From positions 4,092,001 to 4,156,000 of the forward strand of contig NZ_CP021235.1 in the NCBI RefSeq assembly GCF_003585765.1: a DNA stretch of 64,000 bases, read 5' to 3'. Below are positions 1 to 64,000 of the stretch, piece by piece. Every line of letters begins with the position of its first letter. Within the stretch, counting starts at the first letter, position 1. The position numbers were made by a program, and so were the translations under genes. The notes beneath the pieces are model-generated. The model had not been told where the DNA came from. It did no database searches and saw nothing but the letters and a program-made list of their open reading frames with translations. This DNA comes from Pontibacter actiniarum (GTDB lineage: Bacteria > Bacteroidota > Bacteroidia > Cytophagales > Hymenobacteraceae).

Positions 1-86
1 CGGGCACTGCGGAGGAGCTGGCTGCCGACGAGCAGGTGCGCCGCGTGTACCTGGGCAAGCATTTCGAGCTGAAGCGGAAAATCTAG
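1..86 (+). CDS. lptB: LPS export ABC transporter ATPase LptB (C-terminal end only)
   Basis: Only the last 27 codons are in the window, ending at TAG 84-86. The peptide ends with the pattern EELAADEQVRRVYLGKHFEL, the characteristic tail of LptB, the cytoplasmic ATPase that powers lipopolysaccharide extraction from the inner membrane as part of LptB2FGC. No nucleotide-binding motif is visible because the body of the gene lies upstream of the window. The call rests on recognition of this conserved tail, so identity is likely but not proven. Confidence 0.8.
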   Translation, partial: GTAEELAADEQVRRVYLGKHFELKRKI

Positions 87-159
87 TTGCTGATTATATG
101 ACAAGGCTAATAGGTGCGGTATCAGTAAGTAGAGGGGTTTAACATTTAGCATTTCAGCT

Positions 160-1677
160 TTGGAGATAATCAATTCAATCCTAACGTGGGTGATGAAGAA
201 GCGGATTCAGGACATTGATCTGTTTCGGGAGCGCCCGCATGAGGTGCAGCAGGAGCTGTTTCAGGACCTGATCAGCACAGCAAAGGGCACAGCGTGGGGT
301 AAGAAGTACGGCTACCGCGACAGCCTAAGTGTGCGGGAGTTTCAGGAGCGGGTGCCCATTAGCACCTATGAAGACCTGTACCCGTACTTCGAGCGCGTCA
401 TGAAGGGGGAGCAAAACCTGCTGTGGCCGAGCAAGATCGACTGGTTCGCCAAATCATCGGGCACCACCAATGCGCGCAGCAAGTTTATACCTGTCAGCCC
501 GGAGTCGTTGGAGGATTGCCACTATAAAGGCGGGAAGGACCTGCTTTCCATCTACGTGAACCTCTACCCGGAAACCAAGCTGTTTACCGGCAAGGGCCTC
601 TCCATTGGGGGCAGCCACCAGCCAAGCGAGCTGAACGCAAAGGTCTCCTGCGGCGATGTGTCGGCAGTGATCATGCAGAACCTGCCGATCTGGGCGGAGG
701 CCATCCGCACTCCTCCCCTTAAAATCGCCCTGATGGACAAGTGGGAAGAGAAGATCGAGAAAATGGTGGAGGTAACCGTGCCGGAGAACGTCACCAGCCT
801 GAGCGGCGTACCCACCTGGACGTACGTGCTGCTGAAGCGGATACTGGAGGTAACGGGCAAGAGCAACATCATGGAAGTATGGCCGAACCTGGAGCTGTTC
901 ACGCACGGAGCCGTGGCCTTCGGGCCGTACCGCCAGCTGTTCCGCGAGATCATCCCGTCGGACAAGATGAACTACCTGGAGGTGTACAATGCCTCCGAGG
1001 GCTTCTTTGGCATTCAGGACCAGGTGGGCACAGAAGACGAAATGCTGCTGATGCTGGACTACGGCGTGTACTATGAGTTTATACCCCTGGACCAGTTTGA
1101 GGAGGAGAACCCCAGAGTGCTAACGCTGGAACAGGTAGAGCTGGGTAAGAACTACGCCATCGTTATCTCAACGAATGCCGGCCTGTGGCGCTATAAGATC
1201 GGGGACACCGTTCGCTTTACCAGCCTTAGCCCGTACCGCATCAAGATATCGGGGCGCACCAAGCACTTTATAAATGCTTTCGGAGAGGAGGTAATCGTGG
1301 AGAATGCGGAGGAAGCCATCACCAAGGCCTGCTATGCAACGGATGCCGTTATCTCCAACTTTACGGCGGCCCCTATCTACCTGGAGAGCGACAAGCGCGG
1401 CGGCCATGAGTGGCTGATCGAGTTTGAGAAGGAGCCGCATAGCCTGCAGCGCTTCACGCAGGTGCTGGATGAAACGCTGCGCGAGGTAAACTCTGATTAC
1501 GATGCCAAGCGCCAGAACGATATTGCCCTGCAGAAGCCCGTGGTACACGCTGCCCCAAACGGCACGTTTATGAACTGGCTGCGCCATAAAGGCAAGTTGG
1601 GAGGGCAGAACAAGGTGCCCCGCCTCAGCAACACCCGGGAGTACCTGGAGGAGATCATGCAGGTAAATGGGCTGTAG
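160..1677 (+). CDS. GH3 auxin-responsive-promoter family acyl-adenylate ligase
   Basis: 505 aa cytoplasmic protein of the GH3 family, part of the acyl-adenylate-forming superfamily; plant members join amino acids to hormone acids, while bacterial substrates are mostly unknown. Visible motifs: phosphate-binding loop SSGTTNARSKFIP at about residues 99-111, the second motif YNASEGFFG at 276-284, and LWRYKIGDTVRF near 342-353. Length is normal for the family. The start is unusual: no ATG precedes the conserved N-terminus. TTG at 160 is used here; an in-frame ATT at 151 would add three residues, and an upstream stop at 130 limits further extension. It follows the lptB tail by 73 bases and may be its own unit. 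Its substrate cannot be read from the sequence. Confidence 0.9.
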   Translation: MEIINSILTWVMKKRIQDIDLFRERPHEVQQELFQDLISTAKGTAWGKKYGYRDSLSVREFQERVPISTYEDLYPYFERVMKGEQNLLWPSKIDWFAKSSGTTNARSKFIPVSPESLEDCHYKGGKDLLSIYVNLYPETKLFTGKGLSIGGSHQPSELNAKVSCGDVSAVIMQNLPIWAEAIRTPPLKIALMDKWEEKIEKMVEVTVPENVTSLSGVPTWTYVLLKRILEVTGKSNIMEVWPNLELFTHGAVAFGPYRQLFREIIPSDKMNYLEVYNASEGFFGIQDQVGTEDEMLLMLDYGVYYEFIPLDQFEEENPRVLTLEQVELGKNYAIVISTNAGLWRYKIGDTVRFTSLSPYRIKISGRTKHFINAFGEEVIVENAEEAITKACYATDAVISNFTAAPIYLESDKRGGHEWLIEFEKEPHSLQRFTQVLDETLREVNSDYDAKRQNDIALQKPVVHAAPNGTFMNWLRHKGKLGGQNKVPRLSNTREYLEEIMQVNGL

Positions 1678-1742
1678 AGCATGAGACGCACTCAGAGCGG
1701 GTGCTTTATCCATCCTGTTTCTCCCTGATCATATATGACAGT

Positions 1743-1787
1743 AAAAGCAAAGCCCCGGCAAGTATAAACTGCCGGGGCTTTGCTTTT
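1743..1787. terminator. Bidirectional hairpin terminator after GH3 gene
   Basis: Perfect 18-bp inverted repeat, left arm 1743-1760 and right arm 1770-1787, with A and T runs at the two ends, so it can serve both the plus-strand GH3 gene and the minus-strand small gene ending at 1839. The 9-base loop is AGTATAAAC; with the last arm base it forms the recurrent AAGTATAA word seen across the window. Confidence 0.85.
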
Positions 1788-1838
1788 GCGGCTTCAGCTG
1801 GTACGCATGCTGCAGCCTCGTCTTTTTGAATGCCAGGC

Positions 1839-2039
1839 TTACATTACCCCGTAGACTGTTGCAGCCACGGCCACACAGAGGACGAGTAAGAGCAACATGT
1901 TCGCTGCGAAAGGCACCTTTTTACCACGGGCTTCTCTGTAGTTAAAGCCCTGGCCTGTCAGAACCATCAGCAAAACCAGGTTCACCACTGTCAGCACGTG
2001 GCTCACGGCCTTCCAAGAGTTATGGAGTTTTAGAGTCAT
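1839..2039 (-). CDS. Small two-helix membrane protein of unknown function
   Basis: 66 aa. Two hydrophobic segments, about residues 12-30 (HVLTVVNLVLLMVLTGQGF) and 46-65 (NMLLLLVLCVAVAATVYGVM), are joined by a charged loop containing REARGKK, so a hairpin in the inner membrane is likely. I do not recognise the family. It lies 65 bases downstream of the AIM24 gene on the same strand and could be co-transcribed with it. It starts at an ATG and its product has a believable membrane protein composition, which argues for a real gene rather than a chance frame. Confidence 0.6.
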   Translation of the reverse strand: MTLKLHNSWKAVSHVLTVVNLVLLMVLTGQGFNYREARGKKVPFAANMLLLLVLCVAVAATVYGVM

Positions 2040-2104
2040 CGCCTTAGTTTATGGCAGGAGATGTAAAGGGTGCACCCTTGCTGTAACGGGCCGCGCAGCG
2101 ACCG

Positions 2105-2872
2105 CTACTCCATGAAGCTGCTCATAAAGCCGCCTTCCTTGTTCCTGTTTTCGCCGCGTGGCATCAGGGCCTCGATCAGTTTCTTCACCGGCATGGACTG
2201 CAGCCACACACGGCCAGTGCCGCGCAATGTAGCCAGGAAAAGGCCCTCGCCACCGAAGATCATGGACTTAAGGCCACCGGCCCGCTGTACGCTAAAGTCA
2301 ATGCCTTCTTCAAAGGCCACTACGCAGCCGGTGTCCACGCGCAGGGTTTCGTTGTTCAGCTGCTTCTCCACAATGGTGCCGCCAGCATGCACAAAGGCAA
2401 GCCCGTCGCCTTGCATGCGCTGCAGTATAAAGCCCTCACCGCCAAAAAAGCCGGAGCCCAACTTCTGGTTAAAGTGAATGCTGAGCTTGGTGCCTAAGGC
2501 TGCCGCCAGAAAAGCGTCTTTCTGCGCGATAAGGCTGCTGTTGCGCATGCTGCTCAAGTCTATGGGCAGAATGGTGCCGGGGTAGGGGGCCGAAAATGCC
2601 ACGCGGCTCTTGCCGTGGCCACGGTGGGTGAAGTGCGTCATAAACAGCGACTCGCCTGTAATCATGCGCGTGCCCGCTGAAACGAGCTTGCCCAGGAAGC
2701 CCTGGCTGGGGTTTGAGCCGTCGCCCATTTTGGTTTCAAAGTCGATGCCCTCCTCCATGTACACCATGGCGCCGGCCTCGGCGATAACCGTTTCGTTCGG
2801 GTCCAACTCTACCTCCAGTACCTGAATGTCGTTGCCAAAGATCTTGTAGTCTACCTCGTGTGAGTTTCTCAT
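2105..2872 (-). CDS. AIM24 / TIGR00266 family protein
   Basis: 255 aa protein of the AIM24 family, named after a yeast mitochondrial protein; bacterial members are cytoplasmic beta-rich proteins without a settled role. Characteristic features are the repeated glycine-rich strands [19 protein letters not shown] and the motif [18 protein letters not shown] near the C-terminus, plus a [10 protein letters not shown] segment. The start is placed at the ATG at 2872 ([13 protein letters not shown]), where homology to the family begins; a TTG-started extension to 2908 adds a non-conserved stretch. The C-terminal tail is charged and low in complexity. Family assignment is firm, function is unknown. 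Confidence 0.85.
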
Positions 2873-2916
2873 AGTTTTATGTGGTTTATGACAGTAGAAA
2901 GTTAGCAAAAATTATG

Positions 2917-2969
2917 AAAAAGGCAGAAGCGGGAGCGCATTCCTATGCTGCTTTTGCTTCTGCCTTTTT
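2917..2969 (-). terminator. Hairpin terminator after acidic-protein gene
   Basis: 14-bp inverted repeat, arms 2917-2930 and 2956-2969, loop of 25 bases. Ends in A5/T5 runs. It lies just past the stop codon of the minus-strand gene at 2997. Confidence 0.7.
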
Positions 2970-2996
2970 GTACCTCTTACGCCGGTGCCCCGGGCG

Positions 2997-3359
2997 CTAA
3001 TCCTCTTCATCTTCGTCCTCGCCCTTTTTGCGGCGGCGGGCTTTCGGCAGGTTCTCATCGTCTTCCTCGTCCGAGGTGGAGTTGGTGTTCTTTACGAAAT
3101 CCTCATCCGTCTCCTCGGTCTCTTCGTTCTCCTCTACATGGTACTCCTCTTCCTCCTCACGCTTCGCCTTTTCGGCGGCATCGCGCTTCATTAGCTTCTT
3201 ATCGTCCACGTTGCGGTTCAGGAACTCATTGATCTTGTCTATGCTGTAGTTGGAGATGATCTCCCCGTGCTCGTTCACCTTGATCTCAAAGCCCTCCAGG
3301 TCCTTGTGCACCCGCGACTTCTTCTTATCGTTTTTACCTTCTTTTTTATTTTTAGCCAT
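2997..3359 (-). CDS. Highly charged, low-complexity hypothetical protein
   Basis: 120 aa. The first 20 residues are lysine-rich, followed by a short ordered block around residues 19-55 (DLEGFEIKVNEHGEIISNYS, then INEFLNRNVDDKKL). The rest is glutamate and aspartate rich (EENEETEETDEDF, SDEEDDEN, then GEDEDEED at the C-terminus). The ordered block resembles a small conserved Bacteroidota family without known function; the acidic tail is probably disordered. The ATG at 3357-3359 is a clear start. It lies between gltX and the AIM24 gene with its own terminator. Acidic tails of this kind often mediate protein or nucleic-acid contacts, but that is speculation here. Confidence 0.65.
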   Translation of the reverse strand: MAKNKKEGKNDKKKSRVHKDLEGFEIKVNEHGEIISNYSIDKINEFLNRNVDDKKLMKRDAAEKAKREEEEEYHVEENEETEETDEDFVKNTNSTSDEEDDENLPKARRRKKGEDEDEED

Positions 3360-3440
3360 GGTGTTTCTCGTGTGGTTATACTTAGTTGTATAAGCGAGGC
3401 GGGGGTAATTTGTTGCAGGCCGGGCCCAAAGGGCAACAAA

Positions 3441-3467
3441 AAAGGCCAGCCCGTTGGGCCAGCCTTT
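3441..3467 (-). terminator. Imperfect hairpin terminator after gltX
   Basis: Six base pairs (AAAGGC/GCCTTT), a 2x2 internal mismatch and four more pairs around a GTT loop, at about 3441-3467. Read on the minus strand it is followed by a T-rich run (A run at 3438-3443 on the plus strand). It is 24 bases past the gltX stop. Confidence 0.6.
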
Positions 3468-3490
3468 CCTGCTGAAATATGTTTTAGCCG

Positions 3491-5032
3491 TTAAGCGCTA
3501 AGGTAGCTGCTCAGCTTGCTAGTAGCGGTGTCGATGCGCTTGATCGTCTCCTCGCGCCCGATCACCTCAATGATGTGCATCAGGTCCGGACCGGCTTCGG
3601 CACCGGTAACAGCGAGGCGCAGGGCCTGCATCACCTGGCCGATCTTCATGCCGTGGCGCTCCAGCACGCTCATCAGCAGCTCCTTTACGGTGTCGGCGTT
3701 GAAGTTCTCCAGTGAAGGCAGCTCATTCTTGAAGTCCTCGAAAACGGCAACCGACTGGCTGTTCCATTTCTTAGAGGCTACTTTCTCGCTGTACTCCTCC
3801 GGGGCTACAAAGAAATACTTGGCTTCCTGCCAGAAATCCTGCGGGAACGATACGCGCTCCTTCATCAGGCCGGCAATTTTCTCTGCCTTCTCCGGTGTGG
3901 TAGTGATGTTGTGCTCTGCCAGTGCCTTGATCAGGTAACCAGCCAGTTCGTTGTCGGGCTTGGCGCGCAGGTACTGCTCGTTAAACCAACGGGCCTTCTG
4001 AATATCGAAGCGGGTGCCGGACTTGCCGATGCGCTCCACTGAAAACTCGTTTGCCAGCTCTTCCATCGAGAAAATCTCCTGGCTAGTGCCCGGGTTCCAG
4101 CCCAGGAAGGCCAGGAAGTTGATGAAGGCCTCTGGCAGGTAGCCGCTCTCACGGTAGCCGGAGGAGATTTCGCCTGTAACGGGGTCCTGCCAACGCAGCG
4201 GGAACACCGGGAAGCCCAGCTTATCGCCGTCGCGCTTGCTCAGCTTGCCGTTTCCGTCCGGCTTCAGCAGCAGCGGCAGGTGGGCAAACTCCGGCATGGT
4301 GTCTTCCCAGCCCAGGTAGCGGTACAGCAGCACGTGCAGCGGCGCAGACGGCAACCACTCCTCCCCACGGATCACGTGCGTGATCTTCATCAGGTGGTCG
4401 TCTACGATATTCGCCAGGTGGTATGTCGGCATACCGTCTGACTTCATCAGTACTTTATCGTCAATAGAAGAAGAGTGCACCATTACCCAACCACGGATCA
4501 TATCCTTCAGGCGTACCTCCTCCTTGCGGGGCACCTTCAGGCGGATAACATACGGGTCACCGGACTCCAGGCGCTTCTTCACCTCATCCTCCGGCAGGGT
4601 GAGCGAGTTCTTCATGGTGGCGCGGGTGATGGCGTTGTACTGCGGGGTGGCGACTTTGGCGGCCTTCAGGCGCTCGCGCATCTCCTCCAGCTCCTCCGCC
4701 GTGTCGAACGCGTAGTAGGCGTGGCCGTCGTTTACCAGTTGCAGGGCATACTGCATGTACATTGGCTTGCGCTCCGACTGGCGGTACGGCGCGTACGGGC
4801 CGCCGCTCCACGGGCTTTCGTCCAGCTCAATGCCGCACCACTCCAGCGATTCGCGGATGTAGTCTTCGGCGCCCGGCACGAAGCGGTTCTGGTCCGTGTC
4901 TTCGATGCGCAGGATCATTTTGCCGCCGGTCTTTTTGGCCAGCAGAAAGTTATACAGGGCAGTGCGCACACCACCGATATGGAGAGGCCCGGTCGGGCTT
5001 GGGGCAAATCGTACTCTAACTTCTCTTTCCAT
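3491..5032 (-). CDS. gltX: Glutamate--tRNA ligase
   Basis: 513 aa class I aminoacyl-tRNA synthetase that charges tRNA-Glu with glutamate in the cytoplasm. The N-terminal FAPSPTGPLHIGG carries the HIGH-like signature at residues 18-21, and KLSKR at 263-267 is the KMSKS-like ATP loop. An insertion after KLSKRDGDKLG (GFPVFPLRWQDPVTGEISSG) is typical of Bacteroidota GltX. The C-terminal half is the helical anticodon-binding region. Length fits the family. The product also supplies Glu-tRNA to HemA, encoded at 54.3 kb in this window. A TAnnTTTG box lies 37 bases upstream of the ATG. Confidence 0.97.
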   Translation of the reverse strand: MEREVRVRFAPSPTGPLHIGGVRTALYNFLLAKKTGGKMILRIEDTDQNRFVPGAEDYIRESLEWCGIELDESPWSGGPYAPYRQSERKPMYMQYALQLVNDGHAYYAFDTAEELEEMRERLKAAKVATPQYNAITRATMKNSLTLPEDEVKKRLESGDPYVIRLKVPRKEEVRLKDMIRGWVMVHSSSIDDKVLMKSDGMPTYHLANIVDDHLMKITHVIRGEEWLPSAPLHVLLYRYLGWEDTMPEFAHLPLLLKPDGNGKLSKRDGDKLGFPVFPLRWQDPVTGEISSGYRESGYLPEAFINFLAFLGWNPGTSQEIFSMEELANEFSVERIGKSGTRFDIQKARWFNEQYLRAKPDNELAGYLIKALAEHNITTTPEKAEKIAGLMKERVSFPQDFWQEAKYFFVAPEEYSEKVASKKWNSQSVAVFEDFKNELPSLENFNADTVKELLMSVLERHGMKIGQVMQALRLAVTGAEAGPDLMHIIEVIGREETIKRIDTATSKLSSYLSA

Positions 5033-5068
5033 GTATGGTTATCTCTACAGAACTAATCTGGTTTGCTG

Positions 5069-5076
5069 CAAAGGTA
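5069..5076 (-). promoter_or_regulatory. Putative -7 promoter box for gltX
   Basis: Minus-strand TACCTTTG matches the Bacteroidota -7 consensus TAnnTTTG, 37 bases from the gltX ATG. No clear TTG is seen 19-21 bases further upstream, so only half the promoter is supported. Confidence 0.5.
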
Positions 5077-5212
5077 CGAAATAAAGTTTGTTTAGATAAT
5101 GCCAACGCCGCTCATAAAGCGTGGCTGGTGAGGCCGCTGCGGGCAAGGCAAAGTATAAACATAATGAGATAAATCCGTATGGGCTTAGTATAGCATCCTA
5201 AAGCTACAGGCG

Positions 5213-6238
5213 ATGGTACGTAAGCGTCTTTACATGGTGTGGTACCTGCTAAAGGAAGCCTACCTTGAGTTTATTGATAACAACTCCTTCCAGAAAGGGG
5301 CTGCGCTGGCGTACTACACCATTTTCTCGCTGCCGCCCATGCTCATTATCATCATCAGTGCGGCCGGGTACTTTTTCGGGGAGCAGGCCGTGTCGGGCGA
5401 GATATACTACCGCATAAAAGAGCTCATCGGCTCGGAGGGGGCCTACGCGGTGCAGAAGATGGTGGAAAACGTAAACGAGTTCGGCGACTTCAATCTGGCG
5501 GCCCTGGTCGGCATTATCGCCCTCTTTATCGCCGCCACGGGGGTGTTTATCTCGCTGCAGAACTCCCTGAATGAGATTTGGTACGTAAAGCCGGTGCCCA
5601 AGCGGGGGTACGTGAAGCTGGTGGTGGACCGCCTGCTTTCCTTTGGGATGATCCTGGCCATCGCCATTGTGCTGCTGCTCTCACTGCTGGCCAACACGCT
5701 TCTCGTCGTGATCGGGGATTTCCTGACGGCGCGTTTCTCGGGCTGGGTGATTTACCTGCTGCACCTGGCCAACTTCCTGTCTGCCTTTCTGCTGATGTCG
5801 TTTTTGTTTGCCTGTATCTATAAGTTTCTGCCGGACGCCAAAATCAGGTGGCGTGATGTGGGGGTGGGGGCCTTTGTTACCTCGCTGCTGTTTGTGCTGC
5901 TGCGCGGGCTCATCGGTTTTTACCTGGGCAAGAACGACGTAGGCTCGGTGTACGGGGCGGCCGGCTCCATTGTGGTCATCCTGACGTGGGTGTTCTTCAC
6001 CTCGCAGATCATCTTCTTCGGCGCCGTTTTCACCTTTGTGTACTCCCGCAAGTATGGCTTTAACATCTACCCCTCCGATTATGCGGTGCGGGTGATACGG
6101 CAGGAGGTGGAGGTGGGCAACTCGGCGGTAAACGCGGAGCCCGGCAAGCACGAGAAAGAGGTTTACGGAGAGCAGCAGGCGGAAGAGGAGCCGGGGCCGG
6201 CTGAGGAGAACGACGCGGCCAAAGGGGCCAACATCTGA
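5213..6238 (+). CDS. YihY/BrkB family inner-membrane protein
   Basis: 341 aa polytopic membrane protein of the YihY/BrkB family (once wrongly called ribonuclease BN). Family signatures are the N-terminal NSFQKGAALAYYTIFSLPPM, then five or six membrane helices, including IIALFIAATGVFISLQNSLN near residues 100-120 and TWVFFTSQIIFFGAVFTFVY near 255-275. The last 60 residues are acidic and soluble. The molecular role is unresolved; transport or lipid handling has been suggested for the family. It is encoded alone, divergent from gltX and convergent with ridA. Confidence 0.9.
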   Translation: MVRKRLYMVWYLLKEAYLEFIDNNSFQKGAALAYYTIFSLPPMLIIIISAAGYFFGEQAVSGEIYYRIKELIGSEGAYAVQKMVENVNEFGDFNLAALVGIIALFIAATGVFISLQNSLNEIWYVKPVPKRGYVKLVVDRLLSFGMILAIAIVLLLSLLANTLLVVIGDFLTARFSGWVIYLLHLANFLSAFLLMSFLFACIYKFLPDAKIRWRDVGVGAFVTSLLFVLLRGLIGFYLGKNDVGSVYGAAGSIVVILTWVFFTSQIIFFGAVFTFVYSRKYGFNIYPSDYAVRVIRQEVEVGNSAVNAEPGKHEKEVYGEQQAEEEPGPAEENDAAKGANI

Positions 6239-6250
6239 TACGGGAAAGTA

Positions 6251-6306
6251 CAAAAGACGAAGGACACAGGGAGAAACAAGAGTGTTCTTCTGTCCTTCGT
6301 CTTTTG
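6251..6306. terminator. Bidirectional terminator between yihY and ridA
   Basis: Perfect 16-bp inverted repeat, arms 6251-6266 and 6291-6306, with a 24-base loop and A/T runs at the ends. Serves two converging genes. Confidence 0.75.
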
Positions 6307-6315
6307 GCAGGGTTC

Positions 6316-6696
6316 TTACTTGGCTGCGATGCAGGAAATCTCCACGTTCACATCCTTCGGCAGGCGGCTCACCTCCACGGTTTCGCGGGCCGGAGGGTTG
6401 CTGCTGAAGTAGCTGCCGTAGGTTTCGTTGATGCGGCCGAAGTTGTTCAGGTCCTTTACAAAGATGGTGCACTTGAGCACGTGGCTGAAGTCCATGCCAG
6501 CCTCGCCAAGGATGGCCTGCAGGTTCTGCATCACCTTGTGCGTCTCGTTCTCGATGCTGTCGTTTACCAAGTTGCCGCTCTCCGCGTCCAGCGCGATCTG
6601 CCCGGATACATACAGCGTTCCGTTTGCTAAAGTGGCCTGGCTGTACGGGCCGATAGGGGCTGGTGCCTTCGGCGAGTTGATGAGGGTATGTGCCAT
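6316..6696 (-). CDS. ridA: RidA family 2-iminopropanoate deaminase
   Basis: 126 aa RidA/YjgF/UK114 protein, a cytoplasmic trimer that hydrolyses reactive enamine/imine products of PLP enzymes. Seen: PIGPYSQA near residue 15, SGQIALD, a CTIFVKDL strand, PPARETVEV (the arginine that binds the imine carboxylate) and the C-terminal VEISCIAAK. Length is the family norm. It may protect against imines made by PLP enzymes such as the one at 32.7 kb, though it is not linked to it. Divergent from the hydroxyacyl-CoA dehydrogenase-like gene, with 47 bases between the starts. Confidence 0.93.
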   Translation of the reverse strand: MAHTLINSPKAPAPIGPYSQATLANGTLYVSGQIALDAESGNLVNDSIENETHKVMQNLQAILGEAGMDFSHVLKCTIFVKDLNNFGRINETYGSYFSSNPPARETVEVSRLPKDVNVEISCIAAK

Positions 6697-6743
6697 AGAG
6701 GATTCGTTTTAGTTTGTATCTTTACCATCAAAAGTACAGAAAT

Positions 6744-7421
6744 ATGCACATAGTTGTTTTGTCAGGCCCAGAAATGGCCGCCGAGTTCAAGCAAAAGTTT
6801 CCGGAGGGGAAAGAGGGCATCACCTATACTTTCCTGCACAACCACCGCCTGCAGGACGAGCAGCTGCGCCCCGCCGGTATCGTGTTTGACTTTCTGCTGC
6901 ATGAGCAACCGGAGCGCCTGGGCCTCTACGCGCCGGAGCAGGTGGTGTTCTGCAACGCCGCTACTGTGCAGCTGGCCGCGCTGGTCAGGGAGGCCGAGAC
7001 GGAGCAGGTGTGCACCTTGATTGGCTTTAACGGCCTGCCGACGCTGTTTAACCGCGAGGTGCTGGAGGTAAGCCTGCTGCATGCGCAGGATGAGGCAAAG
7101 CTTCAGCAGGTTTGCCAGGCGCTGGGTACGGACTACCTGCTGGTGGAGGACCGCGTGGGTATGGTGACGCCGCGCATGATCTGTATGATCATTAACGAAG
7201 CCTGCTATACCTTGCAGGAGCAAACAGCAAGTATAACCGACATCGACCAGGGCATGAAACTCGGCACCAACTATCCCAAAGGCCCTTTTGAGTGGGCAAA
7301 CCAACTGGGGGTGGAGAATGTGTACCGTGTGCTGCGGGCTGTGTACGAAGACACCAAGGAAGAGCGCTACAAGGTATGCCCGCTGCTGAAGACAAAGTGC
7401 CTGAAGCGGGAGAGCTTTTAG
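6744..7421 (+). CDS. 3-hydroxyacyl-CoA dehydrogenase C-terminal-domain protein
   Basis: 225 aa. The C-terminal part, from about VGMVTPRMICMIINEACYTL through DIDQGMKLGTNYPKGPFEWA, matches the helical C-terminal domain of 3-hydroxyacyl-CoA dehydrogenases. The N-terminal 110 residues lack the GxGxxG NAD-binding fingerprint of these enzymes; MHIVVLSGPEMAAEF keeps only a beta-alpha start. So it may be a degenerate or specialised relative rather than an active dehydrogenase. The start is the ATG at 6744, just after a segment too AT-rich to be coding. It stands alone, with acyl-CoA dehydrogenase and thiolase genes elsewhere in the window suggesting fatty-acyl metabolism. Confidence 0.75.
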   Translation: MHIVVLSGPEMAAEFKQKFPEGKEGITYTFLHNHRLQDEQLRPAGIVFDFLLHEQPERLGLYAPEQVVFCNAATVQLAALVREAETEQVCTLIGFNGLPTLFNREVLEVSLLHAQDEAKLQQVCQALGTDYLLVEDRVGMVTPRMICMIINEACYTLQEQTASITDIDQGMKLGTNYPKGPFEWANQLGVENVYRVLRAVYEDTKEERYKVCPLLKTKCLKRESF

Positions 7422-7430
7422 AAGTATAAA
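7422..7430 (+). repeat. AAGTATAAA word directly after a stop codon
   Basis: The recurrent 9-mer begins at the first base after the TAG of the preceding gene. It is one of about 34 copies of AAGTATAA seen on both strands; see the findings for the full case. Confidence 0.7.
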
Positions 7431-7444
7431 TAAATGCGAGCAAG

Positions 7445-7475
7445 AGGAGCAGTGCCCATGCAGGGTGCTGCTCCT
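7445..7475 (+). terminator. Hairpin terminator
   Basis: 13-bp stem with two G-T pairs, arms 7445-7457 and 7463-7475, loop ATGCA, followed by TTTCTTTTTAAT. Rho-independent type, ends the transcript of the dehydrogenase-like gene. Confidence 0.85.
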
Positions 7476-7557
7476 TTCTTTTTAATAGACTTTTAACTAT
7501 ATATTGCCTTCCTTTTTTACTATCTTAAACGAACATGTGCCACTTATACTTTATCCG

Positions 7558-8178
7558 ATGAAAACAACGCTGCTCGCATTTATACTTTGCCTGGTAGGAG
7601 CTACGGCTCAGGCCCAGGAGGCCGCCAACTACCAGGTTACCATCGATGGGAAAGCCATGGATGTGGCCTTGGGCAAAGAGTACAAGATGAAATTAGCCAA
7701 CGGCAGAGAGGTGACGGTGGCCGTTCGGCAGAAGAACGTGCTTACCTACCAAGACGACTGGATCTCGCTGCAGTACCCCAAGGGCCTGCACCCGGCTTTT
7801 GCCACCCCCGACCCGGACCTGGAGCAAATGACGCTGCTAACGGCCAACGGGAACGGCGTTTTGGTGCAGAAGTATAAAACTGTTGACCCCACCGAGCTGG
7901 TGGACCTGATGGTGAAGGAGATTACCAACGAGGAGGTCAGCTTTGGCTACAGCAAAACCGAGGAGCCCTTCGAGCTAAAGCTCGTGACGGGGCAGAAGGC
8001 AGTAGGAAAGTCCGTGATGCTGCGGTACGGCAGCGATGTACAGCGCTACACCGTGGCGGCGTTGGGCGGTAAAAACGAAGGCATCATCTTTATGACCATG
8101 CTGAACACCGAGCAACCCTCCGAGGATGACACAGTGGTGCAGATGTTCCTGGACACGCTGGCGTACAAGCGCAAATAA
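7558..8178 (+). CDS. Secreted hypothetical protein
   Basis: 206 aa with a clear signal peptide, MKTTLLAFILCLVGATAQAQ, cleaved near residue 20 (AQA/Q). The mature part is a mixed soluble domain without cysteines and with no motif I recognise. It contains DWISLQYPKGLHPAFATPDP and ends in LDTLAYKRK. The start at ATG 7558 is chosen because it begins the signal peptide; an upstream in-frame codon would bury it. It has its own terminator on each side and is a single-gene unit. Likely periplasmic or surface; function unknown. Confidence 0.75.
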   Translation: MKTTLLAFILCLVGATAQAQEAANYQVTIDGKAMDVALGKEYKMKLANGREVTVAVRQKNVLTYQDDWISLQYPKGLHPAFATPDPDLEQMTLLTANGNGVLVQKYKTVDPTELVDLMVKEITNEEVSFGYSKTEEPFELKLVTGQKAVGKSVMLRYGSDVQRYTVAALGGKNEGIIFMTMLNTEQPSEDDTVVQMFLDTLAYKRK

Positions 8179-8181
8179 AAA

Positions 8182-8204
8182 AAGGGAGCCGCTCTGGCTC
8201 CCTT
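8182..8204. terminator. Bidirectional terminator before glmS end
   Basis: 9-bp stem AAGGGAGCC/GGCTCCCTT, arms 8182-8190 and 8196-8204, loop GCTCT, with A run on the left and a T-rich tail on the right. Between the converging secreted-protein gene and glmS. Confidence 0.8.
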
Positions 8205-8227
8205 CTTATTTTATACTTGCCCGGAGG

Positions 8228-10063
8228 CTACTCAACTGTTACGGACTTAGCCAGGTTGCGTGGCTGGTCTACGTTACAGCCGCGCATAACCGCAATGTGG
8301 TAAGACAGCAGCTGCAGCGGAATCACGGACAGCAGCGGCATCAGGTGCTCACTCGTCTCCGGTATTTCAATGACGTGGTCAGCCATGGCCGGGATAGTGG
8401 TGTCGCCTTCGGTTACAACGGCGATCACTTTTCCTTTACGGGCCTTCACCTCCTGCACGTTCGATACGATCTTCTCATAAGAGCTATCCTTGGTCGCGAT
8501 TACCACCACCGGCATCTGCTCATCGATCAGCGCGATCGGGCCGTGCTTCATCTCAGCGGCCGGGTAGCCCTCCGCATGGATGTAAGAGATCTCTTTTAGC
8601 TTAAGCGCACCTTCCAGGGCTACCGGGAAGTTATAGCCACGGCCCAGGTACAGGAAGTTGGTGGCATCCTTGTACTGCTCCGATATCTGCACGATCTGCT
8701 CGTTCAGCTGCAGAGCCTCCTCCACTTTGCTCGGGATCGTCTCCAGCTCCACCATCAGCTCGCGCAGTTTGGTTGTTTCCAGGGTGCCGCGCTTACTGCC
8801 AATAATCATGGCGATAAGCGTAAGCACGGTTACCTGTGCCGTGAAGGCCTTGGTGCTGGCTACGCCAATCTCCGGCCCGGCGTGGGTGTAGGCACCCGCA
8901 TCCGTTGCACGGGCAATAGAGGAGCCCACTACGTTGCAGATACCAAAGATCGTGGCGCCTTTAGATTTGGCTAGCTCCAGGGCTGCCAGTGTGTCCGCCG
9001 TCTCGCCAGACTGTGAAATAGCGATAACAATGTCCCGCTCGTTCAGGATCGGGTTGCGGTAGCGGAACTCTGAGGCGTACTCCACCTCTACCGGAATGCG
9101 GGCCAGGTCCTCGATCAGGTACTCGGCCACCAGGCCAGCGTGCCAGGAGGTGCCGCAGGCCACAATGATGATCCTGTTGGCGTTCACAAACTTGTTCTCA
9201 AACTCGCGGATACCGGCCATCATCAGGTGGTCGCTTTCGGCGATCATACGGCCACGCATGCTGTCCAGAATGGAGCGCGGCTGCTCAAAGATCTCCTTCA
9301 GCATGAAGTGCTCATAGCCGCCCTTCTCGATCGACTCCAGCTCCATCTCCAGCTTCTGCACGTAAGGCGTCTGCTGTACGTCTTCTTTGGTGCGGATGTC
9401 CAGCTGGCCGTTGTTGATAATGGCCAGTTCGAAGTCGTTCAGGTATACCACCTCGTTCGTGTACTCAATAATCGGGGTAGCGTCCGAAGCCAGGAAGTAC
9501 TCGCCCTCGCCGATGCCAACTACCAGCGGGCTTCCCTTACGGGCCGCAATCAGTTGGTTCGGGCTATCCTGGGAGAGCACCACAATGGCATAGGCACCCA
9601 CCACTTCGTGCATCGCCAGGCGCACAGCCTCAGGCAGGGTGCAGTTGTTGTTGGTGCGGATGTCCTCGATCAGGTTGATGAACACCTCGGAGTCTGTTTC
9701 CGACTTGAACGTATGGCCCTTCTCCATCAGGAGCTTCTTTAGAGAGGCGTAGTTCTCAATAATGCCGTTGTGAATAATGGCGATGTTGCCGGACGTAGAG
9801 TAGTGCGGGTGCGCGTTCTCGTCGTTCGGCTCCCCGTGGGTGGCCCAGCGGGTGTGGCCCATGCCAATGCTGCTGTGGGTATCCTGGGTGGCGATAAACG
9901 CCTCCAGCTCCGCCACCTTGCCTTTTTTCTTATAGATGTTCAGTTTGCCGTTCATCAGCGCAATGCCTGCGCTGTCATATCCACGGTACTCCAGCCTTTT
10001 CAGGCCTTTAATAATGATTGGGCTCGCTTCCCGATGCCCAACGTAAGCTACAATTCCACACAT
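8228..10063 (-). CDS. glmS: Glutamine--fructose-6-phosphate aminotransferase (isomerizing)
   Basis: 611 aa. Makes glucosamine-6-phosphate from fructose-6-phosphate and glutamine, the entry to peptidoglycan and LPS amino sugars. The class II amidotransferase domain begins MCGIVAYVGHR with the nucleophile Cys2, followed by RLEYRGYDSAG and TRWATHG. Two SIS sugar-isomerase domains follow, with ACGTSWHAG, SQSGETADT and the C-terminal tail LAKSVTVE that closes the active site. Length is exactly that of the family. Expressed from its own promoter (see next entry) and separated from the upstream gene by a terminator. No glmS ribozyme-like leader is visible. Confidence 0.98.
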   Translation of the reverse strand: MCGIVAYVGHREASPIIIKGLKRLEYRGYDSAGIALMNGKLNIYKKKGKVAELEAFIATQDTHSSIGMGHTRWATHGEPNDENAHPHYSTSGNIAIIHNGIIENYASLKKLLMEKGHTFKSETDSEVFINLIEDIRTNNNCTLPEAVRLAMHEVVGAYAIVVLSQDSPNQLIAARKGSPLVVGIGEGEYFLASDATPIIEYTNEVVYLNDFELAIINNGQLDIRTKEDVQQTPYVQKLEMELESIEKGGYEHFMLKEIFEQPRSILDSMRGRMIAESDHLMMAGIREFENKFVNANRIIIVACGTSWHAGLVAEYLIEDLARIPVEVEYASEFRYRNPILNERDIVIAISQSGETADTLAALELAKSKGATIFGICNVVGSSIARATDAGAYTHAGPEIGVASTKAFTAQVTVLTLIAMIIGSKRGTLETTKLRELMVELETIPSKVEEALQLNEQIVQISEQYKDATNFLYLGRGYNFPVALEGALKLKEISYIHAEGYPAAEMKHGPIALIDEQMPVVVIATKDSSYEKIVSNVQEVKARKGKVIAVVTEGDTTIPAMADHVIEIPETSEHLMPLLSVIPLQLLSYHIAVMRGCNVDQPRNLAKSVTVE

Positions 10064-10095
10064 AGGTTATCTTAGTAAATTCTCATAGGTACACA

Positions 10096-10128
10096 CAAAG
10101 TTACTCCTTTCTTTAATACCTGTACAAA
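10096..10128 (-). promoter_or_regulatory. Promoter of glmS
   Basis: On the minus strand, TTTG (10125-10128) is followed after 21 bases by TAACTTTG (10096-10103), matching the Bacteroidota -33/-7 consensus. The -7 box lies 32 bases before the ATG. Confidence 0.7.
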
Positions 10129-10206
10129 CAGGCTACTGCATCCGGGGCGTTTTAGTTCGGTCTGATTATGTAAGTAGCAGGTAGTAAGGTAATTGCATAT
10201 AATTGA

Positions 10207-10254
10207 AAAAGGCTGCTGCTTAAACATAGAAATGTTGTCTAAGCGGCAGCCTTT
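10207..10254 (-). terminator. Terminator after the starch-synthase-like gene
   Basis: 16-bp stem with one G-T pair, left arm about 10207-10222, right arm about 10239-10254, with A4/T4 ends. It separates the minus-strand gene at 10348 from glmS. Confidence 0.8.
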
Positions 10255-10347
10255 TGTAATTTTATGTTATAACGCCGTAAGCGTCGGAGCCTGCCTGCCT
10301 CTTATACTTTACGAAAAGTGCAAGAAAAGACAGTAAGGGGAAGAGAA

Positions 10348-11160
10348 TTACTTACCCAACTCGTTATACAGGTTATAGTAATTGTCCAGCAAAGTGTCAT
10401 CGGCAGACACCGTGTTGATGGTCTTCTTTTTCATGAAGTCGTTGAACAGGGCGTTGATGTTCTCGCTGAAGTCCTCGTTCGTTTTAATAACGGAGTCGGC
10501 GTACTCCATGCCGCACTTGATAAACCCATCGATGTCGGCAGACTGCAGCTGCGTCAGCATGCTGTCCTCAATGTCCAGCATCTTCACTTTCTCCAGCAGG
10601 TCTTCGCTAAACTTGTGGGAGTAGTTGTTGTTATACACTGTAAACATGGACTTGGCATCCTTGAAGATCGGGTCCTTCTTATAGGTTGTCTTCAGGTACA
10701 TCGGGATCAGGCCTGTCATCCAGTCGTTGCAATGCACGATGTCCGGGGCCCAGCCCAGTTTCTTCACCGTCTCGAGCACTCCTTTACAGAAGAAGATCGC
10801 GCGCTCGTCGTTGTCCTGGTGGAATTTGTTGTTTTTATCAACAAAAACTGACTTTCTATGGAAGTAGTCTTCGTTATCAATAAAATAAACCTGTAGCTTC
10901 GCGTTCGGAATGGAAGCCACTTTAATTACCAACGGTTTTTCATCGTCGCCCACGGCGATGTTAATGCCGGAAAGGCGTACCACCTCATGCAAACGGTTCT
11001 TGCGCTCGTTTATCAGGCCGAACCGCGGAACAAAGATTCGGATCTCCATCCCCCGCTCCTGCATACCCTGTGGCAGCGTCTGTAAGAATTCGGCTACTTT
11101 CGTGGTCTGTAAGAAGGGATTGATTTCGGTGGCGGCGTACAGGATTCGCAATTTTGACAT
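10348..11160 (-). CDS. Starch/glycogen synthase N-terminal-domain protein (GT5-like, short)
   Basis: 270 aa. Matches the N-terminal Rossmann domain of glycogen/starch synthases: ILYAATEINPFLQTTKVAEF at the start, MEIRIFVPRFGLINERKN, then APDIVHCNDWMTGLIPMYLK near residues 138-157, a segment typical of GT5. Full enzymes are 450-500 aa; the C-terminal sugar-nucleotide-binding half is absent, with the stop in a clean context followed by a terminator. It also has T instead of G in the usual KTGGL motif (TTKVAEF). Activity as a glycogen synthase is therefore doubtful. Short proteins like this are, to my knowledge, regular in Cytophagales next to panC. Cytoplasmic, role unknown. Confidence 0.75.
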   Translation of the reverse strand: MSKLRILYAATEINPFLQTTKVAEFLQTLPQGMQERGMEIRIFVPRFGLINERKNRLHEVVRLSGINIAVGDDEKPLVIKVASIPNAKLQVYFIDNEDYFHRKSVFVDKNNKFHQDNDERAIFFCKGVLETVKKLGWAPDIVHCNDWMTGLIPMYLKTTYKKDPIFKDAKSMFTVYNNNYSHKFSEDLLEKVKMLDIEDSMLTQLQSADIDGFIKCGMEYADSVIKTNEDFSENINALFNDFMKKKTINTVSADDTLLDNYYNLYNELGK

Positions 11161-11203
11161 GGGTATGAAGTTAAAATTTAATAAGCAACAGTAATGGGAC
11201 GTG

Positions 11204-11211
11204 CAAAATTA
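11204..11211 (-). promoter_or_regulatory. Putative -7 box of the starch-synthase-like gene
   Basis: Minus-strand TAATTTTG fits TAnnTTTG, 43 bases from the ATG. The region between this gene and panC is AT-rich and holds both promoters. Confidence 0.5.
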
Positions 11212-11251
11212 GTATTTTTTATTCTGATTTTCAATTTAAAACGTTATAACT

Positions 11252-11259
11252 TACTTTTG
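11252..11259 (+). promoter_or_regulatory. Putative -7 box of panC
   Basis: TACTTTTG fits TAnnTTTG, 38 bases before the panC ATG; upstream is AT-rich with no clear TTG at the ideal distance. Confidence 0.5.
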
Positions 11260-11297
11260 CCGGCTTTACATTCGCTTAACACAGACACACCACCGAC

Positions 11298-12152
11298 ATG
11301 GAAGTTATAGAGCTGGTTGGTACAATCCGGGAGCGCATGCAGACCTTGCGCTGCAGCGGCAAACGCATTGGTTTTGTACCCACCATGGGTGCCCTGCACG
11401 AGGGGCACCTGCAACTGCTACGGGCCTCCGCTCAGGAGAACGACGTTACCGTTTGCAGTATTTTCGTAAATCCAACGCAATTCAACAACCCGGACGACTA
11501 CAAGCTCTACCCCCGCACAATGGAGCAAGATATCGCGCTGCTGGAGTCAGTCGGCTGCGACATTCTGTTTGCCCCGCATGCAGAGGAGGTATATGTACAA
11601 CAGCCGCTGCTGCAGTTTAGTTTCGGCCCGCTGGAGACGGTAATGGAGGGAGAGCACCGGCCGGGCCACTTTAACGGCGTGGCCACCATTGTGGGCAAGC
11701 TGTTCCACTTTGTGCAGCCGCACCGCGCTTACTTCGGGCAGAAAGACCTGCAGCAGGTGGCGATTGTGAAGCAGCTGGTGCAGACGCTGAGCTTCGACGT
11801 GGAGCTGGTGCGCTACCCTACCATACGCGAGGCCGACGGGCTGGCCATGTCGTCGAGGAACAAAAGGCTTGACCCGGAGCAGCGCCAGATCGCGCCGGTG
11901 CTGCACCATGCCCTGCAACTGGCAAAAGAGCAGCTGGGCCAGAAACCGGTTTATAGTATAAAGGCAACTGTGGAGGCTTATTTGGCCGGTACGGGGCAGG
12001 TGGAGCTGGAGTACTTCGAGGTAGCTGACCCGGACACCCTGCAGCCGCTGCAGGAGGTGGGGCCACAGCAGGAGGTGGCGCTTTGCATTGCCGCCTTTGT
12101 GGGCTCTGTTCGTCTGATTGATAATATTCTGGTGAATTTAAATGAAGGATAG
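11298..12152 (+). CDS. panC: Pantoate--beta-alanine ligase
   Basis: 284 aa. Joins pantoate and beta-alanine using ATP to make pantothenate, the precursor of coenzyme A. Signatures: VPTMGALHEGH with HEGH at 34-37 (HIGH-type ATP site), FVNPTQF, RPGHFNGV, FGQKDLQQV and the KMSKS-like AMSSRNKRL near 184-192. The length is normal. panD follows 95 bases downstream with its own -7 box, so the two enzymes of the same pathway are neighbours but may be transcribed separately. CoaE, the last enzyme of CoA synthesis, is at 46.1 kb. Confidence 0.97.
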   Translation: MEVIELVGTIRERMQTLRCSGKRIGFVPTMGALHEGHLQLLRASAQENDVTVCSIFVNPTQFNNPDDYKLYPRTMEQDIALLESVGCDILFAPHAEEVYVQQPLLQFSFGPLETVMEGEHRPGHFNGVATIVGKLFHFVQPHRAYFGQKDLQQVAIVKQLVQTLSFDVELVRYPTIREADGLAMSSRNKRLDPEQRQIAPVLHHALQLAKEQLGQKPVYSIKATVEAYLAGTGQVELEYFEVADPDTLQPLQEVGPQQEVALCIAAFVGSVRLIDNILVNLNEG

Positions 12153-12217
12153 ATTGTTCGGCCAAACAGAAGGCTTTAAGCGCCATGGCCTCGGTAGCTA
12201 ATGTGCTGCCAATTATC

Positions 12218-12225
12218 TAACTTTG
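12218..12225 (+). promoter_or_regulatory. Putative -7 box of panD
   Basis: TAACTTTG matches TAnnTTTG, 22 bases before the panD ATG. No good TTG at -33. Confidence 0.5.
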
Positions 12226-12247
12226 CGCTCTATTACAAAAGTAAACC

Positions 12248-12595
12248 ATGTATATTGAGGTTTTAAAATCCAAAATCCACCGTTGTAAGGTAACCCAGGC
12301 TGAGTTGCACTATGTAGGCAGCATCACTGTTGATGAGGACCTGATGGACGCCGCCAACATCGTGGAGAACGAGAAAGTACAGATCGTTAACATCAACAAC
12401 GGTGAGCGCTTCGAGACGTACGTGATCAAAGGCGAACGCGGCTCCGGCACCGTTTGCCTCAATGGCCCGGCGGCGCGCAAAGTGCAGGTCGGCGATGTGG
12501 TGATCGTGATCTCTTACTGCAGCATCAAGTTCGAAGACGCTAAAAACCATACGCCTACGCTTGTGTTCCCGGACCAGCACAACCGCCTGGTGTAA
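12248..12595 (+). CDS. panD: Aspartate 1-decarboxylase
   Basis: 115 aa pyruvoyl enzyme making beta-alanine from aspartate for pantothenate synthesis. The self-processing Gly24-Ser25 bond is visible in [10 protein letters not shown]; Ser25 becomes the pyruvoyl group. Other family segments are [26 protein letters not shown] and [13 protein letters not shown]. The length fits the proenzyme. Its product is the substrate of PanC encoded just upstream. It is followed after 9 bases by the YbhN-like gene, so it likely heads an operon running to 14.8 kb. Confidence 0.97.
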
Positions 12596-12604
12596 CATCC
12601 TTGC

Positions 12605-13651
12605 ATGAAAAAACTGTTCTCGTTTCTGAAGTATGCACTGCTTCTGGGCGTATCCGCATTTCTGATGTGGTTCGCGCTGAAGGAGCTAGACTTTGAGAAA
12701 ATGTGGGCAGAGCTCCAAAACGCAGACTATGGCTGGGTGATGGTGTCGGTGGTGATGGGGGTGATGGCCTACGTTAGCCGTGCCGTGCGCTGGCAGATGC
12801 AGATCAGGCCCACCGGTTACAACCCGCCTCTGCGGAACACCTACAACGCCATGATGGTGGGCTACCTGGCCAACCTGGTGCTGCCACGGATGGGGGAGGT
12901 GGTGCGCTGCAGCATGCTGCGCCGCTCCGACCACCTGCCGGTAAACACCGGTTTCGGCACCGTCATCGCGGAGCGCATCATCGATATGCTCATGCTGCTG
13001 CTGGTGGTAGGGCTAACCTTCCTGATTGAGTTCGGTCGCATCCGCGACTTCTTCCTCGGCCTTTTCTCTGATAAGTATGCCAACCTGGAGCACAGCTTAA
13101 GCTCCTTCTACTGGGTGTTCTGGGTGATGCTCGGCTCAGTGGTCGTGGTGCTTTTCCTCGCTTTGCGCTACTTGAGCCGCCTCCGGCAGAACACCTTCTT
13201 CCGTAAGGCGGTGGGCTTTGTGCGCGGCATGCTAAAGGGCGTCTTCAGCATCACGAAGCTGGACAACCAGCTGGCTTTCTGGGGCCATACGGTGTTCGTG
13301 TGGCTGATGTACTATGGCATGAGCCTGGTCGTGTTCTACGCGCTGCCGGCTACCGCCGACCTTGGCTGGGGGGCGGCGCTCTCCGTGCTGCTGGTGGGAA
13401 CCCTGGGCATGGCCGCACCCGTGCAGGGCGGCATAGGGGTGTACCACCTGCTGGTGCAGGCAACCCTGTTGCTTTACGGTGTGCCTAAGGAGGCCGGGAT
13501 GGCCTACGCGCTGCTGGCGCATACTTCGCAAACACTTTTGGTAGTTGTAATGGGAGTGCTTAGTTTTATGGCAGGTATGCTGCGGCGGCCCAACAGGGCG
13601 GTGGTGCGGCAGAGCCAGACAAACGCAAGAACCCATGAACTCAAAAGATAA
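12605..13651 (+). CDS. YbhN/UPF0104 family flippase-like membrane protein
   Basis: 348 aa, about eight membrane helices. Belongs to the family containing the membrane part of lysylphosphatidylglycerol synthase (MprF) and YbhN. Seen: SRAVRWQMQ near residue 60, NLVLPRMGEVVRCSMLRR at about 95-112, AERIIDMLMLLLVVG, and GGIGVYHLLVQATLLLYG near 280-297. It has no aminoacyl-transferase domain, so lipid translocation is the reasonable family-level guess. Its 3' end overlaps rfaE2 by 17 bases, showing translational linkage. Confidence 0.85.
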   Translation: MKKLFSFLKYALLLGVSAFLMWFALKELDFEKMWAELQNADYGWVMVSVVMGVMAYVSRAVRWQMQIRPTGYNPPLRNTYNAMMVGYLANLVLPRMGEVVRCSMLRRSDHLPVNTGFGTVIAERIIDMLMLLLVVGLTFLIEFGRIRDFFLGLFSDKYANLEHSLSSFYWVFWVMLGSVVVVLFLALRYLSRLRQNTFFRKAVGFVRGMLKGVFSITKLDNQLAFWGHTVFVWLMYYGMSLVVFYALPATADLGWGAALSVLLVGTLGMAAPVQGGIGVYHLLVQATLLLYGVPKEAGMAYALLAHTSQTLLVVVMGVLSFMAGMLRRPNRAVVRQSQTNARTHELKR

Positions 13652-14132
13652 AATCTACTCCCTTCCGCAGCTGCTGGAGCAGGTGCAAAAATGGCGCGCG
13701 CAGGGCCAGCAAATCGTTTTCACCAACGGCTGCTTCGACTTGCTGCACCTGGGCCACGTCGATTATCTGGAAAAGGCCAGACAACTTGGCGATAAGCTTG
13801 TTCTGGGCCTAAATACGGATGCCTCTATCAGCCGTATAAAAGGCCCGAGCCGCCCGTTGCAGGACGAAATGTCACGCGCGCGCGTTATGGCATCCCTTTT
13901 GTTTATAGATGCAGTAGTGCTCTTCGACGAGGACACACCGCTCAACCTGATCCAGGCCGTGCAACCGGACATTCTGGTGAAAGGCGATGATTACGCGGTA
14001 GAGCAAATCGTGGGGCACGAGGTGGTGCAGGCCCGCGGCGGGGCGGTTAAAACCGTGCCGCTCGTAAAAGGCTATTCCACTACCAGCATCGTAAATAAAA
14101 TAGAGAACAACAGAAACCTAAACAAAAGCTAA
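13635..14132 (+). CDS. rfaE2: D-glycero-beta-D-manno-heptose 1-phosphate adenylyltransferase
   Basis: 165 aa nucleotidyltransferase corresponding to the C-terminal half of E. coli HldE; transfers AMP to heptose-1-phosphate on the route to ADP-heptose for LPS core. Motifs: FTNGCFDLLHLGHVDYL with HLGH at 38-41, LGLNTDASISRIKGPSRPL, VKGDDY, and the terminal GYSTTSIVNKI. Standalone forms like this are common where the kinase is separate. It overlaps the preceding membrane-protein gene by 17 bases and is followed 9 bases later by the zinc peptidase gene, so these are one operon. The other heptose genes are not in the window. Confidence 0.93.
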   Translation: MNSKDKIYSLPQLLEQVQKWRAQGQQIVFTNGCFDLLHLGHVDYLEKARQLGDKLVLGLNTDASISRIKGPSRPLQDEMSRARVMASLLFIDAVVLFDEDTPLNLIQAVQPDILVKGDDYAVEQIVGHEVVQARGGAVKTVPLVKGYSTTSIVNKIENNRNLNKS

Positions 14133-14141
14133 CCTAAGACC

Positions 14142-14822
14142 ATGCTCGGAATATATTTTATCGGTATCCTCTTTATGCTCATCAGTATGGGCGTGAGCGC
14201 CCGGCTGAAAAGCAAATTCAAGAAGTACTCCCAGACGCCGCTGAGCTCTGGCCTGAGCGGCCGTGAGGTGGCGGAGATGATGCTGCACGACAACGGCATT
14301 ACGGATGTAAAGGTAATGTCGGTGGCAGGCCGCCTGACGGACCACTACAACCCGGCCGACAAGACCGTGAACCTGAGCGAATACGTGTACGAGGCGAGAA
14401 GCGCCGCCGCCGCCGCCGTGGCCGCACACGAATGCGGGCACGCCGTGCAGCACGCCAGGGCCTACAGCTTCCTGAAGTTCCGCTCGGCTATGGTGCCGGC
14501 GCTGAGCATCGCCTCGCGCTACATGCAGTGGATCATCCTGATCGGTATCCTGATGATACAGACAACGCCGGTGCCGCTGGCGATAGGCGTGGCGCTGTTC
14601 GGCCTTACCACCCTGTTCAGCTTTGTTACGCTGCCGGTGGAGTTTGATGCCAGCAAGCGCGCGCTTGCCTGGATTGACCGCCGCGGCATTGTGACAACGC
14701 AGGAGCACGACATGGCAAAAGACGCCCTCAAATGGGCTGCCCTTACCTATGTGGTGGCGGCGCTTGGCTCACTGGCCACACTGCTGTACTATGTATCGCT
14801 GCTGATGGGCCGCCGTGACTAA
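14142..14822 (+). CDS. YugP-type zinc metallopeptidase (membrane)
   Basis: 226 aa. The motif HECGH at 96-100 (two zinc ligands and the catalytic Glu97) inside AAVAAHECGHAVQHARAY is the family mark. Hydrophobic segments lie near residues 3-18, 115-140 (MVPALSIASRYMQWIILIGI) and 195-220, so it is an inner-membrane enzyme. The middle NLSEYVYEARS precedes the active site as in YugP. Substrates of this family are not known. Last gene of the panD to peptidase run; a strong terminator follows. Confidence 0.9.
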   Translation: MLGIYFIGILFMLISMGVSARLKSKFKKYSQTPLSSGLSGREVAEMMLHDNGITDVKVMSVAGRLTDHYNPADKTVNLSEYVYEARSAAAAAVAAHECGHAVQHARAYSFLKFRSAMVPALSIASRYMQWIILIGILMIQTTPVPLAIGVALFGLTTLFSFVTLPVEFDASKRALAWIDRRGIVTTQEHDMAKDALKWAALTYVVAALGSLATLLYYVSLLMGRRD

Positions 14823-14850
14823 ATTTGCATTTAATCTGCCTGATTAAATT

Positions 14851-14883
14851 AGCGCCGCCTGCTGCTCTGGCACGGGCGGCGCT
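14851..14883 (+). terminator. Hairpin terminator of the panD operon
   Basis: Stem AGCGCCGCC/GGCGGCGCT, arms 14851-14859 and 14875-14883, 15-base loop, then TTCTTTTTTG. Rho-independent type. Confidence 0.85.
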
Positions 14884-14967
14884 TTCTTTTTTGCACCTTT
14901 TTGAAACTAAAGCGAACCGAAGATGTACAAATCGGTGGCAAAGCACAACAATTATTAGAATATCAGG

Positions 14968-14999
14968 TTGAATTAATGCAACTGAATTTCATAGTTTTG
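14968..14999 (+). promoter_or_regulatory. Promoter of acyl-CoA dehydrogenase gene
   Basis: TTG at 14968-14970, 21 bases, then TAGTTTTG at 14992-14999, matching the Bacteroidota consensus. 47 bases before the ATG. Confidence 0.65.
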
Positions 15000-15046
15000 T
15001 ACCGGAATTAAAAACTAGTTAAAATATCATCCTTTAGATAACACAT

Positions 15047-16186
15047 ATGGACTTTCAATTAACAGAGGAGCAGCTGGCAGTACAGGCTGCTGCCCGCGAG
15101 TTTGCTCAGACAGAATTGTTGCCAGGCGTGATTGAGCGCGACGAGCACCAGAAGTTCCCGGCAGAGCAGGTTAAGAAGATGGGAGAGCTCGGCTTTCTGG
15201 GTATGATGGTGGACCCTAAGTACGGCGGCGGCGGCATGGACACCGTTTCTTACGTGCTGGCCATGGAAGAAATCTCCAAAGTGGATGCCTCTGCCTCTGT
15301 GGTGATGTCAGTAAACAACTCGCTTGTGTGCTGGGGCCTGGAGCACTTCGGAACAGAAGAGCAAAAGCAGAAGTACCTGACCAAGCTGGCTACCGGCGAG
15401 ATAATCGGCGCCTTCTGCCTTTCTGAGCCGGAGGCTGGCTCTGACGCCACCTCGCAGCGCACAACTGCCGAAGACAAAGGCGACTACTACCTGCTGAATG
15501 GTACAAAAAACTGGATTACGAACGGCAGCACGGCATCCGTGTACCTTGTAATTGCACAGACATACCCTGAGAAAGGCCACCGCGGCATCAACGCCCTGAT
15601 CGTGGAGCGCGGTATGGAAGGGTTTGAAGTTGGATTAAAAGAAAATAAATTAGGAATTCGCGGCTCTGATACCCACTCTTTAATGTTTACTGACGTAAAA
15701 GTACCAAAAGAGAATAGAATCGGGGAAGACGGCTTCGGGTTTAAGTTTGCCATGCAAACATTGGCTGGAGGCCGCATCGGTATCGCGGCACAGGCGCTTG
15801 GTATTGCCTCTGGCGCGATGGAGCTGGCTCTGAAGTACTCGAAGGAGCGCAAAGCCTTTGGAGTAGAAATTGCGAAGCACCAGGCTATTCAGTTTAAGCT
15901 GGCCGATATGGCCACTAACATTGAAGCTGCCCGCCTGCTGTGCCTGCAGGCCGCCTATGACAAAGACACACATCAGGACTACGGCAAATCTGGAGCAATG
16001 GCCAAGCTGTTCGCCTCCAAAGTGGCTATGGAAACAACAGTGGAAGCAGTACAGGTACACGGTGGGTACGGATTCGTGAAAGAGTACCATGTGGAGCGCT
16101 TAATGCGTGATGCCAAAATCACACAAATCTATGAAGGAACTTCTGAGATTCAGAAAATAGTAATTTCGAGAGAACTCCTGAAGTAG
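15047..16186 (+). CDS. Acyl-CoA dehydrogenase (short-chain/butyryl type)
   Basis: 379 aa FAD enzyme that introduces the alpha-beta double bond into acyl-CoA and passes electrons to ETF. Seen: MDFQLTEEQLAVQAAAREFA at the start, CLSEPEAGSDA near 124-134, NGTKNWITNG, and YEGTSEIQK at 362-370 with Glu363 following the Tyr; the family base in short-chain enzymes is the Glu of this segment. Length is canonical. Transcribed alone. Electrons would go through ETF to a quinone reductase; the Fe-S pair at 20.8-23.1 kb is a candidate for that last step (inference). Confidence 0.95.
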   Translation: MDFQLTEEQLAVQAAAREFAQTELLPGVIERDEHQKFPAEQVKKMGELGFLGMMVDPKYGGGGMDTVSYVLAMEEISKVDASASVVMSVNNSLVCWGLEHFGTEEQKQKYLTKLATGEIIGAFCLSEPEAGSDATSQRTTAEDKGDYYLLNGTKNWITNGSTASVYLVIAQTYPEKGHRGINALIVERGMEGFEVGLKENKLGIRGSDTHSLMFTDVKVPKENRIGEDGFGFKFAMQTLAGGRIGIAAQALGIASGAMELALKYSKERKAFGVEIAKHQAIQFKLADMATNIEAARLLCLQAAYDKDTHQDYGKSGAMAKLFASKVAMETTVEAVQVHGGYGFVKEYHVERLMRDAKITQIYEGTSEIQKIVISRELLK

Positions 16187-16345
16187 ATAGCGCCTTAAAT
16201 TGCTGTTTCCATGTGAATTGAGCTATAGATAGTCTTTCTTGAATTAAAATTAAATTTAAAATTTATTTTGAATTTTATAAAGATTAACATTAGCTTTAGG
16301 CCAAAATTAAAGGGTTTATAGTAATAAAGTTAGTTGGTAACACAC

Positions 16346-17272
16346 ATGGAAGATTACAATAAGATTATTGAATCGCTTGGGGTGCGGTTCATTAAGGCTA
16401 AAAATCTGGTGTTGCAACAGCCGTTTACGGTGCGCAACTACTACGATGTTGGTAACAATTTGATCCTGCTCCATAAGGGCAGCATCTTTTTCGGTGACGA
16501 GGAGCACATGGTAGAAGAAGGGGAACTTCTATTCATTCCGGGTGGCCGAAGCACAAAGGTTACCTTTGGTCCGTCTGGTGAAGGCAAGTCCATCACGAAC
16601 GACGACCTGATTACGAACAGAGAGAAGTTCTTTAGAAGCAATAACGATCTGGACCTGATCGGTGACGCGGAAGAGAGCCACAGCTACGTGAGCTTTGAGG
16701 CGAAGGTATTCGACTCAGTTAACTTCTTCGCATCGCTGGATCTGCCTGCGTTCCTGATCTCCAACAACACGAAGCTCGCCAACCTGGTGATCAAAGTGGT
16801 GGAGGAGAGCATGCAGGAGCTGCCGGGCAAGGAGCGCCTGATCAACCTGTACACAGAGCAGGTTGTGGTGGAGATCGTACGCCACATCCTGAAGAACAGA
16901 ATGTTTGTGGAGCAGCTGGCAACGAACAGCACCTACTTTAAAGATCCTCGCCTGATTGACCTGTTCAACTACATTAAGGAGAACCTGGGCGGCGACCTGT
17001 CTAACAAGGTGCTCTCTAACGTGGCCAACGTGTCCGAGGATTATGTAGGGCAGTACTTTAAAATGCTGACCGGTATTAACCCGCAGGATTACATTGAGTA
17101 CCAGCGTATGGAGCGTGCCGTGTTCCTGCTGCGCACCACGAAGAAAAGCATCCGCGAGATCGGCAAAGAGGTGGGGTACAAAGATACCGCTTACTTCTGC
17201 CGCCGCTTTAAGATGATGTTTGGTATCCCTGCCGGAAAGATGCGCCGCCGCGAATCAGCGACGAACATCTAA
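16346..17272 (+). CDS. AraC family transcriptional regulator
   Basis: 308 aa. N-terminal cupin-like sensor region (YYDVGNNLILLHKGSIFFGD, EGELLFIPGG) followed, from about residue 200, by a C-terminal double helix-turn-helix: DYVGQYFKMLTGINPQDYIE and KSIREIGKEVGYKDTAYFCR then FKMMFGIPAGKMRRR, the AraC/XylS signature. The start is the ATG at 16346; a TTG at 16334 would add four residues. The preceding 150 bases are very AT-rich, as expected for a regulated promoter. Its end overlaps the converging pcrB gene by 18 bases. Target and effector unknown; the acyl-CoA dehydrogenase upstream is a possible target. Confidence 0.92.
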   Translation: MEDYNKIIESLGVRFIKAKNLVLQQPFTVRNYYDVGNNLILLHKGSIFFGDEEHMVEEGELLFIPGGRSTKVTFGPSGEGKSITNDDLITNREKFFRSNNDLDLIGDAEESHSYVSFEAKVFDSVNFFASLDLPAFLISNNTKLANLVIKVVEESMQELPGKERLINLYTEQVVVEIVRHILKNRMFVEQLATNSTYFKDPRLIDLFNYIKENLGGDLSNKVLSNVANVSEDYVGQYFKMLTGINPQDYIEYQRMERAVFLLRTTKKSIREIGKEVGYKDTAYFCRRFKMMFGIPAGKMRRRESATNI

Positions 17273-18022
17273 GGCAACGTTATACGAAGCAACAAGGGAA
17301 GAGACCTCGGCCAAAAAGCCGGGGTTTTTTTCTATGTGGTTGCCTATCACGATCACATCGGCGCCAGCGCCCAGCGTTTCGGCGGCCTTTTCAACGGTGT
17401 TGATGCCGCCGCCCACGATCAGGGGGAGCTCCACGGCCTCGCGCACCGCTGCAACCATCTCTGCGGAAACAGGCTTTTGCGCGCCGCTGCCGCCGTCGAG
17501 ATAGACGTACTGCAGGCCCAGCAGTTCGCCGGCCATGGCCGTGCAGGCGGCAATAGTGGGCTTGTTATAGGGAATAGGGGTGGTGCCGCTCATGTAGGAG
17601 GCGGTTGTCTGGAGGCCGGTGTCGACCAGCATGTAGCCGGTAGGGTACACGGCAAGCCCGCTGGCCTTCAGGGCCGGAGCCGAGATAACGTGCTGCCCGA
17701 TCAGGAAATCGGGGTTGCGGCCCGAGATGAGCGAGAGCAGCAGAATGCCGTCTGCCTGGCTGTCTATGTGCTGGCTGTTGCTCGGGAAAAGTATAACCGG
17801 GGACTGGCTGTGCTCCTTTAGGAGCCGGATAATGCCTGCCTGGTTTTGGGTGGTGATCAGGCTGCCGCCAACGAAAAAGAAATCGACCGGGTGTTGTTCG
17901 CTAAGGGCGATGATGTTCAGGCAGGATGCCTCCGTCAGGTTGTCGGGGTCGAGCAGTACTGCGAAGTGCTTCCTGCCTGTTATATGCTGTTGTGATTTCG
18001 GGCGGTCTTGGTTAAATGGCAT
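17255..18022 (-). CDS. pcrB: Geranylgeranylglyceryl/heptaprenylglyceryl phosphate synthase family (PcrB)
   Basis: 255 aa TIM-barrel prenyltransferase that joins a polyprenyl diphosphate to glycerol-1-phosphate. Signatures: KHFAVLLDPDN at about 18-28, DFFFVGGSLIT, SGRNPDFLIGQH, YLDGGSGAQKPVS near 173-185, LIVGGGINT and VIVIGNHIEKNP at the C-terminus (phosphate binding). Typical length for the bacterial group. The last gene of a tight minus-strand operon: its start overlaps the 197 aa gene by 11 bases. Prenyl chain length cannot be told by eye. Its 3' end runs into the AraC gene. Confidence 0.92.
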   Translation of the reverse strand: MPFNQDRPKSQQHITGRKHFAVLLDPDNLTEASCLNIIALSEQHPVDFFFVGGSLITTQNQAGIIRLLKEHSQSPVILFPSNSQHIDSQADGILLLSLISGRNPDFLIGQHVISAPALKASGLAVYPTGYMLVDTGLQTTASYMSGTTPIPYNKPTIAACTAMAGELLGLQYVYLDGGSGAQKPVSAEMVAAVREAVELPLIVGGGINTVEKAAETLGAGADVIVIGNHIEKNPGFLAEVSSLVASYNVALDVRR

Positions 18023-18605
18023 CCTTCTCCGGAACGATATACTCAGTTGTCTCTACCTCAGTAACCTCTACTACAGGCTCAGCTGCAATATCGTTATTTT
18101 CGGAGACACTGTGTAAGTATTCCTCGAGCTTTTTGGTGGCGTACATCATTACCAGGGCCATAACCTGCTGCTGCAGCGCTTTGCCCATTTCGGATTTCAT
18201 AAAGCCTTTAGACTTTTTTTTTGTGCCCCTGCTGTGGTCGGCGTGGTGCATGCGCTCCGAGGAAATGGTGTAGCCGTCCTCCTGCTCGTGCACGTAGGAG
18301 TCGTAGTCGATAAGCGGGGTGGAGGTGTGCACCGGGTCAAGGGCGGTAACCGTGGTGGCTTTATGCCCTTTGTGTTTCTTCTTGGCCTTTGCCTCCTTCA
18401 CCTTCTTTTTGCCGCCCGTAAACATGCGCTTCACCAGCCAGCCGGCCAGCAGCACGCCGCCCGCTACGGCAACTTTCTTCCCGATTTCCTGCCCCTGCGA
18501 TTTGATTTGGTCCACATCGCCCATCAGCGCCCTTTTGTACTCGTCTTTCTGGCGTTCCAAAAAGTCGCGCTCGTTATCAAACAGTGGGTTGTTTAATTCG
18601 CTCAT
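18012..18605 (-). CDS. Hypothetical protein with basic linker, one membrane segment
   Basis: 197 aa. N-terminus LFDNERDFLERQKDEYKRAL looks helical and charged; a single hydrophobic segment VAVAGGVLLAGWLVKRMF follows at about 49-66, then a very basic stretch (GGKKKVKEAKAKKKHKGHKA), a polar middle and an amphipathic helix ALQQQVMALVMMYATKKLEE near 145-165. Reminiscent of the YtxH-type proteins found beside holin-X genes, but I cannot assign a family. Starts in a 4-base ATGA overlap with the upstream holin-like gene and overlaps pcrB by 11 bases, so the three are translated as a unit. Confidence 0.75.
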   Translation of the reverse strand: MSELNNPLFDNERDFLERQKDEYKRALMGDVDQIKSQGQEIGKKVAVAGGVLLAGWLVKRMFTGGKKKVKEAKAKKKHKGHKATTVTALDPVHTSTPLIDYDSYVHEQEDGYTISSERMHHADHSRGTKKKSKGFMKSEMGKALQQQVMALVMMYATKKLEEYLHSVSENNDIAAEPVVEVTEVETTEYIVPEKDAI

Positions 18606-18982
18606 ACGTGTTTCTCTCGTTTGTCAGATTTATAGATGGTGTTGTCAAATGCTTTGTCAGCCACGTTGTTAAATACTTTTTTATCCAGCCCTACCACAAG
18701 CACAACCAGAATTATAGCGTAAAACAAAGCTACAATGCCAAAGCCCCAGAAGCTGCTGTCGAGTAGCTCGTTTAGCAGCAAACCGATAAAAAGGTTCAGG
18801 AAGAGGAAGAACATTAAGCCGACCACACCCAGTAGCACGGCGTGGATGGTGCTTACAAAAACTGCTTTCAGCTTCTCCTGTATCTCCAGCCGTATGATAT
18901 CTATGCGGGTATCAATGTACCCCATGAGGTTCTCTATTAGGTTTGGGTTTTGCTCGCGTGTTCCGTTGTCTTGAATAGCCAT
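18602..18982 (-). CDS. Phage-holin-like membrane protein (Holin-X type)
   Basis: 126 aa. An amphipathic N-terminal helix (NLMGYIDTRIDIIRLEIQEK) is followed by two long hydrophobic segments, about 46-70 and 79-100, the layout of the Actinobacterial holin-X / YqjE-like family. Despite the name these are chromosomal housekeeping membrane proteins; nothing phage-like surrounds it. First gene of the operon leading to pcrB. Function unknown, perhaps envelope stress or membrane organisation. Confidence 0.8.
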   Translation of the reverse strand: MAIQDNGTREQNPNLIENLMGYIDTRIDIIRLEIQEKLKAVFVSTIHAVLLGVVGLMFFLFLNLFIGLLLNELLDSSFWGFGIVALFYAIILVVLVVGLDKKVFNNVADKAFDNTIYKSDKREKHV

Positions 18983-19137
18983 ATGTTTTTAGCTTTTTTT
19001 ATGCTTTTTCTGTATACGAGGTTAGGGTTAAAAATTTACGCAAAGTATAACTGATTAGAACTGTAGTACGAAATTTGAGGTTTATTGTCCGGATTTAGTT
19101 AAATTTAAGACTGATCTTTCTTGAGATTGACACCTGT

Positions 19138-20253
19138 TTGAACAAAAATTACTACAACGTTTTAGGCATTAGCCAGACGGCCTCGGCGCAGGAAGTGAAG
19201 GCGGCGTACAAGCGGCTCGCGATCAAGTACCACCCGGACAAAAACCCGGGCAACGTGCTTGCCGAGGAGCTCTTCAAGGTGGTTAACGCCGCCTACCAGA
19301 CGCTGTCTAACCCGAGTAAGCGCGCCCTCTACGACATGCGCCTGCAGTACCAGCGCGAACAGCACCACCGTGCCGTTATGCAGCACCAGCCGCGGCGCTA
19401 CGAGGAGCGCCACTACCGCACCCGGCAGCCAGCCGGGGTGTCGGAGCGGCATTATAAAACGCGCCAGCCCAACAATAACCGCTTCTCCCGCAAAGACTGG
19501 TACATTACCCTGGCCTTTGTGGGAGGGATTCTGTTTTTCAGCCTGCTGCTGAAAACCGTTATGGACCACATCACCGGTGAAGATAAGTATAAAACAGCGC
19601 TGACGTATATAGCAGACGGTAAATATAGCAGCGCGCATCGCCTACTGACCGATGCCATCCAGTTTATGCCCGACAAGGCGGCGGCCTACGAGGCGCGCGC
19701 CATGATTGAGCTGGATGTGTACGAAAACTATAACTCGGCGTTACGGGACCTGAACAAGGCCATAGCCCTGCAGGAGCGGCCATCGGCGCAGGTGTACTAC
19801 ATGCGCGGGTGCAGCTATAAGCAGCTGGCGCACTACCAGCAGGCGGAGCAGGACCTGACGCGGGCACTGAAGCTCAACAAGAATTTCTGGCAGGCGCACC
19901 TGAAGCGGGGAGAAGTGCGCCTGTTCTACCTCAAGGATTACAAATCGGCTATAAAAGACTTTACCACCTTTTTGAACCATGGCAGTGCCAGTGCGGAGCA
20001 GGTGGAGGCGCTGACGTTCCGTGGCTTTGGGTACTACAAGCAGGGGCAGTGGGCGCGGTCGGAGCAGGACTATCGTTCCGCGTTGGCCCTGGCCAAGGGC
20101 GACGAAGACAGCAGCGGCCGCCTGTACTACCTGCTGGGCCGCACTGCGCTGGGGCAACAGCAGCCTGACTCGGCCTGCGCGCACTTCTACCGGGCCTACC
20201 AGCAGGGGTATACCGCAGCCGTACTGGAGCTGCGTGACAGGTGCCAGCCCTAA
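19138..20253 (+). CDS. J-domain protein with membrane anchor and TPR repeats
   Basis: 371 aa. An N-terminal J domain (residues 1-68) with HPD at 32-34 should stimulate a DnaK-type chaperone. A basic, histidine/arginine-rich linker at 70-120 includes two near-repeats (RHYRTRQPAG and RHYKTRQPNN). A membrane helix WYITLAFVGGILFFSLLLKT lies at about 122-141, followed by TPR-like repeats to the end (YENYNSALRDLNKAIALQER; YQQAEQDLTRALKLNKNFWQ). TTG is the start: the J domain begins immediately and no ATG exists before residue 66. The TPR part would be on the opposite side of the membrane from the J domain. Single gene; partner unknown. Confidence 0.88.
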   Translation: MNKNYYNVLGISQTASAQEVKAAYKRLAIKYHPDKNPGNVLAEELFKVVNAAYQTLSNPSKRALYDMRLQYQREQHHRAVMQHQPRRYEERHYRTRQPAGVSERHYKTRQPNNNRFSRKDWYITLAFVGGILFFSLLLKTVMDHITGEDKYKTALTYIADGKYSSAHRLLTDAIQFMPDKAAAYEARAMIELDVYENYNSALRDLNKAIALQERPSAQVYYMRGCSYKQLAHYQQAEQDLTRALKLNKNFWQAHLKRGEVRLFYLKDYKSAIKDFTTFLNHGSASAEQVEALTFRGFGYYKQGQWARSEQDYRSALALAKGDEDSSGRLYYLLGRTALGQQQPDSACAHFYRAYQQGYTAAVLELRDRCQP

Positions 20254-20316
20254 CGAGGTGCTGTGCCAGTGCTGCGTAAAGGTGCCGGCTCCGGCCTCTG
20301 GCATGCCTCGCGTTAG
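20250..20316 (+). other. Composite hairpin at the 3' end of the J-domain gene
   Basis: CTAACGAGG (20250-20258, including the stop codon) pairs imperfectly with CCTCGCGTTAG (20306-20316), TGCCAG (20264-20269) with CTGGCA (20298-20303), and GCCGG with CCGGC inside. No T run follows, so it is not a plain terminator. A second GCGCGC-flanked inverted repeat runs to about 20372. Confidence 0.45.
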
Positions 20317-20404
20317 ATAGAGCGCGCCGTGCACATAACAAACAGCGCCCCTGTTGTTTGCGCGCGAACAGCTGGCCCCAAGCACGGGGTTGCTAAGTAT
20401 GAAT

Positions 20405-20550
20405 AAGTATAAAGGTAAGCTTCAGGGATGTGTGGGCCGGGCTGCCGTGGGCAACTGTCGGTGTGGAAACAAAGTATAAAAGTGCCTGTTAAAGAAGATG
20501 GGAGAGGGTAGAAACAAAAAACCCTCACTGGTTAAAGTGAGGGTTTAAGC
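20405..20550. terminator. Terminator of tRNA-Phe and adjoining spacer
   Basis: The spacer holds two AAGTATAAA words (about 20405 and 20471). At 20519-20546 an 11-bp stem, arms 20519-20529 and 20536-20546, is followed on the minus strand by a T6 run: a terminator placed directly after tRNA-Phe. The rest of the 20317-20518 spacer shows no gene. Confidence 0.7.
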
Positions 20551-20626
20551 TGGTGGTGATGATTGGAATCGAACCAACGACACAAGGATTTTCAGTCCTT
20601 TGCTCTACCAACTGAGCTACATCACC
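20551..20626 (-). tRNA. tRNA-Phe (anticodon GAA)
   Basis: 76 bases including an encoded CCA end. The 7-bp acceptor stem is GGTGATG/CATCACC, the D arm GCTC...GAGC, the anticodon stem AAGGA/TCCTT around CTGAAAA with anticodon GAA, and the T loop TTCGATT. All cloverleaf pairings hold. Its own promoter lies upstream and its own terminator downstream. Confidence 0.97.
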
Positions 20627-20661
20627 AGCTCTTGTTGTGCCCCTTGTTTCGAAAGGGTATG

Positions 20662-20692
20662 CAAAAGTAGCAACTAACTTTTAAGTAGCAAA
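20662..20692 (-). promoter_or_regulatory. Promoter of tRNA-Phe
   Basis: Minus-strand TTTG (20689-20692), 19 bases, TACTTTTG (20662-20669); 36 bases from the tRNA 5' end. Same geometry as the tRNA-Val promoters. Confidence 0.75.
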
Positions 20693-20793
20693 CAATCGGC
20701 GCAAAAATTTTTTAAAAAATGTGTTGGTGTACATCTTTCTCATTATTCTACTATCTTTATCTACTAATTAGTATGTATAACGAATAAATTGCC

Positions 20794-22170
20794 GTGATAA
20801 TAGGACTAGAGAACATCATCTTTCTGATTGTGGCCGCCATTGGGATTGGCCTCTTTGTGTGGCAGATCCGCAAAATCCGTAAGAACGTGCTGATGGGCCG
20901 GGATTTGGAGCTGGCTGACAACACATCTGAGCGTATCAACAAAACACTGCTGGTGGCCTTTGGGCAGCAGAAAATGTTTAAACGCATGCTGCCCGCCGTG
21001 CTGCACCTGTTTGTGTATGTAGGCTTCCTGGTAATTAATATCGAAGTGCTGGAGATCCTTATAGACGGTATCTTCGGGACGCACCGTATCCTGGGCTTCG
21101 CCGGTATCCTGTACAGTGGCCTGATGGCCATAAACGAGATCCTGGCCGCGCTGGTGATTGTCGCCTGTGCGATATTCCTGTGGCGCCGAAACGTAACGCA
21201 CGTGCCGCGCCTTTGGAACGGGGTGGAGATGCGCGCCTGGCCAAAGCTGGACGCGAACCTGATCCTGATCACGGAGATCGTGCTGATGCTGGCGCTGTTT
21301 GCCTTTAACATATCCGACCTGAAGCTGGCGCAGCTGCGGGGTGCGCACATTGCCGGAGCCTTCCCGATCAGCTCGCTGTTTGTGAACGCCCTGGGCAGCG
21401 ACCCGGAGACGCTGCATGTAATTGGCCGCGTGGGCTGGTGGTTCCACATACTGGGCATCCTGGCCTTTATGAACTACCTGCCAAGCTCCAAGCACTTCCA
21501 CATCATCATGGCCTTCCCGAACGTGTACTACTCCAAGCTGCTGCCGAAGGGTAAGTTTACCACCAACCCGGCCATCACGCACGAGATCAAGGCCATGCTG
21601 GACCCTAGCTACCAGCCGCCAGCCCCTGAGGTAGACGCGGAAGGAAACCCGGTGATACAGCGCTTTGGCGCCAAAGATGTGGAAGACCTGACCTGGAAGC
21701 AGCTGATGGACTCCTACACCTGTACGGAGTGCGGCCGCTGTACATCGGTTTGCCCGGCCAACATGACAGGAAAGCTGCTCTCGCCGCGTAAGATCGTGAT
21801 GGATACCCGCGACAGGATGGAAGAGAAAGGCGAGCACCCGGCTATCTTTGCGCCGAACCACTACAAGGAGATGGGCGTGGAGCGCGTGGAGGTGACCGAA
21901 GAGAAAACATTGCTGCGCGGCTACATCACGCCGGAAGAGCTCTGGGCCTGCACCAGCTGTAACGCCTGCGTAGAGGCCTGCCCGGTAAATATCGACCAGC
22001 TGTCTACCATCATGGACCTGCGTCGCTTCCTGGTGCTGGAAGAGTCTGCTGCGCCGGCATCGCTGAACGCCATGTTCACCAACATCGAGAACAACGGTGC
22101 GCCGTGGGCCTTCTCGCCGGCCGACCGCTTTAACTGGGCCGATGAACTGTATGTACCTTCAAAAAATTAG
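20794..22170 (+). CDS. Membrane Fe-S oxidoreductase subunit (NarI-like + two 4Fe-4S)
   Basis: 458 aa. The N-terminal half has about five membrane helices with histidines (HLFVYVGFLV, WWFHILGILAFMNYLP), like the haem-b anchor of respiratory oxidoreductases. The C-terminal half has two 4Fe-4S ligand sets: C310, C313, C316, C320 (CTECGRCTSVCPA) and C386, C389, C392, C396 (CTSCNACVEACPV). GTG at 20794 is the start. With the following CCG protein it resembles a split version of heterodisulfide-reductase-like or ETF:quinone Fe-S oxidoreductases, moving electrons into the quinone pool. Electron donor not shown by the sequence. Confidence 0.88.
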   Translation: MIIGLENIIFLIVAAIGIGLFVWQIRKIRKNVLMGRDLELADNTSERINKTLLVAFGQQKMFKRMLPAVLHLFVYVGFLVINIEVLEILIDGIFGTHRILGFAGILYSGLMAINEILAALVIVACAIFLWRRNVTHVPRLWNGVEMRAWPKLDANLILITEIVLMLALFAFNISDLKLAQLRGAHIAGAFPISSLFVNALGSDPETLHVIGRVGWWFHILGILAFMNYLPSSKHFHIIMAFPNVYYSKLLPKGKFTTNPAITHEIKAMLDPSYQPPAPEVDAEGNPVIQRFGAKDVEDLTWKQLMDSYTCTECGRCTSVCPANMTGKLLSPRKIVMDTRDRMEEKGEHPAIFAPNHYKEMGVERVEVTEEKTLLRGYITPEELWACTSCNACVEACPVNIDQLSTIMDLRRFLVLEESAAPASLNAMFTNIENNGAPWAFSPADRFNWADELYVPSKN

Positions 22171-22276
22171 ACGAAAGAGTTTTTAGACAGAGGACAAAAG
22201 ACTTTAAGGTGCTAGGGGTGTAAATTTCAATCCTTTGTCTTTGGTCAAGTAGCCCTTTGTCCTTTTAAAATATCAG

Positions 22277-23095
22277 ATGGAAGAGAATAAGAGATTAGTA
22301 AAAGTGCCCACCATGGCTGAAATGGCAGCTAATGGTGAAGAACCGGAAGTGTTGTTTTGGGTAGGCTGTGCCGGCTCCTTCGATGACCGCTACAAGAGAG
22401 TAACCCGCGCGTTTGTGCAGATACTGGAGCATGTGGGGGTAAAGTATGCCGTGCTGGGTACGGAAGAAAGCTGCACCGGCGACCCTGCCAAGCGTGCCGG
22501 TAATGAGTTCCTGTTCCAGATGCAGGCGCTTACCAACATTGAGGTGCTGAACGGCTACAACATCAAGACGATTGTTACGGCCTGCCCGCACTGCTTTAAC
22601 ACGATCAAGAACGAGTACCCAGACCTGGGCGGTAACTACGAGGTGATCCACCACTCCACCTTCCTGCAGCAGCTTATAAACGAGGGCAAGGTGCACGTAA
22701 AAGGCGGAGAGGCCTTCAAAGGGCAGCGGATCACGTACCACGACTCCTGCTACCTGGGCCGCGCCAACGATATTTACGAGGCGCCGCGCGATGTGCTGGC
22801 CGCTCTGGATGCGGACCTGGTGGAGATGAAAAGGGTAAGGGCAAACGGACTTTGCTGCGGTGCCGGTGGTGCCCAGATGTTTAAAGAGCCGGAGCCGGGC
22901 AACAAGGACATCAACATCGAAAGAACGGAAGAGGCCCTGGCTACCCTGGGTGCCGGCAACGGTGTAATCGCCACTGCCTGCCCTTTCTGTATGGTGATGA
23001 TGAACGACGGCGTGAAGAACAAGGAGCAGGAAGAAAGCGTAAAAGTTTTTGATATTGCCGAACTCATCGCCCAGGCCGAAGGCCTGAGCAAATAG
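22277..23095 (+). CDS. Fe-S protein with two cysteine-rich CCG domains (HdrB/GlpC-like)
   Basis: 272 aa soluble protein. Two cysteine-rich modules of the CCG type: VGCAGSFDDR with ESCTGDPAKRAGNE and ACPHCFNTIKNEYP in the first half, and DSCYLGR, GLCCGAGGA and ACPFCMVMM in the second. These bind noncubane or 4Fe-4S clusters in HdrB, GlpC and lactate-utilisation proteins. It lies 106 bases after the membrane Fe-S subunit on the same strand, and in other bacteria the two parts are one polypeptide. The intergenic region carries an 8-base inverted repeat (AGGACAAA/TTTGTCCT) of unknown meaning. Confidence 0.88.
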   Translation: MEENKRLVKVPTMAEMAANGEEPEVLFWVGCAGSFDDRYKRVTRAFVQILEHVGVKYAVLGTEESCTGDPAKRAGNEFLFQMQALTNIEVLNGYNIKTIVTACPHCFNTIKNEYPDLGGNYEVIHHSTFLQQLINEGKVHVKGGEAFKGQRITYHDSCYLGRANDIYEAPRDVLAALDADLVEMKRVRANGLCCGAGGAQMFKEPEPGNKDINIERTEEALATLGAGNGVIATACPFCMVMMNDGVKNKEQEESVKVFDIAELIAQAEGLSK

Positions 23096-23200
23096 TAGCT
23101 GCTTGTGGGTTGCCGGCGGTAAAAGGCCTTGTCCTGTCTCTAGGGGCAGCGGTTTGCCGCAGGCAATCAACAACTAATATTTATCTATTCAACCATTACC

Positions 23201-23683
23201 ATGTATATTCCGTTTAGCGAATTGCCGCCACAGGCGCGCCTCTGGATTTACCAGGCAAGCCGCGCACTCACAGAGGCGGAACAGGCTGAAATAAAACCGC
23301 TTCTGGAGCGTTTTGCTACTGAGTGGAGCAGCCACGGCAAAGGCCTGCAGGCCTCGGCGGAGCTGCTGCACGACCAGTTTTTAGTGCTGGCCAACAACGA
23401 GGATGAAACCGCCGCCAGCGGATGCTCCATTGATAAGTCCGTCGGGTTTGTGCGGGAGCTGGAGCAGCGCTTTAACGTCTCGTTCTTCGACCGAACACAG
23501 CTGGCCTTCCTGAGAGACGGGGAGGTGAGCCTGGTGGGGATGCAGGAGCTGAAGGGCAAAGTGGCAGCCGGCGAAATTGATAAGGATACACTATACTTCG
23601 ATACTTTAGTGAATAACTACGGAGAACTGCAGCAGGCATGGCCACGGCCGGCCGGCAACAGCTGGCTCTCCCGATATTTCTAA
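23201..23683 (+). CDS. Conserved Bacteroidota protein of unknown function
   Basis: 160 aa. I recognise the family from its start MYIPFSELPPQARLWIYQA, the central ASGCSIDKSVGFVRELEQ and NVSFFDRTQLAFL. Public annotation often calls it an ABC transporter ATPase, but no Walker A, signature or Walker B motif is present and it is far too short. The conserved cysteine (Cys79 region, SGCSID) and aromatic residues suggest a small globular cytoplasmic protein. It follows the Fe-S protein by 105 bases and precedes the OmpA lipoprotein by 27. Confidence 0.8.
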   Translation: MYIPFSELPPQARLWIYQASRALTEAEQAEIKPLLERFATEWSSHGKGLQASAELLHDQFLVLANNEDETAASGCSIDKSVGFVRELEQRFNVSFFDRTQLAFLRDGEVSLVGMQELKGKVAAGEIDKDTLYFDTLVNNYGELQQAWPRPAGNSWLSRYF

Positions 23684-23710
23684 TCAGGCTGAAACCTAAC
23701 ATACTTGTTC

Positions 23711-25660
23711 ATGCTCCCAACGCTACAACTCAAGCCTTTGGCTAAACAACTGAAACAGACAGGGGTACTTTTGCTGTTGCTGCTGATGCTTGGCGCCTGC
23801 GGTGCCGGTAAGTACCTGAGCAAAGGCGACAAGCGTTTCGGGCAGGAGGAGTATGAGCGGGCTATTGAGTACTACAAGCAGGCCCTGGGCAATGCCGACA
23901 ACCCGGGGGAGGTAAACTATAAGATCGCAGAGGCCTACCGGCTGTCTAACCGCATCTCGGAGGCGGAGCCGTACTATAAGGCGGCGCTGGACGCCAACTA
24001 CCGCAAAGAGGACGCCTACTACTACTATGCGCTGGCCCTGAAGGCCAACGGCAAGTATGAGGAGGCGCTGCGCTGGATGCAGGACTACGTGCGCGTGGGC
24101 ACAAGCCCGCAGCTCAAGTCGATGGCGGCGCGTGAGCTGGAGAACCTGCAGCAGCTGGATGAGATCCTGACCAAGGGGCAGCGCTACGAGGTGCAGAACC
24201 TGGAGGCGCTGAATACCGATGCCTCCGAATTTGCCCCCTACGTGCTGAACAACGAGCTGGTGTTCTCCTCTACACGCGGCCCTGGGAAAGAGTACCTGGG
24301 CAACGGAGAGGGCTTCCTGGATATCTTCTCGACCACCCTGACGGACTCTGCCGCAGAAATGGGCGGAGCAGTGCACAAGTACGATGGCGTGAGTGTGGAG
24401 GACCTGCATGATGCCTTGCCTACCTTTACCAACGACGGCGGCACCATGGTGTTTGCCCGTGGCAACGAAGGCACGAAGAAGGGCCGCCAAAACGTAGACC
24501 TGTTTATCTCGCAGCGGCGCGCCAGCGGGTGGTCAGAGCCAAAGTTGCTCAGCATCAACGACCGCGAAGCGTGGGACTCTTCCCCCGCCTTTTCGCCGGA
24601 CGGCCGCACTTTATACTTCTCCTCCAGCCGCAGGGGTGGCCTGGGCGGTACGGACATCTACAAATCAACGCTGGACGATAACGGCCGCTTCTCGCAGCCG
24701 GAGAACCTCGGGCCAAGCATTAACACAGCCGGTAACGAGAGCTTTGTGTCGGTGGGGCCTGACGGAACGCTTTACATTGCCTCCGACGGCCTGCCAGGGC
24801 TTGGGAACCTCGACCTCTTCCGCATCGAAAACGGCAAACCCGTTAACATGGGCCAGCCGGTAAACTCGCCGGGTGATGACTTCGGTATCTATTTCGTGAA
24901 CGGGCAGTACGGCTTCTTCTCCTCTAACCGAGAGGGGGGTAAAGGCGGCGACGACCTGTACCGCTTCGCCAAGAGCGCCCGCAAGCAGGTTAACTTCTTT
25001 GTGGACGGTACGCTGTACCAACTGCGGGAGGGAGCGCGCCAGCGCACCGCAGTACCGAACCACACGGTAGCGCTGCAGAACGAGGCCGGCAAGCAGTTGC
25101 GGACTACTACAACGGATGCCAACGGGCAGTTCTCTTTCCCGCTGGACTCTGCTTCTACCTATTTTCTGGTTGCCGAAAAGCCCGGGTTCTTTACAGCCCG
25201 ACAGCGCGTGAGCACGGTTGGTAAAATGCCGGCGCAAACGGCGCTCGCCGATGAGGTGAACGAGGTACGCCTGAACGCTACGCTCGTGCTCAACGAGATT
25301 GTGAAGGAGAAGGCCATTGTGCTGGAAAACATCTTCTACGACTTTGATAAGGCCAACATTCGCCCGGATGCGGCGCAGGAGCTGGATAAGCTGGTGCAGA
25401 TTTTAAAGGATAACCCGGGAATCTCCATAGAGCTGAGTTCCCATACCGATGCCCGCGGCTCCGAGGCTTACAACCAGGACCTGTCGCAGCGCCGTGCCGA
25501 GTCCGCCGTGGAATACATCATCTCGCAGGGGATCGACCGCTCCCGCATTACGGCCCGTGGCTATGGCGAGAGCCGGCCTGTGGTGCGAAACGCTAAAACA
25601 GAAGAAGAGCACCAGCGAAACCGCCGTACAGAATTTAAAGTGGTGCGTATACAGGAGTAA
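23711..25660 (+). CDS. PorE-like OmpA-family lipoprotein (TPR, PD40 propeller, OmpA C-domain)
   Basis: 649 aa. Lipoprotein signal LLLLLLMLGAC with the lipobox Cys near residue 29. Then TPR-like repeats (EYERAIEYYKQALGNADN), a WD40-like PD40 propeller (DSSPAFSPDGRTLYFSSSRR, GGLGGTDIYKS), a carboxypeptidase-regulatory-like beta fold around NHTVALQNEAGKQL, and a C-terminal OmpA peptidoglycan-binding domain (FYDFDKANIRPDAAQELDKL, LSSHTDARGSEAYNQDLSQR). This order is that of PorE, a periplasmic peptidoglycan-anchored part of the type IX secretion system, but similar proteins occur in several paralogues per genome. ATG at 23711 is used. No other T9SS gene is nearby. Confidence 0.85.
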   Translation: MLPTLQLKPLAKQLKQTGVLLLLLLMLGACGAGKYLSKGDKRFGQEEYERAIEYYKQALGNADNPGEVNYKIAEAYRLSNRISEAEPYYKAALDANYRKEDAYYYYALALKANGKYEEALRWMQDYVRVGTSPQLKSMAARELENLQQLDEILTKGQRYEVQNLEALNTDASEFAPYVLNNELVFSSTRGPGKEYLGNGEGFLDIFSTTLTDSAAEMGGAVHKYDGVSVEDLHDALPTFTNDGGTMVFARGNEGTKKGRQNVDLFISQRRASGWSEPKLLSINDREAWDSSPAFSPDGRTLYFSSSRRGGLGGTDIYKSTLDDNGRFSQPENLGPSINTAGNESFVSVGPDGTLYIASDGLPGLGNLDLFRIENGKPVNMGQPVNSPGDDFGIYFVNGQYGFFSSNREGGKGGDDLYRFAKSARKQVNFFVDGTLYQLREGARQRTAVPNHTVALQNEAGKQLRTTTTDANGQFSFPLDSASTYFLVAEKPGFFTARQRVSTVGKMPAQTALADEVNEVRLNATLVLNEIVKEKAIVLENIFYDFDKANIRPDAAQELDKLVQILKDNPGISIELSSHTDARGSEAYNQDLSQRRAESAVEYIISQGIDRSRITARGYGESRPVVRNAKTEEEHQRNRRTEFKVVRIQE

Positions 25661-25674
25661 TCAGTGTAGCGCCA

Positions 25675-25723
25675 CAACAGAAAGAGCCGCATAAGTATAA
25701 AGCTTATGCGGCTCTTTCTGTTG
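25675..25723 (+). terminator. Long perfect terminator hairpin with AAGTATAA at its tip
   Basis: Perfect 21-bp inverted repeat, arms 25675-25695 and 25703-25723, loop TATAAAG. The arm-loop junction spells AAGTATAAA (25693-25701). It is 15 bases after the OmpA gene stop. Confidence 0.85.
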
Positions 25724-25821
25724 CGGGTTATAGGGCGGAGGGTAATGCGCGGTAGGCTGCCCTGCCGCTGCGCAGGAAGGGCTTTTTAGCAGTCCGGGCA
25801 GAGGCAGGCAGCCGGGAGCAG

Positions 25822-25925
25822 TTATTTGCCGAAGGTGTATTTCCACCCTATCCCAACGTTGTTCCTGCTGGAGTAGCCGCGGTGTTGGGAAATACCGGTG
25901 CTGAGGCCAGTCATGGCGTGGCGGC
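25822..25925 (-). pseudogene. Remnant C-terminus of an outer-membrane beta-barrel protein
   Basis: The minus-strand frame ending at TAA 25822-25824 reads TGLSTGISQHRGYSSRNNV then GIGWKYTFGK, the alternating strand pattern and near-terminal aromatic (YTF) expected for the last strand of an outer-membrane barrel. Upstream the similarity fades and no long frame or signal peptide exists within 350 bases, so this looks like a decayed fragment. The rest of the 25724-26172 gap shows nothing I can call. Confidence 0.4.
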
Positions 25926-26172
25926 AATGCTCTTTTATCGTTATACTTCTGTACAAAGACTCCGTTAACCCTGGAAGTGCTGCAAGCCAGCGAGTAAGAG
26001 CGGTGCGGGCGCAGTGCTGTGGAAGCACCCGGAGGAAACGCCCGGCTTAAACAGACAGGTAACAAGCCAGTTGGCAGGCGCTGCTTCCGTAATTTTATGA
26101 AGCAATAAAAAGGCCGCTGCTGTCGCTAATGCCATTCCCTTTGTTAAATTTGTAGGCAAATGATCCGGAACT

Positions 26173-27342
26173 ATGGAAAATAGATATTTGCGCCGCGGTG
26201 TATCCGCCTCCAAGGAAGATGTGCACAACGCCATCAAGAACATTGACAAAGGACTATTCCCGAAAGCTTTCTGCAAGATTATCCCAGACATCCTGACCGG
26301 GGACGAAAACTATTGCGCCATTATGCACGCCGACGGGGCCGGGACAAAGTCCTCGCTGGCCTACATGTACTGGAAAGAAACCGGCGACCTGAGCGTGTGG
26401 AAAGGCATTGCCCAGGATGCCGTTGTGATGAACACCGACGACCTGCTGTGTGTCGGCGCCACAGATAACATTCTGCTTTCCTCCACCATCGGCCGTAACA
26501 AGAACCTGATTCCGGGTGAGGTGATCGCAGCCATCATCAACGGCACCGAGGAAGTGCTGCAGATGCTCCGCGACAACGGCGTGGGGATTTACAGCACCGG
26601 TGGGGAGACCGCCGACGTGGGCGACCTGGTGCGCACCATCATTGTGGATAGCACTGTCACAGCGCGCATGCGCCGTGATGAGGTAATCTCCAACGATAAC
26701 ATCCAGCCAGGCGACGTGATTGTCGGCTTTGCCTCCTACGGGCAGGCAAAGTATGAGGACGAGTACAACGGCGGCATGGGCAGCAACGGCCTTACCTCTG
26801 CCCGCCACGATGTTTTCCATAAGTACCTGGCCGCCTCTTACCCGGAGAGCTATGACCACGAACTGCCAGCAGACCTGGTATACTCCGGCAACAAGCGCCT
26901 GACGGATATAGACAAGGAAACGGGCATGGAGATAGGTAAACTGGTGCTGTCGCCAACCCGCACCTATGCGCCTATTGTAATGGAGATACTGAAGGCGCAC
27001 CGCCAGCACATACACGGCATGGTGCATTGCAGCGGCGGAGCCCAAACCAAGGTGCTGCACTTTACCGATAAGGTGCACATCGTAAAGGATAACCTGTTCC
27101 CGGTGCCGCCACTGTTCCGCATTATACAGGAGCAGAGCCACACCGACTGGAAAGAAATGTACAAGGTCTTTAACATGGGCCACCGCCTGGAAATCTACCT
27201 GCCAGAGGAGCACGCCCAGGACCTGATTGATATTTCGCAGAGCTTTGGTGTAGACGCACAAATCATTGGCCGGGTGGAGAAGAGCAAAGGCAACGAGCTC
27301 ACCATCAAGAGCAAGTACGGTGAGTTTCACTATGAGGGATAA
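26173..27342 (+). CDS. purM: Phosphoribosylformylglycinamidine cyclo-ligase
   Basis: 389 aa AIR synthetase of purine synthesis, in the longer Bacteroidota form (others are about 345 aa). Seen: the N-terminal YLRRGVSASKEDV, HADGAGTKSSLAYMYWKE, VVMNTDDLLCVGA, STGGETADVGDLV (ATP site) and the C-terminal VFNMGHRLEIYLPEEHAQ. PurM-type AIRS domains make up both halves. It has its own terminator; no other pur gene is in the window, so it is not in an operon. Confidence 0.95.
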   Translation: MENRYLRRGVSASKEDVHNAIKNIDKGLFPKAFCKIIPDILTGDENYCAIMHADGAGTKSSLAYMYWKETGDLSVWKGIAQDAVVMNTDDLLCVGATDNILLSSTIGRNKNLIPGEVIAAIINGTEEVLQMLRDNGVGIYSTGGETADVGDLVRTIIVDSTVTARMRRDEVISNDNIQPGDVIVGFASYGQAKYEDEYNGGMGSNGLTSARHDVFHKYLAASYPESYDHELPADLVYSGNKRLTDIDKETGMEIGKLVLSPTRTYAPIVMEILKAHRQHIHGMVHCSGGAQTKVLHFTDKVHIVKDNLFPVPPLFRIIQEQSHTDWKEMYKVFNMGHRLEIYLPEEHAQDLIDISQSFGVDAQIIGRVEKSKGNELTIKSKYGEFHYEG

Positions 27343-27361
27343 GCCGCATATACTTTCGCTT

Positions 27362-27395
27362 GAAGAAGCCACAGGTGAGCACCTGTGGCTTCTTC
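27362..27395 (+). terminator. Terminator of purM
   Basis: Stem GAAGAAGCCACAGG.../...CCTGTGGCTTCTTC, arms 27362-27377 and 27380-27395, tiny loop, then a T-rich run. Rho-independent type. Confidence 0.88.
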
Positions 27396-27536
27396 TTTTT
27401 TCTAGGGACCGATGTTACAGCGTGCAGATGAAATACCGCTAAGAAAATAGCTTTTACGGCAGTAGCGCTACTTCTTGAAGTAAGGGAGGAGTGAGAATTG
27501 GTTAAAACTGATAGGGTAAAAGCAGTGGGAACTACC

Positions 27537-27566
27537 TTGTTTTATACTTTAAGATAGATATATTTG
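27537..27566 (+). promoter_or_regulatory. Promoter of the tandem barrel genes
   Basis: TTG (27537-27539), 19 bases, TATATTTG (27559-27566), 40 bases before the ATG at 27606. The TTG at 27564 sits inside the -7 box, so it is not a start codon. Confidence 0.7.
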
Positions 27567-27605
27567 AAATTGACAAACATTTATGCTCCCGTTACCACAC
27601 CTCTC

Positions 27606-28304
27606 ATGAAAACATTCTTATTGTCTCTTCTTTTGTCTTTTGCCACTCTTGCTGCAGTTGCGCAGGTAAGACCTGGCTCAGCCTTGATGCAGCGCCCCGC
27701 AACGCCCGACTCAACTAGAAGCAAGTTTTATATAGGTGTTGAGTTGAGCTCAGTCTCTTATGTTGTGGCTGATCACTATAAAAAAGTAGGCGGGACGTTC
27801 ACTCCTTTGGCGCATGTGCATGTTGGCTATAGGTTGAGCGAAAGAGCAAGCCTTCAAGTCGGGCTTGCTTACGGTGCAACGGATGATAATTTCGAGTCTA
27901 TCTACTATAAGGCAGCTGATAGCACCATTTACAGGAGCACCAGGCTGAGTAACCGTGGGCTAGCAATACCGCTCACGTTGCAGTTGACACCATTTAACCC
28001 TGGCAGGCGGCTGAACTTCTATGCCACGGCTTCCCTCGTTCCTATAATAGGTGAGGTGCGTGATCAGCGCTCCGAAACACTTGACGGGAAAACAGACATT
28101 AAGTACAGCGCCTATGATTCGGGCATTTACACTATTGCAACCGCTGGAGTTGTGCTAAACTACAAGATAAGCAGGCGTTTTGATGTTTATGGCAAGGCAA
28201 ACCTGCTTTACAAGGAGTTGAAGCGGGAAAGCGAGTATGCTAAGCAAGCTAGATCAGTGGCTGTTGGCCTAAACTACAACCTCAACCTGAATCGAAACAA
28301 ATAA
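27606..28304 (+). CDS. Outer-membrane beta-barrel-like protein (first of tandem pair)
   Basis: 232 aa. Signal peptide MKTFLLSLLLSFATLAAVAQ cleaved near residue 20, then alternating amphipathic strands such as FYIGVELSSVSYV, ASLQVGLAYGATD and LNFYATASLVPIIG, ending in SVAVGLNYNLNLNRNK, consistent with a small barrel. The gene is visibly poorer in G+C, with more TAT/AAA/ATA codons than its neighbours. It is paralogous to the next gene, 12 bases downstream. The start is chosen at the ATG because the signal peptide begins there and the upstream TTG is part of the promoter. Confidence 0.8.
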   Translation: MKTFLLSLLLSFATLAAVAQVRPGSALMQRPATPDSTRSKFYIGVELSSVSYVVADHYKKVGGTFTPLAHVHVGYRLSERASLQVGLAYGATDDNFESIYYKAADSTIYRSTRLSNRGLAIPLTLQLTPFNPGRRLNFYATASLVPIIGEVRDQRSETLDGKTDIKYSAYDSGIYTIATAGVVLNYKISRRFDVYGKANLLYKELKRESEYAKQARSVAVGLNYNLNLNRNK

Positions 28305-28316
28305 AAGCACCCTCTC

Positions 28317-29006
28317 ATGAAAGCAAACCTTCTCACCCTTTTGCTGCTGCTTTCCTCGTTTGCCGCTGTGGCACAAGTGTACACTCCTGATTCCGCTACC
28401 GTGATACCTTCTTCTCGCGTCTTTATTGGAGTTACTGCCACTACCATGGGCTATAACCTCCAATATAAAGGAGAGCCTAGGGGTGGAGATATCTACACTT
28501 ACGGAGTGCTGAACGTCGGCTATTGGCTAAATAAAAGAGCGAGAGTTCAGGTCGGGATTACGTATGGTGGCGCTAAGTTTAACAATGAAACAACGCTTGT
28601 AGAGGCAGAAGACAGGCTGGTGCACTATGAAGAAATATCTAATACTAAAGGAGTGGCTGCACCTCTTGTGCTAGATTATGTGCTGCTGTATCCTTTCAGG
28701 AGGCTGCAACTGTACGGCACAGCAATGTTTACACCTATTTTCAGCGTAACGAATCACAAAACCTTAGAGCGGAGGGAAGACATTACTACCGTGACCTCTA
28801 AATCTAAAGCGTCTGGCATAAACGCATACATAACTGCTGGCTTCGGACTTTGTATTCCAATTAGCACAAAGCTTGATCTTTATGGCAATTACTACTTTCT
28901 CAGCCGCAGCTTTAACAGGCGTTTACGAAGAAAGGATGAATATCCTTACCCAGGCTCACTAGCACTAGGCCTGGACTATAACTTTACCCTGAAACGAAAG
29001 AAGTAA
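28317..29006 (+). CDS. Outer-membrane beta-barrel-like protein (second of tandem pair)
   Basis: 229 aa. Signal peptide MKANLLTLLLLLSSFAAVAQ, then barrel-like strands (VFIGVTATTMGYNLQYKG, ARVQVGITYGGAKFN, LQLYGTAMFTPIFS, ISTKLDLYGNYYFLSRSF) ending LALGLDYNFTLKRKK. It shares length, the KxLKRK-like ending and the TSRVFIG-type opening with the gene upstream, so they probably arose by duplication. Twelve bases separate them, so they are one transcript. Low G+C like its partner. No terminator is seen before the next gene, which starts 70 bases on. Confidence 0.8.
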   Translation: MKANLLTLLLLLSSFAAVAQVYTPDSATVIPSSRVFIGVTATTMGYNLQYKGEPRGGDIYTYGVLNVGYWLNKRARVQVGITYGGAKFNNETTLVEAEDRLVHYEEISNTKGVAAPLVLDYVLLYPFRRLQLYGTAMFTPIFSVTNHKTLERREDITTVTSKSKASGINAYITAGFGLCIPISTKLDLYGNYYFLSRSFNRRLRRKDEYPYPGSLALGLDYNFTLKRKK

Positions 29007-29046
29007 ATCAGCAGCTAAAACCACTCTGGCACAATAATTGGCTCAT

Positions 29047-29076
29047 CGTAAGTATAAGCAAAAACCTATACTTGCG
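29047..29076 (+). repeat. Facing pair of AAGTATA words before a start codon
   Basis: CGTAAGTATA (about 29047) and TATACTTGCG (about 29067) form an imperfect inverted repeat ending at the ATG of the DUF4476 gene (29077). A hairpin here would hide the translation start. Confidence 0.5.
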
Positions 29077-29814
29077 ATGAAAAGATATCTACTACCGCTC
29101 CTGCTTGTGCTGCTTGCGCTGCCGGTGTTTGCGCAAGCCTCTGTACTTACCTTCACCGCCGAGCGTGGCGAGTTCTTCCAGGTAGAGGTAGATGGGCAAA
29201 TCGTTAACCGGACCGCCTCTAACTATGTGCGCCTAAATACGGTGCGCCCGGGCAAGCACTATGTAGAGCTGCGGGTAAGAAGCCGCCATGGGATGTATAA
29301 AATGGGGCAGAAGATATTTGTGCCTGATAGGGTGGAGGCCAATTATGGCGTCCGGACGGTTGGGCGTAGCGGCAAAGCCTATCTTGCCCTGGTTAGCGAG
29401 GTGCCGCTGGCCCCGCCGGTAATTGTGCCGCGCTACCCGGAGCACCGCCACGATGCCTATTGTGGCCACGACTATTACGAACCGGCCCCGCCACGATACA
29501 ACGATGAATACGGTCGCTGCCGTAACCTGCTGACGGGCCGTGAGCTGGACCGCCTGCTCGAAACGATCCGTAGCCGCGACTTCGAGAGCACCAGGCTAAG
29601 CATTGCCCGCGATGCCATCCGCAACAGCAGCCTTATGGCCGAAGACCTCAAGCGTCTGCTGCAGCAGTTTGAGTATGAAAGCTCCCGCATTGAGTTTGCC
29701 AAGTACGCCTATGACTACCTCTGCGACCGGGAGCATTTCTACTACATCTACGACCTTTTCCGCTTTGATGTCAGTGTGCGGGAACTGGAGGAATACACTT
29801 CCCGAAGAAGATAA
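29077..29814 (+). CDS. Secreted DUF4476 domain protein
   Basis: 245 aa. Signal peptide MKRYLLPLLLVLLALPVFAQ. The middle is a beta-rich region (GEFFQVEVDGQIVNRTAS, VRPGKHYVELRVRS) followed by a histidine/tyrosine-rich linker (HRHDAYCGHDYYEPAPPRY) and, from about residue 150 to the end, a helical domain (LTGRELDRLLETIRSRDFE, FAKYAYDYLCDREHFYYIYD) that matches the DUF4476 family. The function is unknown; the protein is likely periplasmic or surface-attached. The ATG at 29077 starts the signal peptide. Confidence 0.85.
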   Translation: MKRYLLPLLLVLLALPVFAQASVLTFTAERGEFFQVEVDGQIVNRTASNYVRLNTVRPGKHYVELRVRSRHGMYKMGQKIFVPDRVEANYGVRTVGRSGKAYLALVSEVPLAPPVIVPRYPEHRHDAYCGHDYYEPAPPRYNDEYGRCRNLLTGRELDRLLETIRSRDFESTRLSIARDAIRNSSLMAEDLKRLLQQFEYESSRIEFAKYAYDYLCDREHFYYIYDLFRFDVSVRELEEYTSRRR

Positions 29815-29843
29815 TTTTTTAAAGTTTATTTAGCTGCCACAGA

Positions 29844-29880
29844 AGCGGTGCGGGTGCTGCCTGCACCGCTCTTTTTTTGC
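29844..29880 (+). terminator. Terminator of the DUF4476 gene
   Basis: Stem AGCGGTGC/GCACCGCT, arms 29844-29851 and 29863-29870, followed by C and T7 (29872-29878). Rho-independent type. Confidence 0.82.
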
Positions 29881-29967
29881 TGTACTGTAGGCCACGAGGC
29901 AAAGCCCCCTTCAACATGAAGTGCTGCAGCAGTGTGCTCCAACAACTCTTATCCGTTTCTGAAAATG

Positions 29968-30005
29968 CAAAAGCCGCTTTAGAGCCAGGTCTAAAGCGGC
30001 TTTTG
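29968..30005 (-). terminator. Terminator of the DUF4293 gene
   Basis: Perfect 16-bp stem, arms 29968-29983 and 29990-30005, loop GCCAGG, with A/T ends. Just downstream of the minus-strand gene stop at 30057. Confidence 0.8.
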
Positions 30006-30056
30006 GGTGAGGAGTGCCTTTAGAATAGTTGCTCCCTCAAATTCAGTGGTTCAAAG

Positions 30057-30557
30057 TTATCTCAGCCTGTCTACAGACCTTACCAGGTCCTCGTCGCGCT
30101 TGATAAAGCGGTTGGCCAGCGCATTGAGCAACAAGGCCAGCACCGGCATAAAGAAGCCCGCTTCGTAGGAGCCGTTATCTACCCCGGTTACCAGCTCGGC
30201 TCCCACGTAAATGGCGTAGTAGAAGGAGGTGCCCAGCAGTGCGGCCAGCACCAGCGTGTTCAGCAGGCCCAGCTTCATCTGGTTCAGGCGGCTCTTGTAC
30301 TGGAAAATCTCGTAAAGGGCAACAACGGCGGCGGCGATAGCCAGCATGCCAATGGCAATGGTGCCGCGTTGCGGAATGTTTCCGGCGGTGGTTGGCTCTC
30401 CCTCGGCATTCAGAATAACTGACTTAAGGTTCCAGGCAGTCAGCACCACCGTTTCGCCAGTGGTGGCGTCGGTTTTAGACCAGAGCGGCAGAAACAGCAT
30501 GGCTACCATGGCCAGCACCAGCAGGAACAGAAATACGGATTGAATTCTTTGTATCAT
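30057..30557 (-). CDS. DUF4293 family membrane protein
   Basis: 166 aa with four membrane helices: about 6-26 (QSVFLFLLVLAMVAMLFLPL), 66-86, 95-117 and 130-150, and a short cytoplasmic tail RFIKRDEDLVRSVDRLR. The start MIQRIQSVFLFLLVLAM and this tail define the DUF4293 family, confined to Bacteroidota. The function is unknown. Encoded divergently from the thiolase; both promoters share the 66-base gap. A TAATTTTG box sits 31 bases upstream (30588-30595, minus strand). Confidence 0.88.
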   Translation of the reverse strand: MIQRIQSVFLFLLVLAMVAMLFLPLWSKTDATTGETVVLTAWNLKSVILNAEGEPTTAGNIPQRGTIAIGMLAIAAAVVALYEIFQYKSRLNQMKLGLLNTLVLAALLGTSFYYAIYVGAELVTGVDNGSYEAGFFMPVLALLLNALANRFIKRDEDLVRSVDRLR

Positions 30558-30587
30558 AGAGTGGTTAATTTAACTTGCAATAAGACG

Positions 30588-30595
30588 CAAAATTA
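30588..30595 (-). promoter_or_regulatory. Putative -7 box of the DUF4293 gene
   Basis: Minus-strand TAATTTTG fits TAnnTTTG; no clear -33 partner at 19 bases. Confidence 0.45.
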
Positions 30596-30623
30596 GACAA
30601 AGACCTGTAAAACTAAAATTAAG

Positions 30624-31823
30624 ATGCATACTGCTTATATAGTTGATATACTTAGAACACCAGTCGGCAAATTTGGGGGCACGCTCAGCAGTGTCCGCCC
30701 GGATGACATGGCCGCGCTGGTGCTGCGCGAAATCGTTACCCGCAATCCAAACCTGGACCCCGCATTGATAGAAGATGTGGTGATGGGAGCGGCAAACCAG
30801 GCAGGTGAAGATAACCGCAACGTAGCCCGTATGGCGCTTTTGCTGGCAGGCTTGCCACAGGAGATAGGCGGTGTTACGGTGAACAGGCTTTGTGCGTCAG
30901 GGCTGCAGTCTATCATGGATGCGTCTCGGGCTATAACCTGTGGTGACGGTGAGGTATACCTGGCCGGTGGCGTGGAAAGTATGACCCGTGCTCCCTTTGT
31001 GATGGGCAAGTCAGAAACAGCCTATGGCCGTACAGCAGAGATTTACGATACCACCATCGGCTGGCGCTTTATCAACGATAAGCTGTCTAAACTGCATTAC
31101 CCTTTTGCGATGGGTGAGACGGCGGAGAACGTGGCAGAGCGTTACGGCATTTCACGTGAAACTCAGGACGAGTTTGCACATAGCTCGCAGGTAAAGTATA
31201 AAGAGGCGGCGGAGCAAGGCAAGTTCAGGGACGAGATTATTCCGGTGGCGATACCACAGCGCAGAGGCGATGACATTATTTTTGACACTGATGAGCATCC
31301 GCGACTTTCAACAGTAGAGAAACTAAACTCGCTTAGCCCAGCTTTCAAAAAAGGTGGCTCTGTTACGGCAGGAAATTCATCAGGTATAAACGATGGTGCT
31401 GCGGTGTCTATCATCGTGAGCGAAGAGGTGCTGAAGCGCTATAACCTGACGCCGATGGCGCGTGTGGTTTCTGCTGCCGTAGCAGGTGTAGACCCGGCCC
31501 ACATGGGCATCGGCCCTGTGCCAGCCACACAAAAAGCTCTGAAGCGTGCCGGCCTAAGTATAAACGACATTGCCCTGATAGAATTAAATGAAGCGTTCGC
31601 ATCACAGGCGGTAGCGTGTATGCGTGAGCTGGAGTTAGACCCAGCCAAAGTAAACGTAAACGGCGGTTCTATTGCCATTGGGCACCCGCTAGGGGCAAGT
31701 GGTACCCGCATCTCTGCTACTTTGCTGCACGAAATGAAGCGCCAAGCCAGCGCAAAGTATGGCTTAGCCACGATGTGTGTGGGAGTAGGCCAAGGCGCAG
31801 CCATAATCTACGAGAAAGTATAG
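30624..31823 (+). CDS. Acetyl-CoA C-acyltransferase (thiolase; 3-oxoadipyl-CoA thiolase-like)
   Basis: 399 aa thiolase. Catalytic Cys90 in NRLCASGLQS, His in GGSIAIGHPLGASG near 350-360, and Cys385 in TMCVGVGQGAA. The start TAYIVDILRTPVGKFGGTLS and the segment GAANQAGEDNRNVARMALLL, MTRAPFVMGKSE and EIYDTTIGWRF are most like PcaF/PaaJ 3-oxoadipyl-CoA thiolases, but those and general beta-oxidation thiolases cannot be separated with certainty by eye. Cleaves 3-ketoacyl-CoA with CoA to give acetyl-CoA. No other pathway gene is adjacent. Confidence 0.9.
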   Translation: MHTAYIVDILRTPVGKFGGTLSSVRPDDMAALVLREIVTRNPNLDPALIEDVVMGAANQAGEDNRNVARMALLLAGLPQEIGGVTVNRLCASGLQSIMDASRAITCGDGEVYLAGGVESMTRAPFVMGKSETAYGRTAEIYDTTIGWRFINDKLSKLHYPFAMGETAENVAERYGISRETQDEFAHSSQVKYKEAAEQGKFRDEIIPVAIPQRRGDDIIFDTDEHPRLSTVEKLNSLSPAFKKGGSVTAGNSSGINDGAAVSIIVSEEVLKRYNLTPMARVVSAAVAGVDPAHMGIGPVPATQKALKRAGLSINDIALIELNEAFASQAVACMRELELDPAKVNVNGGSIAIGHPLGASGTRISATLLHEMKRQASAKYGLATMCVGVGQGAAIIYEKV

Positions 31824-31866
31824 GCTTCACATCACAGCGTGCGCAGTTCCTGCGAACGGCTGAGGC

Positions 31867-31907
31867 AAGTATAAAAAGCGGCTGTCCCTCACCGGGGCAG
31901 CCGCTTT
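31867..31907 (+). terminator. Terminator of the thiolase gene
   Basis: Stem AAAGCGGCTGTCCC/GGGGCAGCCGCTTT, arms 31875-31888 and 31894-31907, one G-T pair. An AAGTATAAA word (31867-31875) runs into the left arm. T-rich tail follows. Confidence 0.85.
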
Positions 31908-31958
31908 CATTTTATCACCGCGGGAGCTGATTATCCTGTGTCTTTTATCCCAAAATCA

Positions 31959-31966
31959 TACCTTTG
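31959..31966 (+). promoter_or_regulatory. -7 box four bases from the truA ATG
   Basis: TACCTTTG fits TAnnTTTG and lies so close to the ATG at 31971 that transcription would begin at or near the start codon, giving a leaderless mRNA. Confidence 0.5.
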
Positions 31967-31970
31967 CTTT

Positions 31971-32723
31971 ATGCGGTATTTTTTAGAGATAGCTTACGAC
32001 GGAACCAGATTTCATGGATGGCAGGTGCAGCCCAATGCCCTCACGGTGCAGGAGGTGCTGGAAGATTGTTTAAGTAAGGTACTGCGCGAGAAGATCAACA
32101 CCACAGGCAGCGGCCGAACAGATACGGGTGTGCATGCCAGCGAGCAGTTTGTGCACTTCGATTCAGAGCAGCAGCTGGATCCGCAGCAGGTAGTGTATCG
32201 CCTCAACCGTATTCTTCCGGATGATATCTCTGTAAGAAATTTATACTTGGTACCCAACGAGGCGCATGCCCGCTTTGATGCCTTTGCCCGCACCTATCAT
32301 TATCACATTGCGCTGCATAAAAATCCATTTAAACGCTACTATGCCTGGTACCACAGTCGCGCCTTGGATGTAGAAAAGATGAATGAGGCGGCAGCTATAC
32401 TACTTAAGTACGAGGATTTTACTACCTTCAGCAAAGTAAAAGGCGATACCAAGCATTACCGCTGCGAAATGTATGAGGCTGTATGGCGGCAGGAAGGGGA
32501 GGAGCTGGTATTCACTATCCGGGCAAACAGGTTTCTGAGAGGTATGGTGCGGCTGATTGTGGGTACGCTGGTGGATGTTGGAAAAGGAAAGCTGACGGTG
32601 CAGGAGTTTGAGCAGGTGGTGGCAAGCCAAAATAGAAGTAAATCGAGCGGAGCGGCTCCTTCAGAGGGTTTATACCTGGCGAGGGTCGAGTATCCGCCTC
32701 ATATTATAGCGCGATCAACCTAA
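31971..32723 (+). CDS. truA: tRNA pseudouridine(38-40) synthase TruA
   Basis: 250 aa. Converts uridines 38-40 of the tRNA anticodon stem to pseudouridine. Seen: MRYFLEIAYDGTRFHGWQ at the start, GSGRTDTGVHASEQF with the catalytic Asp in RTDTGVHA (about residue 51), ARTYHYHI and FLRGMVRLIVGTLVDVGKG near 195-213. Start at the ATG 31971; an upstream TTG frame adds residues that do not fit the family. The -7 box just before it suggests a leaderless transcript. It is followed after 20 bases by the PLP enzyme gene, likely co-transcribed. Confidence 0.96.
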   Translation: MRYFLEIAYDGTRFHGWQVQPNALTVQEVLEDCLSKVLREKINTTGSGRTDTGVHASEQFVHFDSEQQLDPQQVVYRLNRILPDDISVRNLYLVPNEAHARFDAFARTYHYHIALHKNPFKRYYAWYHSRALDVEKMNEAAAILLKYEDFTTFSKVKGDTKHYRCEMYEAVWRQEGEELVFTIRANRFLRGMVRLIVGTLVDVGKGKLTVQEFEQVVASQNRSKSSGAAPSEGLYLARVEYPPHIIARST

Positions 32724-32743
32724 CCTAAAAACTAATCATACTT

Positions 32744-34051
32744 ATGCAACTAGAAGAGGACCACCTGGGGCCGCACTTAAATGGTAAACACCTGCGGCCA
32801 GAAAGCTTAATGATGAGCTACGGGTACAACCCTGAATGGTCAGAGATGGCTGTGAAAGCTCCTATCTATCAAACCTCCACCTTTGTTTTTAAAAACGCGG
32901 AAGAAGGCAAGGCCTTTTTCGAACTGGCATACGGCCTGCGCGAAAAGAACGCTGAAGAGCAACTAGGGCTAATTTACAGCCGCCTCAACAATCCCGATCT
33001 GGAGATACTGGAGAACCGCCTCCGCTTCTGGGACGGGGCCGAAGACGCGGCCGTTTTTGCCAGCGGTATGGCCGCCATCAGCACCACACTTCTTGCCCTC
33101 CTCAAACCCGGCGACGTTATCCTGCACAGCGAGCCTATCTATGGCGGCTCTGATTACTACATCAAAAATATCCTTCCTAAGTTCGGTATTCAAAGTATAG
33201 GCTTTCAGGCATGTGCCACCACCGAAGAAGTAGCACAGTTGTTAGAAGAATCTGGTGTAGCAGATAAACTGGCGATGGTATACCTCGAAACGCCGGCTAA
33301 CCCAACCAACCACCTGGTGGATATTGAGGGGTGTGTAGCGCTGGCCAGAAAACACTCCACCGAAGAAAAGAAAGTAGTAGTTGCCGTAGATAATACCTTT
33401 CTGGGGCCAGTGTTCTCTCACCCGCTCAAGCATGGGGCAGACCTGGTGCTATACTCAGCTACGAAGTATATCGGCGGTCACTCCGACCTGATTGCTGGTG
33501 CCTGTGCCGGTTCCGCTGCCTTGATGAAAGCGGTAAAAGGAATGCGCACCTTCGCAGGCTCCATGGCTAGCCCCTGGACCGGCTGGATGCTGATGCGAAG
33601 CCTTGAGACCCTGAAAATACGCATGGAAGCGCAGGCAAGAGGTGCAGAAACTGTAGCTGCCTACCTGAAACAACACCCGAAAGTGGAGAAGATCTACTAC
33701 CTCGGCGACCTGCAGGACAACCCACGGCAACAGGCTATTTATAACAAGCAATGCACCGCTGCAGGCTCCATGATCTCCTTCGACCTGAAAGGCGGTGAGA
33801 AAGACGCCTTCATGTTCCTGAACAGCCTGAAGCTGATAAAGCTGGCAGTAAGTTTGGGCGGCACCGAATCACTGGCCGAGCACCCTGCCTCCATGACGCA
33901 CTCTGATATCTGCCTCGCCGACCGAGCCAAAATGGGCATCGGGGAAGGTATGGTACGCATCTCAGTAGGCGTAGAGCACCCAGAAGATATCATCTCTGAT
34001 ATTGAGCAAGCGCTGGCTAAAGTAGCGGTAGCCGCAGCAGCTGAAGCTTAA
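32744..34051 (+). CDS. Cystathionine gamma-synthase family PLP enzyme
   Basis: 435 aa PLP enzyme of the Cys/Met metabolism family (cystathionine gamma-synthase, gamma-lyase, methionine gamma-lyase, O-acetylhomoserine sulfhydrylase). Seen: APIYQTSTFVFKN, LIYSRLNNPDLEILENRL, the PLP site SATKYIGGHSDLIAG near residues 235-249 with the Schiff-base Lys, TPANPTNHLVDI and SLGGTESLAEHPASMTHSDI in the C-terminal half. The members cannot be told apart by motif alone. RidA (6.3 kb) acts on imines made by this kind of enzyme. Terminator follows. Length is slightly above the family average because of the N-terminal extension. Confidence 0.85.
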   Translation: MQLEEDHLGPHLNGKHLRPESLMMSYGYNPEWSEMAVKAPIYQTSTFVFKNAEEGKAFFELAYGLREKNAEEQLGLIYSRLNNPDLEILENRLRFWDGAEDAAVFASGMAAISTTLLALLKPGDVILHSEPIYGGSDYYIKNILPKFGIQSIGFQACATTEEVAQLLEESGVADKLAMVYLETPANPTNHLVDIEGCVALARKHSTEEKKVVVAVDNTFLGPVFSHPLKHGADLVLYSATKYIGGHSDLIAGACAGSAALMKAVKGMRTFAGSMASPWTGWMLMRSLETLKIRMEAQARGAETVAAYLKQHPKVEKIYYLGDLQDNPRQQAIYNKQCTAAGSMISFDLKGGEKDAFMFLNSLKLIKLAVSLGGTESLAEHPASMTHSDICLADRAKMGIGEGMVRISVGVEHPEDIISDIEQALAKVAVAAAAEA

Positions 34052-34072
34052 CGTATAAGTATGAAAGTATAG

Positions 34073-34104
34073 AAAGGCTGGGGCTACGTATAGCTCCAGC
34101 CTTT
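34073..34104 (+). terminator. Terminator of the PLP enzyme gene
   Basis: 14-bp stem with one G-T pair, arms 34073-34086 and 34091-34104, loop CGTA, then a T6 run. Two AAGTAT-like words (about 34057 and 34066) precede it. Confidence 0.85.
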
Positions 34105-34280
34105 TTTGTTTTGGCAAATACAACGAAACTTGGTCTGTTCTCTTTGCCTTATACCCCAAGAAGGTGCTGTGGCTGTGATATAAGCGCTTTGGCTAGAGCT
34201 AATCAAGTGAACCCACCCCTGCCCCTCCCGAGAGGGAAATTAGTATAAGCTCCGTTAACAGTGGCTAACTGATTTATTCT

Positions 34281-34404
34281 CAGCCCTTGGGTTGAGCGCC
34301 TTGTGCATGTTGCGGTGCCCGTAAGGGCAGCCCGCAACGGAGCGAGGGCAGCTTCAGGCACACAGCGCGATGCCCAAGGACGAGGCCTCGCGGCCGTGAG
34401 CGCT
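34281..34404. repeat. Long composite palindromic non-coding element
   Basis: Nested pairing: CCTTGGG near 34285 with CCCAAGG near 34373, GCGC with GCGC, TGTGC with GCACA, and an inner hairpin at 34309-34338 (GTTGCGG TGCCC gtaa GGGCA gc CCGCAAC). A GAGGCCTCGCGGCC motif and a closing GAGCGCTC follow. No open reading frame of note. Compensating pairs at several levels suggest a structured RNA or a dispersed repeat. Confidence 0.55.
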
Positions 34405-34528
34405 CCAAAGTATAAAGTGGAACAGTAGGTATTTGAGAGCTGGAGGATGAGCAGTGGCTAGAAAGGATAGCTTGGTTGGAGATGCAAAGAACTAAGGCAA
34501 TGGAAGTATAAGCAGGGGCAGTCTAAGG

Positions 34529-34650
34529 CACAAGCGGACGCTTGCGCCAGAGAAGCTGTTTCAAGCATCAGCTGCAAGTATGGCTTTTCAAGCCAGCTGA
34601 GTCACAGACTCAACATCATAGTTAGACACAAGTCTAAAGACTTGCGCCAT
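34529..34650. repeat. REP-like hairpin array
   Basis: Four short palindromes in 120 bases: CAAGCG-GA-CGCTTG (34531-34544), TGGCTT-TTC-AAGCCA (about 34580-34595), TGAGTC-ACA-GACTCA (34598-34612) and CAAGTCT-AA-AGACTTG (34629-34644). The first and last share a preceding CA and a trailing CGCCA and start 98 bases apart. No gene was found in 34105-34848. Confidence 0.6.
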
Positions 34651-34848
34651 GAAAGTCCATGAAGGCGAAAGGGGAACTAATAGCGGAAAGGTACCCACTA
34701 TTCAAAAGTATCATCCCTGTTCATTCTCAAATCCTGAAAATCCTGATCCAAAACCATTAACTTTACAATCGGTTAAACATAGACGCACGTAAAGAAGAAA
34801 CTGTGCAAAGCTGCGTTCATATTTTGCCCATTTAAGCTGAAACACCCT

Positions 34849-36618
34849 TTGGAAGATAAACCTAAAAATAGCGGTAAAGTATTCGACTCTGACGTGTTAA
34901 AGCGACTGTTCACGTTCGTGAGACCTTACGTCAAGACGTTTTACTTCATCATATTCCTGACTTTCGCCTCGGCCATACTGGCGGCCCTGCGCCCGTTCCT
35001 GATTCAGTACACGGTAGACCACGAGATTCTGAACAGCGACTGGGAGGGCCTGAACCGCATGTTTGTGATCCTGGGCGTGTTGCTGGTGGTGCATGCCATT
35101 GTGCAGTACCTGCACACGTACTTTGCGGGTTGGCTGGGGCAGCACGTGGTGCGCGATATCCGCATTAAGCTCTACCGCCACATCCTGGACCTGCGCCTCA
35201 AATTCTTTGACAGAACACCGATAGGTACCCTGGTTACCCGAAACGTGTCGGACGTGGAGACGCTGTCGGATGTGTTTAGCGAGGGCCTGGCGGCCATGAT
35301 CGGCGATATCCTGCAGCTGGTGTTCATCCTGGGCTTCATGTTCTACATCGATTGGGAACTGGCCCTGGTGAGTCTTTCCACGTTCCCGCTCATGATCATC
35401 AGTACCTATATTTTTAAGGAGAAGATCAAAAATACTTTCCAGGAGGTGCGTACGGCGGTGGCGCGGCTAAACTCTTTCGTGCAGGAGCATATTACGGGCA
35501 TGAGCATCGTGCAGATCTTCAACAACGAGAAGCGCGAGATGGAGAAGTTTCAGGAGATCAACAAGGAGCACACCCGCGCCAACGTCCGGTCTGTGCTCTA
35601 CTACTCGGTGTACTTCCCAATTGCAGAGATCATCGGGGCGGCCGGTCTGGGCCTGCTGGTGTGGTACGGGGCCTACGGTGTAATAGAGGACGACACAACG
35701 CTGGGTACGCTGATGGCCTTTATCATGTACATCCAGATGTTCTTCCGCCCCATCCGCCAGATTGCCGACCGCTTTAACACCCTGCAGCTGGGTGTGGTGA
35801 GCACGGAGCGCCTCATGCGCCTGCTCGACAGCAAAGAAATGATTCCGGACAACGGCAGCTATGCCCCCGAAAAGATAAAGGGCAGCGTGCGCTTCGAGAA
35901 CGTGTGGTTTGCCTACAAAGACGAGGACTGGGTGCTGCGCGATATTTCCTTTGATGTGAAAGCTGGCCAGTCTGTCGCGTTTGTGGGGGCAACGGGTGCC
36001 GGTAAAACCTCTGTTATCAACCTGCTCAACCGCTTCTACGAAATCAACAAAGGGCACATTATCATTGATGGGCACGACCTGCAGGAGTATGACCTGAGCG
36101 TGCTGCGCCACCACATCGGCGTGGTGCTGCAGGATGTGTTCCTTTTCTCCGGAAGCATAGCCGACAACATCACGCTAGGCAACAAAGCCATCACGGAGGA
36201 GCAGATCTGGCACGCCGCCGACCTGGTGGGGGCACGCAGGTTTATAGAGCGACTGCCGGGCGGGCTGCACTACCAGGTGATGGAGCGCGGGGCGACCTTG
36301 TCAGTAGGCCAGCGCCAGCTCATCTCGTTTGTGCGGGCCATGGTGTACAACCCGGAGATCATCATCCTGGACGAGGCCACCTCCAGCGTGGACTCCGAAA
36401 CCGAAGAGCTGATACAGTATGCGATAGACCAGCTGATGCACGGCCGTACCTCCATTGTAATCGCGCACCGCCTCAGCACCATCCAGAAAGCCGATAAGAT
36501 TATCGTGCTGGACCGCGGGGAGCTGAAGGAGATGGGCAACCACGAAGAGCTGCTGCGCCACAATGGCTACTATGCCCAGCTGTACCAGATGCAGTACAAG
36601 AACATGATCGACTTATGA
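34849..36618 (+). CDS. ABC exporter half, MdlB-like (canonical Walker B)
   Basis: 589 aa, six N-terminal membrane helices (exporter type) and an ATPase domain. Walker A GATGAGKT at 380-387, an LSVGQ signature at 484-488 (not LSGGQ), Walker B IIILDEATSS with the catalytic Glu509 and DSETEEL. The combination of an intact Walker B with a degenerate signature is that of the MdlB-type partner in heterodimeric exporters. TTG at 34849 is the start; there is no earlier ATG. The following membrane-anchored GyrI-like gene overlaps its stop by four bases. Substrate unknown; lipids or drugs are usual for this family. Confidence 0.9.
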   Translation: MEDKPKNSGKVFDSDVLKRLFTFVRPYVKTFYFIIFLTFASAILAALRPFLIQYTVDHEILNSDWEGLNRMFVILGVLLVVHAIVQYLHTYFAGWLGQHVVRDIRIKLYRHILDLRLKFFDRTPIGTLVTRNVSDVETLSDVFSEGLAAMIGDILQLVFILGFMFYIDWELALVSLSTFPLMIISTYIFKEKIKNTFQEVRTAVARLNSFVQEHITGMSIVQIFNNEKREMEKFQEINKEHTRANVRSVLYYSVYFPIAEIIGAAGLGLLVWYGAYGVIEDDTTLGTLMAFIMYIQMFFRPIRQIADRFNTLQLGVVSTERLMRLLDSKEMIPDNGSYAPEKIKGSVRFENVWFAYKDEDWVLRDISFDVKAGQSVAFVGATGAGKTSVINLLNRFYEINKGHIIIDGHDLQEYDLSVLRHHIGVVLQDVFLFSGSIADNITLGNKAITEEQIWHAADLVGARRFIERLPGGLHYQVMERGATLSVGQRQLISFVRAMVYNPEIIILDEATSSVDSETEELIQYAIDQLMHGRTSIVIAHRLSTIQKADKIIVLDRGELKEMGNHEELLRHNGYYAQLYQMQYKNMIDL

Positions 36619-37133
36619 AAAAACTACTCTACGTAATGGCAGGCTTCGCCATTCTCCTGTTGGTGTTTTATACCTATATCGGCGGCTTCACAGCGCCGGA
36701 TGTAACCCTTACCACCTCCAAGCCCATGTATGTGGCCGGGCAGCCCTTCGAAGGCTCTGTAGAGGATGAGGCCATGGGCAACCTGTTTCAGCGGGCCTCG
36801 CAGGTGCTGGAGCAGGGAGAGCTGGAGGGCATGCTGGGCAACATCTACTACAACGACCCGGACAAGAGCGGCGACAGCATCCGCGCCTTTATCGGCGTGG
36901 TTATCCCTGACTCTACGGCTAGCCTGCCGCCGGGCTACACGCTGCGCACCGTGCCCGGCGGGCGCCAGGTAGTGCACGCCGAGGTCAACGCCAGTGTGGC
37001 CATGTCGCCACGGAAGCTGTATGCGGCCGTTTTTGACTATGCCAAGGAGGAGAAGCTGAAGCTGGAGGAGTTTTACGTAGAGTGGTTCCCGGAGGAAGAC
37101 CAGGGCGTGCTGGAGGTGCCTGTAAAGCAGTAG
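36615..37133 (+). CDS. Membrane-anchored GyrI-like domain protein
   Basis: 172 aa. A single N-terminal helix MKKLLYVMAGFAILLLVFYT anchors a soluble domain resembling the GyrI-like small-molecule-binding fold: GGFTAPDVTLTTSKPMYVAG, and RAFIGVVIPDSTASLPPGYT with VHAEVNASVA and WFPEEDQGVLEVPV. The ATG lies in a four-base ATGA overlap with the ABC gene, so the two are co-translated and may work together, perhaps as a ligand sensor or helper for the transporter (inference). The domain resemblance is by pattern, not proven. Confidence 0.7.
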   Translation: MKKLLYVMAGFAILLLVFYTYIGGFTAPDVTLTTSKPMYVAGQPFEGSVEDEAMGNLFQRASQVLEQGELEGMLGNIYYNDPDKSGDSIRAFIGVVIPDSTASLPPGYTLRTVPGGRQVVHAEVNASVAMSPRKLYAAVFDYAKEEKLKLEEFYVEWFPEEDQGVLEVPVKQ

Positions 37134-37140
37134 GCCATAC

Positions 37141-37170
37141 TTGGAAGTATAGATTAATACTATATCTTTG
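37141..37170 (+). promoter_or_regulatory. Promoter of the TetR gene
   Basis: TTG (37141-37143), 19 bases, TATCTTTG (37163-37170). The TTG at 37168 that could be read as a start codon is part of this -7 box, which moves the real start to 37225. Confidence 0.65.
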
Positions 37171-37224
37171 GGAGAAGGGAAGGCTGCCACGGCCACTGAT
37201 CCCGGCAACCATAGCTACCGTATT

Positions 37225-37836
37225 TTGAGCAAGAAAGCAGAGGCCAAGAAGGAGCTGATCCTGGAGGCAGCAAAGAACGTATTCGGCAGGTTAGGCTACA
37301 GCAAGGCCACCCTCGACGACATTGCGGCGGCCATTGGCATGAAGAAGCCCTCGCTGTACTACTACTACAAAAGCAAGGAACTGCTCTACATCGAGGCTTT
37401 CTCGCAGGAGTGGAAAGACCGCCTGTCGCACATCAAGAAGCTGGCAGAGCATGAGCCCAACCCGCACAAGCGCCTGCTGCTCTACATTCAGTCCTCGCTT
37501 CGCTATTACCAGGAAATCGTGTCGGAGCACACCATCTCCATCAAAGTACTGATCGAGACGCGCGCCATGTTCCAGGAGCTCTTCCGGACGTCCAGGGGCA
37601 AGGAGGCGAACTACTACGCCGCCGTTATCAAAGAGGGGATCGCCAAAGAGGTTTTCATTTCCTGCGAGGCCGACCGTGTGGGCTACTCAATGATGGTGGT
37701 GAAGGACCTGATCCAGTTTGAGGAGTTCCAGCGCGCCGATTTCCACCAGCTCCCTTCCATCGACTTTGAGAAGATTGAGCGCGATGTGCTGTACACCATC
37801 AACCTCATCCTGAACGGCATTGCGGCCAAGCCATAA
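37225..37836 (+). CDS. TetR/AcrR family transcriptional regulator
   Basis: 203 aa. N-terminal helix-turn-helix AAKNVFGRLGYSKATLDDIA then KPSLYYYYKSKELLYIEAFS, the TetR pattern; the C-terminal helices form the ligand-binding part. TTG at 37225 is preferred: it begins SKKAEAKKELILEAAKN, where TetR proteins normally start, whereas TTG 37168 lies inside the promoter -7 box. It sits between the two ABC exporter halves and is a plausible regulator of them, as often seen for TetR genes beside multidrug pumps. Converges with the XRE-type gene, sharing a terminator. Confidence 0.87.
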   Translation: MSKKAEAKKELILEAAKNVFGRLGYSKATLDDIAAAIGMKKPSLYYYYKSKELLYIEAFSQEWKDRLSHIKKLAEHEPNPHKRLLLYIQSSLRYYQEIVSEHTISIKVLIETRAMFQELFRTSRGKEANYYAAVIKEGIAKEVFISCEADRVGYSMMVVKDLIQFEEFQRADFHQLPSIDFEKIERDVLYTINLILNGIAAKP

Positions 37837-37841
37837 AAAAA

Positions 37842-37860
37842 GCGACACTTACTGTGTCGC
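37842..37860. terminator. Short bidirectional terminator
   Basis: Stem GCGACAC/GTGTCGC, arms 37842-37848 and 37854-37860, five-base loop, with an A7 run on the left. The loop contains the stop codon of the minus-strand gene. Confidence 0.6.
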
Positions 37861-38259
37861 CTTGTACTCATCTAGCTTTGCCTTCAGGGCCTCTACATCC
37901 GGCTTGTGCCCTTTGGCCACCTCCGCCGCATCCAGCTCAATCAGCATGTCCTGCATCTGCCTCAGATAGGCGGCCTTGTCTTTCTTCAGGCAGCCCTTCT
38001 GGTGATCGTGGCAGTTGCCGTCCTCGTCCATCGCTTTGAACATGCTGCCCTCGCCGTATATAAGCCACTGCGGGTTCAGGTCTTTAAAGTTCTTGATAAT
38101 CGTCACCAACTCATCCAGTACGATGTTACGGCCATGGATAATGTGGTCAAGGGTTTCCTCGTCGCTGCCGGTCATGGAGAGAAGGTCTTCCATTTCCAGT
38201 TCTTTCAGGTTGGTGTAAAACCTGAATCGTTTACCTATTTGTTGCAAGTCGATGGCCAT
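37849..38259 (-). CDS. XRE-type HTH regulator
   Basis: 136 aa. An N-terminal helix-turn-helix of the Cro/CI type is suggested by LLSMTGSDEETLDHIIHGRN then LDELVTIIKNFKDLNPQWLI and the closing YGEGSMFK, which is a common pattern in Bacteroidota phage-type repressors (LNPxWLxxGEG). The C-terminal half is helical and charged with a CHDHQKGC cysteine-histidine cluster that could bind metal. ATG at 38259 is chosen because a TTG frame two codons earlier adds nothing. Single gene facing TetR; target unknown. Confidence 0.75.
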   Translation of the reverse strand: MAIDLQQIGKRFRFYTNLKELEMEDLLSMTGSDEETLDHIIHGRNIVLDELVTIIKNFKDLNPQWLIYGEGSMFKAMDEDGNCHDHQKGCLKKDKAAYLRQMQDMLIELDAAEVAKGHKPDVEALKAKLDEYKATQ

Positions 38260-38406
38260 ACGCAAAGAGTTTTAGTGAGTTTTAAGTGATAGTAAATTTG
38301 CTGTACGTAAGCATAACAGAATCTGCACTAAAAAAATCCCTCAACCCGCGGTTGGCATGCGTAAGCAGCCTTAGAAATGGCCAACGGCACGTAAAAGTTG
38401 GCAAGC

Positions 38407-40191
38407 TTATTCGGAGTCTTCCTGCTGCAGCTGCCGTTCGTAGAGCTGCTTGTACAGGCCCTCCCTGCTAATGAGCTCCTCATGCGTGCCGTGCTGCACG
38501 ATCTCGCCGTCCTCCATCACCAGTATTCTGTCGGCCAGTTTCACAGAGGATACCCGGTGCGAGATAATGATGCTGGTGCGGTCTTTCATGATGCGGCGCA
38601 GGCTGTTGAGGATGGCGTTCTCCGTTTTGGTGTCCACGGCCGAGAGCGAGTCGTCGAGGATCAGGATGCTTGGCTCCCGCACCAGTGCCCGGGCGATAGA
38701 CACCCGCTGTTTCTGCCCGCCGGAGAGCGTAATGCCGCGCTCGCCCAGCTTGGTGTCGAACTTTTCGGGGAAGCGCATGATGTTCTCGTACACATCGGCG
38801 TCCTTGGCCGACTGCACCATCTGCTCCTCGGTTATGCTTGGCAGGCCGAAGCCGATGTTGTTGCGGATGGAGTCGGAGAACAGGAACACATCCTGCGGCA
38901 CGTAGCCAATCTGGCTGCGCAGGCTGTGCAGGTTGTAGTCGCGCACGTCCACCCCGTCGATGAGCACGCGCCCGCCGGTGGCGTCGTACATGCGCGGCAG
39001 CAGGTTGGCGATGGTGCTTTTGCCGGAGCCGGTGTTGCCGATTACCGCCAGGGTTTCGCCGTGCCGGATGCTGAACGATACCTGCCTGAGCGCATGGATG
39101 CCCGTATCCGGGTAAACGAAGTCCACGTTCTCGAAGCGGATGTCGCCGACCAGCTCCTTGCTGATATTCTCGCGGGGCACGATGTTGTTCTTGGTGTGCA
39201 GGAACTCGTTGATGCGCTCCTGCGAGGCGGCGGCGCGCTGCACGAGGCTGGCCGTCCAGCCCAGCGAGGTTACCGGCCAGGTCAGCATGTTCACGTAGAT
39301 GATAAACTCGGCAATGTTACCGGTGGTGATGCTGCCGTTGATTACCTCCTGGCCGCCAATGTACACGGTAATGATGGTGCTGAGGCCCACCAGGAAGAGC
39401 ACCAGCGGGAAGAACAGCGAGTTTACGAAGTTCAGCTCCAGCGACTTGTCTTTGTAGGTGTTGCTGGCCGTGGTGAAGTTGTTGTGCGAGTCCTCCTCCC
39501 GCACAAAGGACTTTATAACCCGTATACCGGAGAAAGCCTCCTGCACAAAGGTGTTGATGCCCGACAGGCTGCGCTGGATCTCATCAGACTTGCGCTGGAT
39601 AATGTTGTTGACGTAGTAGATGCTGATCGCCAGTACCGGCAGCGGAATCAGCGTGTAAAGCGTGAGCTTCACGTTAACAGACAGCATGTACGGGATCACC
39701 ATCAGGAACAGCACCACCAGGTTCATGCCGTACATAATGGCCGGGCCCACGTACATGCGCACGCGGCTCACATCCTCGGAGATGCGCGCCATCAGGTCGC
39801 CGGTGTTGTTTCTGCGGTAGAAGCTGAGCGGCAGGCTCTGGTAATGGTCGTATATCTCGTTTTTGAGGTCGTTCTCGATCAGGCGGCTCATCACGATGAT
39901 GGTCTGGCGCACGAAGAACAGGAACACCCCGCGCAGCAGCGCCATCAGCAGGATAATCACCCCGTACACCAGAATGCTTCTCGTGAAGACATCATACACC
40001 ACCTCCTGCTGCGCCATGCCTTTGTAGAGGCCGTGCAGGTTTATACCCTCTTTGATCAGGTTAAAAGCGTAGCGCACTACCTGCGCCGGCAGAATCTGAA
40101 AAAAGTTGGAGATAATGGTGAAGATAAGCCCCAGCAAGAGCCTATACTTATACTTGAGTAGGTATTTATTTAAATATCGTAACGATTTCAC
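38407..40191 (-). CDS. ABC exporter half, MdlA-like (degenerate Walker B)
   Basis: 594 aa, six membrane helices and an ATPase domain. Walker A GNTGSGKST at 385-393 and a normal LSGGQ signature at 489-493, but Walker B reads ILDDSLSAVD with Asp514 in place of the catalytic Glu. The E. coli MdlA partner shows the same Asp. It thus complements the MdlB-like half at 34.8 kb: together they would form one competent and one degenerate ATP site. GTG is the start (40191). Oriented towards the other half with four genes in between. Substrate unknown. Confidence 0.9.
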   Translation of the reverse strand: MKSLRYLNKYLLKYKYRLLLGLIFTIISNFFQILPAQVVRYAFNLIKEGINLHGLYKGMAQQEVVYDVFTRSILVYGVIILLMALLRGVFLFFVRQTIIVMSRLIENDLKNEIYDHYQSLPLSFYRRNNTGDLMARISEDVSRVRMYVGPAIMYGMNLVVLFLMVIPYMLSVNVKLTLYTLIPLPVLAISIYYVNNIIQRKSDEIQRSLSGINTFVQEAFSGIRVIKSFVREEDSHNNFTTASNTYKDKSLELNFVNSLFFPLVLFLVGLSTIITVYIGGQEVINGSITTGNIAEFIIYVNMLTWPVTSLGWTASLVQRAAASQERINEFLHTKNNIVPRENISKELVGDIRFENVDFVYPDTGIHALRQVSFSIRHGETLAVIGNTGSGKSTIANLLPRMYDATGGRVLIDGVDVRDYNLHSLRSQIGYVPQDVFLFSDSIRNNIGFGLPSITEEQMVQSAKDADVYENIMRFPEKFDTKLGERGITLSGGQKQRVSIARALVREPSILILDDSLSAVDTKTENAILNSLRRIMKDRTSIIISHRVSSVKLADRILVMEDGEIVQHGTHEELISREGLYKQLYERQLQQEDSE

Positions 40192-40241
40192 AGTCAGAAC
40201 TTGTAGCCCGCTGGCTTTTACGTAGAGTTACCGCGGACAAA

Positions 40242-40271
40242 TTGAAATAATAAAAAAAAGAACTAATTTTG
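40242..40271 (+). promoter_or_regulatory. Promoter of the leucine dehydrogenase gene
   Basis: TTG (40242-40244), 19 bases, TAATTTTG (40264-40271), 72 bases before the ATG. Good fit to the consensus. Confidence 0.7.
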
Positions 40272-40343
40272 CAGCGCGAAACCGGGAGGGTGCCATTAGC
40301 CTCCTCTTCACAAAGATAGAACAACCCCTAATCAAAACTATAA

Positions 40344-41444
40344 ATGGTCGAATTAAAAGAAGTTGAACTGAAAAAAGACAAGTCAGTCTTTGATCAAATA
40401 TCAGAACACAACCACGAGAAGGTTGTTTTCTGCCACGACAAAGAAACTGGTCTGAAAGCCATCATCGGCATTCACAACACCGTGCTGGGGCCTGCGCTGG
40501 GCGGTACCCGTATGTGGTCTTACGCTTCTGAGGCTGAGGCCCTTGACGACGTGCTGCGTCTGTCAAGAGGGATGACCTACAAGGCTGCCATCTCTGGTCT
40601 GAACCTGGGCGGCGGTAAGGCCGTGATCATCGGTGACGCCAAGAAAGACAAGAACGAGGCATTCCTGCGCCGCTACGGCCGCTTCATTAAGAATCTGAAC
40701 GGTGCCTACATCACGGCAGAGGACGTGGGCACGACGACCAAAGACATGGAGTTCATCCGCATGGAGACAGAGCACGTAGCCGGTCTTCCTGAGTCTATGG
40801 GCGGTAGCGGAGACCCGTCTCCGGTAACAGCCTACGGTACGTACATGGGCATGAAGGCTGCCGCTAAGAAGGCATTCGGTTCAGACTCGCTCGAGGGCAA
40901 GAAAATCTCCGTGCAGGGAGTTGGCCACGTGGGTGGCTACCTGGTGGAGCTGCTCGCCAAAGAGAACGCCGAAATCTTCATCACCGATATCTACGAGGAT
41001 CGCCTGCGTGAGGTGTCAAACAAGTATGGCGCTAAGGTGGTGAGCATGGATGAGATCTACGACCTGGACGTGGATATCTACTCGCCGTGTGCACTTGGTG
41101 GCACCATCAACGACAACACCCTGAACCGCCTGAAGTGCCAGGTGATCGCCGGCTCGGCCAACAACCAGCTGCGCGATGAGCAGGTGCATGGCCCTGCACT
41201 GGTAGAGAAAGGCATCGTGTACGCGCCAGACTTCCTGATCAACGCCGGTGGCCTGATCAACGTGTACTCCGAGCTGATCGGCTACAACCGCGAGAGCGCC
41301 TACGCGCAGACAGAGCGTATCTACGGCTACACGCTGGATATCTTCAACCTCGCGGAGCGTGAGAACATCCACAACCAGGCTGCCGCCATGCAGATGGCCA
41401 AGCAGCGCATCGAGAGCATCGGCAAGGTTCGTTCCACCTACTAG
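40344..41444 (+). CDS. ldh: Leucine dehydrogenase
   Basis: 366 aa NAD-dependent amino acid dehydrogenase. Seen: GPALGGTRMWSYASEAEALD, the catalytic Lys region GLNLGGGKAVIIGD near 90-103, AEDVGTTTKDMEFI, and the NAD-binding VQGVGHVGGYLVELLAKE near 190-207. These are closer to leucine (Glu/Leu/Phe/Val) dehydrogenases than to glutamate dehydrogenases. It starts branched-chain amino acid breakdown and would supply the acyl-CoA enzymes in this window. ATG 40344 has a promoter upstream. A weak 9-bp hairpin at 41477-41508 may be its terminator. Confidence 0.93.
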   Translation: MVELKEVELKKDKSVFDQISEHNHEKVVFCHDKETGLKAIIGIHNTVLGPALGGTRMWSYASEAEALDDVLRLSRGMTYKAAISGLNLGGGKAVIIGDAKKDKNEAFLRRYGRFIKNLNGAYITAEDVGTTTKDMEFIRMETEHVAGLPESMGGSGDPSPVTAYGTYMGMKAAAKKAFGSDSLEGKKISVQGVGHVGGYLVELLAKENAEIFITDIYEDRLREVSNKYGAKVVSMDEIYDLDVDIYSPCALGGTINDNTLNRLKCQVIAGSANNQLRDEQVHGPALVEKGIVYAPDFLINAGGLINVYSELIGYNRESAYAQTERIYGYTLDIFNLAERENIHNQAAAMQMAKQRIESIGKVRSTY

Positions 41445-41476
41445 GGCGGGCCACAAAGTATAGCTACCGTTAAAGA

Positions 41477-41508
41477 CAAAAGTGCTGCATTGACCTGTGG
41501 CACTTTTG
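41477..41508 (+). terminator. Putative terminator of the leucine dehydrogenase gene
   Basis: CAAAAGTGC (41477-41485) and GCACTTTTG (41500-41508), 14-base loop. No long T run, so weak. Confidence 0.5.
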
Positions 41509-41638
41509 CTTTACATACACGGCCACTGCGGAACTATAGCCTGCCTAATCCGCTTTTACAATAGGCAAAAACAAGAGTTACCGGGCATCAGCCCACCAAG
41601 TTAGAATTTACCAACACAACGTTCTTTACGATAAGATT

Positions 41639-42811
41639 ATGCTCAACCGCAGAACACTACGAATTAAGGCCATGCAGGCTATCTATGCCTATCAGCAAGC
41701 CGTAGGTTCAGACTATCTGCTGGCGCTGGACCAGATAGGCGAAGACTTCGCACCAGACCTTAACTCGATGGAGGTGCAGGACAGGAAACTGCTCGAAGGC
41801 CAGAAGCAAATGGCCACCCTGCTGTTTAAGGAGTGGTACGAAACGCAGCAGTACGACGCCGAAGGCGCCGGCAAAGAGGTGATCGATGCGGTAAACAGAG
41901 CCACGGTGTTCTACAACAACGCCACCAAGAAGGACTTTAAGTACTACGGCAACCAGATGCTGAGTGCCGTGGAGCGTATTTACGACCACTACCTGGGCAC
42001 CCTGCAGATACTGGAGGTAATCGTGAGCCTGATCGAGGAGGAGGAAGAGAAGAAGGCCAACCGCTTTACCGCCGCCGAGGGCCCCGACGCCACCGCCTTC
42101 CTGCGCAACAAAGTGGTGCAGCGCCTGCTGCAGAGCAAATCCTACCAGGACAGCATTATCCGCCGGAACATAAGCTGGGGCTCCGATATCAGCGAGATCC
42201 GCGCCGTTTACAAGAACATCCTGAAGAAGGACGAGACCTTCCTGACCTACCTGAGCCAGCCGGAGCACACCCTGGAAGAGGACGTAGAGGCGGTGAAACA
42301 TATTTTCAAAAACATTATCTTTAAAGAAAAAAACTTACAATCTTTGTTTGAGGAGCAAGACCTGAACTGGGTAGAGAACAAATCGATTGTAAGAAGCCTG
42401 GTGAACAAAACCGTCAAGATTTTTGGCGAGGAGGCCGAGGGAGAGATACAGCTGCTGGACCTGTCTGCAAACTGGGAGGACGATAGAGCCTTCTTTGAGG
42501 ATTTATACTTCCAGACGGTAGAGCAGGACGAGAAGTACGAGGCCATGATCGCGGCCAGTGTGAAGAACTGGGACGTGGAGCGCGTGGCCCTGCTCGATAA
42601 GATCATCCTTAAGATGGCGCTCAGCGAGATGCACATCTTCCGCAGCATACCGGTTAAGGTAACCATCAACGAGTACATCGAGATCTCCAAGCTGTACAGC
42701 ACCCCTAAGAGTAAGCAGTTCATCAACGGCGTGCTGGACAAAATGGCACAGGAGCTGACCACAAGCGGCGAGATCCGCAAGTCGGGCCGAGGCTTGATAG
42801 ACAACAAATAA
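41639..42811 (+). CDS. nusB: Transcription antitermination factor NusB (extended form)
   Basis: 390 aa against about 140 for typical NusB. The C-terminal 130 residues (DVERVALLDKIILKMALSEM, VTINEYIEISKLYSTPKSKQ, FINGVLDKMAQEL) are the canonical NusB domain; the N-terminal 250 residues begin with a NusB-like RRTLRIKAMQAIYAYQQ and then add a helical extension with a run EEEEEKKANR. This long form is usual in Bacteroidota. NusB binds boxA RNA with NusE to prevent premature termination of rRNA. First gene of a plus-strand cluster running to coaE. Confidence 0.92.
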   Translation: MLNRRTLRIKAMQAIYAYQQAVGSDYLLALDQIGEDFAPDLNSMEVQDRKLLEGQKQMATLLFKEWYETQQYDAEGAGKEVIDAVNRATVFYNNATKKDFKYYGNQMLSAVERIYDHYLGTLQILEVIVSLIEEEEEKKANRFTAAEGPDATAFLRNKVVQRLLQSKSYQDSIIRRNISWGSDISEIRAVYKNILKKDETFLTYLSQPEHTLEEDVEAVKHIFKNIIFKEKNLQSLFEEQDLNWVENKSIVRSLVNKTVKIFGEEAEGEIQLLDLSANWEDDRAFFEDLYFQTVEQDEKYEAMIAASVKNWDVERVALLDKIILKMALSEMHIFRSIPVKVTINEYIEISKLYSTPKSKQFINGVLDKMAQELTTSGEIRKSGRGLIDNK

Positions 42812-42895
42812 TCCAGAGCGCCTGCGCCGGCCTTTGTACCGGGTTCTCCGTAGAAGTAGAGAAAATTTTGTACCCGATTTAAGTACACATAAACT

Positions 42896-43201
42896 ATGAG
42901 CAAAAAGACCAACACGTTACTGGCTTTTATGTCTGGCGCTGCCGTAGGTGCCGCGGCCGGTTTACTTTTCGCCCCCGAGAAAGGAAGAGAAACGCGCAAC
43001 TGGTTGAGCTATCGCCTGGAGAAATACCGCGACACGCTCTCTGACCTGTTGGAGCAGCTGGTTGCCAAAGGCGACGGCCTGCCGACCACTGCCAAGTCTG
43101 AGGGGCAACGGGTAATCCAGGACGCAAAGGAGAAGGCTGAGAAGCTGCTCGGCGATGTAGACTCCCTTATCAACGAAATCAATAGCAGGAAAGAACTATA
43201 A
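42896..43201 (+). CDS. YtxH-domain protein
   Basis: 101 aa. N-terminal small hydrophobic, glycine/alanine-rich segment LAFMSGAAVGAAAGLLFAPEKGRETR (shown here only to mark residues 9-34) is the YtxH family signature; the rest is an amphipathic helical region with many lysines and glutamates. Probably inner-membrane associated; stress-linked in other bacteria. Three bases separate its stop from the next gene, so it is in the nusB operon. Function unknown. Confidence 0.85.
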   Translation: MSKKTNTLLAFMSGAAVGAAAGLLFAPEKGRETRNWLSYRLEKYRDTLSDLLEQLVAKGDGLPTTAKSEGQRVIQDAKEKAEKLLGDVDSLINEINSRKEL

Positions 43202-43203
43202 GT

Positions 43204-44202
43204 ATGAGACAAGTAACCCTTATACCCGGCGACGGGATAGGCCCTGAGATTACAGAAGCTGTAAAAGCTATTTTTAGTGCAGCGAACGTTCCCGTTTCCT
43301 GGGAAGTGGAAAACGCTGGCCAAACTACCTTTGACGCCATCGGTGAGCTGATTCCTGCCACGCTGATAGCCTCTCTTCAAAAAAATACAGTGGCTCTGAA
43401 AGGCCCTATCACCACACCGGTGGGCAAAGGCTTTAAGAGTGTGAATGTGCAGCTGCGCCAGATGTTTGACCTGTACTCAAACGTAAGGCCGGCCAAAACC
43501 ACCAAAGGCATCGAGACGCGCTTCGAAAACGTGAACTCTGTGCTGTTCCGCGAGAACACCGAGGGGCTCTACTCTGGCCTGGAGATGTTCGACGAGCGCC
43601 TGCAGATATCCGACTCTGTGGCCCGCATCACGCGCGTAGGTTGCCAGAAGATCATCCGTGCCGCCTTTGAGTACGCCAGCAAGCATGGCTGCAAAAAAGT
43701 AACAGCGGTGCACAAGGCAAACATCCTGAAGAGCGCCGGCGCTATGTTCCTGGGCGTGTTCAGCGAGGTTGCCAAAGACTACCCGCACATCCAGGCAGAC
43801 GATAAAATCATCGACAACATGTGCATGCAGCTGGTGGCCAAGCCAGAGCAGTTCGACGTGATCGTGACCACCAACCTTTTCGGCGATATCCTCTCTGACC
43901 TGTGCGCAGGCCTGGTAGGCGGGCTCGGCGTGGTGGCTGGCGCGAACATCGGCGACGAGATGGCCATCTTTGAGGCCGTGCACGGCTCCGCCCCGGATAT
44001 TGCTGGCAAGGGTATTGCTAACCCTACAGCGTTGCTGCGCTCAGCCATCATGATGCTGCACCATATCGACCTGAAAGACGAGGCAAACCGCATTGAGGCC
44101 GCTCTGGAAGCCACACTGGCAACCAAAGAGGAGTGCACCGGTGACCTGGGCGGTAAGGCCAGCACAATGGAGTTTGCGCAGAACATCATTGCAAAGCTTT
44201 AA
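43204..44202 (+). CDS. NAD-dependent isocitrate dehydrogenase (isocitrate/isopropylmalate family)
   Basis: 332 aa. Isocitrate/isopropylmalate dehydrogenase fold: VTLIPGDGIGPEITEAV, FRENTEGLYSGLE near 120-132, AVHKANILKSAG (lysine of catalysis), NMCMQLV and DILSDLCAGLVGGLG, GSAPDIAGKGIANPTAL. The SVNVQLRQMFDLYSNVRP segment with Ser-Val-Asn and Asp rather than NADP-type residues favours NAD-dependent isocitrate dehydrogenase over LeuB. It would feed the TCA cycle. Start ATG three bases after the ytxH stop. Confidence 0.85.
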   Translation: MRQVTLIPGDGIGPEITEAVKAIFSAANVPVSWEVENAGQTTFDAIGELIPATLIASLQKNTVALKGPITTPVGKGFKSVNVQLRQMFDLYSNVRPAKTTKGIETRFENVNSVLFRENTEGLYSGLEMFDERLQISDSVARITRVGCQKIIRAAFEYASKHGCKKVTAVHKANILKSAGAMFLGVFSEVAKDYPHIQADDKIIDNMCMQLVAKPEQFDVIVTTNLFGDILSDLCAGLVGGLGVVAGANIGDEMAIFEAVHGSAPDIAGKGIANPTALLRSAIMMLHHIDLKDEANRIEAALEATLATKEECTGDLGGKASTMEFAQNIIAKL

Positions 44203-44217
44203 CTAAAGTACCATACC

Positions 44218-44754
44218 ATGAAAAAGAATCTGTTTATGGCCGCTGGCCTGGCAATAGCTCTTTTTGCCACCAGCTGCGACAATAACGCAGGCAACGATAC
44301 CGTAGCCGAGAGCACCACAGGTGTAGAGGCTGCTCCAGCCCAGCCAATCGAGAACCCGAACGTGGCCGGCGAGAGCGAAGTGGTTCCTGCCGGCGATGCG
44401 CCGGTGATGTCCTTTGAAGAGACGGAGTATGACTTCGGCACCATCAAGCAGGGCGAGACGATAGAGCACACCTTTGAGTTCACCAACACTGGCGAGTCTC
44501 CGCTGATTATTGAGAACGCCTCTGCCACCTGCGGCTGTACCGTGCCGGAGTGGACACGCACCCCTGTTGCACCAGGCGAGAAAGGAACTGTAGCGGTTAA
44601 GTTTAACAGCACAGGCAAAATGGGCCAGCAGCAGCCTACGGTTACCATCCGTGCTAACACGCAGCCAAACATCGTGAAAGTATCGATGAAGGGCAACGTG
44701 GAGGGCAGCAGCGTGCCGGCAGCCGGTAACAACGGCCCGGTTCGCCGCAATTAA
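44218..44754 (+). CDS. DUF1573 domain lipoprotein
   Basis: 178 aa. Lipoprotein signal MKKNLFMAAGLAIALFATSC with the acylated Cys20. A serine/proline/acidic linker follows (EVVPAGDAPVMS) and then a DUF1573 beta-sandwich: FGTIKQGETIEHTFEFTNTG, the double-cysteine SATCGCTVPEW, and GTVAVKFNSTGKMGQQQP. DUF1573 proteins are periplasmic immunoglobulin-like proteins of Bacteroidota, role unknown. Conserved position before yajC. Confidence 0.87.
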   Translation: MKKNLFMAAGLAIALFATSCDNNAGNDTVAESTTGVEAAPAQPIENPNVAGESEVVPAGDAPVMSFEETEYDFGTIKQGETIEHTFEFTNTGESPLIIENASATCGCTVPEWTRTPVAPGEKGTVAVKFNSTGKMGQQQPTVTIRANTQPNIVKVSMKGNVEGSSVPAAGNNGPVRRN

Positions 44755-44780
44755 AATACACGCTTTAGAAAATACACCAC

Positions 44781-45086
44781 ATGAATACTTTACTTCTTCA
44801 GGCCGACGGAGGCATGCTGCCACAGCTGCTTATGTTCGGAGCCATCATCCTTGTGTTTTACTTCTTCATGATTCGCCCGCAGCAAAAAAAGGTGAGCGAC
44901 CAGAAGAAATTCCGCGAGGAGCTGACCAAAGGCATGAACGTTGTCACCATAGGAGGCCTGCACGGCAAGCTGATCGCAATAGACGACGACATGATTACGT
45001 TAGAGGTGGACAAAGGCGTTCGCCTTGTGTTTGATAAGTCGGCTGTCTCTATGGAGGCAACCATGAAAGTGCAAAAGGTACAGTAA
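44781..45086 (+). CDS. yajC: Preprotein translocase accessory protein YajC
   Basis: 101 aa single-helix inner-membrane protein that associates with SecDF and SecYEG. The helix LLMFGAIILVFYFFMIRPQQ at about 15-34 carries the family mark FFMIRPQQKK; the rest is a soluble domain (GMNVVTIGGLHGKLIAIDDD). Three bases separate its stop from the TTG start of the ybbR-like gene. Located between DUF1573 and ybbR as in other Bacteroidota. Confidence 0.93.
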   Translation: MNTLLLQADGGMLPQLLMFGAIILVFYFFMIRPQQKKVSDQKKFREELTKGMNVVTIGGLHGKLIAIDDDMITLEVDKGVRLVFDKSAVSMEATMKVQKVQ

Positions 45087-45088
45087 CA

Positions 45089-46066
45089 TTGCCGCTTGAA
45101 GGAGCCAAAAATATAGCTTTATGGTTGTTGAGGCCATTTCAGCCACGGACAAAGCAGTACTGGCGAGTAGTAGTGCTTTGTTTCGTGGCGGCCTCTACCT
45201 TTTGGCTGCTCAACGCCCTCAATAAGAGCTACAACACACAAACCTCCTATCCCATCCGGTTTGTGTACGACGAGAACGAGCTTATCCCCATCAAACCTTT
45301 GCCGGAGGAGGTCTCCATTAACGTAACCGGCAAAGGCTGGAAGCTGCTGCGCAAGAGCCTGAGGCTGGAGGTGCAGCCTGCCGAGGTGTACATCCGGGAC
45401 CTGCCGCGCAACAACTACCTGCTTGGCTCAGCCCTGCGACCTGCCCTGGTAAACGCCCTGGACGGCCTGCAGTTGAACTTCGTGGTAACAGACACCGTCT
45501 ACTTCGACTTCGACCCAAAGGTGGAGAAACGCATCGCGCTGCGCCTGGACCCCAGCCAAAAGCTGACAGACAACCAGCACGTTGTTGTCGGGCCGGTGCA
45601 GATAAAGCCGGACTCCGTGACCTTCACTGGGCCAGCCTCACTGGTAGACAGCCTGCCAAACCCCTTCCTGCTGCAGTTGCCTAGCCAAGGCCTGACCCAA
45701 CCCGCCAAAGTGCCGGTGCCCATCAACTACGACTACAAATCGATGGTTAAAGCCAATGTGGAAGAGGCGCAGGTGCAGGTCAACGTCAAAACGCTGGTGC
45801 CGGAGGAGCGCCAGGTGCTGCCTGAGCTCGTGAACGTGCCAGAGGGTGCCCGGCTAAACCTGCGCCCGCCAATCGCCGTGGTGCGCTACCAGGTGCTGCA
45901 GGACTCGGTGCCGCTGCTCAACCGCGATGCCTTTAAGGTCGTGCTGGACTACAGCAAGTATAACCCCATCGACTCCACGCTGGTACCGGAACTGGTACAG
46001 CAGCCGCGCGGCATCCGCAATGTACAGCTGTGGCCAAACCGCATCAAAGCCAGAATTAGAAAGTAA
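45089..46066 (+). CDS. YbbR-like domain protein (CdaR-like)
   Basis: 325 aa. A membrane helix WRVVVLCFVAASTFWLLNAL at about 25-44 precedes periplasmic YbbR repeats, seen as segments with EVSINVTGKGWKLL, LRLDPSQKLTDNQHVVVGPV, and VTFTGPASLVDSLP. In Bacillus the related CdaR controls a diadenylate cyclase; no cyclase is adjacent here. TTG at 45089 is the most likely start because yajC ends just upstream. The stop codon and coaE start overlap (TAATG). Confidence 0.85.
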   Translation: MPLEGAKNIALWLLRPFQPRTKQYWRVVVLCFVAASTFWLLNALNKSYNTQTSYPIRFVYDENELIPIKPLPEEVSINVTGKGWKLLRKSLRLEVQPAEVYIRDLPRNNYLLGSALRPALVNALDGLQLNFVVTDTVYFDFDPKVEKRIALRLDPSQKLTDNQHVVVGPVQIKPDSVTFTGPASLVDSLPNPFLLQLPSQGLTQPAKVPVPINYDYKSMVKANVEEAQVQVNVKTLVPEERQVLPELVNVPEGARLNLRPPIAVVRYQVLQDSVPLLNRDAFKVVLDYSKYNPIDSTLVPELVQQPRGIRNVQLWPNRIKARIRK

Positions 46067-46662
46067 TGCTGAAGATAGGAATAACCGGCGGCATGGGCGT
46101 TGGCAAGACCATCGTTACGCATATGTTTGCTGTACTGGGCGTGCCCGTGTACGATGCCGACAGCCGTGCAAAATGGGTCATGCACCACCACGAGGCCCTG
46201 CGGCAGGAGTTGCTGCATGCCTTTGGTCCGGAAACCTTCTCGGAGCAGGGGGAGCTTAACCGCACCTACCTCGCTGGTGTCGTTTTTAACAACCCGCAGC
46301 GGCTGGCGCAGCTCAACAGCCTCGTGCACCCGCACGTGCGCGACGATTTTGAAGTATGGGTTGCCTCGCACGCAGATAAGCCTTACGTCCTGAAGGAGGC
46401 AGCGCTGATGTATGAATCGGAGGCCTGGAAGCAGATGGATGAGGTGATTGCGGTTTATGCGCCAATGGAGGTTAGACTCAAGCGGCTTGCGCACCGCGAC
46501 GCGCACCGTACCGAGGCTGAAATCAAAGCCATTATAGCCAAGCAACTGAGCGAGGAGGAAAAGATGCGCCGTGCCCAGCACGTGCTCTGCAACGACGACC
46601 GGCAGCTGGTTATCCCGCAGGTGCTGGCCCTGCACAAAAGCTTCTCCAGCCGCGGCGCTTAA
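46066..46662 (+). CDS. coaE: Dephospho-CoA kinase
   Basis: 198 aa P-loop kinase that phosphorylates dephospho-CoA to CoA, the last step of a pathway that includes PanC and PanD of this window. Walker A GGMGVGKT at residues 8-15 (GITGGMGVGKT), then VYDADSRAKWVMH, LVHPHVRDDFEVWV, EAALMYESEAWKQMDEVI and the LID region RLAHRDAHRTEAEI. ATG 46066 overlaps the ybbR stop. An AAGTATAAA word starts within the TAA stop (46662-46670). End of the nusB operon. Confidence 0.95.
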   Translation: MLKIGITGGMGVGKTIVTHMFAVLGVPVYDADSRAKWVMHHHEALRQELLHAFGPETFSEQGELNRTYLAGVVFNNPQRLAQLNSLVHPHVRDDFEVWVASHADKPYVLKEAALMYESEAWKQMDEVIAVYAPMEVRLKRLAHRDAHRTEAEIKAIIAKQLSEEEKMRRAQHVLCNDDRQLVIPQVLALHKSFSSRGA

Positions 46663-46747
46663 AGTATAAATCCCGGAAATTTAGAGAGAGTGCCTGCCGC
46701 GGTGACGATACAAGTTACCGGGAGGGGATACTATGTTTCTACTGGAG

Positions 46748-46800
46748 CCGTTCCTGAAGTATAGGTGCTGCTCAGAAGAGGGGAGTGGCAGCGGGAACGG
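46748..46800. repeat. Inverted repeat before the tRNA-Val pair
   Basis: CCGTTCC near 46750 and GGAACGG near 46795 are inverted, with an AAGTATA word and a purine-rich loop between. Not a clear terminator. Part of a 185-base spacer downstream of coaE. Confidence 0.35.
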
Positions 46801-46819
46801 AAAAGTATGGGCATAAAAA

Positions 46820-46844
46820 AAGGACAACTTTTTAGGTTGTCCTT
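46820..46844 (-). terminator. Terminator of tRNA-Val copy 1
   Basis: Stem AAGGACAAC/GTTGTCCTT, arms 46820-46828 and 46836-46844, seven-base loop, with a T6 run on the minus strand. Three bases from the tRNA 3' end. Confidence 0.8.
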
Positions 46845-46847
46845 CTG

Positions 46848-46922
46848 TGGGGCGTACTGGATTCGAACCAGTGACCCCCTGCTTGTAAGGCAGGTGCTCT
46901 GAACCAGCTGAGCTAACACCCC
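46848..46922 (-). tRNA. tRNA-Val (anticodon TAC), copy 1
   Basis: 75 bases, no encoded CCA. Acceptor stem GGGGTGT/ACGCCCC with one G-T pair, D arm GCTC/GAGC, anticodon loop CTTACAA with TAC reading GUA, T loop TTCGAAT. Identical to copy 2 at 47063-47137 in the cloverleaf. Confidence 0.97.
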
Positions 46923-46961
46923 TTGATGTCTCCGTTGGCCTGTTGCCTCCGGTTGATGATG

Positions 46962-46992
46962 CAAATATAAGACATACTTTTTTGATTGCAAA
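46962..46992 (-). promoter_or_regulatory. Promoter of tRNA-Val copy 1
   Basis: Minus strand TTTG (46989-46992), 19 bases, TATATTTG (46962-46969), 40 bases before the tRNA. Confidence 0.75.
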
Positions 46993-47033
46993 GCTCTCTG
47001 TTGGAGAGTGAAGGCAAGAAAAGTATGGATAAA

Positions 47034-47061
47034 AAAAGGACAACGTTTAGGTTGTCCTTTT
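47034..47061 (-). terminator. Terminator of tRNA-Val copy 2
   Basis: 11-bp stem, arms 47034-47044 and 47051-47061, with an A-run; same plan as copy 1. Confidence 0.8.
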
Positions 47062-47062
47062 G

Positions 47063-47137
47063 TGGGGCGTACTGGATTCGAACCAGTGACCCCCTGCTTG
47101 TAAGGCAGGTGCTCTGAACCAGCTGAGCTAACACCCC
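47063..47137 (-). tRNA. tRNA-Val (anticodon TAC), copy 2
   Basis: 75 bases; same structure and anticodon as copy 1, 215 bases away. The duplicated unit includes promoter, tRNA and terminator. Confidence 0.97.
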
Positions 47138-47176
47138 TTGATGTCTCCGTTGACCTTTTGTCCCCGTTTGATGATG

Positions 47177-47207
47177 CAAATATGGGGCATACTTTTCTAT
47201 TTGCAAA
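47177..47207 (-). promoter_or_regulatory. Promoter of tRNA-Val copy 2
   Basis: Minus-strand TTTG (47204-47207), 19 bases, CATATTTG (47177-47184), one mismatch from TAnnTTTG. Confidence 0.65.
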
Positions 47208-47323
47208 ACTTTTGTGCAAAAAATGTTAAAAAGTTTTCTGAAGTCTGCAGCCCTATTGTTCACCCATTATTACTGCAGTACCTTTATGTTTTGTAAGGCA
47301 CTATAAATCTGAACTTTCGGCCA

Positions 47324-49834
47324 GTGAGAAAAGGAGTGGTAAAAAAAATGCTATTTTATGGCGCCGCCGGGTTGGTGGTGGCTTTGGGCATGGCGTTGGC
47401 GCTGGTGTATGCATATCAGGATAAAATAATCGAGCTTTTTGTGGCAGAGGCGAACAAGCACATCAAAACAAAGGTGGATGTGCGGCAGATTTCGCTCTCA
47501 CTGTTCGATAAGTTCCCGCAGGTGGCGGTAACGCTGGACGAGGTGAACGTGCACGAGGGGCTGCCGGAGAGCGAGGAGTCGCTGGCGCGGGCCGACAAGC
47601 TGTACTTTACCTTTAGCCTGTGGGATGTGCTGCGCGGGGAGTACAGCGTAAAGCAGTTTTACATGGAGCAGGGCGAAGTGTACGTGAAGGTGCTGCCGAA
47701 CGGCACCGTGAACTACCAGGTGCTTGCTACGGACTCCTCAACCTCCGAAAGCAGCGAATTCTCTTTCGACCTGGAGGAGATAAACCTGAGCGAAGTGACG
47801 GTGCACTACATAGACCAGCAGCTGAAGCAAACCTACGAGGTGGACGCGCACCAGCTGGCCGCCGCCCTCGCCATCTCTCCGGAGACCGTTGATATTGAGG
47901 CAAACGGGCAGGCGACCATCCACACGATAAAGCTGGGCACGGGCGAGTACTTTAAAGGCAAGCGGGTGAACCTGGCCACGGCGCTGCGCATTAACCGGCA
48001 GGCACAGACTATTACGCTGCAGCCATCGGTGGTAGAGGTGGAGAAGGCCGCTTACGAGGTGGCCGGCGCCATCGCCTACGGTGAGGGCACAGAACTGGAC
48101 CTGAAGCTCAATGGCAAGAACACGGATGTACAGTCGCTGCTCTCATTGCTTCCGCAGCATATGGCACAGGAGCTGAACCAGTACCGCAGCGAAGGCGAAA
48201 TCTATTTTAACGGTACGGTGAAGGGCCGCGCATCCGCTAAGCACACGCCGCAGGTGGATGTCAGCTTCGGGGCCCGCAACGCCTCGTTTTTTCACCCCGA
48301 TGTGCAGCAGCGTGTGGAAAAGATACACCTGGCGGGCAGCTTCACGAACGGCAAGCGGCAAAACGCCGCCACCTCGGTGCTGGAGCTAAAGGAGCTGAGC
48401 GGTGTGCTGAACGGCCGGCCGTTTAAGGGAAACCTGAAGTACAGCAATTTCGACAACCCCTACATTGCCTTCGATGTGCAGGGGATGCTGGACGTAGGCT
48501 ATATACTGGGGCTGGCGAAGCTGGAGCAGGTGCGCAGCGGCAGCGGGCTGGCTGACGTGCGCATCGCCTTCTCCGGAAACGTAAACGAGTTTAAGGCCCG
48601 CCCGGGCAACAGCACGCTGAACACAACCGGAGAGATCACGCTGCACAACGTGTCGCTGGCTTTGCGGGAGCTGCCGCTGCCACTCACGAGCCTGAACGGC
48701 AACTTCATATTTAAGCGGAACGATGTGGGGGTGTCGCGCTTTACTGGCAAGCTGGGAGAGTCGGATTTCACCATCAACGGGATGTTCAAGAACGTAATGG
48801 CCTGGCTGCTGCTGGAGCGGCAGCGCCTGCTGGTGGAGGCCGACTTCAGCAGCAACTACCTTAACTTCGATCAGCTGCTGAGCGAGGAGCTAAACACCCC
48901 GGAGGCCGCCCGAACCGGCGAGAACTACAAGTTTATTATCTCCCCCAACATTGCCTTCGACCTGAGTGCCTCCATCAACAGGCTTCGGTTTCGGCGCTTC
49001 AGAGGCAAGAACATCCGGGGAGAAGTAAAACTGCGCAACCAGGTGGTGTCTACGCCTAACATTTCGTTCCAGGCTATCGGGGGCGACTTTGCGGTGCGGG
49101 GCGACATGGACGCCCGCTCCCGTGACCACATAAAGGTGAGTACGGCTGCCAAGCTAACAAACATGAGCGTGGACAGCCTTTTCTACGTGTTCGAGAATTT
49201 CCACCAGAACTTTATCGAGGCGCGGCACCTGCGCGGCCTGCTTACGGCTAACATTGTGTCGGATGTATACCTCAATAGCCAGCTGGACCCTAAAACAGAC
49301 CTGCTGCAGGCCGAGATTGTGGCAACGGTGCGAGACGGGCAGCTGATCAACTTCCCGCCTATGCAGAAGATGTCTGCCTTTGTGAAGCGCACCGAGCTGG
49401 CCAACATGCGCTTTGCGGAGCTGCACAACTCCTTCTGGATCCAGCAGGGCACCATCTTTATACCAGAGATGGATATCCGCTCCAACCTGTCTGCGGCCCC
49501 TGTGGTGTCGGTATCGGGTACGCACACCTTTGACCAGCGCATGGACTACAAGGTTAAGCTGCCGCTCTTTAGCAACCGCCGGCCCGATAAGGATGCGCGC
49601 TACGGCACCGTGGCCGAGGACCCCGATGCAGGCAATAGTAACCTGTTTCTGACGTTAAAGGGCAGTGAGAGCGACTTTAAGATCGCCTACGACAACGAGC
49701 GGGTGCGCCAGAAGATAAAGACCGACCTGAAGCAGGAAGGGCAGGAGCTGCTCGATTTGCTGCGTGGGAAAAAGCCAAAGGAAAAAGAGAAGGAGGTGGA
49801 GCTGCAGGAGGGCGAATACTTTGACTTCAACTAA
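47324..49834 (+). CDS. AsmA-family protein (large, membrane-anchored)
   Basis: 836 aa. N-terminal helix LFYGAAGLVVALGMALALVY at about residues 10-29, then a long periplasmic body of beta-strand repeats: VDVRQISLSLFDKFPQVAVT, FNFxLWDVLRGEYSVKQ, EINLSEVTVHYIDQQ and a C-terminal region AEIVATVRDGQLINFPPMQK with LANMRFAELHNSFWIQQGTI, the AsmA-like C-terminal signature. These proteins are thought to shuttle lipids between membranes. GTG at 47324 is the start, eight residues before an ATG. Single gene, no neighbour of the same pathway. Confidence 0.86.
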   Translation: MRKGVVKKMLFYGAAGLVVALGMALALVYAYQDKIIELFVAEANKHIKTKVDVRQISLSLFDKFPQVAVTLDEVNVHEGLPESEESLARADKLYFTFSLWDVLRGEYSVKQFYMEQGEVYVKVLPNGTVNYQVLATDSSTSESSEFSFDLEEINLSEVTVHYIDQQLKQTYEVDAHQLAAALAISPETVDIEANGQATIHTIKLGTGEYFKGKRVNLATALRINRQAQTITLQPSVVEVEKAAYEVAGAIAYGEGTELDLKLNGKNTDVQSLLSLLPQHMAQELNQYRSEGEIYFNGTVKGRASAKHTPQVDVSFGARNASFFHPDVQQRVEKIHLAGSFTNGKRQNAATSVLELKELSGVLNGRPFKGNLKYSNFDNPYIAFDVQGMLDVGYILGLAKLEQVRSGSGLADVRIAFSGNVNEFKARPGNSTLNTTGEITLHNVSLALRELPLPLTSLNGNFIFKRNDVGVSRFTGKLGESDFTINGMFKNVMAWLLLERQRLLVEADFSSNYLNFDQLLSEELNTPEAARTGENYKFIISPNIAFDLSASINRLRFRRFRGKNIRGEVKLRNQVVSTPNISFQAIGGDFAVRGDMDARSRDHIKVSTAAKLTNMSVDSLFYVFENFHQNFIEARHLRGLLTANIVSDVYLNSQLDPKTDLLQAEIVATVRDGQLINFPPMQKMSAFVKRTELANMRFAELHNSFWIQQGTIFIPEMDIRSNLSAAPVVSVSGTHTFDQRMDYKVKLPLFSNRRPDKDARYGTVAEDPDAGNSNLFLTLKGSESDFKIAYDNERVRQKIKTDLKQEGQELLDLLRGKKPKEKEKEVELQEGEYFDFN

Positions 49835-50131
49835 CGTGTAGGCCCCGCCGCACTGGCAGCGGACCTATGGGAAGAGCGTAAGTATCGTAATTTTACTATT
49901 TGTTATTCACGGGTGCATAGCATGCGTTCACTCAAAAATAAAGGTCTTAGAGAGGGAAAACTGGCTTTTTTTCGAAACTAAGGCTGTATTGGCCCGTTAA
50001 AGAAACCACAACTGCAGGATACTAACGCTTTAGTTATTAGGGATTAAGGTTTACTGATAAGATAGATTCTTGATAAGGTTATATAGAGAACTAACCACGC
50101 ATTCAGATGAATCTAAAGATATAAGGGTGAA
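49835..50131. other. Gene-free AT-rich spacer
   Basis: Between the AsmA-like gene and mscS. I see no reading frame, RNA or repeat that I can support. A few short words (for example GCATAGCATGC near 49916) are not convincing. Confidence 0.4.
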
Positions 50132-50160
50132 AAAAAAGCCGGAGCTTCTCCGGCTTTTTT
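50132..50160 (-). terminator. Terminator of the MscS gene
   Basis: 13-bp stem with A6 and T6 ends, arms 50132-50144 and 50148-50160, CTT loop. Just past the stop of the minus-strand gene. Confidence 0.88.
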
Positions 50161-50168
50161 ATTTGTCC

Positions 50169-51347
50169 TTATTTAAAGTCAGTTCCGCCAAAGTGTGGCT
50201 TGCCTGTTGTTTGCTGTTCTTTAGGTGCCTCCTCCGGGTGCAGGTACAGTGTTTGGGTAGGGAAGGCGAATGAGGCGCCGTGGGCCTCCACAATCTCTAC
50301 AATCCTGTAGTTGATCTCCTCCTTAATGTCGATAAACTCGTTCCAGTCCATCGTATCCACAAAGTACAGCACCATCACGTCCTTGGAGTGGGGGCCCAGG
50401 TTTAGAAACCGTATGCGCCCGTCCTGGTTGGTGCGTGGGTGCTGGTCTATGTATTCCTGTATATCGCGGGTAATGGCCCTGATCTGTGCAGAGGTTGTGC
50501 TGTAGGTCAGGGTGATGTCGAACTTTGCCCGCCGGAACGTGCGCAGCGTCAGGTTGTCGAGCGGCTTATCGATCATGTGCTTGTTGGGCAGCGTCACAAA
50601 GCTTTTCTCAAGTGTGCGGATGCGCGTGCTCCGGAAGCCTATCTTTTCCACCACCCCGATCAGCTCGCCCACCTGCACCAGGTCGCCGACCATAAACGGC
50701 TGGTCCAGGAAGATGGTGAAAGAGGCCAGCAGGTTCTCCAGGCTCTCTTTGGCGGCAAAGGCAATCGCCAGGCCGCCCACACCCAGGCCGGCCACCAAAC
50801 CAGTCACGTTTACATCAAACACCGATCCCAGCATTACCAGGAAGGCGAAGATCACGACGAGCACTTTCGAAAAGTCCTTGAAGAAAGGCACCAGCTGGTC
50901 GTCCAGCTTCGACACGGTCTTTTCGGCGCGGTGCCGGAACACCAGGCCAACAAAATCCACGAAGCGCAGGATAACCCACGTGAGCGCCACAATCACGAAC
51001 ACCTGATAGGTGCGGAACATGAACGTCTTCAGGAACGGATCCCCGTCGCGCAGGTCGCTTGGCTCCAGAGGGTAGTCCAGCACCTGGAACGCCAGGTACA
51101 GGAATACCAGGAACAGCAGCACCTCCAGCGGCTGTATAAGCAGGCGCCTGAACTCTGGCAGGTTCTCCTCGCGCCAAAAGCCCTTGCCGAGCTTGTACAT
51201 CAGCCCCGACAGCAGCCGGGACAGCACGGTCTTAAAGATAAAGCCAAAGAGCAGGATGCCTGCGGTAATCAGGTACTCGGCCACAGAATTGCCAAGGAAC
51301 TCATAGCGCAGGATACTGCTGTCGAGTACAAACTTCTCCCAGTTCAT
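50169..51347 (-). CDS. MscS-family mechanosensitive channel
   Basis: 392 aa. Three or four membrane helices in the first 170 residues, then the MscS pore and beta domain: VTGLVAGLGVGGLAIAFAAK (TM3, near 190-210), GDLVQVGELIGVVEKIGFRS, TLPNKHMIDKPLDNL and the C-terminal alpha-beta domain. Opens under membrane tension to release solutes. Located on the minus strand upstream of a terminator; glutamate dehydrogenase precedes it by 13 bases and may share a transcript. Confidence 0.93.
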   Translation of the reverse strand: MNWEKFVLDSSILRYEFLGNSVAEYLITAGILLFGFIFKTVLSRLLSGLMYKLGKGFWREENLPEFRRLLIQPLEVLLFLVFLYLAFQVLDYPLEPSDLRDGDPFLKTFMFRTYQVFVIVALTWVILRFVDFVGLVFRHRAEKTVSKLDDQLVPFFKDFSKVLVVIFAFLVMLGSVFDVNVTGLVAGLGVGGLAIAFAAKESLENLLASFTIFLDQPFMVGDLVQVGELIGVVEKIGFRSTRIRTLEKSFVTLPNKHMIDKPLDNLTLRTFRRAKFDITLTYSTTSAQIRAITRDIQEYIDQHPRTNQDGRIRFLNLGPHSKDVMVLYFVDTMDWNEFIDIKEEINYRIVEIVEAHGASFAFPTQTLYLHPEEAPKEQQTTGKPHFGGTDFK

Positions 51348-51360
51348 AGGTAAGCGGTAT

Positions 51361-52593
51361 TTAGAGCAGCTGGCTCAAGGCAATTTCGAAGCTGGTTTTG
51401 GCGATTTCCGTTTTCTGCCCCTGCTTCTCATGCGATTTCTCAAGTGCGGTGCGGATCGTGTTGGAGATATCCGTAAAGATAGCCTCGTCGGTAATCTCCA
51501 CTTCGCTCTCCATCAGGTAGGCAAAGACACGGGCCATGCCGCAGTTGGCGATAAAGTCCGGAATCACAGACAGGTTGCGGTCTGCGTACTCACCAGTCGG
51601 GCCGAAGAAAATCTCCGGGTCCTGGAACGGTACATTAGCGCCGCTGGAGATTACCTCCATGCCGCTCTTGATCATGCGCTCCACCTGCTCGCGCGACACG
51701 AGCCGAGAGGCCGCGGCAGGGATGAAGATTTCCGCCGGAAGATCCCAGATGCGGCTGTTTACCTCCTCAAAGGAGAGCACACCTGCCGTGTCCGGGTTCA
51801 GGGCATTGCCCTGGCGGTTCAGGAACAGCTCAGTGATTTCCTCAAAGCTAAAGCCGGCTTCTTTTATCAGGCCGCCAGCCCTGTCTATAATACCCACCAC
51901 TTTCACGCCTTTAGAGGCCAGGTAGTAGGCTGCGGCGGCACCAACGTTGCCCCAGCCCTGTACAATGGCGCGCTTGCCCTCGAACTGGCCGCCCCAGATG
52001 CTGTAGTAGTGGCGTACAGCCTCGGCGACGCCAAAGCCGGTGATCATATCGGCGACTGTGTACTTACGGGCCGTGGAAGGGGAGAAGTGCGGGTCTTCGA
52101 TAACCTTCACCACACCCTGTCGCAGCTGGCCTATCTTGTTGATTTTCTGCGGCTCAGTGGCGTGGAAGTGGCCGTTTACCACCCCTTCCTGCGGGTGCCA
52201 CAGGCCGTAATCCTCCGTGATCGGAATCACCTCGTGGATCTCGTCCACATTCAGGTCTCCGCCGGTGCCGTAGTAGCTTTTCAGCAGCGGAATAACAGCC
52301 TTGTACCAACGCTCCAGCACGCCGCGCTTGCGTGGGTCGGCCGGGTCGAAGTTAATGCCGGACTTGGCGCCGCCGATGGCAGGGCCGGACACGGTAAACT
52401 TTACTTCCATGGTCTTCGCCAGCGACTCCACCTCGCGCTTGTCCAGGCCTTTGCGCATGCGGGTACCGCCGCCTGCCGCACCGCCGCGAAGCGAGTTGAT
52501 CACGACCCAGCCTTCGGCCTCTGTTTCAGGGTCTTTCCACTCAAAAACAATTTCTGGTTGCTTATTCTCAAATTTTGCGAGTAGGTCTTTCAT
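51361..52593 (-). CDS. Glutamate dehydrogenase (Glu/Leu/Phe/Val family)
   Basis: 410 aa. Two-domain amino acid dehydrogenase. Seen: RGGAAGGGTRMRKGLDK, SGPAIGGAKSGINFDP (catalytic Lys), YGTGGDLNVDEIHEV and the NAD(P)-binding VQGWGNVGAAAAYYLASKG, with IANCGMARVFAYLMESEV at the C-terminus. Converts glutamate to 2-oxoglutarate and ammonia or the reverse. Its specificity is assigned by similarity to glutamate members rather than by proof. The separate leucine dehydrogenase is at 40.3 kb. Confidence 0.87.
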   Translation of the reverse strand: MKDLLAKFENKQPEIVFEWKDPETEAEGWVVINSLRGGAAGGGTRMRKGLDKREVESLAKTMEVKFTVSGPAIGGAKSGINFDPADPRKRGVLERWYKAVIPLLKSYYGTGGDLNVDEIHEVIPITEDYGLWHPQEGVVNGHFHATEPQKINKIGQLRQGVVKVIEDPHFSPSTARKYTVADMITGFGVAEAVRHYYSIWGGQFEGKRAIVQGWGNVGAAAAYYLASKGVKVVGIIDRAGGLIKEAGFSFEEITELFLNRQGNALNPDTAGVLSFEEVNSRIWDLPAEIFIPAAASRLVSREQVERMIKSGMEVISSGANVPFQDPEIFFGPTGEYADRNLSVIPDFIANCGMARVFAYLMESEVEITDEAIFTDISNTIRTALEKSHEKQGQKTEIAKTSFEIALSQLL

Positions 52594-52649
52594 GCTATGA
52601 TGTTAATTATAATGCTGATAGGCAAAGCTACAAAAAATTAAGGATGGCC

Positions 52650-53723
52650 TTAGCAAAGGTAAACGGCACCGCCGACGTTGCTTTGGGTAGCCCCGGTTAC
52701 GCTGCTGAGGCAGTTGTGTTCGCCACGCCAGCGCAGCACGCCCAGAAAGGCAAAGATCAGCGCCTCCTTAAAGGCCACCACCTCCGGCTCCGGCACTTCC
52801 ACCTTATACTTCGGCCCCAGCTGCTCCTGTATCTGCTCTACCAGGTACAGGTTAAACGCGCCCCCGCCGGTAAGCAGTACCCGGTGCTGGCCCTCATGCA
52901 GCAGTGGCAGCGCCTGCTGTATCTGCTGCGCAACGTGGCGGCAAACAGTGTGCAGCCTGTCGGCTACAGGGGCCTTGCCGGCATCCACGCTTTTCAGGCT
53001 GTGCTCCAGCACCCACTCCTTGCCCAGCGATTTTGGGGCAGGCGCAGCAAAGTAGGCAGGAGCGTTAAGAGCCTCCAGCAGCGTAGCGTCCAGAGAGCCG
53101 GAGCGTGCCAGTTCCCCGTTATGGTCATAGGGCTTCCCTACGCTGTTGGCCAGCCTGTTCAGCAGCATGTTGCAGGCGCTTATATCAAAGGCTAAGCGCT
53201 TGCCGTTCTGTGGGTAAGAAACATTGGCGATGCCTCCCAGGTTAATGCAGTAGTCGTAGGCGCTGAAAAGCAGCTCGTCTCCGATGGGCACGAGTGGCGC
53301 GCCCTGCCCGCCCAGGGCAATGTCCAGCGTCCGGAAGTCGCAGACGACAGGCAGTTTGGCGTGCGCAGCGATGTATGCCCCGTGGCCCAGCTGCAAAGAG
53401 ATGTGCTTATCCGGCTGGTGGAAGATGGTGTGGCCGTGGGAGGCAACAAAGTCCGGTTGTATTACGTGTTGCTGTACAAATTCCTGCACCTTCTGGCCGA
53501 TAAACCGGCCGAAAGCGTGGTCTAATGCCACCAGCTCTACGGCGCTCGCCGTCTCGGCACCTTGGAGTTGGTCAATTAGAGTATCGGAATATGCTAATGT
53601 ATTAGTATGTAGTATCTCATATATCCAATTTTTGGATTTGTACGTAAATCTACAGTGTGCTATATCGAGGCCATCGAGGGATGTCCCGGACATTAGCCCG
53701 ATTACATGATAAGAAGTATCCAT
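52650..53723 (-). CDS. anmK: Anhydro-N-acetylmuramic acid kinase
   Basis: 357 aa kinase of peptidoglycan recycling, converting anhydroMurNAc to MurNAc-6-phosphate. Seen: IGLMSGTSLDGLDIAH near residue 8-23, SHGHTIFHQPD, CDFRTLDIALGGQGAPLVPI and INLGGIANVSYP, GKPYDHNGELARSG, LTGGGAFN. Length is canonical. A TATTTTTG box lies four bases before its ATG, suggesting a leaderless message. The divergent ArsR gene is 121 bases away, with a palindrome between them. Confidence 0.95.
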   Translation of the reverse strand: MDTSYHVIGLMSGTSLDGLDIAHCRFTYKSKNWIYEILHTNTLAYSDTLIDQLQGAETASAVELVALDHAFGRFIGQKVQEFVQQHVIQPDFVASHGHTIFHQPDKHISLQLGHGAYIAAHAKLPVVCDFRTLDIALGGQGAPLVPIGDELLFSAYDYCINLGGIANVSYPQNGKRLAFDISACNMLLNRLANSVGKPYDHNGELARSGSLDATLLEALNAPAYFAAPAPKSLGKEWVLEHSLKSVDAGKAPVADRLHTVCRHVAQQIQQALPLLHEGQHRVLLTGGGAFNLYLVEQIQEQLGPKYKVEVPEPEVVAFKEALIFAFLGVLRWRGEHNCLSSVTGATQSNVGGAVYLC

Positions 53724-53727
53724 TGGC

Positions 53728-53735
53728 CAAAAATA
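53728..53735 (-). promoter_or_regulatory. -7 box four bases from the anmK ATG
   Basis: Minus-strand TATTTTTG fits TAnnTTTG. Transcription would start at or very near the ATG at 53723. Confidence 0.5.
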
Positions 53736-53784
53736 CTAAAAGCACGGCTATGAAATTCAGCCAAATAGTGCAGGCTTCGTATAT

Positions 53785-53803
53785 ATCTTATTATGAATAA
53801 GAT
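53785..53803. promoter_or_regulatory. Candidate operator between anmK and the ArsR gene
   Basis: Perfect 8-3-8 palindrome ATCTTATT-ATG-AATAAGAT, 41 bases upstream of the ArsR start and 61 bases from the anmK start. Size and AT-richness suit an ArsR-type dimer site. Confidence 0.5.
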
Positions 53804-53844
53804 TGAAAATTGATTTGTAGAAACTGTTAGGTATAATTTTAATT

Positions 53845-54153
53845 ATGAAAAGTTTGTTGTCAAGAGTTGAGTCGAAGAAGATAGATAAGGCAGCGGCCAT
53901 GCTAAAGGTACTGGCCCACCCGAAGAGATTAGCGATAGTGGATTTGCTCGGAAAAGAGGATAAAATGACTGTTACTGAGATATATAAGCAGTTAGACCTG
54001 CCCCAGGCAATCGCATCGCAGCACCTGATTACACTGAAAGACAAGGGCGTGCTCTCGTCTTTTAAAGTGGGAACGAAGATATATTATTCGCTGGCAATCC
54101 CGAAGCTGATCGACGTGATCGATTGCCTGGAGGAGTGCTGCATCGACATTTAA
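53845..54153 (+). CDS. ArsR/SmtB-family transcriptional regulator
   Basis: 102 aa winged-helix regulator. Seen: AAAMLKVLAHPKRLAIVDLL and TVTEIYKQLDLPQAIASQHL then ITLKDKGVLSSFKVGTKIYYS, the ArsR helix-turn-helix and wing. The C-terminus ends CLEECCIDI, and a cluster of three cysteines could bind a metal or sense oxidation, though the classic CVC motif in the helix is absent. Stands alone with a palindromic site upstream. Targets unknown; autoregulation is likely. Confidence 0.88.
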   Translation: MKSLLSRVESKKIDKAAAMLKVLAHPKRLAIVDLLGKEDKMTVTEIYKQLDLPQAIASQHLITLKDKGVLSSFKVGTKIYYSLAIPKLIDVIDCLEECCIDI

Positions 54154-54200
54154 GCCCCCTTTTACCCTACTGGTTGCAACCACTCTTCGCTACGAAGAAG

Positions 54201-54258
54201 AACGGCTGAGGCCTCCGTATTTCACCCTAAGTGGAAAATCGCGGAGGCCTCAGCCGTT
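54201..54258. terminator. Bidirectional terminator between the ArsR gene and hemA
   Basis: Perfect 17-bp stem, arms 54201-54217 and 54242-54258, with a 24-base loop carrying a small inner stem, then a T6 run. Serves the converging genes. Confidence 0.85.
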
Positions 54259-54282
54259 TTTTAACTAAAAAATATTAGCCGT

Positions 54283-55566
54283 TTACTCAGATCTGTGCTC
54301 TACGTCGGCCGGCTGGTTCTCCAGGTTAAACAGGTCGTTGAGCAGGTCGATGAGCGTCTCGGCCTCGCCGCGCTTGCAGGCAGCCTTTAGCTGGAGCACC
54401 GGCAATTTTATGATCTTCTGCATCATCGACTTGGTGATGTTGTCGACCAGTTTTGTCTCTTTCGGGCCCAGCTTCTTCATGTAGCGGGCCATCTCCTCCT
54501 GGCGGATCGTTTCCAGTGCGTTCTTCAGGCGGTTGATTGTCGGCGATACCATCATCTCCTTCGACCAGTCGTTAAACTGCTCAATCGATTCGTAGATGAT
54601 CTCCTTTACTTTCGGAACGGAGTTAATGCGGCGCTGCAGCGCTTCAGAGGCTTTGTTCTGAATGGTGTCGATGTTGTACACCAGCACGCCCGGCACACTC
54701 TCCACCTCCTGCTCCACGCTGCGTGGCACCGACAGGTCAATAAAGAACTTAAAGGTCAGTACATTCAGGCGCTTCACCATCTCCTTGGTAAAGAAAGGCG
54801 TTTCCCGGGCTACAGACGAGATAATCACATCCGCTTCTTTCAGGCCCTGCACGATGTTCTCGAACGGCAGCACCTCCATCTGGCACTCTTCGGCCAGCGC
54901 CTTGGCCTTGGCCTGCGTGCGGTTGGTGATTCTGACGTTCTTATAGCCGAGGTCTTTCAGGTTGCGGCACACATCGGCGCCAATCTCCCCTAAGCCTACC
55001 ACCAGTATACTTGGGTCCACAACGTCAGCGGTCAGCTCCTCGATCAGCTCAATGGCGGCATAGGAGGTAGAGGCGGCGCCGTCCCGGAAGGAGGTCTCCT
55101 GCACCACGCGCTTGTTGGTGAAGAAGATCGTGTGCATCAGGCGGTGCAGGAAAGGGCCGGCCGTTTCGTTGTCGGCACTCCACTGGTAAGCCACCTTTAC
55201 CTGGTTCGAGATCTGCATATCGCCCACCACCTGCGACTCCAGCCCCATCGACACGTCGAAAAGGTGCTGCACGGCATCGTTGTGCTCGTTCAGGATGGTG
55301 AAATAGTCTAAGTACCTGGAGATGTTGTCGATGCCCTTGGTGATGCCGAGCAGTTTCACAATCTCGGCACTATAGTCGGTATCGGCGTTGTAGTATACTT
55401 CGGTGCGGTTGCAGGTAGAGAGTACTAGTATATCAGAAGCCTGTATAAAGCTTTTGAGCGTCTGAAGGAAAAGCCTGCAGGAGGTTTCATCTAAGGCAAT
55501 CAGTTCCCTGATATCCAACGGCGCTTTCTTATACGACAGGCTGATTGCTTTAAAGTTCTGAAGCAT
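54283..55566 (-). CDS. hemA: Glutamyl-tRNA reductase
   Basis: 427 aa. Reduces Glu-tRNA to glutamate-1-semialdehyde, the first step of tetrapyrrole synthesis. Seen: LSTCNRTEVYY with the catalytic Cys near residue 50, GLESQVVGD, the NADP site LVVGLGEIGADVCRNLKDLG, and a helical C-terminal dimerisation region. ATG at 55566 (MLQNFKAISLSYKKAPL) is preferred over an upstream TTG because the family starts here. GltX, at 3.5 kb, makes its substrate. A TAACTTTG box lies 25 bases upstream. Confidence 0.94.
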   Translation of the reverse strand: MLQNFKAISLSYKKAPLDIRELIALDETSCRLFLQTLKSFIQASDILVLSTCNRTEVYYNADTDYSAEIVKLLGITKGIDNISRYLDYFTILNEHNDAVQHLFDVSMGLESQVVGDMQISNQVKVAYQWSADNETAGPFLHRLMHTIFFTNKRVVQETSFRDGAASTSYAAIELIEELTADVVDPSILVVGLGEIGADVCRNLKDLGYKNVRITNRTQAKAKALAEECQMEVLPFENIVQGLKEADVIISSVARETPFFTKEMVKRLNVLTFKFFIDLSVPRSVEQEVESVPGVLVYNIDTIQNKASEALQRRINSVPKVKEIIYESIEQFNDWSKEMMVSPTINRLKNALETIRQEEMARYMKKLGPKETKLVDNITKSMMQKIIKLPVLQLKAACKRGEAETLIDLLNDLFNLENQPADVEHRSE

Positions 55567-55590
55567 AATAACGTGGGTTCTACTAGGGCG

Positions 55591-55598
55591 CAAAGTTA
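55591..55598 (-). promoter_or_regulatory. Putative -7 box of hemA
   Basis: Minus-strand TAACTTTG fits TAnnTTTG, 25 bases from the ATG. Confidence 0.5.
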
Positions 55599-55679
55599 AA
55601 GCTCTAATTTTTAAAATGAAACTTACTTGCCCCCTATGTTTAATTTATACTAATTTCAAATAAATTACGTGTTTACTGC

Positions 55680-56861
55680 ATGATCCCCATTTACTCCCAG
55701 AAGAACAGAATAAAACTCGTTGTTGTTATCATTGCTCTTATCATCGGTGCCGCCACCATTACCTATACTAACATACTTGTCAGCAAGTTATCGGAGCGGG
55801 AGCAGGAGCTGGTGCAGCTGTATGCCAAGGGCCTCCGCTACATGATCAACGCCCCCAGCGACGACAACATCGTGTTTATCGAGGAGGAGATCCTTTCCTC
55901 CAACACCACGGTTCCTGTTATCCTGACGGATGAAAAGGAGAATATTCTCGATTCTAAGAACATCGATATACCCGAAAACATTTCGGACAAGCCAGATAAA
56001 ATAAACGAGTTCCTGCAGCACCAGATCGAGAAGATGAAGGCCCAGCACGAGCCGATCGTGGTGCCTTGGGCGGAGGGCTCGGTGAACTACGTGTTTTATA
56101 AGGATTCTGAGTTGCTCTCGCAGCTGCGCTACTACCCGTACGTGCAGCTGATCGTGATCTCCTGCTTTGCCCTGATCGCTTACTTTGCCTTCAGCTACTC
56201 CCGCCGCGCCGAGCAGAACAGGGTATGGGTGGGCCTGGCCAAGGAAACAGCGCACCAGCTGGGCACGCCGCTCTCGTCGCTGATGGCGTGGTATGAGTAC
56301 ATCAAAGCCAACCCTAAGTTCGAAAACGAGCCGATACTGGAAGAGCTGGGCAAGGATGTGCGGCGCCTGGAGGTGATCACAGAGCGCTTCTCCAACATCG
56401 GCTCGGTGCCGACGCTGCGTGATGAGAACATTCTGCAGGTGACGCAGAACGCCATCAACTACCTGCAGAACCGCATTTCGCGCAAGGTGGCCTTTACGGT
56501 GGAGTCTAACTTTGCGGCCGATATTACGGCCAAGGTAAACGTGTCGCTGTACGACTGGGTGATTGAGAACATCTGCAAGAATGCCGTGGATGCCATGGAA
56601 GGCCGCGGGAGTATAAACATTCAGCTGGTGCTGCTGGGCAAGGGCAGCATTGCCGTGGACATCACGGACACCGGCAAGGGCATCCCCAAAAGCAAGGTAG
56701 ACTCGGTGTTCCTGCCGGGCTTCACCACGAAGCGGCGCGGCTGGGGCCTGGGCCTGGCGCTTGCCAAACGCATTATCGACAACTACCACGAGGGCAGGCT
56801 GTACGTGAAGTGGTCGGAGCTCGGGAAAGGCACCACCTTCCGGATTGTGCTGAACAGGTAG
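55680..56861 (+). CDS. Sensor histidine kinase
   Basis: 393 aa. Two membrane helices (about 11-31 and 155-173) flank a 120-residue periplasmic sensor. The dimerisation box is ETAHQLGTPLSSLMAW with His192, followed by the ATPase motifs NICKNAVDAME (N box), DITDTGKGIP (G1) and GWGLGLALAKRIIDNY (G2). No response regulator gene is adjacent, so it is an orphan kinase. Divergent from hemA with 113 bases between; a regulatory link is possible but unproven. Confidence 0.92.
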   Translation: MIPIYSQKNRIKLVVVIIALIIGAATITYTNILVSKLSEREQELVQLYAKGLRYMINAPSDDNIVFIEEEILSSNTTVPVILTDEKENILDSKNIDIPENISDKPDKINEFLQHQIEKMKAQHEPIVVPWAEGSVNYVFYKDSELLSQLRYYPYVQLIVISCFALIAYFAFSYSRRAEQNRVWVGLAKETAHQLGTPLSSLMAWYEYIKANPKFENEPILEELGKDVRRLEVITERFSNIGSVPTLRDENILQVTQNAINYLQNRISRKVAFTVESNFAADITAKVNVSLYDWVIENICKNAVDAMEGRGSINIQLVLLGKGSIAVDITDTGKGIPKSKVDSVFLPGFTTKRRGWGLGLALAKRIIDNYHEGRLYVKWSELGKGTTFRIVLNR

Positions 56862-56893
56862 TTGCTTTTTTAAAACAGTCTTTTGTCGCATAA

Positions 56894-57826
56894 ATGGTTG
56901 AGGTAGTAAAGTACAGCGGGAAGTATAAAGTAGCCTGGGATGCGTTTGTGGCGGCATCCAAGAACGGCACCTTTATGCTGCACCGGGACTATATGGAGTA
57001 CCATGCTGACCGGTTTACAGACCACTCGCTCCTGTTTTACCACAAGGGCAGGCTGGTGGCGCTTCTGCCGGCAAACGAGGCCGGGCAGGAGGTGCACAGC
57101 CACGGGGGCCTGTCCTACGGAGGCTTCGTGACAGGCAAACGCATGAAGGCGGCGCTGCTGCTGGAGATGGTGCAGGCCATGAAAGCGTACTTTGCGGCCC
57201 GAGGGTTCCGAAGTATAAACTATAAAGCCATTCCGCACATTTACCACCGGCTGCCGGCCGAGGAGGATCAATATGCGCTATTCCGCCACGGAGCCACACT
57301 TTACAGGCGAGATGTAAACTCGGTGATAGCGCTGCAGAACCAACTGCCGTACGCTACGCTGCGGAAGCGGAAACTGAAGCAGGCGCCGCCCCTGCAGCTA
57401 ATGCAGAGCACGGCGTACGAGGCGTTTATGCGCTTAGGCCAGGAGGTGCTGCAGGAAAAGTATAACCTGGCTCCGGCGCATACGGCGGCGGAGATAGAGC
57501 TGCTTGCCTCCCGCTTTCCGGAGAACATTAGGCTGTACACCGCCACAGACGGCCGCGAGCTACTGGCCGGGGTGCTGGTTTACGAAACGGCAACCGTCGC
57601 GCATTGCCAGTACATGGCCACTTCAGCCGTGGGGCGTGAGGTGGGAGCCCTGGATGTGCTGGTGGACTGGCTGCTGCGGGAAGTATATGCACAGAAAGTA
57701 TACTTTAGCTTCGGTGTGTCCACAGAGCAGCAGGGGCAGTACCTGAATGAGGGGCTGATCCGGAACAAGGAAAGCTACGGAGCCCGCGCCGTGGTGCACG
57801 ACTTTTACGCGCTCAAGCTGGACTAG
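56894..57826 (+). CDS. GNAT/FemAB-like acyltransferase
   Basis: 310 aa. Two related halves typical of GNAT-like tandem acyltransferases: GTFMLHRDYMEYHADRFTDH and LLVDYxGRLVALLPAN in the first, AEIELLASRFPENIRLYTAT and GRELLAGVLVYETATVAHCQ, VYFSFGVSTEQQGQYLNEGL in the second. The last part resembles FemAB-type peptidoglycan or cell-wall aminoacyltransferases more than N-acetyltransferases. Begins 33 bases after the kinase gene, so may be co-transcribed. Substrate unknown. Confidence 0.75.
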   Translation: MVEVVKYSGKYKVAWDAFVAASKNGTFMLHRDYMEYHADRFTDHSLLFYHKGRLVALLPANEAGQEVHSHGGLSYGGFVTGKRMKAALLLEMVQAMKAYFAARGFRSINYKAIPHIYHRLPAEEDQYALFRHGATLYRRDVNSVIALQNQLPYATLRKRKLKQAPPLQLMQSTAYEAFMRLGQEVLQEKYNLAPAHTAAEIELLASRFPENIRLYTATDGRELLAGVLVYETATVAHCQYMATSAVGREVGALDVLVDWLLREVYAQKVYFSFGVSTEQQGQYLNEGLIRNKESYGARAVVHDFYALKLD

Positions 57827-57847
57827 CTTCCGTGTATGTTTGGGGCA

Positions 57848-57898
57848 CCAAAATCAAAAGCGGCCACTCTGTAAAGGAGTGGCCGCTTTTGATTTTGG
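57848..57898. terminator. Strong bidirectional terminator
   Basis: Perfect 22-bp stem, arms 57848-57869 and 57877-57898, seven-base loop. The longest perfect hairpin seen in the window; between converging genes. Confidence 0.88.
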
Positions 57899-57916
57899 CG
57901 TTAATGACTCACATGG

Positions 57917-59908
57917 TTAAGAGACAGCCTCTGCCTCAGGCACCGGCTCGACCTCGTTCTTCTTGCCGAACGCTTTTATAAAGCCCCAAAGTATAACCCC
58001 TCCGATCAGGTACACCAGCAGCCAGTGCACGCCCCAGCTCGACAGGTTTGTGCATACCAGGTTGGCTACCAGCGCCACGGTAACGGCATAGGGCAGCTGC
58101 GTCTTCACGTGGTCGATGTGGTTACAGCCGGAGGCAAGGGAGCTCAGGATGGTGGTGTCGGAGATCGGGGAGCAGTGGTCACCGAAAACAGAGCCTGCCA
58201 GCACCACCGAAATCACGTTGTAGATGATGGGCATGGTTTCGTCCAGGCTAAAGCCCTGCTGCTGGCACACATACCAGGCGGCCGGTAGCATCAGCGGGTA
58301 AAGTATGGCCATGGTGCCCCAGCTGGAGCCCGTGGAGAAAGCTATGATAGCCGCCAGGAAGAAAGTGATCTCCGGCAGGAAGTGCGGGGAAATGTTGCCC
58401 GAGAAGAGCGAGGTGAGGTACTCTGCCGTGTACAGCTCCTGCGTTACCGCCGCCAGCGACCAGGCCAGCACCAGTATCAGTATGGCGGGGAGCATCGTCT
58501 TAAAACCGACCACCAGCGACTCCATGGTGGCTGTTAAGCTCATGATGCGCTGGCTCACCGTTAAGGCAATCGCCACAATCACCCCGCTAAGGGAGGCCCA
58601 GATAAGGGCTGTGTAGGAGTTGGAGTTACCGATAGTGATGGACAGCTTGCGCAGTACGCCAAAGTTGGTGTCGGCCCAAACCTCTGGCGCGTAGCCGGTG
58701 TACAGCAAGCCGACAACGGTGCCCGCGATCACGGTGAGCACAGGCAGCAGCGCGTTCAGGGCGCGGGTGCGCGTCGGGTCGATCGGTTCGAACTCGGCCA
58801 TCTCCTGCTGTTGCTTTTCCTGCCCGGCCTCATCCAGGCTGGCGGAGGTAACGGCGCCGGTGGTGCGGGCTCTGACTTCCGCTTTGTGCATGGAGCCGAA
58901 GTCGCGGTTCATCAGGATCAGCATGAGCATAAACGTCAGCGTCAGCACCGGGTAATAAGCGTACTCGAGCGAGTGAAAGAACATGGAGTAGGCGCCTTCC
59001 TCAATCCCGAGGCTGATGGCCGCATCTTTGATATAGCCCAGCTCGGCTCCGATCCAGGTGGTAACAAAGGCAATAGCCGCCACAGGCGCTGCCGTGCTGT
59101 CCACGATGTAGGCCAGCTTCTCGCGCGACACGCGGTGCCCGTCCGTAACCGGGCGCATGGTGTTGCCCACAATCAAGGTGTTGGCATAGTCGTCAAAGAA
59201 AATGGCCACGCCCAGCACCCAGGTAACCACCTGTGAGCTTTTGGCGGAGCGGGCATAGCGCGAGAGCAGGTTAACAACCCCGGCCATGCCGCCGTTTTTG
59301 GAGATGATAGCCACCATGCCGCCAATCAGCATGGAGAAGATGATCACCGACACGTGGTCGCCATCCGTCAGCGCCTCCATTAGGTAGGTGTCGCCCACGG
59401 CCAGCAAACCGGTAAAGAAGGACTTAAAGGACAGGCCGTAGATAACGAAGCCGCCCACCCAGATGCCGGCGAACAGCGCCAGCAGCACCTCCCGGAAGAT
59501 CAGGGCCAGCACAATGGCGATCAGCGGCGGAAGTATGGACAGCCACATAGGGAACTCGCGTACGCCGTGCTCCCCCTCCGCATCGAGGCGGTACAGGCGG
59601 GCAAGGGTGTGGGTGCCCAGGTTTGCGCTTACCTGCACCAGGTTGGCCTGCTCCGGCAGGGAAAAATTGGCTTCGCCTTCAGTGAAAAGCGTTTCCTGGA
59701 GCTCTCCGTTTATCCGCAGGGGGAGCTGCCCGTTGTATTTGATCAGGTTTCCGGCCTCGGAGGTGGTGCGCAGGGTAAACGCGGTATCGTTGATGGCCTG
59801 TAGTTGCAGTTCTTCTATGGCGTCTCTGGAAACAGCATCCTGTGCCATGGCTTGCACCGATAGCAGGAAGAGCAGCAAGAGGCTCAGGAGGGGCTTATAT
59901 AGCTTCAT
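57917..59908 (-). CDS. NhaC-family Na+/H+ antiporter with secreted N-terminal domain
   Basis: 663 aa. A signal-peptide-like start KLYKPLLSLLLLFLLSVQAM then about 100 residues of beta-strand periplasmic domain (EELQLQAINDTAFTLRTTSE and GQLPLRINGELQE). The antiporter part has about 12 helices with ALIFREVLLALFAGIWVGGF, FFDDYANTLIVGNTMRPVTD, and SGSSWGTMAILYPLMLPAAW and GDHCSPISDTTILSSLASGC near the end, characteristic of NhaC. NhaC proteins usually lack the exported domain. Exchanges sodium for protons in the inner membrane. Monocistronic. Confidence 0.88.
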   Translation of the reverse strand: MKLYKPLLSLLLLFLLSVQAMAQDAVSRDAIEELQLQAINDTAFTLRTTSEAGNLIKYNGQLPLRINGELQETLFTEGEANFSLPEQANLVQVSANLGTHTLARLYRLDAEGEHGVREFPMWLSILPPLIAIVLALIFREVLLALFAGIWVGGFVIYGLSFKSFFTGLLAVGDTYLMEALTDGDHVSVIIFSMLIGGMVAIISKNGGMAGVVNLLSRYARSAKSSQVVTWVLGVAIFFDDYANTLIVGNTMRPVTDGHRVSREKLAYIVDSTAAPVAAIAFVTTWIGAELGYIKDAAISLGIEEGAYSMFFHSLEYAYYPVLTLTFMLMLILMNRDFGSMHKAEVRARTTGAVTSASLDEAGQEKQQQEMAEFEPIDPTRTRALNALLPVLTVIAGTVVGLLYTGYAPEVWADTNFGVLRKLSITIGNSNSYTALIWASLSGVIVAIALTVSQRIMSLTATMESLVVGFKTMLPAILILVLAWSLAAVTQELYTAEYLTSLFSGNISPHFLPEITFFLAAIIAFSTGSSWGTMAILYPLMLPAAWYVCQQQGFSLDETMPIIYNVISVVLAGSVFGDHCSPISDTTILSSLASGCNHIDHVKTQLPYAVTVALVANLVCTNLSSWGVHWLLVYLIGGVILWGFIKAFGKKNEVEPVPEAEAVS

Positions 59909-60013
59909 TTAGTAGTAAACGTTTTTACAAAACCCCCTAATATAGAAAAGAAATAGGAAACTTTGAAATGTTTACGCCTGCCCCGGCGGTGGCGGTGGAG
60001 GAGGGTCGCTCTG

Positions 60014-60850
60014 CTATTTGGCGCGGTTTACGATAAACACGCCCGCCAGAATCACCAGCATGCCCAGGTAATGCCAAAGCTCAATGGTTTCCCCGTCGAG
60101 GACGCCCCACATAAGGGCCACAATGGGGATAAGGTAGGTGGTGGAGCTGGCAAAGAGCGTTGTGGAAATGTGGATGAGCTTGTTGAAAAGCACCAGCGCG
60201 ATAGCGGTGCTGAACACGGCAAGTATGGCAATGTACATCAGCGCCTCCCAGGCCCCCGGCACATGCTGTAGCTTGTACGCAAAGTCAGTCGTCAGCAGGT
60301 AAGCCAGGGACACGGGCCCTACAGTGAGCAGGGCCAGCCCGGAGATAACGTACGGCTTCAGGTTGTGGAGGCGGTGCTTAATGATGTTCACACTGCCGCC
60401 GTAGCAGATGGTGGCCACTACAATGTACAGGCCATAGTACTTGTTGTCCATGTTGGCGCTGCCGTTGCCCGAGAAGATAAGGATGGCTGTGCCTGCAATG
60501 CCGATGATGATGCCGAGCATGCGCATCCAGGTGATGGACTGGCGGAAAAACAAGGCGCCCACCAGGAGCGTGAACAGCGCCGTGAGAGAGTTAAGCACCC
60601 CGGCCAGCCCGCTGGCAAGCCGCGTTTCGGCGTAGGCAAAAAGGAACGCCGGCAGAAAGTTGCCCAGCACTCCGCTGCCTGCCAGGTATTTCCATTGGCG
60701 CGGCTCCATCTTGCGCACATGCGGCAGTGCAAAGGGCAGCAGGGCCGCGCAGGCAATCACCATCCGCAGTGCCCCCAGCTCCCCAGACGAGTACACGACC
60801 AGCCCTTTCTTCATCAGGATAAAAGAGGTGCCCCAGATCAGCGTCAGCAC
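60014..60850 (-). CDS. EamA/DMT-superfamily transporter
   Basis: 278 aa from GTG 60850, ten helices expected for the drug/metabolite transporter family: LTLIWGTSFILMKKGLVVYS, FLPAFLFAYAETRLASGLAG, FSTAIALVLFNKLIHISTTL and YLGMLVILAGVFIVNRAK. The upstream in-frame sequence reads AWLLIVVLTLIWG, so TM1 clearly extends beyond the GTG and the real start is further upstream. No ATG/GTG/TTG exists there before a stop: only ATC at 60919 or CTG at 60859 could initiate. Substrate unknown. Separated from nhaC by about 100 bases. Confidence 0.85.
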   Translation of the reverse strand: MLTLIWGTSFILMKKGLVVYSSGELGALRMVIACAALLPFALPHVRKMEPRQWKYLAGSGVLGNFLPAFLFAYAETRLASGLAGVLNSLTALFTLLVGALFFRQSITWMRMLGIIIGIAGTAILIFSGNGSANMDNKYYGLYIVVATICYGGSVNIIKHRLHNLKPYVISGLALLTVGPVSLAYLLTTDFAYKLQHVPGAWEALMYIAILAVFSTAIALVLFNKLIHISTTLFASSTTYLIPIVALMWGVLDGETIELWHYLGMLVILAGVFIVNRAK

Positions 60851-61147
60851 GACGATCAGGAGCCAGGCAAGGGCGTTGTTGGTGGTTTTAACCGGAGCGG
60901 GAGTAGTAGCGGTTTTGATAGGGTAAAGCGTTTAGAAGTTAGAGAAGTAGTGTGTTAACGTGCAACTGCAAAATAACGGCTTAGAGGATCGGTTGTCTTT
61001 CCTGCCCCCTTAGCTCTGCAAAGCTTTTAGATGAGACGCCATGCCGGAATACGTTACTGCCGGTTCGGGGCGAACATAGGGGCAAGTACTTAAAACCTCC
61101 TCTCCGGAACAACCCGGTTCTTGCGGATTTTCATCTCGCAGAAAGAA
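60851..61147. other. Spacer upstream of the EamA gene
   Basis: Holds the in-frame 5' extension of the EamA gene to about 60925. Beyond it I see short GC-rich inverted words (CCGGAAC with CCGGTTC near 61113) but no gene, RNA or motif I can call. Confidence 0.35.
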
Positions 61148-61177
61148 GCATCCCCGGCCGGTGAGGGCAGGGGATGC
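61148..61177 (-). terminator. Putative terminator of dusB
   Basis: Stem GCATCCCC/GGGGATGC, arms 61148-61155 and 61170-61177, then a T-rich stretch on the minus strand. Downstream of the dusB stop by 28 bases. Confidence 0.65.
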
Positions 61178-61204
61178 GGTTATTGACAGGGCGAGGAGCA
61201 CTTT

Positions 61205-62194
61205 TTATGCTTCCTGATAGCTCATCGTCTGCGCGATCTCGTCCAGTGTGTCGTAGATTTCCTGGATGTCTTCGGACTGCACCAGTTTCATGCGGAGCGG
61301 CTTAAAGTGCGGCAGCCCGCGGAAGTAGTTGGTGTAGTGGCGGCGCATCTCAAAGATGCCCAGCTTATCGCCCTTCCACTCCAGCGAGTGCGTGAAGTGC
61401 TGGCGGCATACTTCCACGCGCTCCTCCAGCGTCGGCCCCGGCAGTATCTCACCGGTTTTCATGTAGTGCTTTATCTCGTTGAATATCCACGGGTAGCCAA
61501 TGCTGGCGCGGCCGATCATGATGCCGTCCACGCCATACCTGTTGCGGTACTCCAGCGCCTTCTGCGGCGAGTCTATGTCGCCGTTCCCGAAGATGGGGAT
61601 CTGCATGCGCGGGTTGTTCTTCACCTCCGCAATCAGGCTCCAGTCGGCTTCGCCTTTGTACATCTGCACGCGCGTGCGCCCGTGTATGCTCAGGGCCTTG
61701 ATGCCGATATCCTGCAGGCGCTCGGCCGTCTCTACAATATACTTGGTGTTCTCGTCCCAGCCGAGGCGGGTTTTCACGGTTACCGGCAGGTTGGTGGCTT
61801 TTACGATCTCCTCCGTCATCTTCACCATCTTGGGCACATCGCGCAGCAGCGCCGCGCCGGCACCCTTGCAGGCCACGTTTTTCACGGGGCAGCCGTAGTT
61901 GATGTCGATCAGGTCGGGGCCAGCCTGGGCAGACACAATCGCCGCCTCGCGCATCGACTCGATGTCGGAACCGAATATCTGGATGCCGATCGGGCGCTCG
62001 TAGTCAAAAATGTCGAGTTTTTGCACACTTTTGGCGGCATCCCGTATCAAACCCTCAGAGGAGATAAACTCCGTGTACATTAGGTCGGCACCGTTGGCTT
62101 TGCACACCTTCCGGAACGGCGGGTCGCTTACGTCCTCCATCGGGGCCAGCAACAACGGAAACTCCCCTAGCTCTATGTTAGCAATCTTTACCAA
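61205..62194 (-). CDS. dusB: tRNA dihydrouridine synthase DusB
   Basis: 329 aa FMN enzyme reducing uridine to dihydrouridine in the tRNA D-loop. Seen: LAPMEDVSDPPFRKVCKANG, DINYGCPVKNVACKGAGAAL with the catalytic Cys, KTRLGWDENTKY, IHGRTRVQMYKGEADW and GNGDIDSPQKALEY (phosphate site). Length is typical. TTG at 62194 is the start; there is no earlier ATG. Divergent from the CPBP gene, with a 12-base palindrome CGTAAATTTACG (62214-62225) between them. Confidence 0.93.
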   Translation of the reverse strand: MVKIANIELGEFPLLLAPMEDVSDPPFRKVCKANGADLMYTEFISSEGLIRDAAKSVQKLDIFDYERPIGIQIFGSDIESMREAAIVSAQAGPDLIDINYGCPVKNVACKGAGAALLRDVPKMVKMTEEIVKATNLPVTVKTRLGWDENTKYIVETAERLQDIGIKALSIHGRTRVQMYKGEADWSLIAEVKNNPRMQIPIFGNGDIDSPQKALEYRNRYGVDGIMIGRASIGYPWIFNEIKHYMKTGEILPGPTLEERVEVCRQHFTHSLEWKGDKLGIFEMRRHYTNYFRGLPHFKPLRMKLVQSEDIQEIYDTLDEIAQTMSYQEA

Positions 62195-62213
62195 AGCAAA
62201 ATCTATATTTTCG

Positions 62214-62225
62214 CGTAAATTTACG
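62214..62225. promoter_or_regulatory. 12-base palindrome between dusB and the CPBP gene
   Basis: Perfect CGTAAATTTACG, 20 bases from the dusB start. Could be an operator; no regulator is adjacent. Confidence 0.35.
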
Positions 62226-62247
62226 TCAACTAAACCTAATTATCAGT

Positions 62248-63213
62248 ATGAAAGGTTTCATCTCCAAAGATCTGCACCCTAGTTGGGTGCTGTTGCTGCT
62301 GATTGTGTACATGGCCGGAGGCTACTTTGTGGCTATGTTTGCCGTTGGCCTGCTGGCAGACTGGATATTTGGGGTCAGCCTTTTTCAACTGGCGGACGTG
62401 GCCACCAACCCCGCTTCGCACCCCCAGGGGCCGGGCGTTATGCTGATGCTGCAGGGGGTGCTGCAGTTCTTTGCCTTTATCGTGGCGCCGCTGTTCCTGC
62501 TGCTCTCGCTCAACTACAAACCCGCTGATTACCTGAACTGGAAAGTACGGCCCTCGTGGCTGCTGGTGCTCATTAGCGCCGCGCTGATCGTGCTCATCAT
62601 GCCGGCGAACTCCATTATCATCAACTGGAACGCCAACCTGGACTTCCCGAACTTTATGAGCGGTTTTGAGCAGTGGGCGCGCCAGCAGGAGGACCAGCTG
62701 GCAGAGCTGACGAAGCTGATCACCCGCTTCGAGACCGTGCCGCAGCTGCTGGTGGGCCTGCTTGTTTTTGCGGCCATACCGGCCGTGGGCGAGGAGCTGG
62801 TGTTCCGGGGCATTGCGCAGCGGCAGATTTACCGCTGGAGCGGCAACATGCATGTGGCCATTTGGATAACGGGAATCATTTTCGGTGCCATCCACGTGCA
62901 GTTCTTCGGTTTCTTTCCGAGGGCCATACTGGGTGCCCTCTTCGGCTACCTCTATTTCTGGTCGGGCCGCATGAGCGTGCCGATCGTGGCGCACTTTGTA
63001 AATAACGGGTTTACGGTTTTTATGCTATACTTGCAGCAGACGCGCACGATAGATGCCGATATCGAGAGCACTGAACCAATGCCCTTGTACAGTATAGCTC
63101 TGTCGGTGCTGATCAGCGCGGCCATTATTTACTTTCTGTACCAGGGCTTTGCCCGGCTGCCGCTTCGCAAGCAGAGCGTGGCCGAGGCCGAAGAGATAGA
63201 AGACCGTACCTAG
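62248..63213 (+). CDS. CPBP-family intramembrane protease
   Basis: 321 aa, about eight helices. Catalytic motifs: VGEELVFRGIAQRQIYRWSG with the Glu pair EE and R, near residues 178-197, FGAIHVQFFGFFPRAILGA with the His, and VPIVAHFVNNGFTVFM with HxxN. This is the CAAX-protease/bacteriocin-processing family of inner-membrane endoproteases. The function in Bacteroidota is not established. ATG 62248 at the start of the first charged segment. Followed 54 bases later by cdsA, possibly in one transcript. Confidence 0.9.
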   Translation: MKGFISKDLHPSWVLLLLIVYMAGGYFVAMFAVGLLADWIFGVSLFQLADVATNPASHPQGPGVMLMLQGVLQFFAFIVAPLFLLLSLNYKPADYLNWKVRPSWLLVLISAALIVLIMPANSIIINWNANLDFPNFMSGFEQWARQQEDQLAELTKLITRFETVPQLLVGLLVFAAIPAVGEELVFRGIAQRQIYRWSGNMHVAIWITGIIFGAIHVQFFGFFPRAILGALFGYLYFWSGRMSVPIVAHFVNNGFTVFMLYLQQTRTIDADIESTEPMPLYSIALSVLISAAIIYFLYQGFARLPLRKQSVAEAEEIEDRT

Positions 63214-63267
63214 ACAAGCGATAAAATCACCTTATAACCCCGTCGCCCGCCGACGCCATTCCTGTTC

Positions 63268-64000
63268 ATGAGTAAAAACATCTCCTCCCTGAGCAATCTA
63301 AATCAACGAATCATAGTAGGGGTGCTGGGCGCCGCGGTCTTTATAGGAGGCATCTGGTACAGCGAGTGGACCTACTTTCTGCTGTTTCTGGGGCTCACGC
63401 TGCTGGGGATCTCCGAGTTCTATAACCTGGTAAGCGTGCAGGGCATGCGGCCCAACAAGCCGCTGGGCCTCCTGGTGGGCGGCGTGTTCTTCACATCGAT
63501 GTTTCTGGTGCAGAACGAGGCGATGCCCGGGGAGCTGCTCTACCTGTCGCTGCCGCTGCTGTTCCTGGTTTTTATCGTGGAGATGTACCGCAAAAAGCCG
63601 CAGCCCTTCACCAACATCGCCTTTACCCTGCTGGGTGTAACCTATGTGGCCGGGCCTTTTGGCCTGCTGCACCTGCTGGGCTTCCTCAACGGGGCGTACA
63701 GCTGGCAGCCTATACTTGGCTTGATGCTGCTGATCTGGGCCGCCGACACGGGAGCGTACATTGCCGGCAAGAGCTTTGGCAAGCACAAGCTTTTTGAGCG
63801 CATCTCGCCGGGTAAAACCTGGGAGGGGTGGGCCGGGGGCACGCTGCTGGCCGTGCTGGTCGGCTATGGCATGTCTTTCCTCTTCGTTGATCTGGAGCTG
63901 TACCAGTGGGTGGGCATGGCCGTGCTGGTGGCCGTTTTCGGCGTGCTCGGCGACCTTTCCGAATCCATGTTGAAACGCAGCCTGGGCGTGAAGGACTCCG
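63268..64000 (+). CDS. cdsA: Phosphatidate cytidylyltransferase (start only)
   Basis: The gene runs off the end of the window; 244 codons are visible. Converts phosphatidate and CTP to CDP-diacylglycerol for phospholipid synthesis. N-terminal helices (NQRIIVGVLGAAVFIGGIWY, TYFLLFLGLTLLGISEFYNL), then ADTGAYIAGKSFGKHKLFER and the beginning of the CdsA signature at FGVLGDLSESMLKRSLGVKD near the window end. The catalytic aspartates that follow lie outside. ATG 63268 is used. Confidence 0.93.
   Translation, partial: MSKNISSLSNLNQRIIVGVLGAAVFIGGIWYSEWTYFLLFLGLTLLGISEFYNLVSVQGMRPNKPLGLLVGGVFFTSMFLVQNEAMPGELLYLSLPLLFLVFIVEMYRKKPQPFTNIAFTLLGVTYVAGPFGLLHLLGFLNGAYSWQPILGLMLLIWAADTGAYIAGKSFGKHKLFERISPGKTWEGWAGGTLLAVLVGYGMSFLFVDLELYQWVGMAVLVAVFGVLGDLSESMLKRSLGVKDS

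Follow-up and report, generated by a model that had tools for sequence, protein, structure and literature searches.

A REP-like hairpin array and its linkage to a structured repeat module in Pontibacter actiniarum

Classical REP, BIME and REPIN elements of Proteobacteria are short intergenic palindromes that occur in many copies, fall into subfamilies, form clusters and have a matching RAYT (PMC2817692, PMC3116915); as described in PMC2817692, REPs are usually present in over 100 copies. According to the sections of PMC6006769 that treat it (Quentin et al. 2018), RAYT subclass 2.6 of the Bacteroidetes holds group 5 of Bertels, carries the motif set NH[LIV]H, WQ and YIH[QN]NP, and comprises genes flanked by atypical hairpins that lack GT[AG]G and recur elsewhere in the genome. 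RAYTs of other groups are described in PMC8266576 as binding a folded single strand, with cleavage guided by the GTAG foot. A further class, the CGTC-tagged palindromes, consists of 8- to 9-base-pair palindromes, most with a CCA tail, from five phyla including Bacteroidetes, for which the text of PMC3733652 reports no transposase association.

Here, we analyzed a window (the whole 64,000-nucleotide stretch of Pontibacter actiniarum DNA under study, contig positions 4092001 to 4156000) in which a first-pass annotation had placed four palindromes within about 120 bases of a long gene-free stretch. The sequence bears out this description. About 800 bases between an ORF end at 34051 and an ORF start at 34849 are free of ORFs, and the four stems are perfect and nonoverlapping, have arms of 6 to 7 bases and loops of 2 to 3, and all lie inside 34527-34649: H1 at 34531-34544 (CAAGCG and CGCTTG around GA), H2 at 34581-34595 (TGGCTT and AAGCCA around TTC), H3 at 34598-34612 (TGAGTC and GACTCA around ACA), and H4 at 34629-34644 (CAAGTCT and AGACTTG around AA). 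The outer two, which had been called alike, indeed start 98 bases apart and both continue into GCGCCA. When loops of 2 to 4 bases were allowed, none of 5,000 dinucleotide shuffles contained four hairpins with arms of at least 6 (shuffle mean, 0.13), and 2 of 5,000 contained four with arms of at least 5 (mean, 0.44); along the 64 kb, four hairpins were found in 1 of 2,555 stepped segments of 126 bases. The array belongs to a composite repeat, with similarity across about 400 bases, of which it forms the right part and a structured module (module M) the left. This composite, which reaches left to about 34257, was absent from the first-pass annotation. The features discussed below are as follows.

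34257 to 34284, + strand: left edge of the composite, common to many full-length copies (18-copy alignment).
34285 to 34410, + strand: module M, a 125-base structured repeat (RNA model R1, fold and covariation).
34411 to 34526, + strand: conserved tail between module M and the array (18-copy alignment and own-genome matches).
34527 to 34549, + strand: H1, the REP-A hairpin GGCACAAGCGGACGCTTGCGCCA (its places in the genome and the same hairpin on both RAYT-A flanks).
34581 to 34595, + strand: H2 hairpin TGGCTTTTCAAGCCA (hairpin scan and pairing in 63 copies).
34598 to 34612, + strand: H3 hairpin TGAGTCACAGACTCA (hairpin scan and pairing in 63 copies).
34625 to 34649, + strand: H4, a REP-E type hairpin GACACAAGTCTAAAGACTTGCGCCA (core comparison and pairing in 63 copies).
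Genome positions 445924 to 446472 (locus L072:2425-2973): RAYT-A, an intact gene (REP_Tyr_transpos match).

Other sequence features were seen around the array. A terminator-like hairpin of 16 pairs lies at 34071-34106, directly 3' of the upstream gene (shuffles average one such site), and the array is therefore placed beyond the likely end of the upstream transcript. A G+C-rich palindrome, CCCACCCCTGCCCCTCC..GAGAGGGA, at 34212-34243 occurs once in the 64-kb window, and by eye several sister genomes have similar strings in the corresponding intergenic region. Counting both strands of positions 1-64000, we found the heptamer AAGTATA 56 times, against 4.2 expected from shuffles; by eye, gene ends and repeat tails are also rich in it.

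Matching the array against the genome, as the first-pass annotation had proposed, revealed a dispersed repeat. A 401-base query found 73 matching pieces in the organism's own 4.97-Mb genome, and with a 601-base query many copies extended left to about 34260. With up to two mismatches allowed, REP-A occurs at 72 own-genome places and the reversed pattern at none; a limit of one mismatch leaves 62 copies, and 45 copies of its 19-base sequence are exact. Nor are the hairpins without relatives in sister species, since the composite repeat matched in 41 of 50 genus genomes and REP-A, at up to one mismatch, in 16 of 50, with 2 to 107 copies. Among 53 REP-A copies conservation covers 24 bases, GGCACAAGCGGACGCTTGCGCCAG, and fades on either side, the conservation of the core being by construction because the copies were chosen by a pattern that fixes most of it. 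We also grouped copies from the examined stretches of the own genome into 50 clusters and called ORFs with a simple finder. REP-A is mainly intergenic: by these crude ORF calls, two clusters overlap ORFs of 374 and 529 codons, and the remaining overlaps involve ORFs of 91 to 154 codons. In three clusters (L106, L093 and L074; genome positions 1579999, 3867119 and 4759320), a third core, CTAGCT..AGCTAG, stands between modules in a similar shell.

REP-A thus resembles classical REPs in being a short, intergenic, many-copy palindrome with subfamilies, clusters and a matching RAYT, but it differs from them in several respects. A GTAG or GTGG foot lies within 11 bases 5' of the stem in just 4 of the 53 copies, and the 62 copies at one mismatch compare with the usual count of over 100 (PMC2817692). 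Close REP-A pairs in the own genome are mostly direct (10 direct, 2 inverted), whereas classical ones alternate; in one sister genome (G001), every one of the 10 close pairs is inverted, all with a single configuration, as in REPINs. The CGTC-tagged palindromes described in PMC3733652 share with REP-A the 8- to 9-base-pair palindrome, the CCA tail and the occurrence in Bacteroidetes; however, the REP-A consensus has no CGTC foot, and REP-A has a transposase association.

The RAYT-type TnpA gene that the first-pass annotation said to look for is present. The own genome has 5 to 6 RAYT matches, of which four loci were examined and a further weak match was left out. Three encode intact proteins above the NCBIfam REP_Tyr_transpos cutoff of 80 (98.2 bits for RAYT-A, 98.4 and 109.7 bits for the others), and the fourth, RAYT-D, is frameshifted. 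On both flanks, each of the four bears a hairpin core of its own: REP-A, identical to H1, at the intact RAYT-A; CGAGCT at RAYT-B; CGGAAG at RAYT-C; and a CCAGTT palindrome at the broken RAYT-D. The H4 core is found at none of these four loci, and H1 is the only hairpin of the array whose palindrome flanks one of these RAYTs. Near RAYT-B there is also a perfect inverted repeat of 29 bp with a 2-base loop (L073:2315-2374). A sequence search of RAYT-A against solved structures gave weak matches only, the best being IS200-type transposases (E = 0.011). The RAYT-A translation contains NHVH, WQ and YIHQNP, motifs by which it would fit subclass 2.6, and the likeness extends to the host phylum and to dispersed flanking hairpins without GT[AG]G. 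Because this foot is missing from both REP-A and subclass 2.6, we file H1 under subclass 2.6 and not under classical REPs. The shared shell with exchangeable cores, the core mosaics and the linked structured module do not appear in the passages of PMC6006769 that treat the subclass, although part of this may stand in its additional motif table.

Flanking cores are also a feature of RAYT-A relatives elsewhere. At 45 of 80 such loci from other Bacteroidota, a 6-base hairpin core was common to both flanks, versus a mean of 0.05 with shuffled flanks (20 rounds) and 5.0 with flanks from other loci; the same test detected none at the other 35. The H4-like cores CAAGTC or AAGTCT stand at RAYT loci labeled Emticicia, Ekhidna and Fulvivirga, and CGAGTT, the alternative form of H4, at a RAYT locus in Kordia, suggesting that hairpins of the H4 type probably also belong to RAYTs, although their core is absent from the four examined own-genome loci. 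At seven loci, hairpin doublets beside RAYTs show a weak likeness to the H2-H3-H4 block (E = 0.001 to 0.008), which we take as a hint only. Within the genus, at least one shelled hairpin was seen at 30 of 70 RAYT loci (L192-L261) in a scan run without a control. RAYT matches occur in 49 of 50 genus genomes, 40 of them with matches above the cutoff; a genome often has more than one, and some are broken by stops, a pattern that suggests gain and decay.

The stems of the H2-H4 block vary from copy to copy while complementarity is kept, as the first-pass annotation had supposed for the outer two hairpins. Our alignment of the block (A4) comprises 63 of 80 rows, a few of them lengthened by 1 to 2 bases, and adds six to an earlier set (A2; 57 of 80 rows) that omitted some nearly full copies. 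In these 63 distinct copies, 95.4% of cells are paired and 13 of 20 pairs show two-sided changes; doubly changed cells number 91 versus 29.4 after shuffling (standard deviation, 6.1; 0 of 500 shuffles as high), with the reservation that related copies are not independent. Sliding the partners abolished the pairing signal, and the 57-copy set gave similar values (96.2% paired, 81 doubly changed versus 27.3). By hairpin, H2 is 97.5% paired with 1 of 5 pairs doubly changed (U-A to C-G, in 13 copies), H3 is 93.7% paired with 7 of 7, and H4 is 95.6% paired with 5 of 8, its two main forms, CAAGTC..GACTTG and CGAGTT..AACTCG, standing in the same surroundings. The first-pass annotation had read the difference between the outer two stems in this way. 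What stands of this is the shared outer shell, which in H4 (..CAC, core, GCGCCA) is nearly that of H1; the stem core is different, and H1 and H4 belong to different REP subfamilies. Compensatory changes become visible when each hairpin position is compared from copy to copy.

The composite with module M is a more unusual part of the locus than the REP array itself. The module consists of a long interrupted stem (CCTTGGG.. with ..CCCAAGG), a GCGC/GCGC pairing, a variable inner stem, two inner hairpins and a 3' hairpin. The window copy, which is in the seed of RNA model R1, scores 143.6 bits against that model and folds at -67.7 kcal/mol (z = -4.0); 2 of 4 other copies fold more weakly (z = -1.7 and -2.0). 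A first alignment (A1) holds 33 of the 64 M copies found, mainly copies with long loop inserts or truncated ends being omitted, and in it 97.3% of cells are paired and 49 are doubly changed versus 14.0. In a second alignment (A3), fitted to the model and holding all 61 R1 matches in 56 sources, other genera included, 96.5% are paired and 170 are doubly changed versus 41.3. At two positions U-G outnumbers every other pair, which favors the + strand as the strand on which module M would fold. In some copies (L012:1527-1692, L014:1528-1673 and others), an additional short insert, CTTATCGAGGGCCCCTACCCCCA or CTAATAGAGGGCCCCTACCCC, sits in loops of the fold and is perhaps another tiny repeat. Rfam gave no match over module M in the window or at seven further loci; below the gathering threshold and off the module, HOTAIRM1_2 (E = 0.98) and CbSR4 (E = 3.1) appeared over 34621-34820, and flanks at other places gave Thr_leader, L20_leader and ar35.

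R1 matched in 67 of 200 family genomes, in 43 of 50 genus genomes and in 4 of 6 genera, and since up to 17 candidates were scored per genome in the family scan, its per-genome counts are floors. In a sample of the order under strict filters, 10 of 291 genomes had matches, all from the same family. At least 119 copies were found in one genome, and 34 in the examined stretches of the own genome. Three ideas about the composite were discarded. Two copies without the G+C-rich payload of M (2072130- and 4242774+), which share a TGAGCGC direct repeat, seemed to be empty sites with a target-site duplication; we dropped this reading because the folds place the payload inside one long stem, so that deletion between short repeats is simpler. 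Coding potential of the tail was set aside, the open frame that one copy shows by eye being interrupted in others. As for concerted evolution, identity of M is 0.881 within genomes (323 pairs) and 0.864 between them (952 pairs), a difference too small to support it; at the same position between genomes, identity is 0.860 (36 pairs).

In size and repetition module M is similar to ERIC-like intergenic imperfect palindromes, but it differs from them in that its fold is preserved even where genera differ in stem sequence. The main text of PMC2267715 contains no match for four Bacteroidetes names, and a literature search for Pontibacter with palindromes, repeats or structured RNA found no paper on such repeats. 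It is quite possible, if short of probable, that module M represents an undescribed class of structured, strand-specific repeat, probably acting at the RNA level, with tens to more than 100 copies per genome in one bacterial family, in which a conserved internal loop (UUGA facing GAU) persists while stems are rewritten by paired changes between genera; its junction with RAYT-type REP hairpins in Pontibacter would then join an RNA-like element to one mobilized as single-stranded DNA.

Taken together, we consider it highly probable that the array is a mosaic built from REP hairpins of the kind tied to Bacteroidetes RAYTs, in which H1 copies the hairpin of RAYT-A, H2 to H4 are related subfamilies, mobilization by RAYT-A is proposed by analogy, and the whole has been retained or multiplied within a composite, to the right of the older module M. 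By analogy with other RAYTs, RAYT-A would recognize the folded hairpin on single-stranded DNA and cut and join near the hairpin foot, thereby copying or moving the hairpin into intergenic DNA. Stems would stay complementary because only foldable copies are recognized and spread, and subfamilies would diverge through paired changes; in the Pontibacter lineage, the array may then have been kept or amplified beside the older module. As REP-A has no GTAG foot, RAYT-A would need another recognition feature, for which the nearly invariant shell, with an A.C mismatch in the predicted fold, is a candidate. Recognition and past movement by RAYT-A are likely; we infer its binding, cleavage and movement of REP-A from other RAYTs. 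No transposition event and no clean target site were seen. The first-pass annotation, which spoke of REP elements mobilized by RAYT transposases, was therefore right about the kind of element for H1, which flanks an intact RAYT-A; mobility is a matter of analogy, and for H4 the four examined loci offer no matching core.

The distribution of REP-A in the genus bears on whether such movement continues. Among the matches listed, all five genomes that have a relative of RAYT-A at 75% identity or more (split into two pieces in G015) hold REP-A, compared with 11 of the 45 genomes without one (Fisher p = 0.002, kinship ignored). This co-occurrence is partial: those 11 make up most of the 16 REP-A genomes, and four of them carry 79 to 99 copies, suggesting that REP-A survives where no close RAYT-A exists or that a different RAYT serves it. 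The hairpins could accordingly be relics, formerly mobile and now merely inherited and reshuffled by recombination, a reading that these 11 genomes, the frameshift in one own-genome RAYT and the direct close pairs, which suggest local duplication, all favor. The 45 exact copies in the own genome and the intact reading frame of RAYT-A argue against it, and we hold it to be unlikely, though deserving of some weight.

How tightly the pieces travel together bears on a second alternative, in which the whole composite (M, tail and H1 to H4) is one nonautonomous element moved by other machinery, with the REP hairpins as passengers. M, REP-A and the H2-H4 block are joined in 31 of the 50 clusters, all pieces lie on one strand in 47 of 50, and the similarity runs across some 400 bases, as expected of a unit. 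However, REP-A stands alone in 9 of 50 clusters, including those around RAYT-A, and the pieces also part company at the corresponding intergenic site of 10 sister genomes (unrelated hairpins being left uncounted). Nine of the 10 have module M there, and the array or part of it lies beside M in 5 (L262, L263, L267, L268 and L269), with REP-A intact in 2 (L262 and L268); the hairpin array is absent from 4, which have M without it (L264, L266, L270 and L271), it differs among the others, and L265 has a decayed REP-A without M. Of the two, the hairpins thus vary more readily and M is the more durable, probably being old at this site. Movement of the composite as a unit is, on balance, quite unlikely.

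The third alternative is that the hairpins act on RNA by stabilizing, processing or ending transcripts, that this selection keeps the pairing, and that the link to the transposase is historical. By the crude ORF calls, 33 of 50 clusters lie downstream of a same-strand gene (binomial p = 0.033; 33 of 48, p = 0.013, after removal of two that have no scorable 3' gene) and 6 of 50 lie between divergent genes. The positional bias and the paired changes in H2-H4 are consistent with an RNA role, but at the array site itself the terminator-like hairpin intervenes after the upstream gene and a scan found no sigma-70-type promoter-like site, neither scan being proof, and the array is missing there from sister species. 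We regard this reading as improbable. A chance cluster of palindromes is refuted by the genome-wide repetition, the shuffles and the paired changes, and its probability is negligible.

The reading that we prefer, a mosaic of RAYT-type hairpins joined to an older module, adds to the biology of these elements in two ways. In the passages of PMC6006769 that treat it, subclass 2.6 is described only through atypical structures around its genes; here, the hairpins follow a simple grammar of a nearly invariant shell and an exchangeable core, on the basis of the 45 RAYT loci with one core on both flanks and of cores that differ between RAYTs. The evidence supports the view that the REP array is of a known, RAYT-type kind and that its composite linkage to module M is the more unusual aspect. 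If it is transcribed, module M would add to structured RNAs a family of high copy number that has no entry in Rfam, and because it has been kept at the array site in 9 of 10 sister species, its possible role deserves attention.
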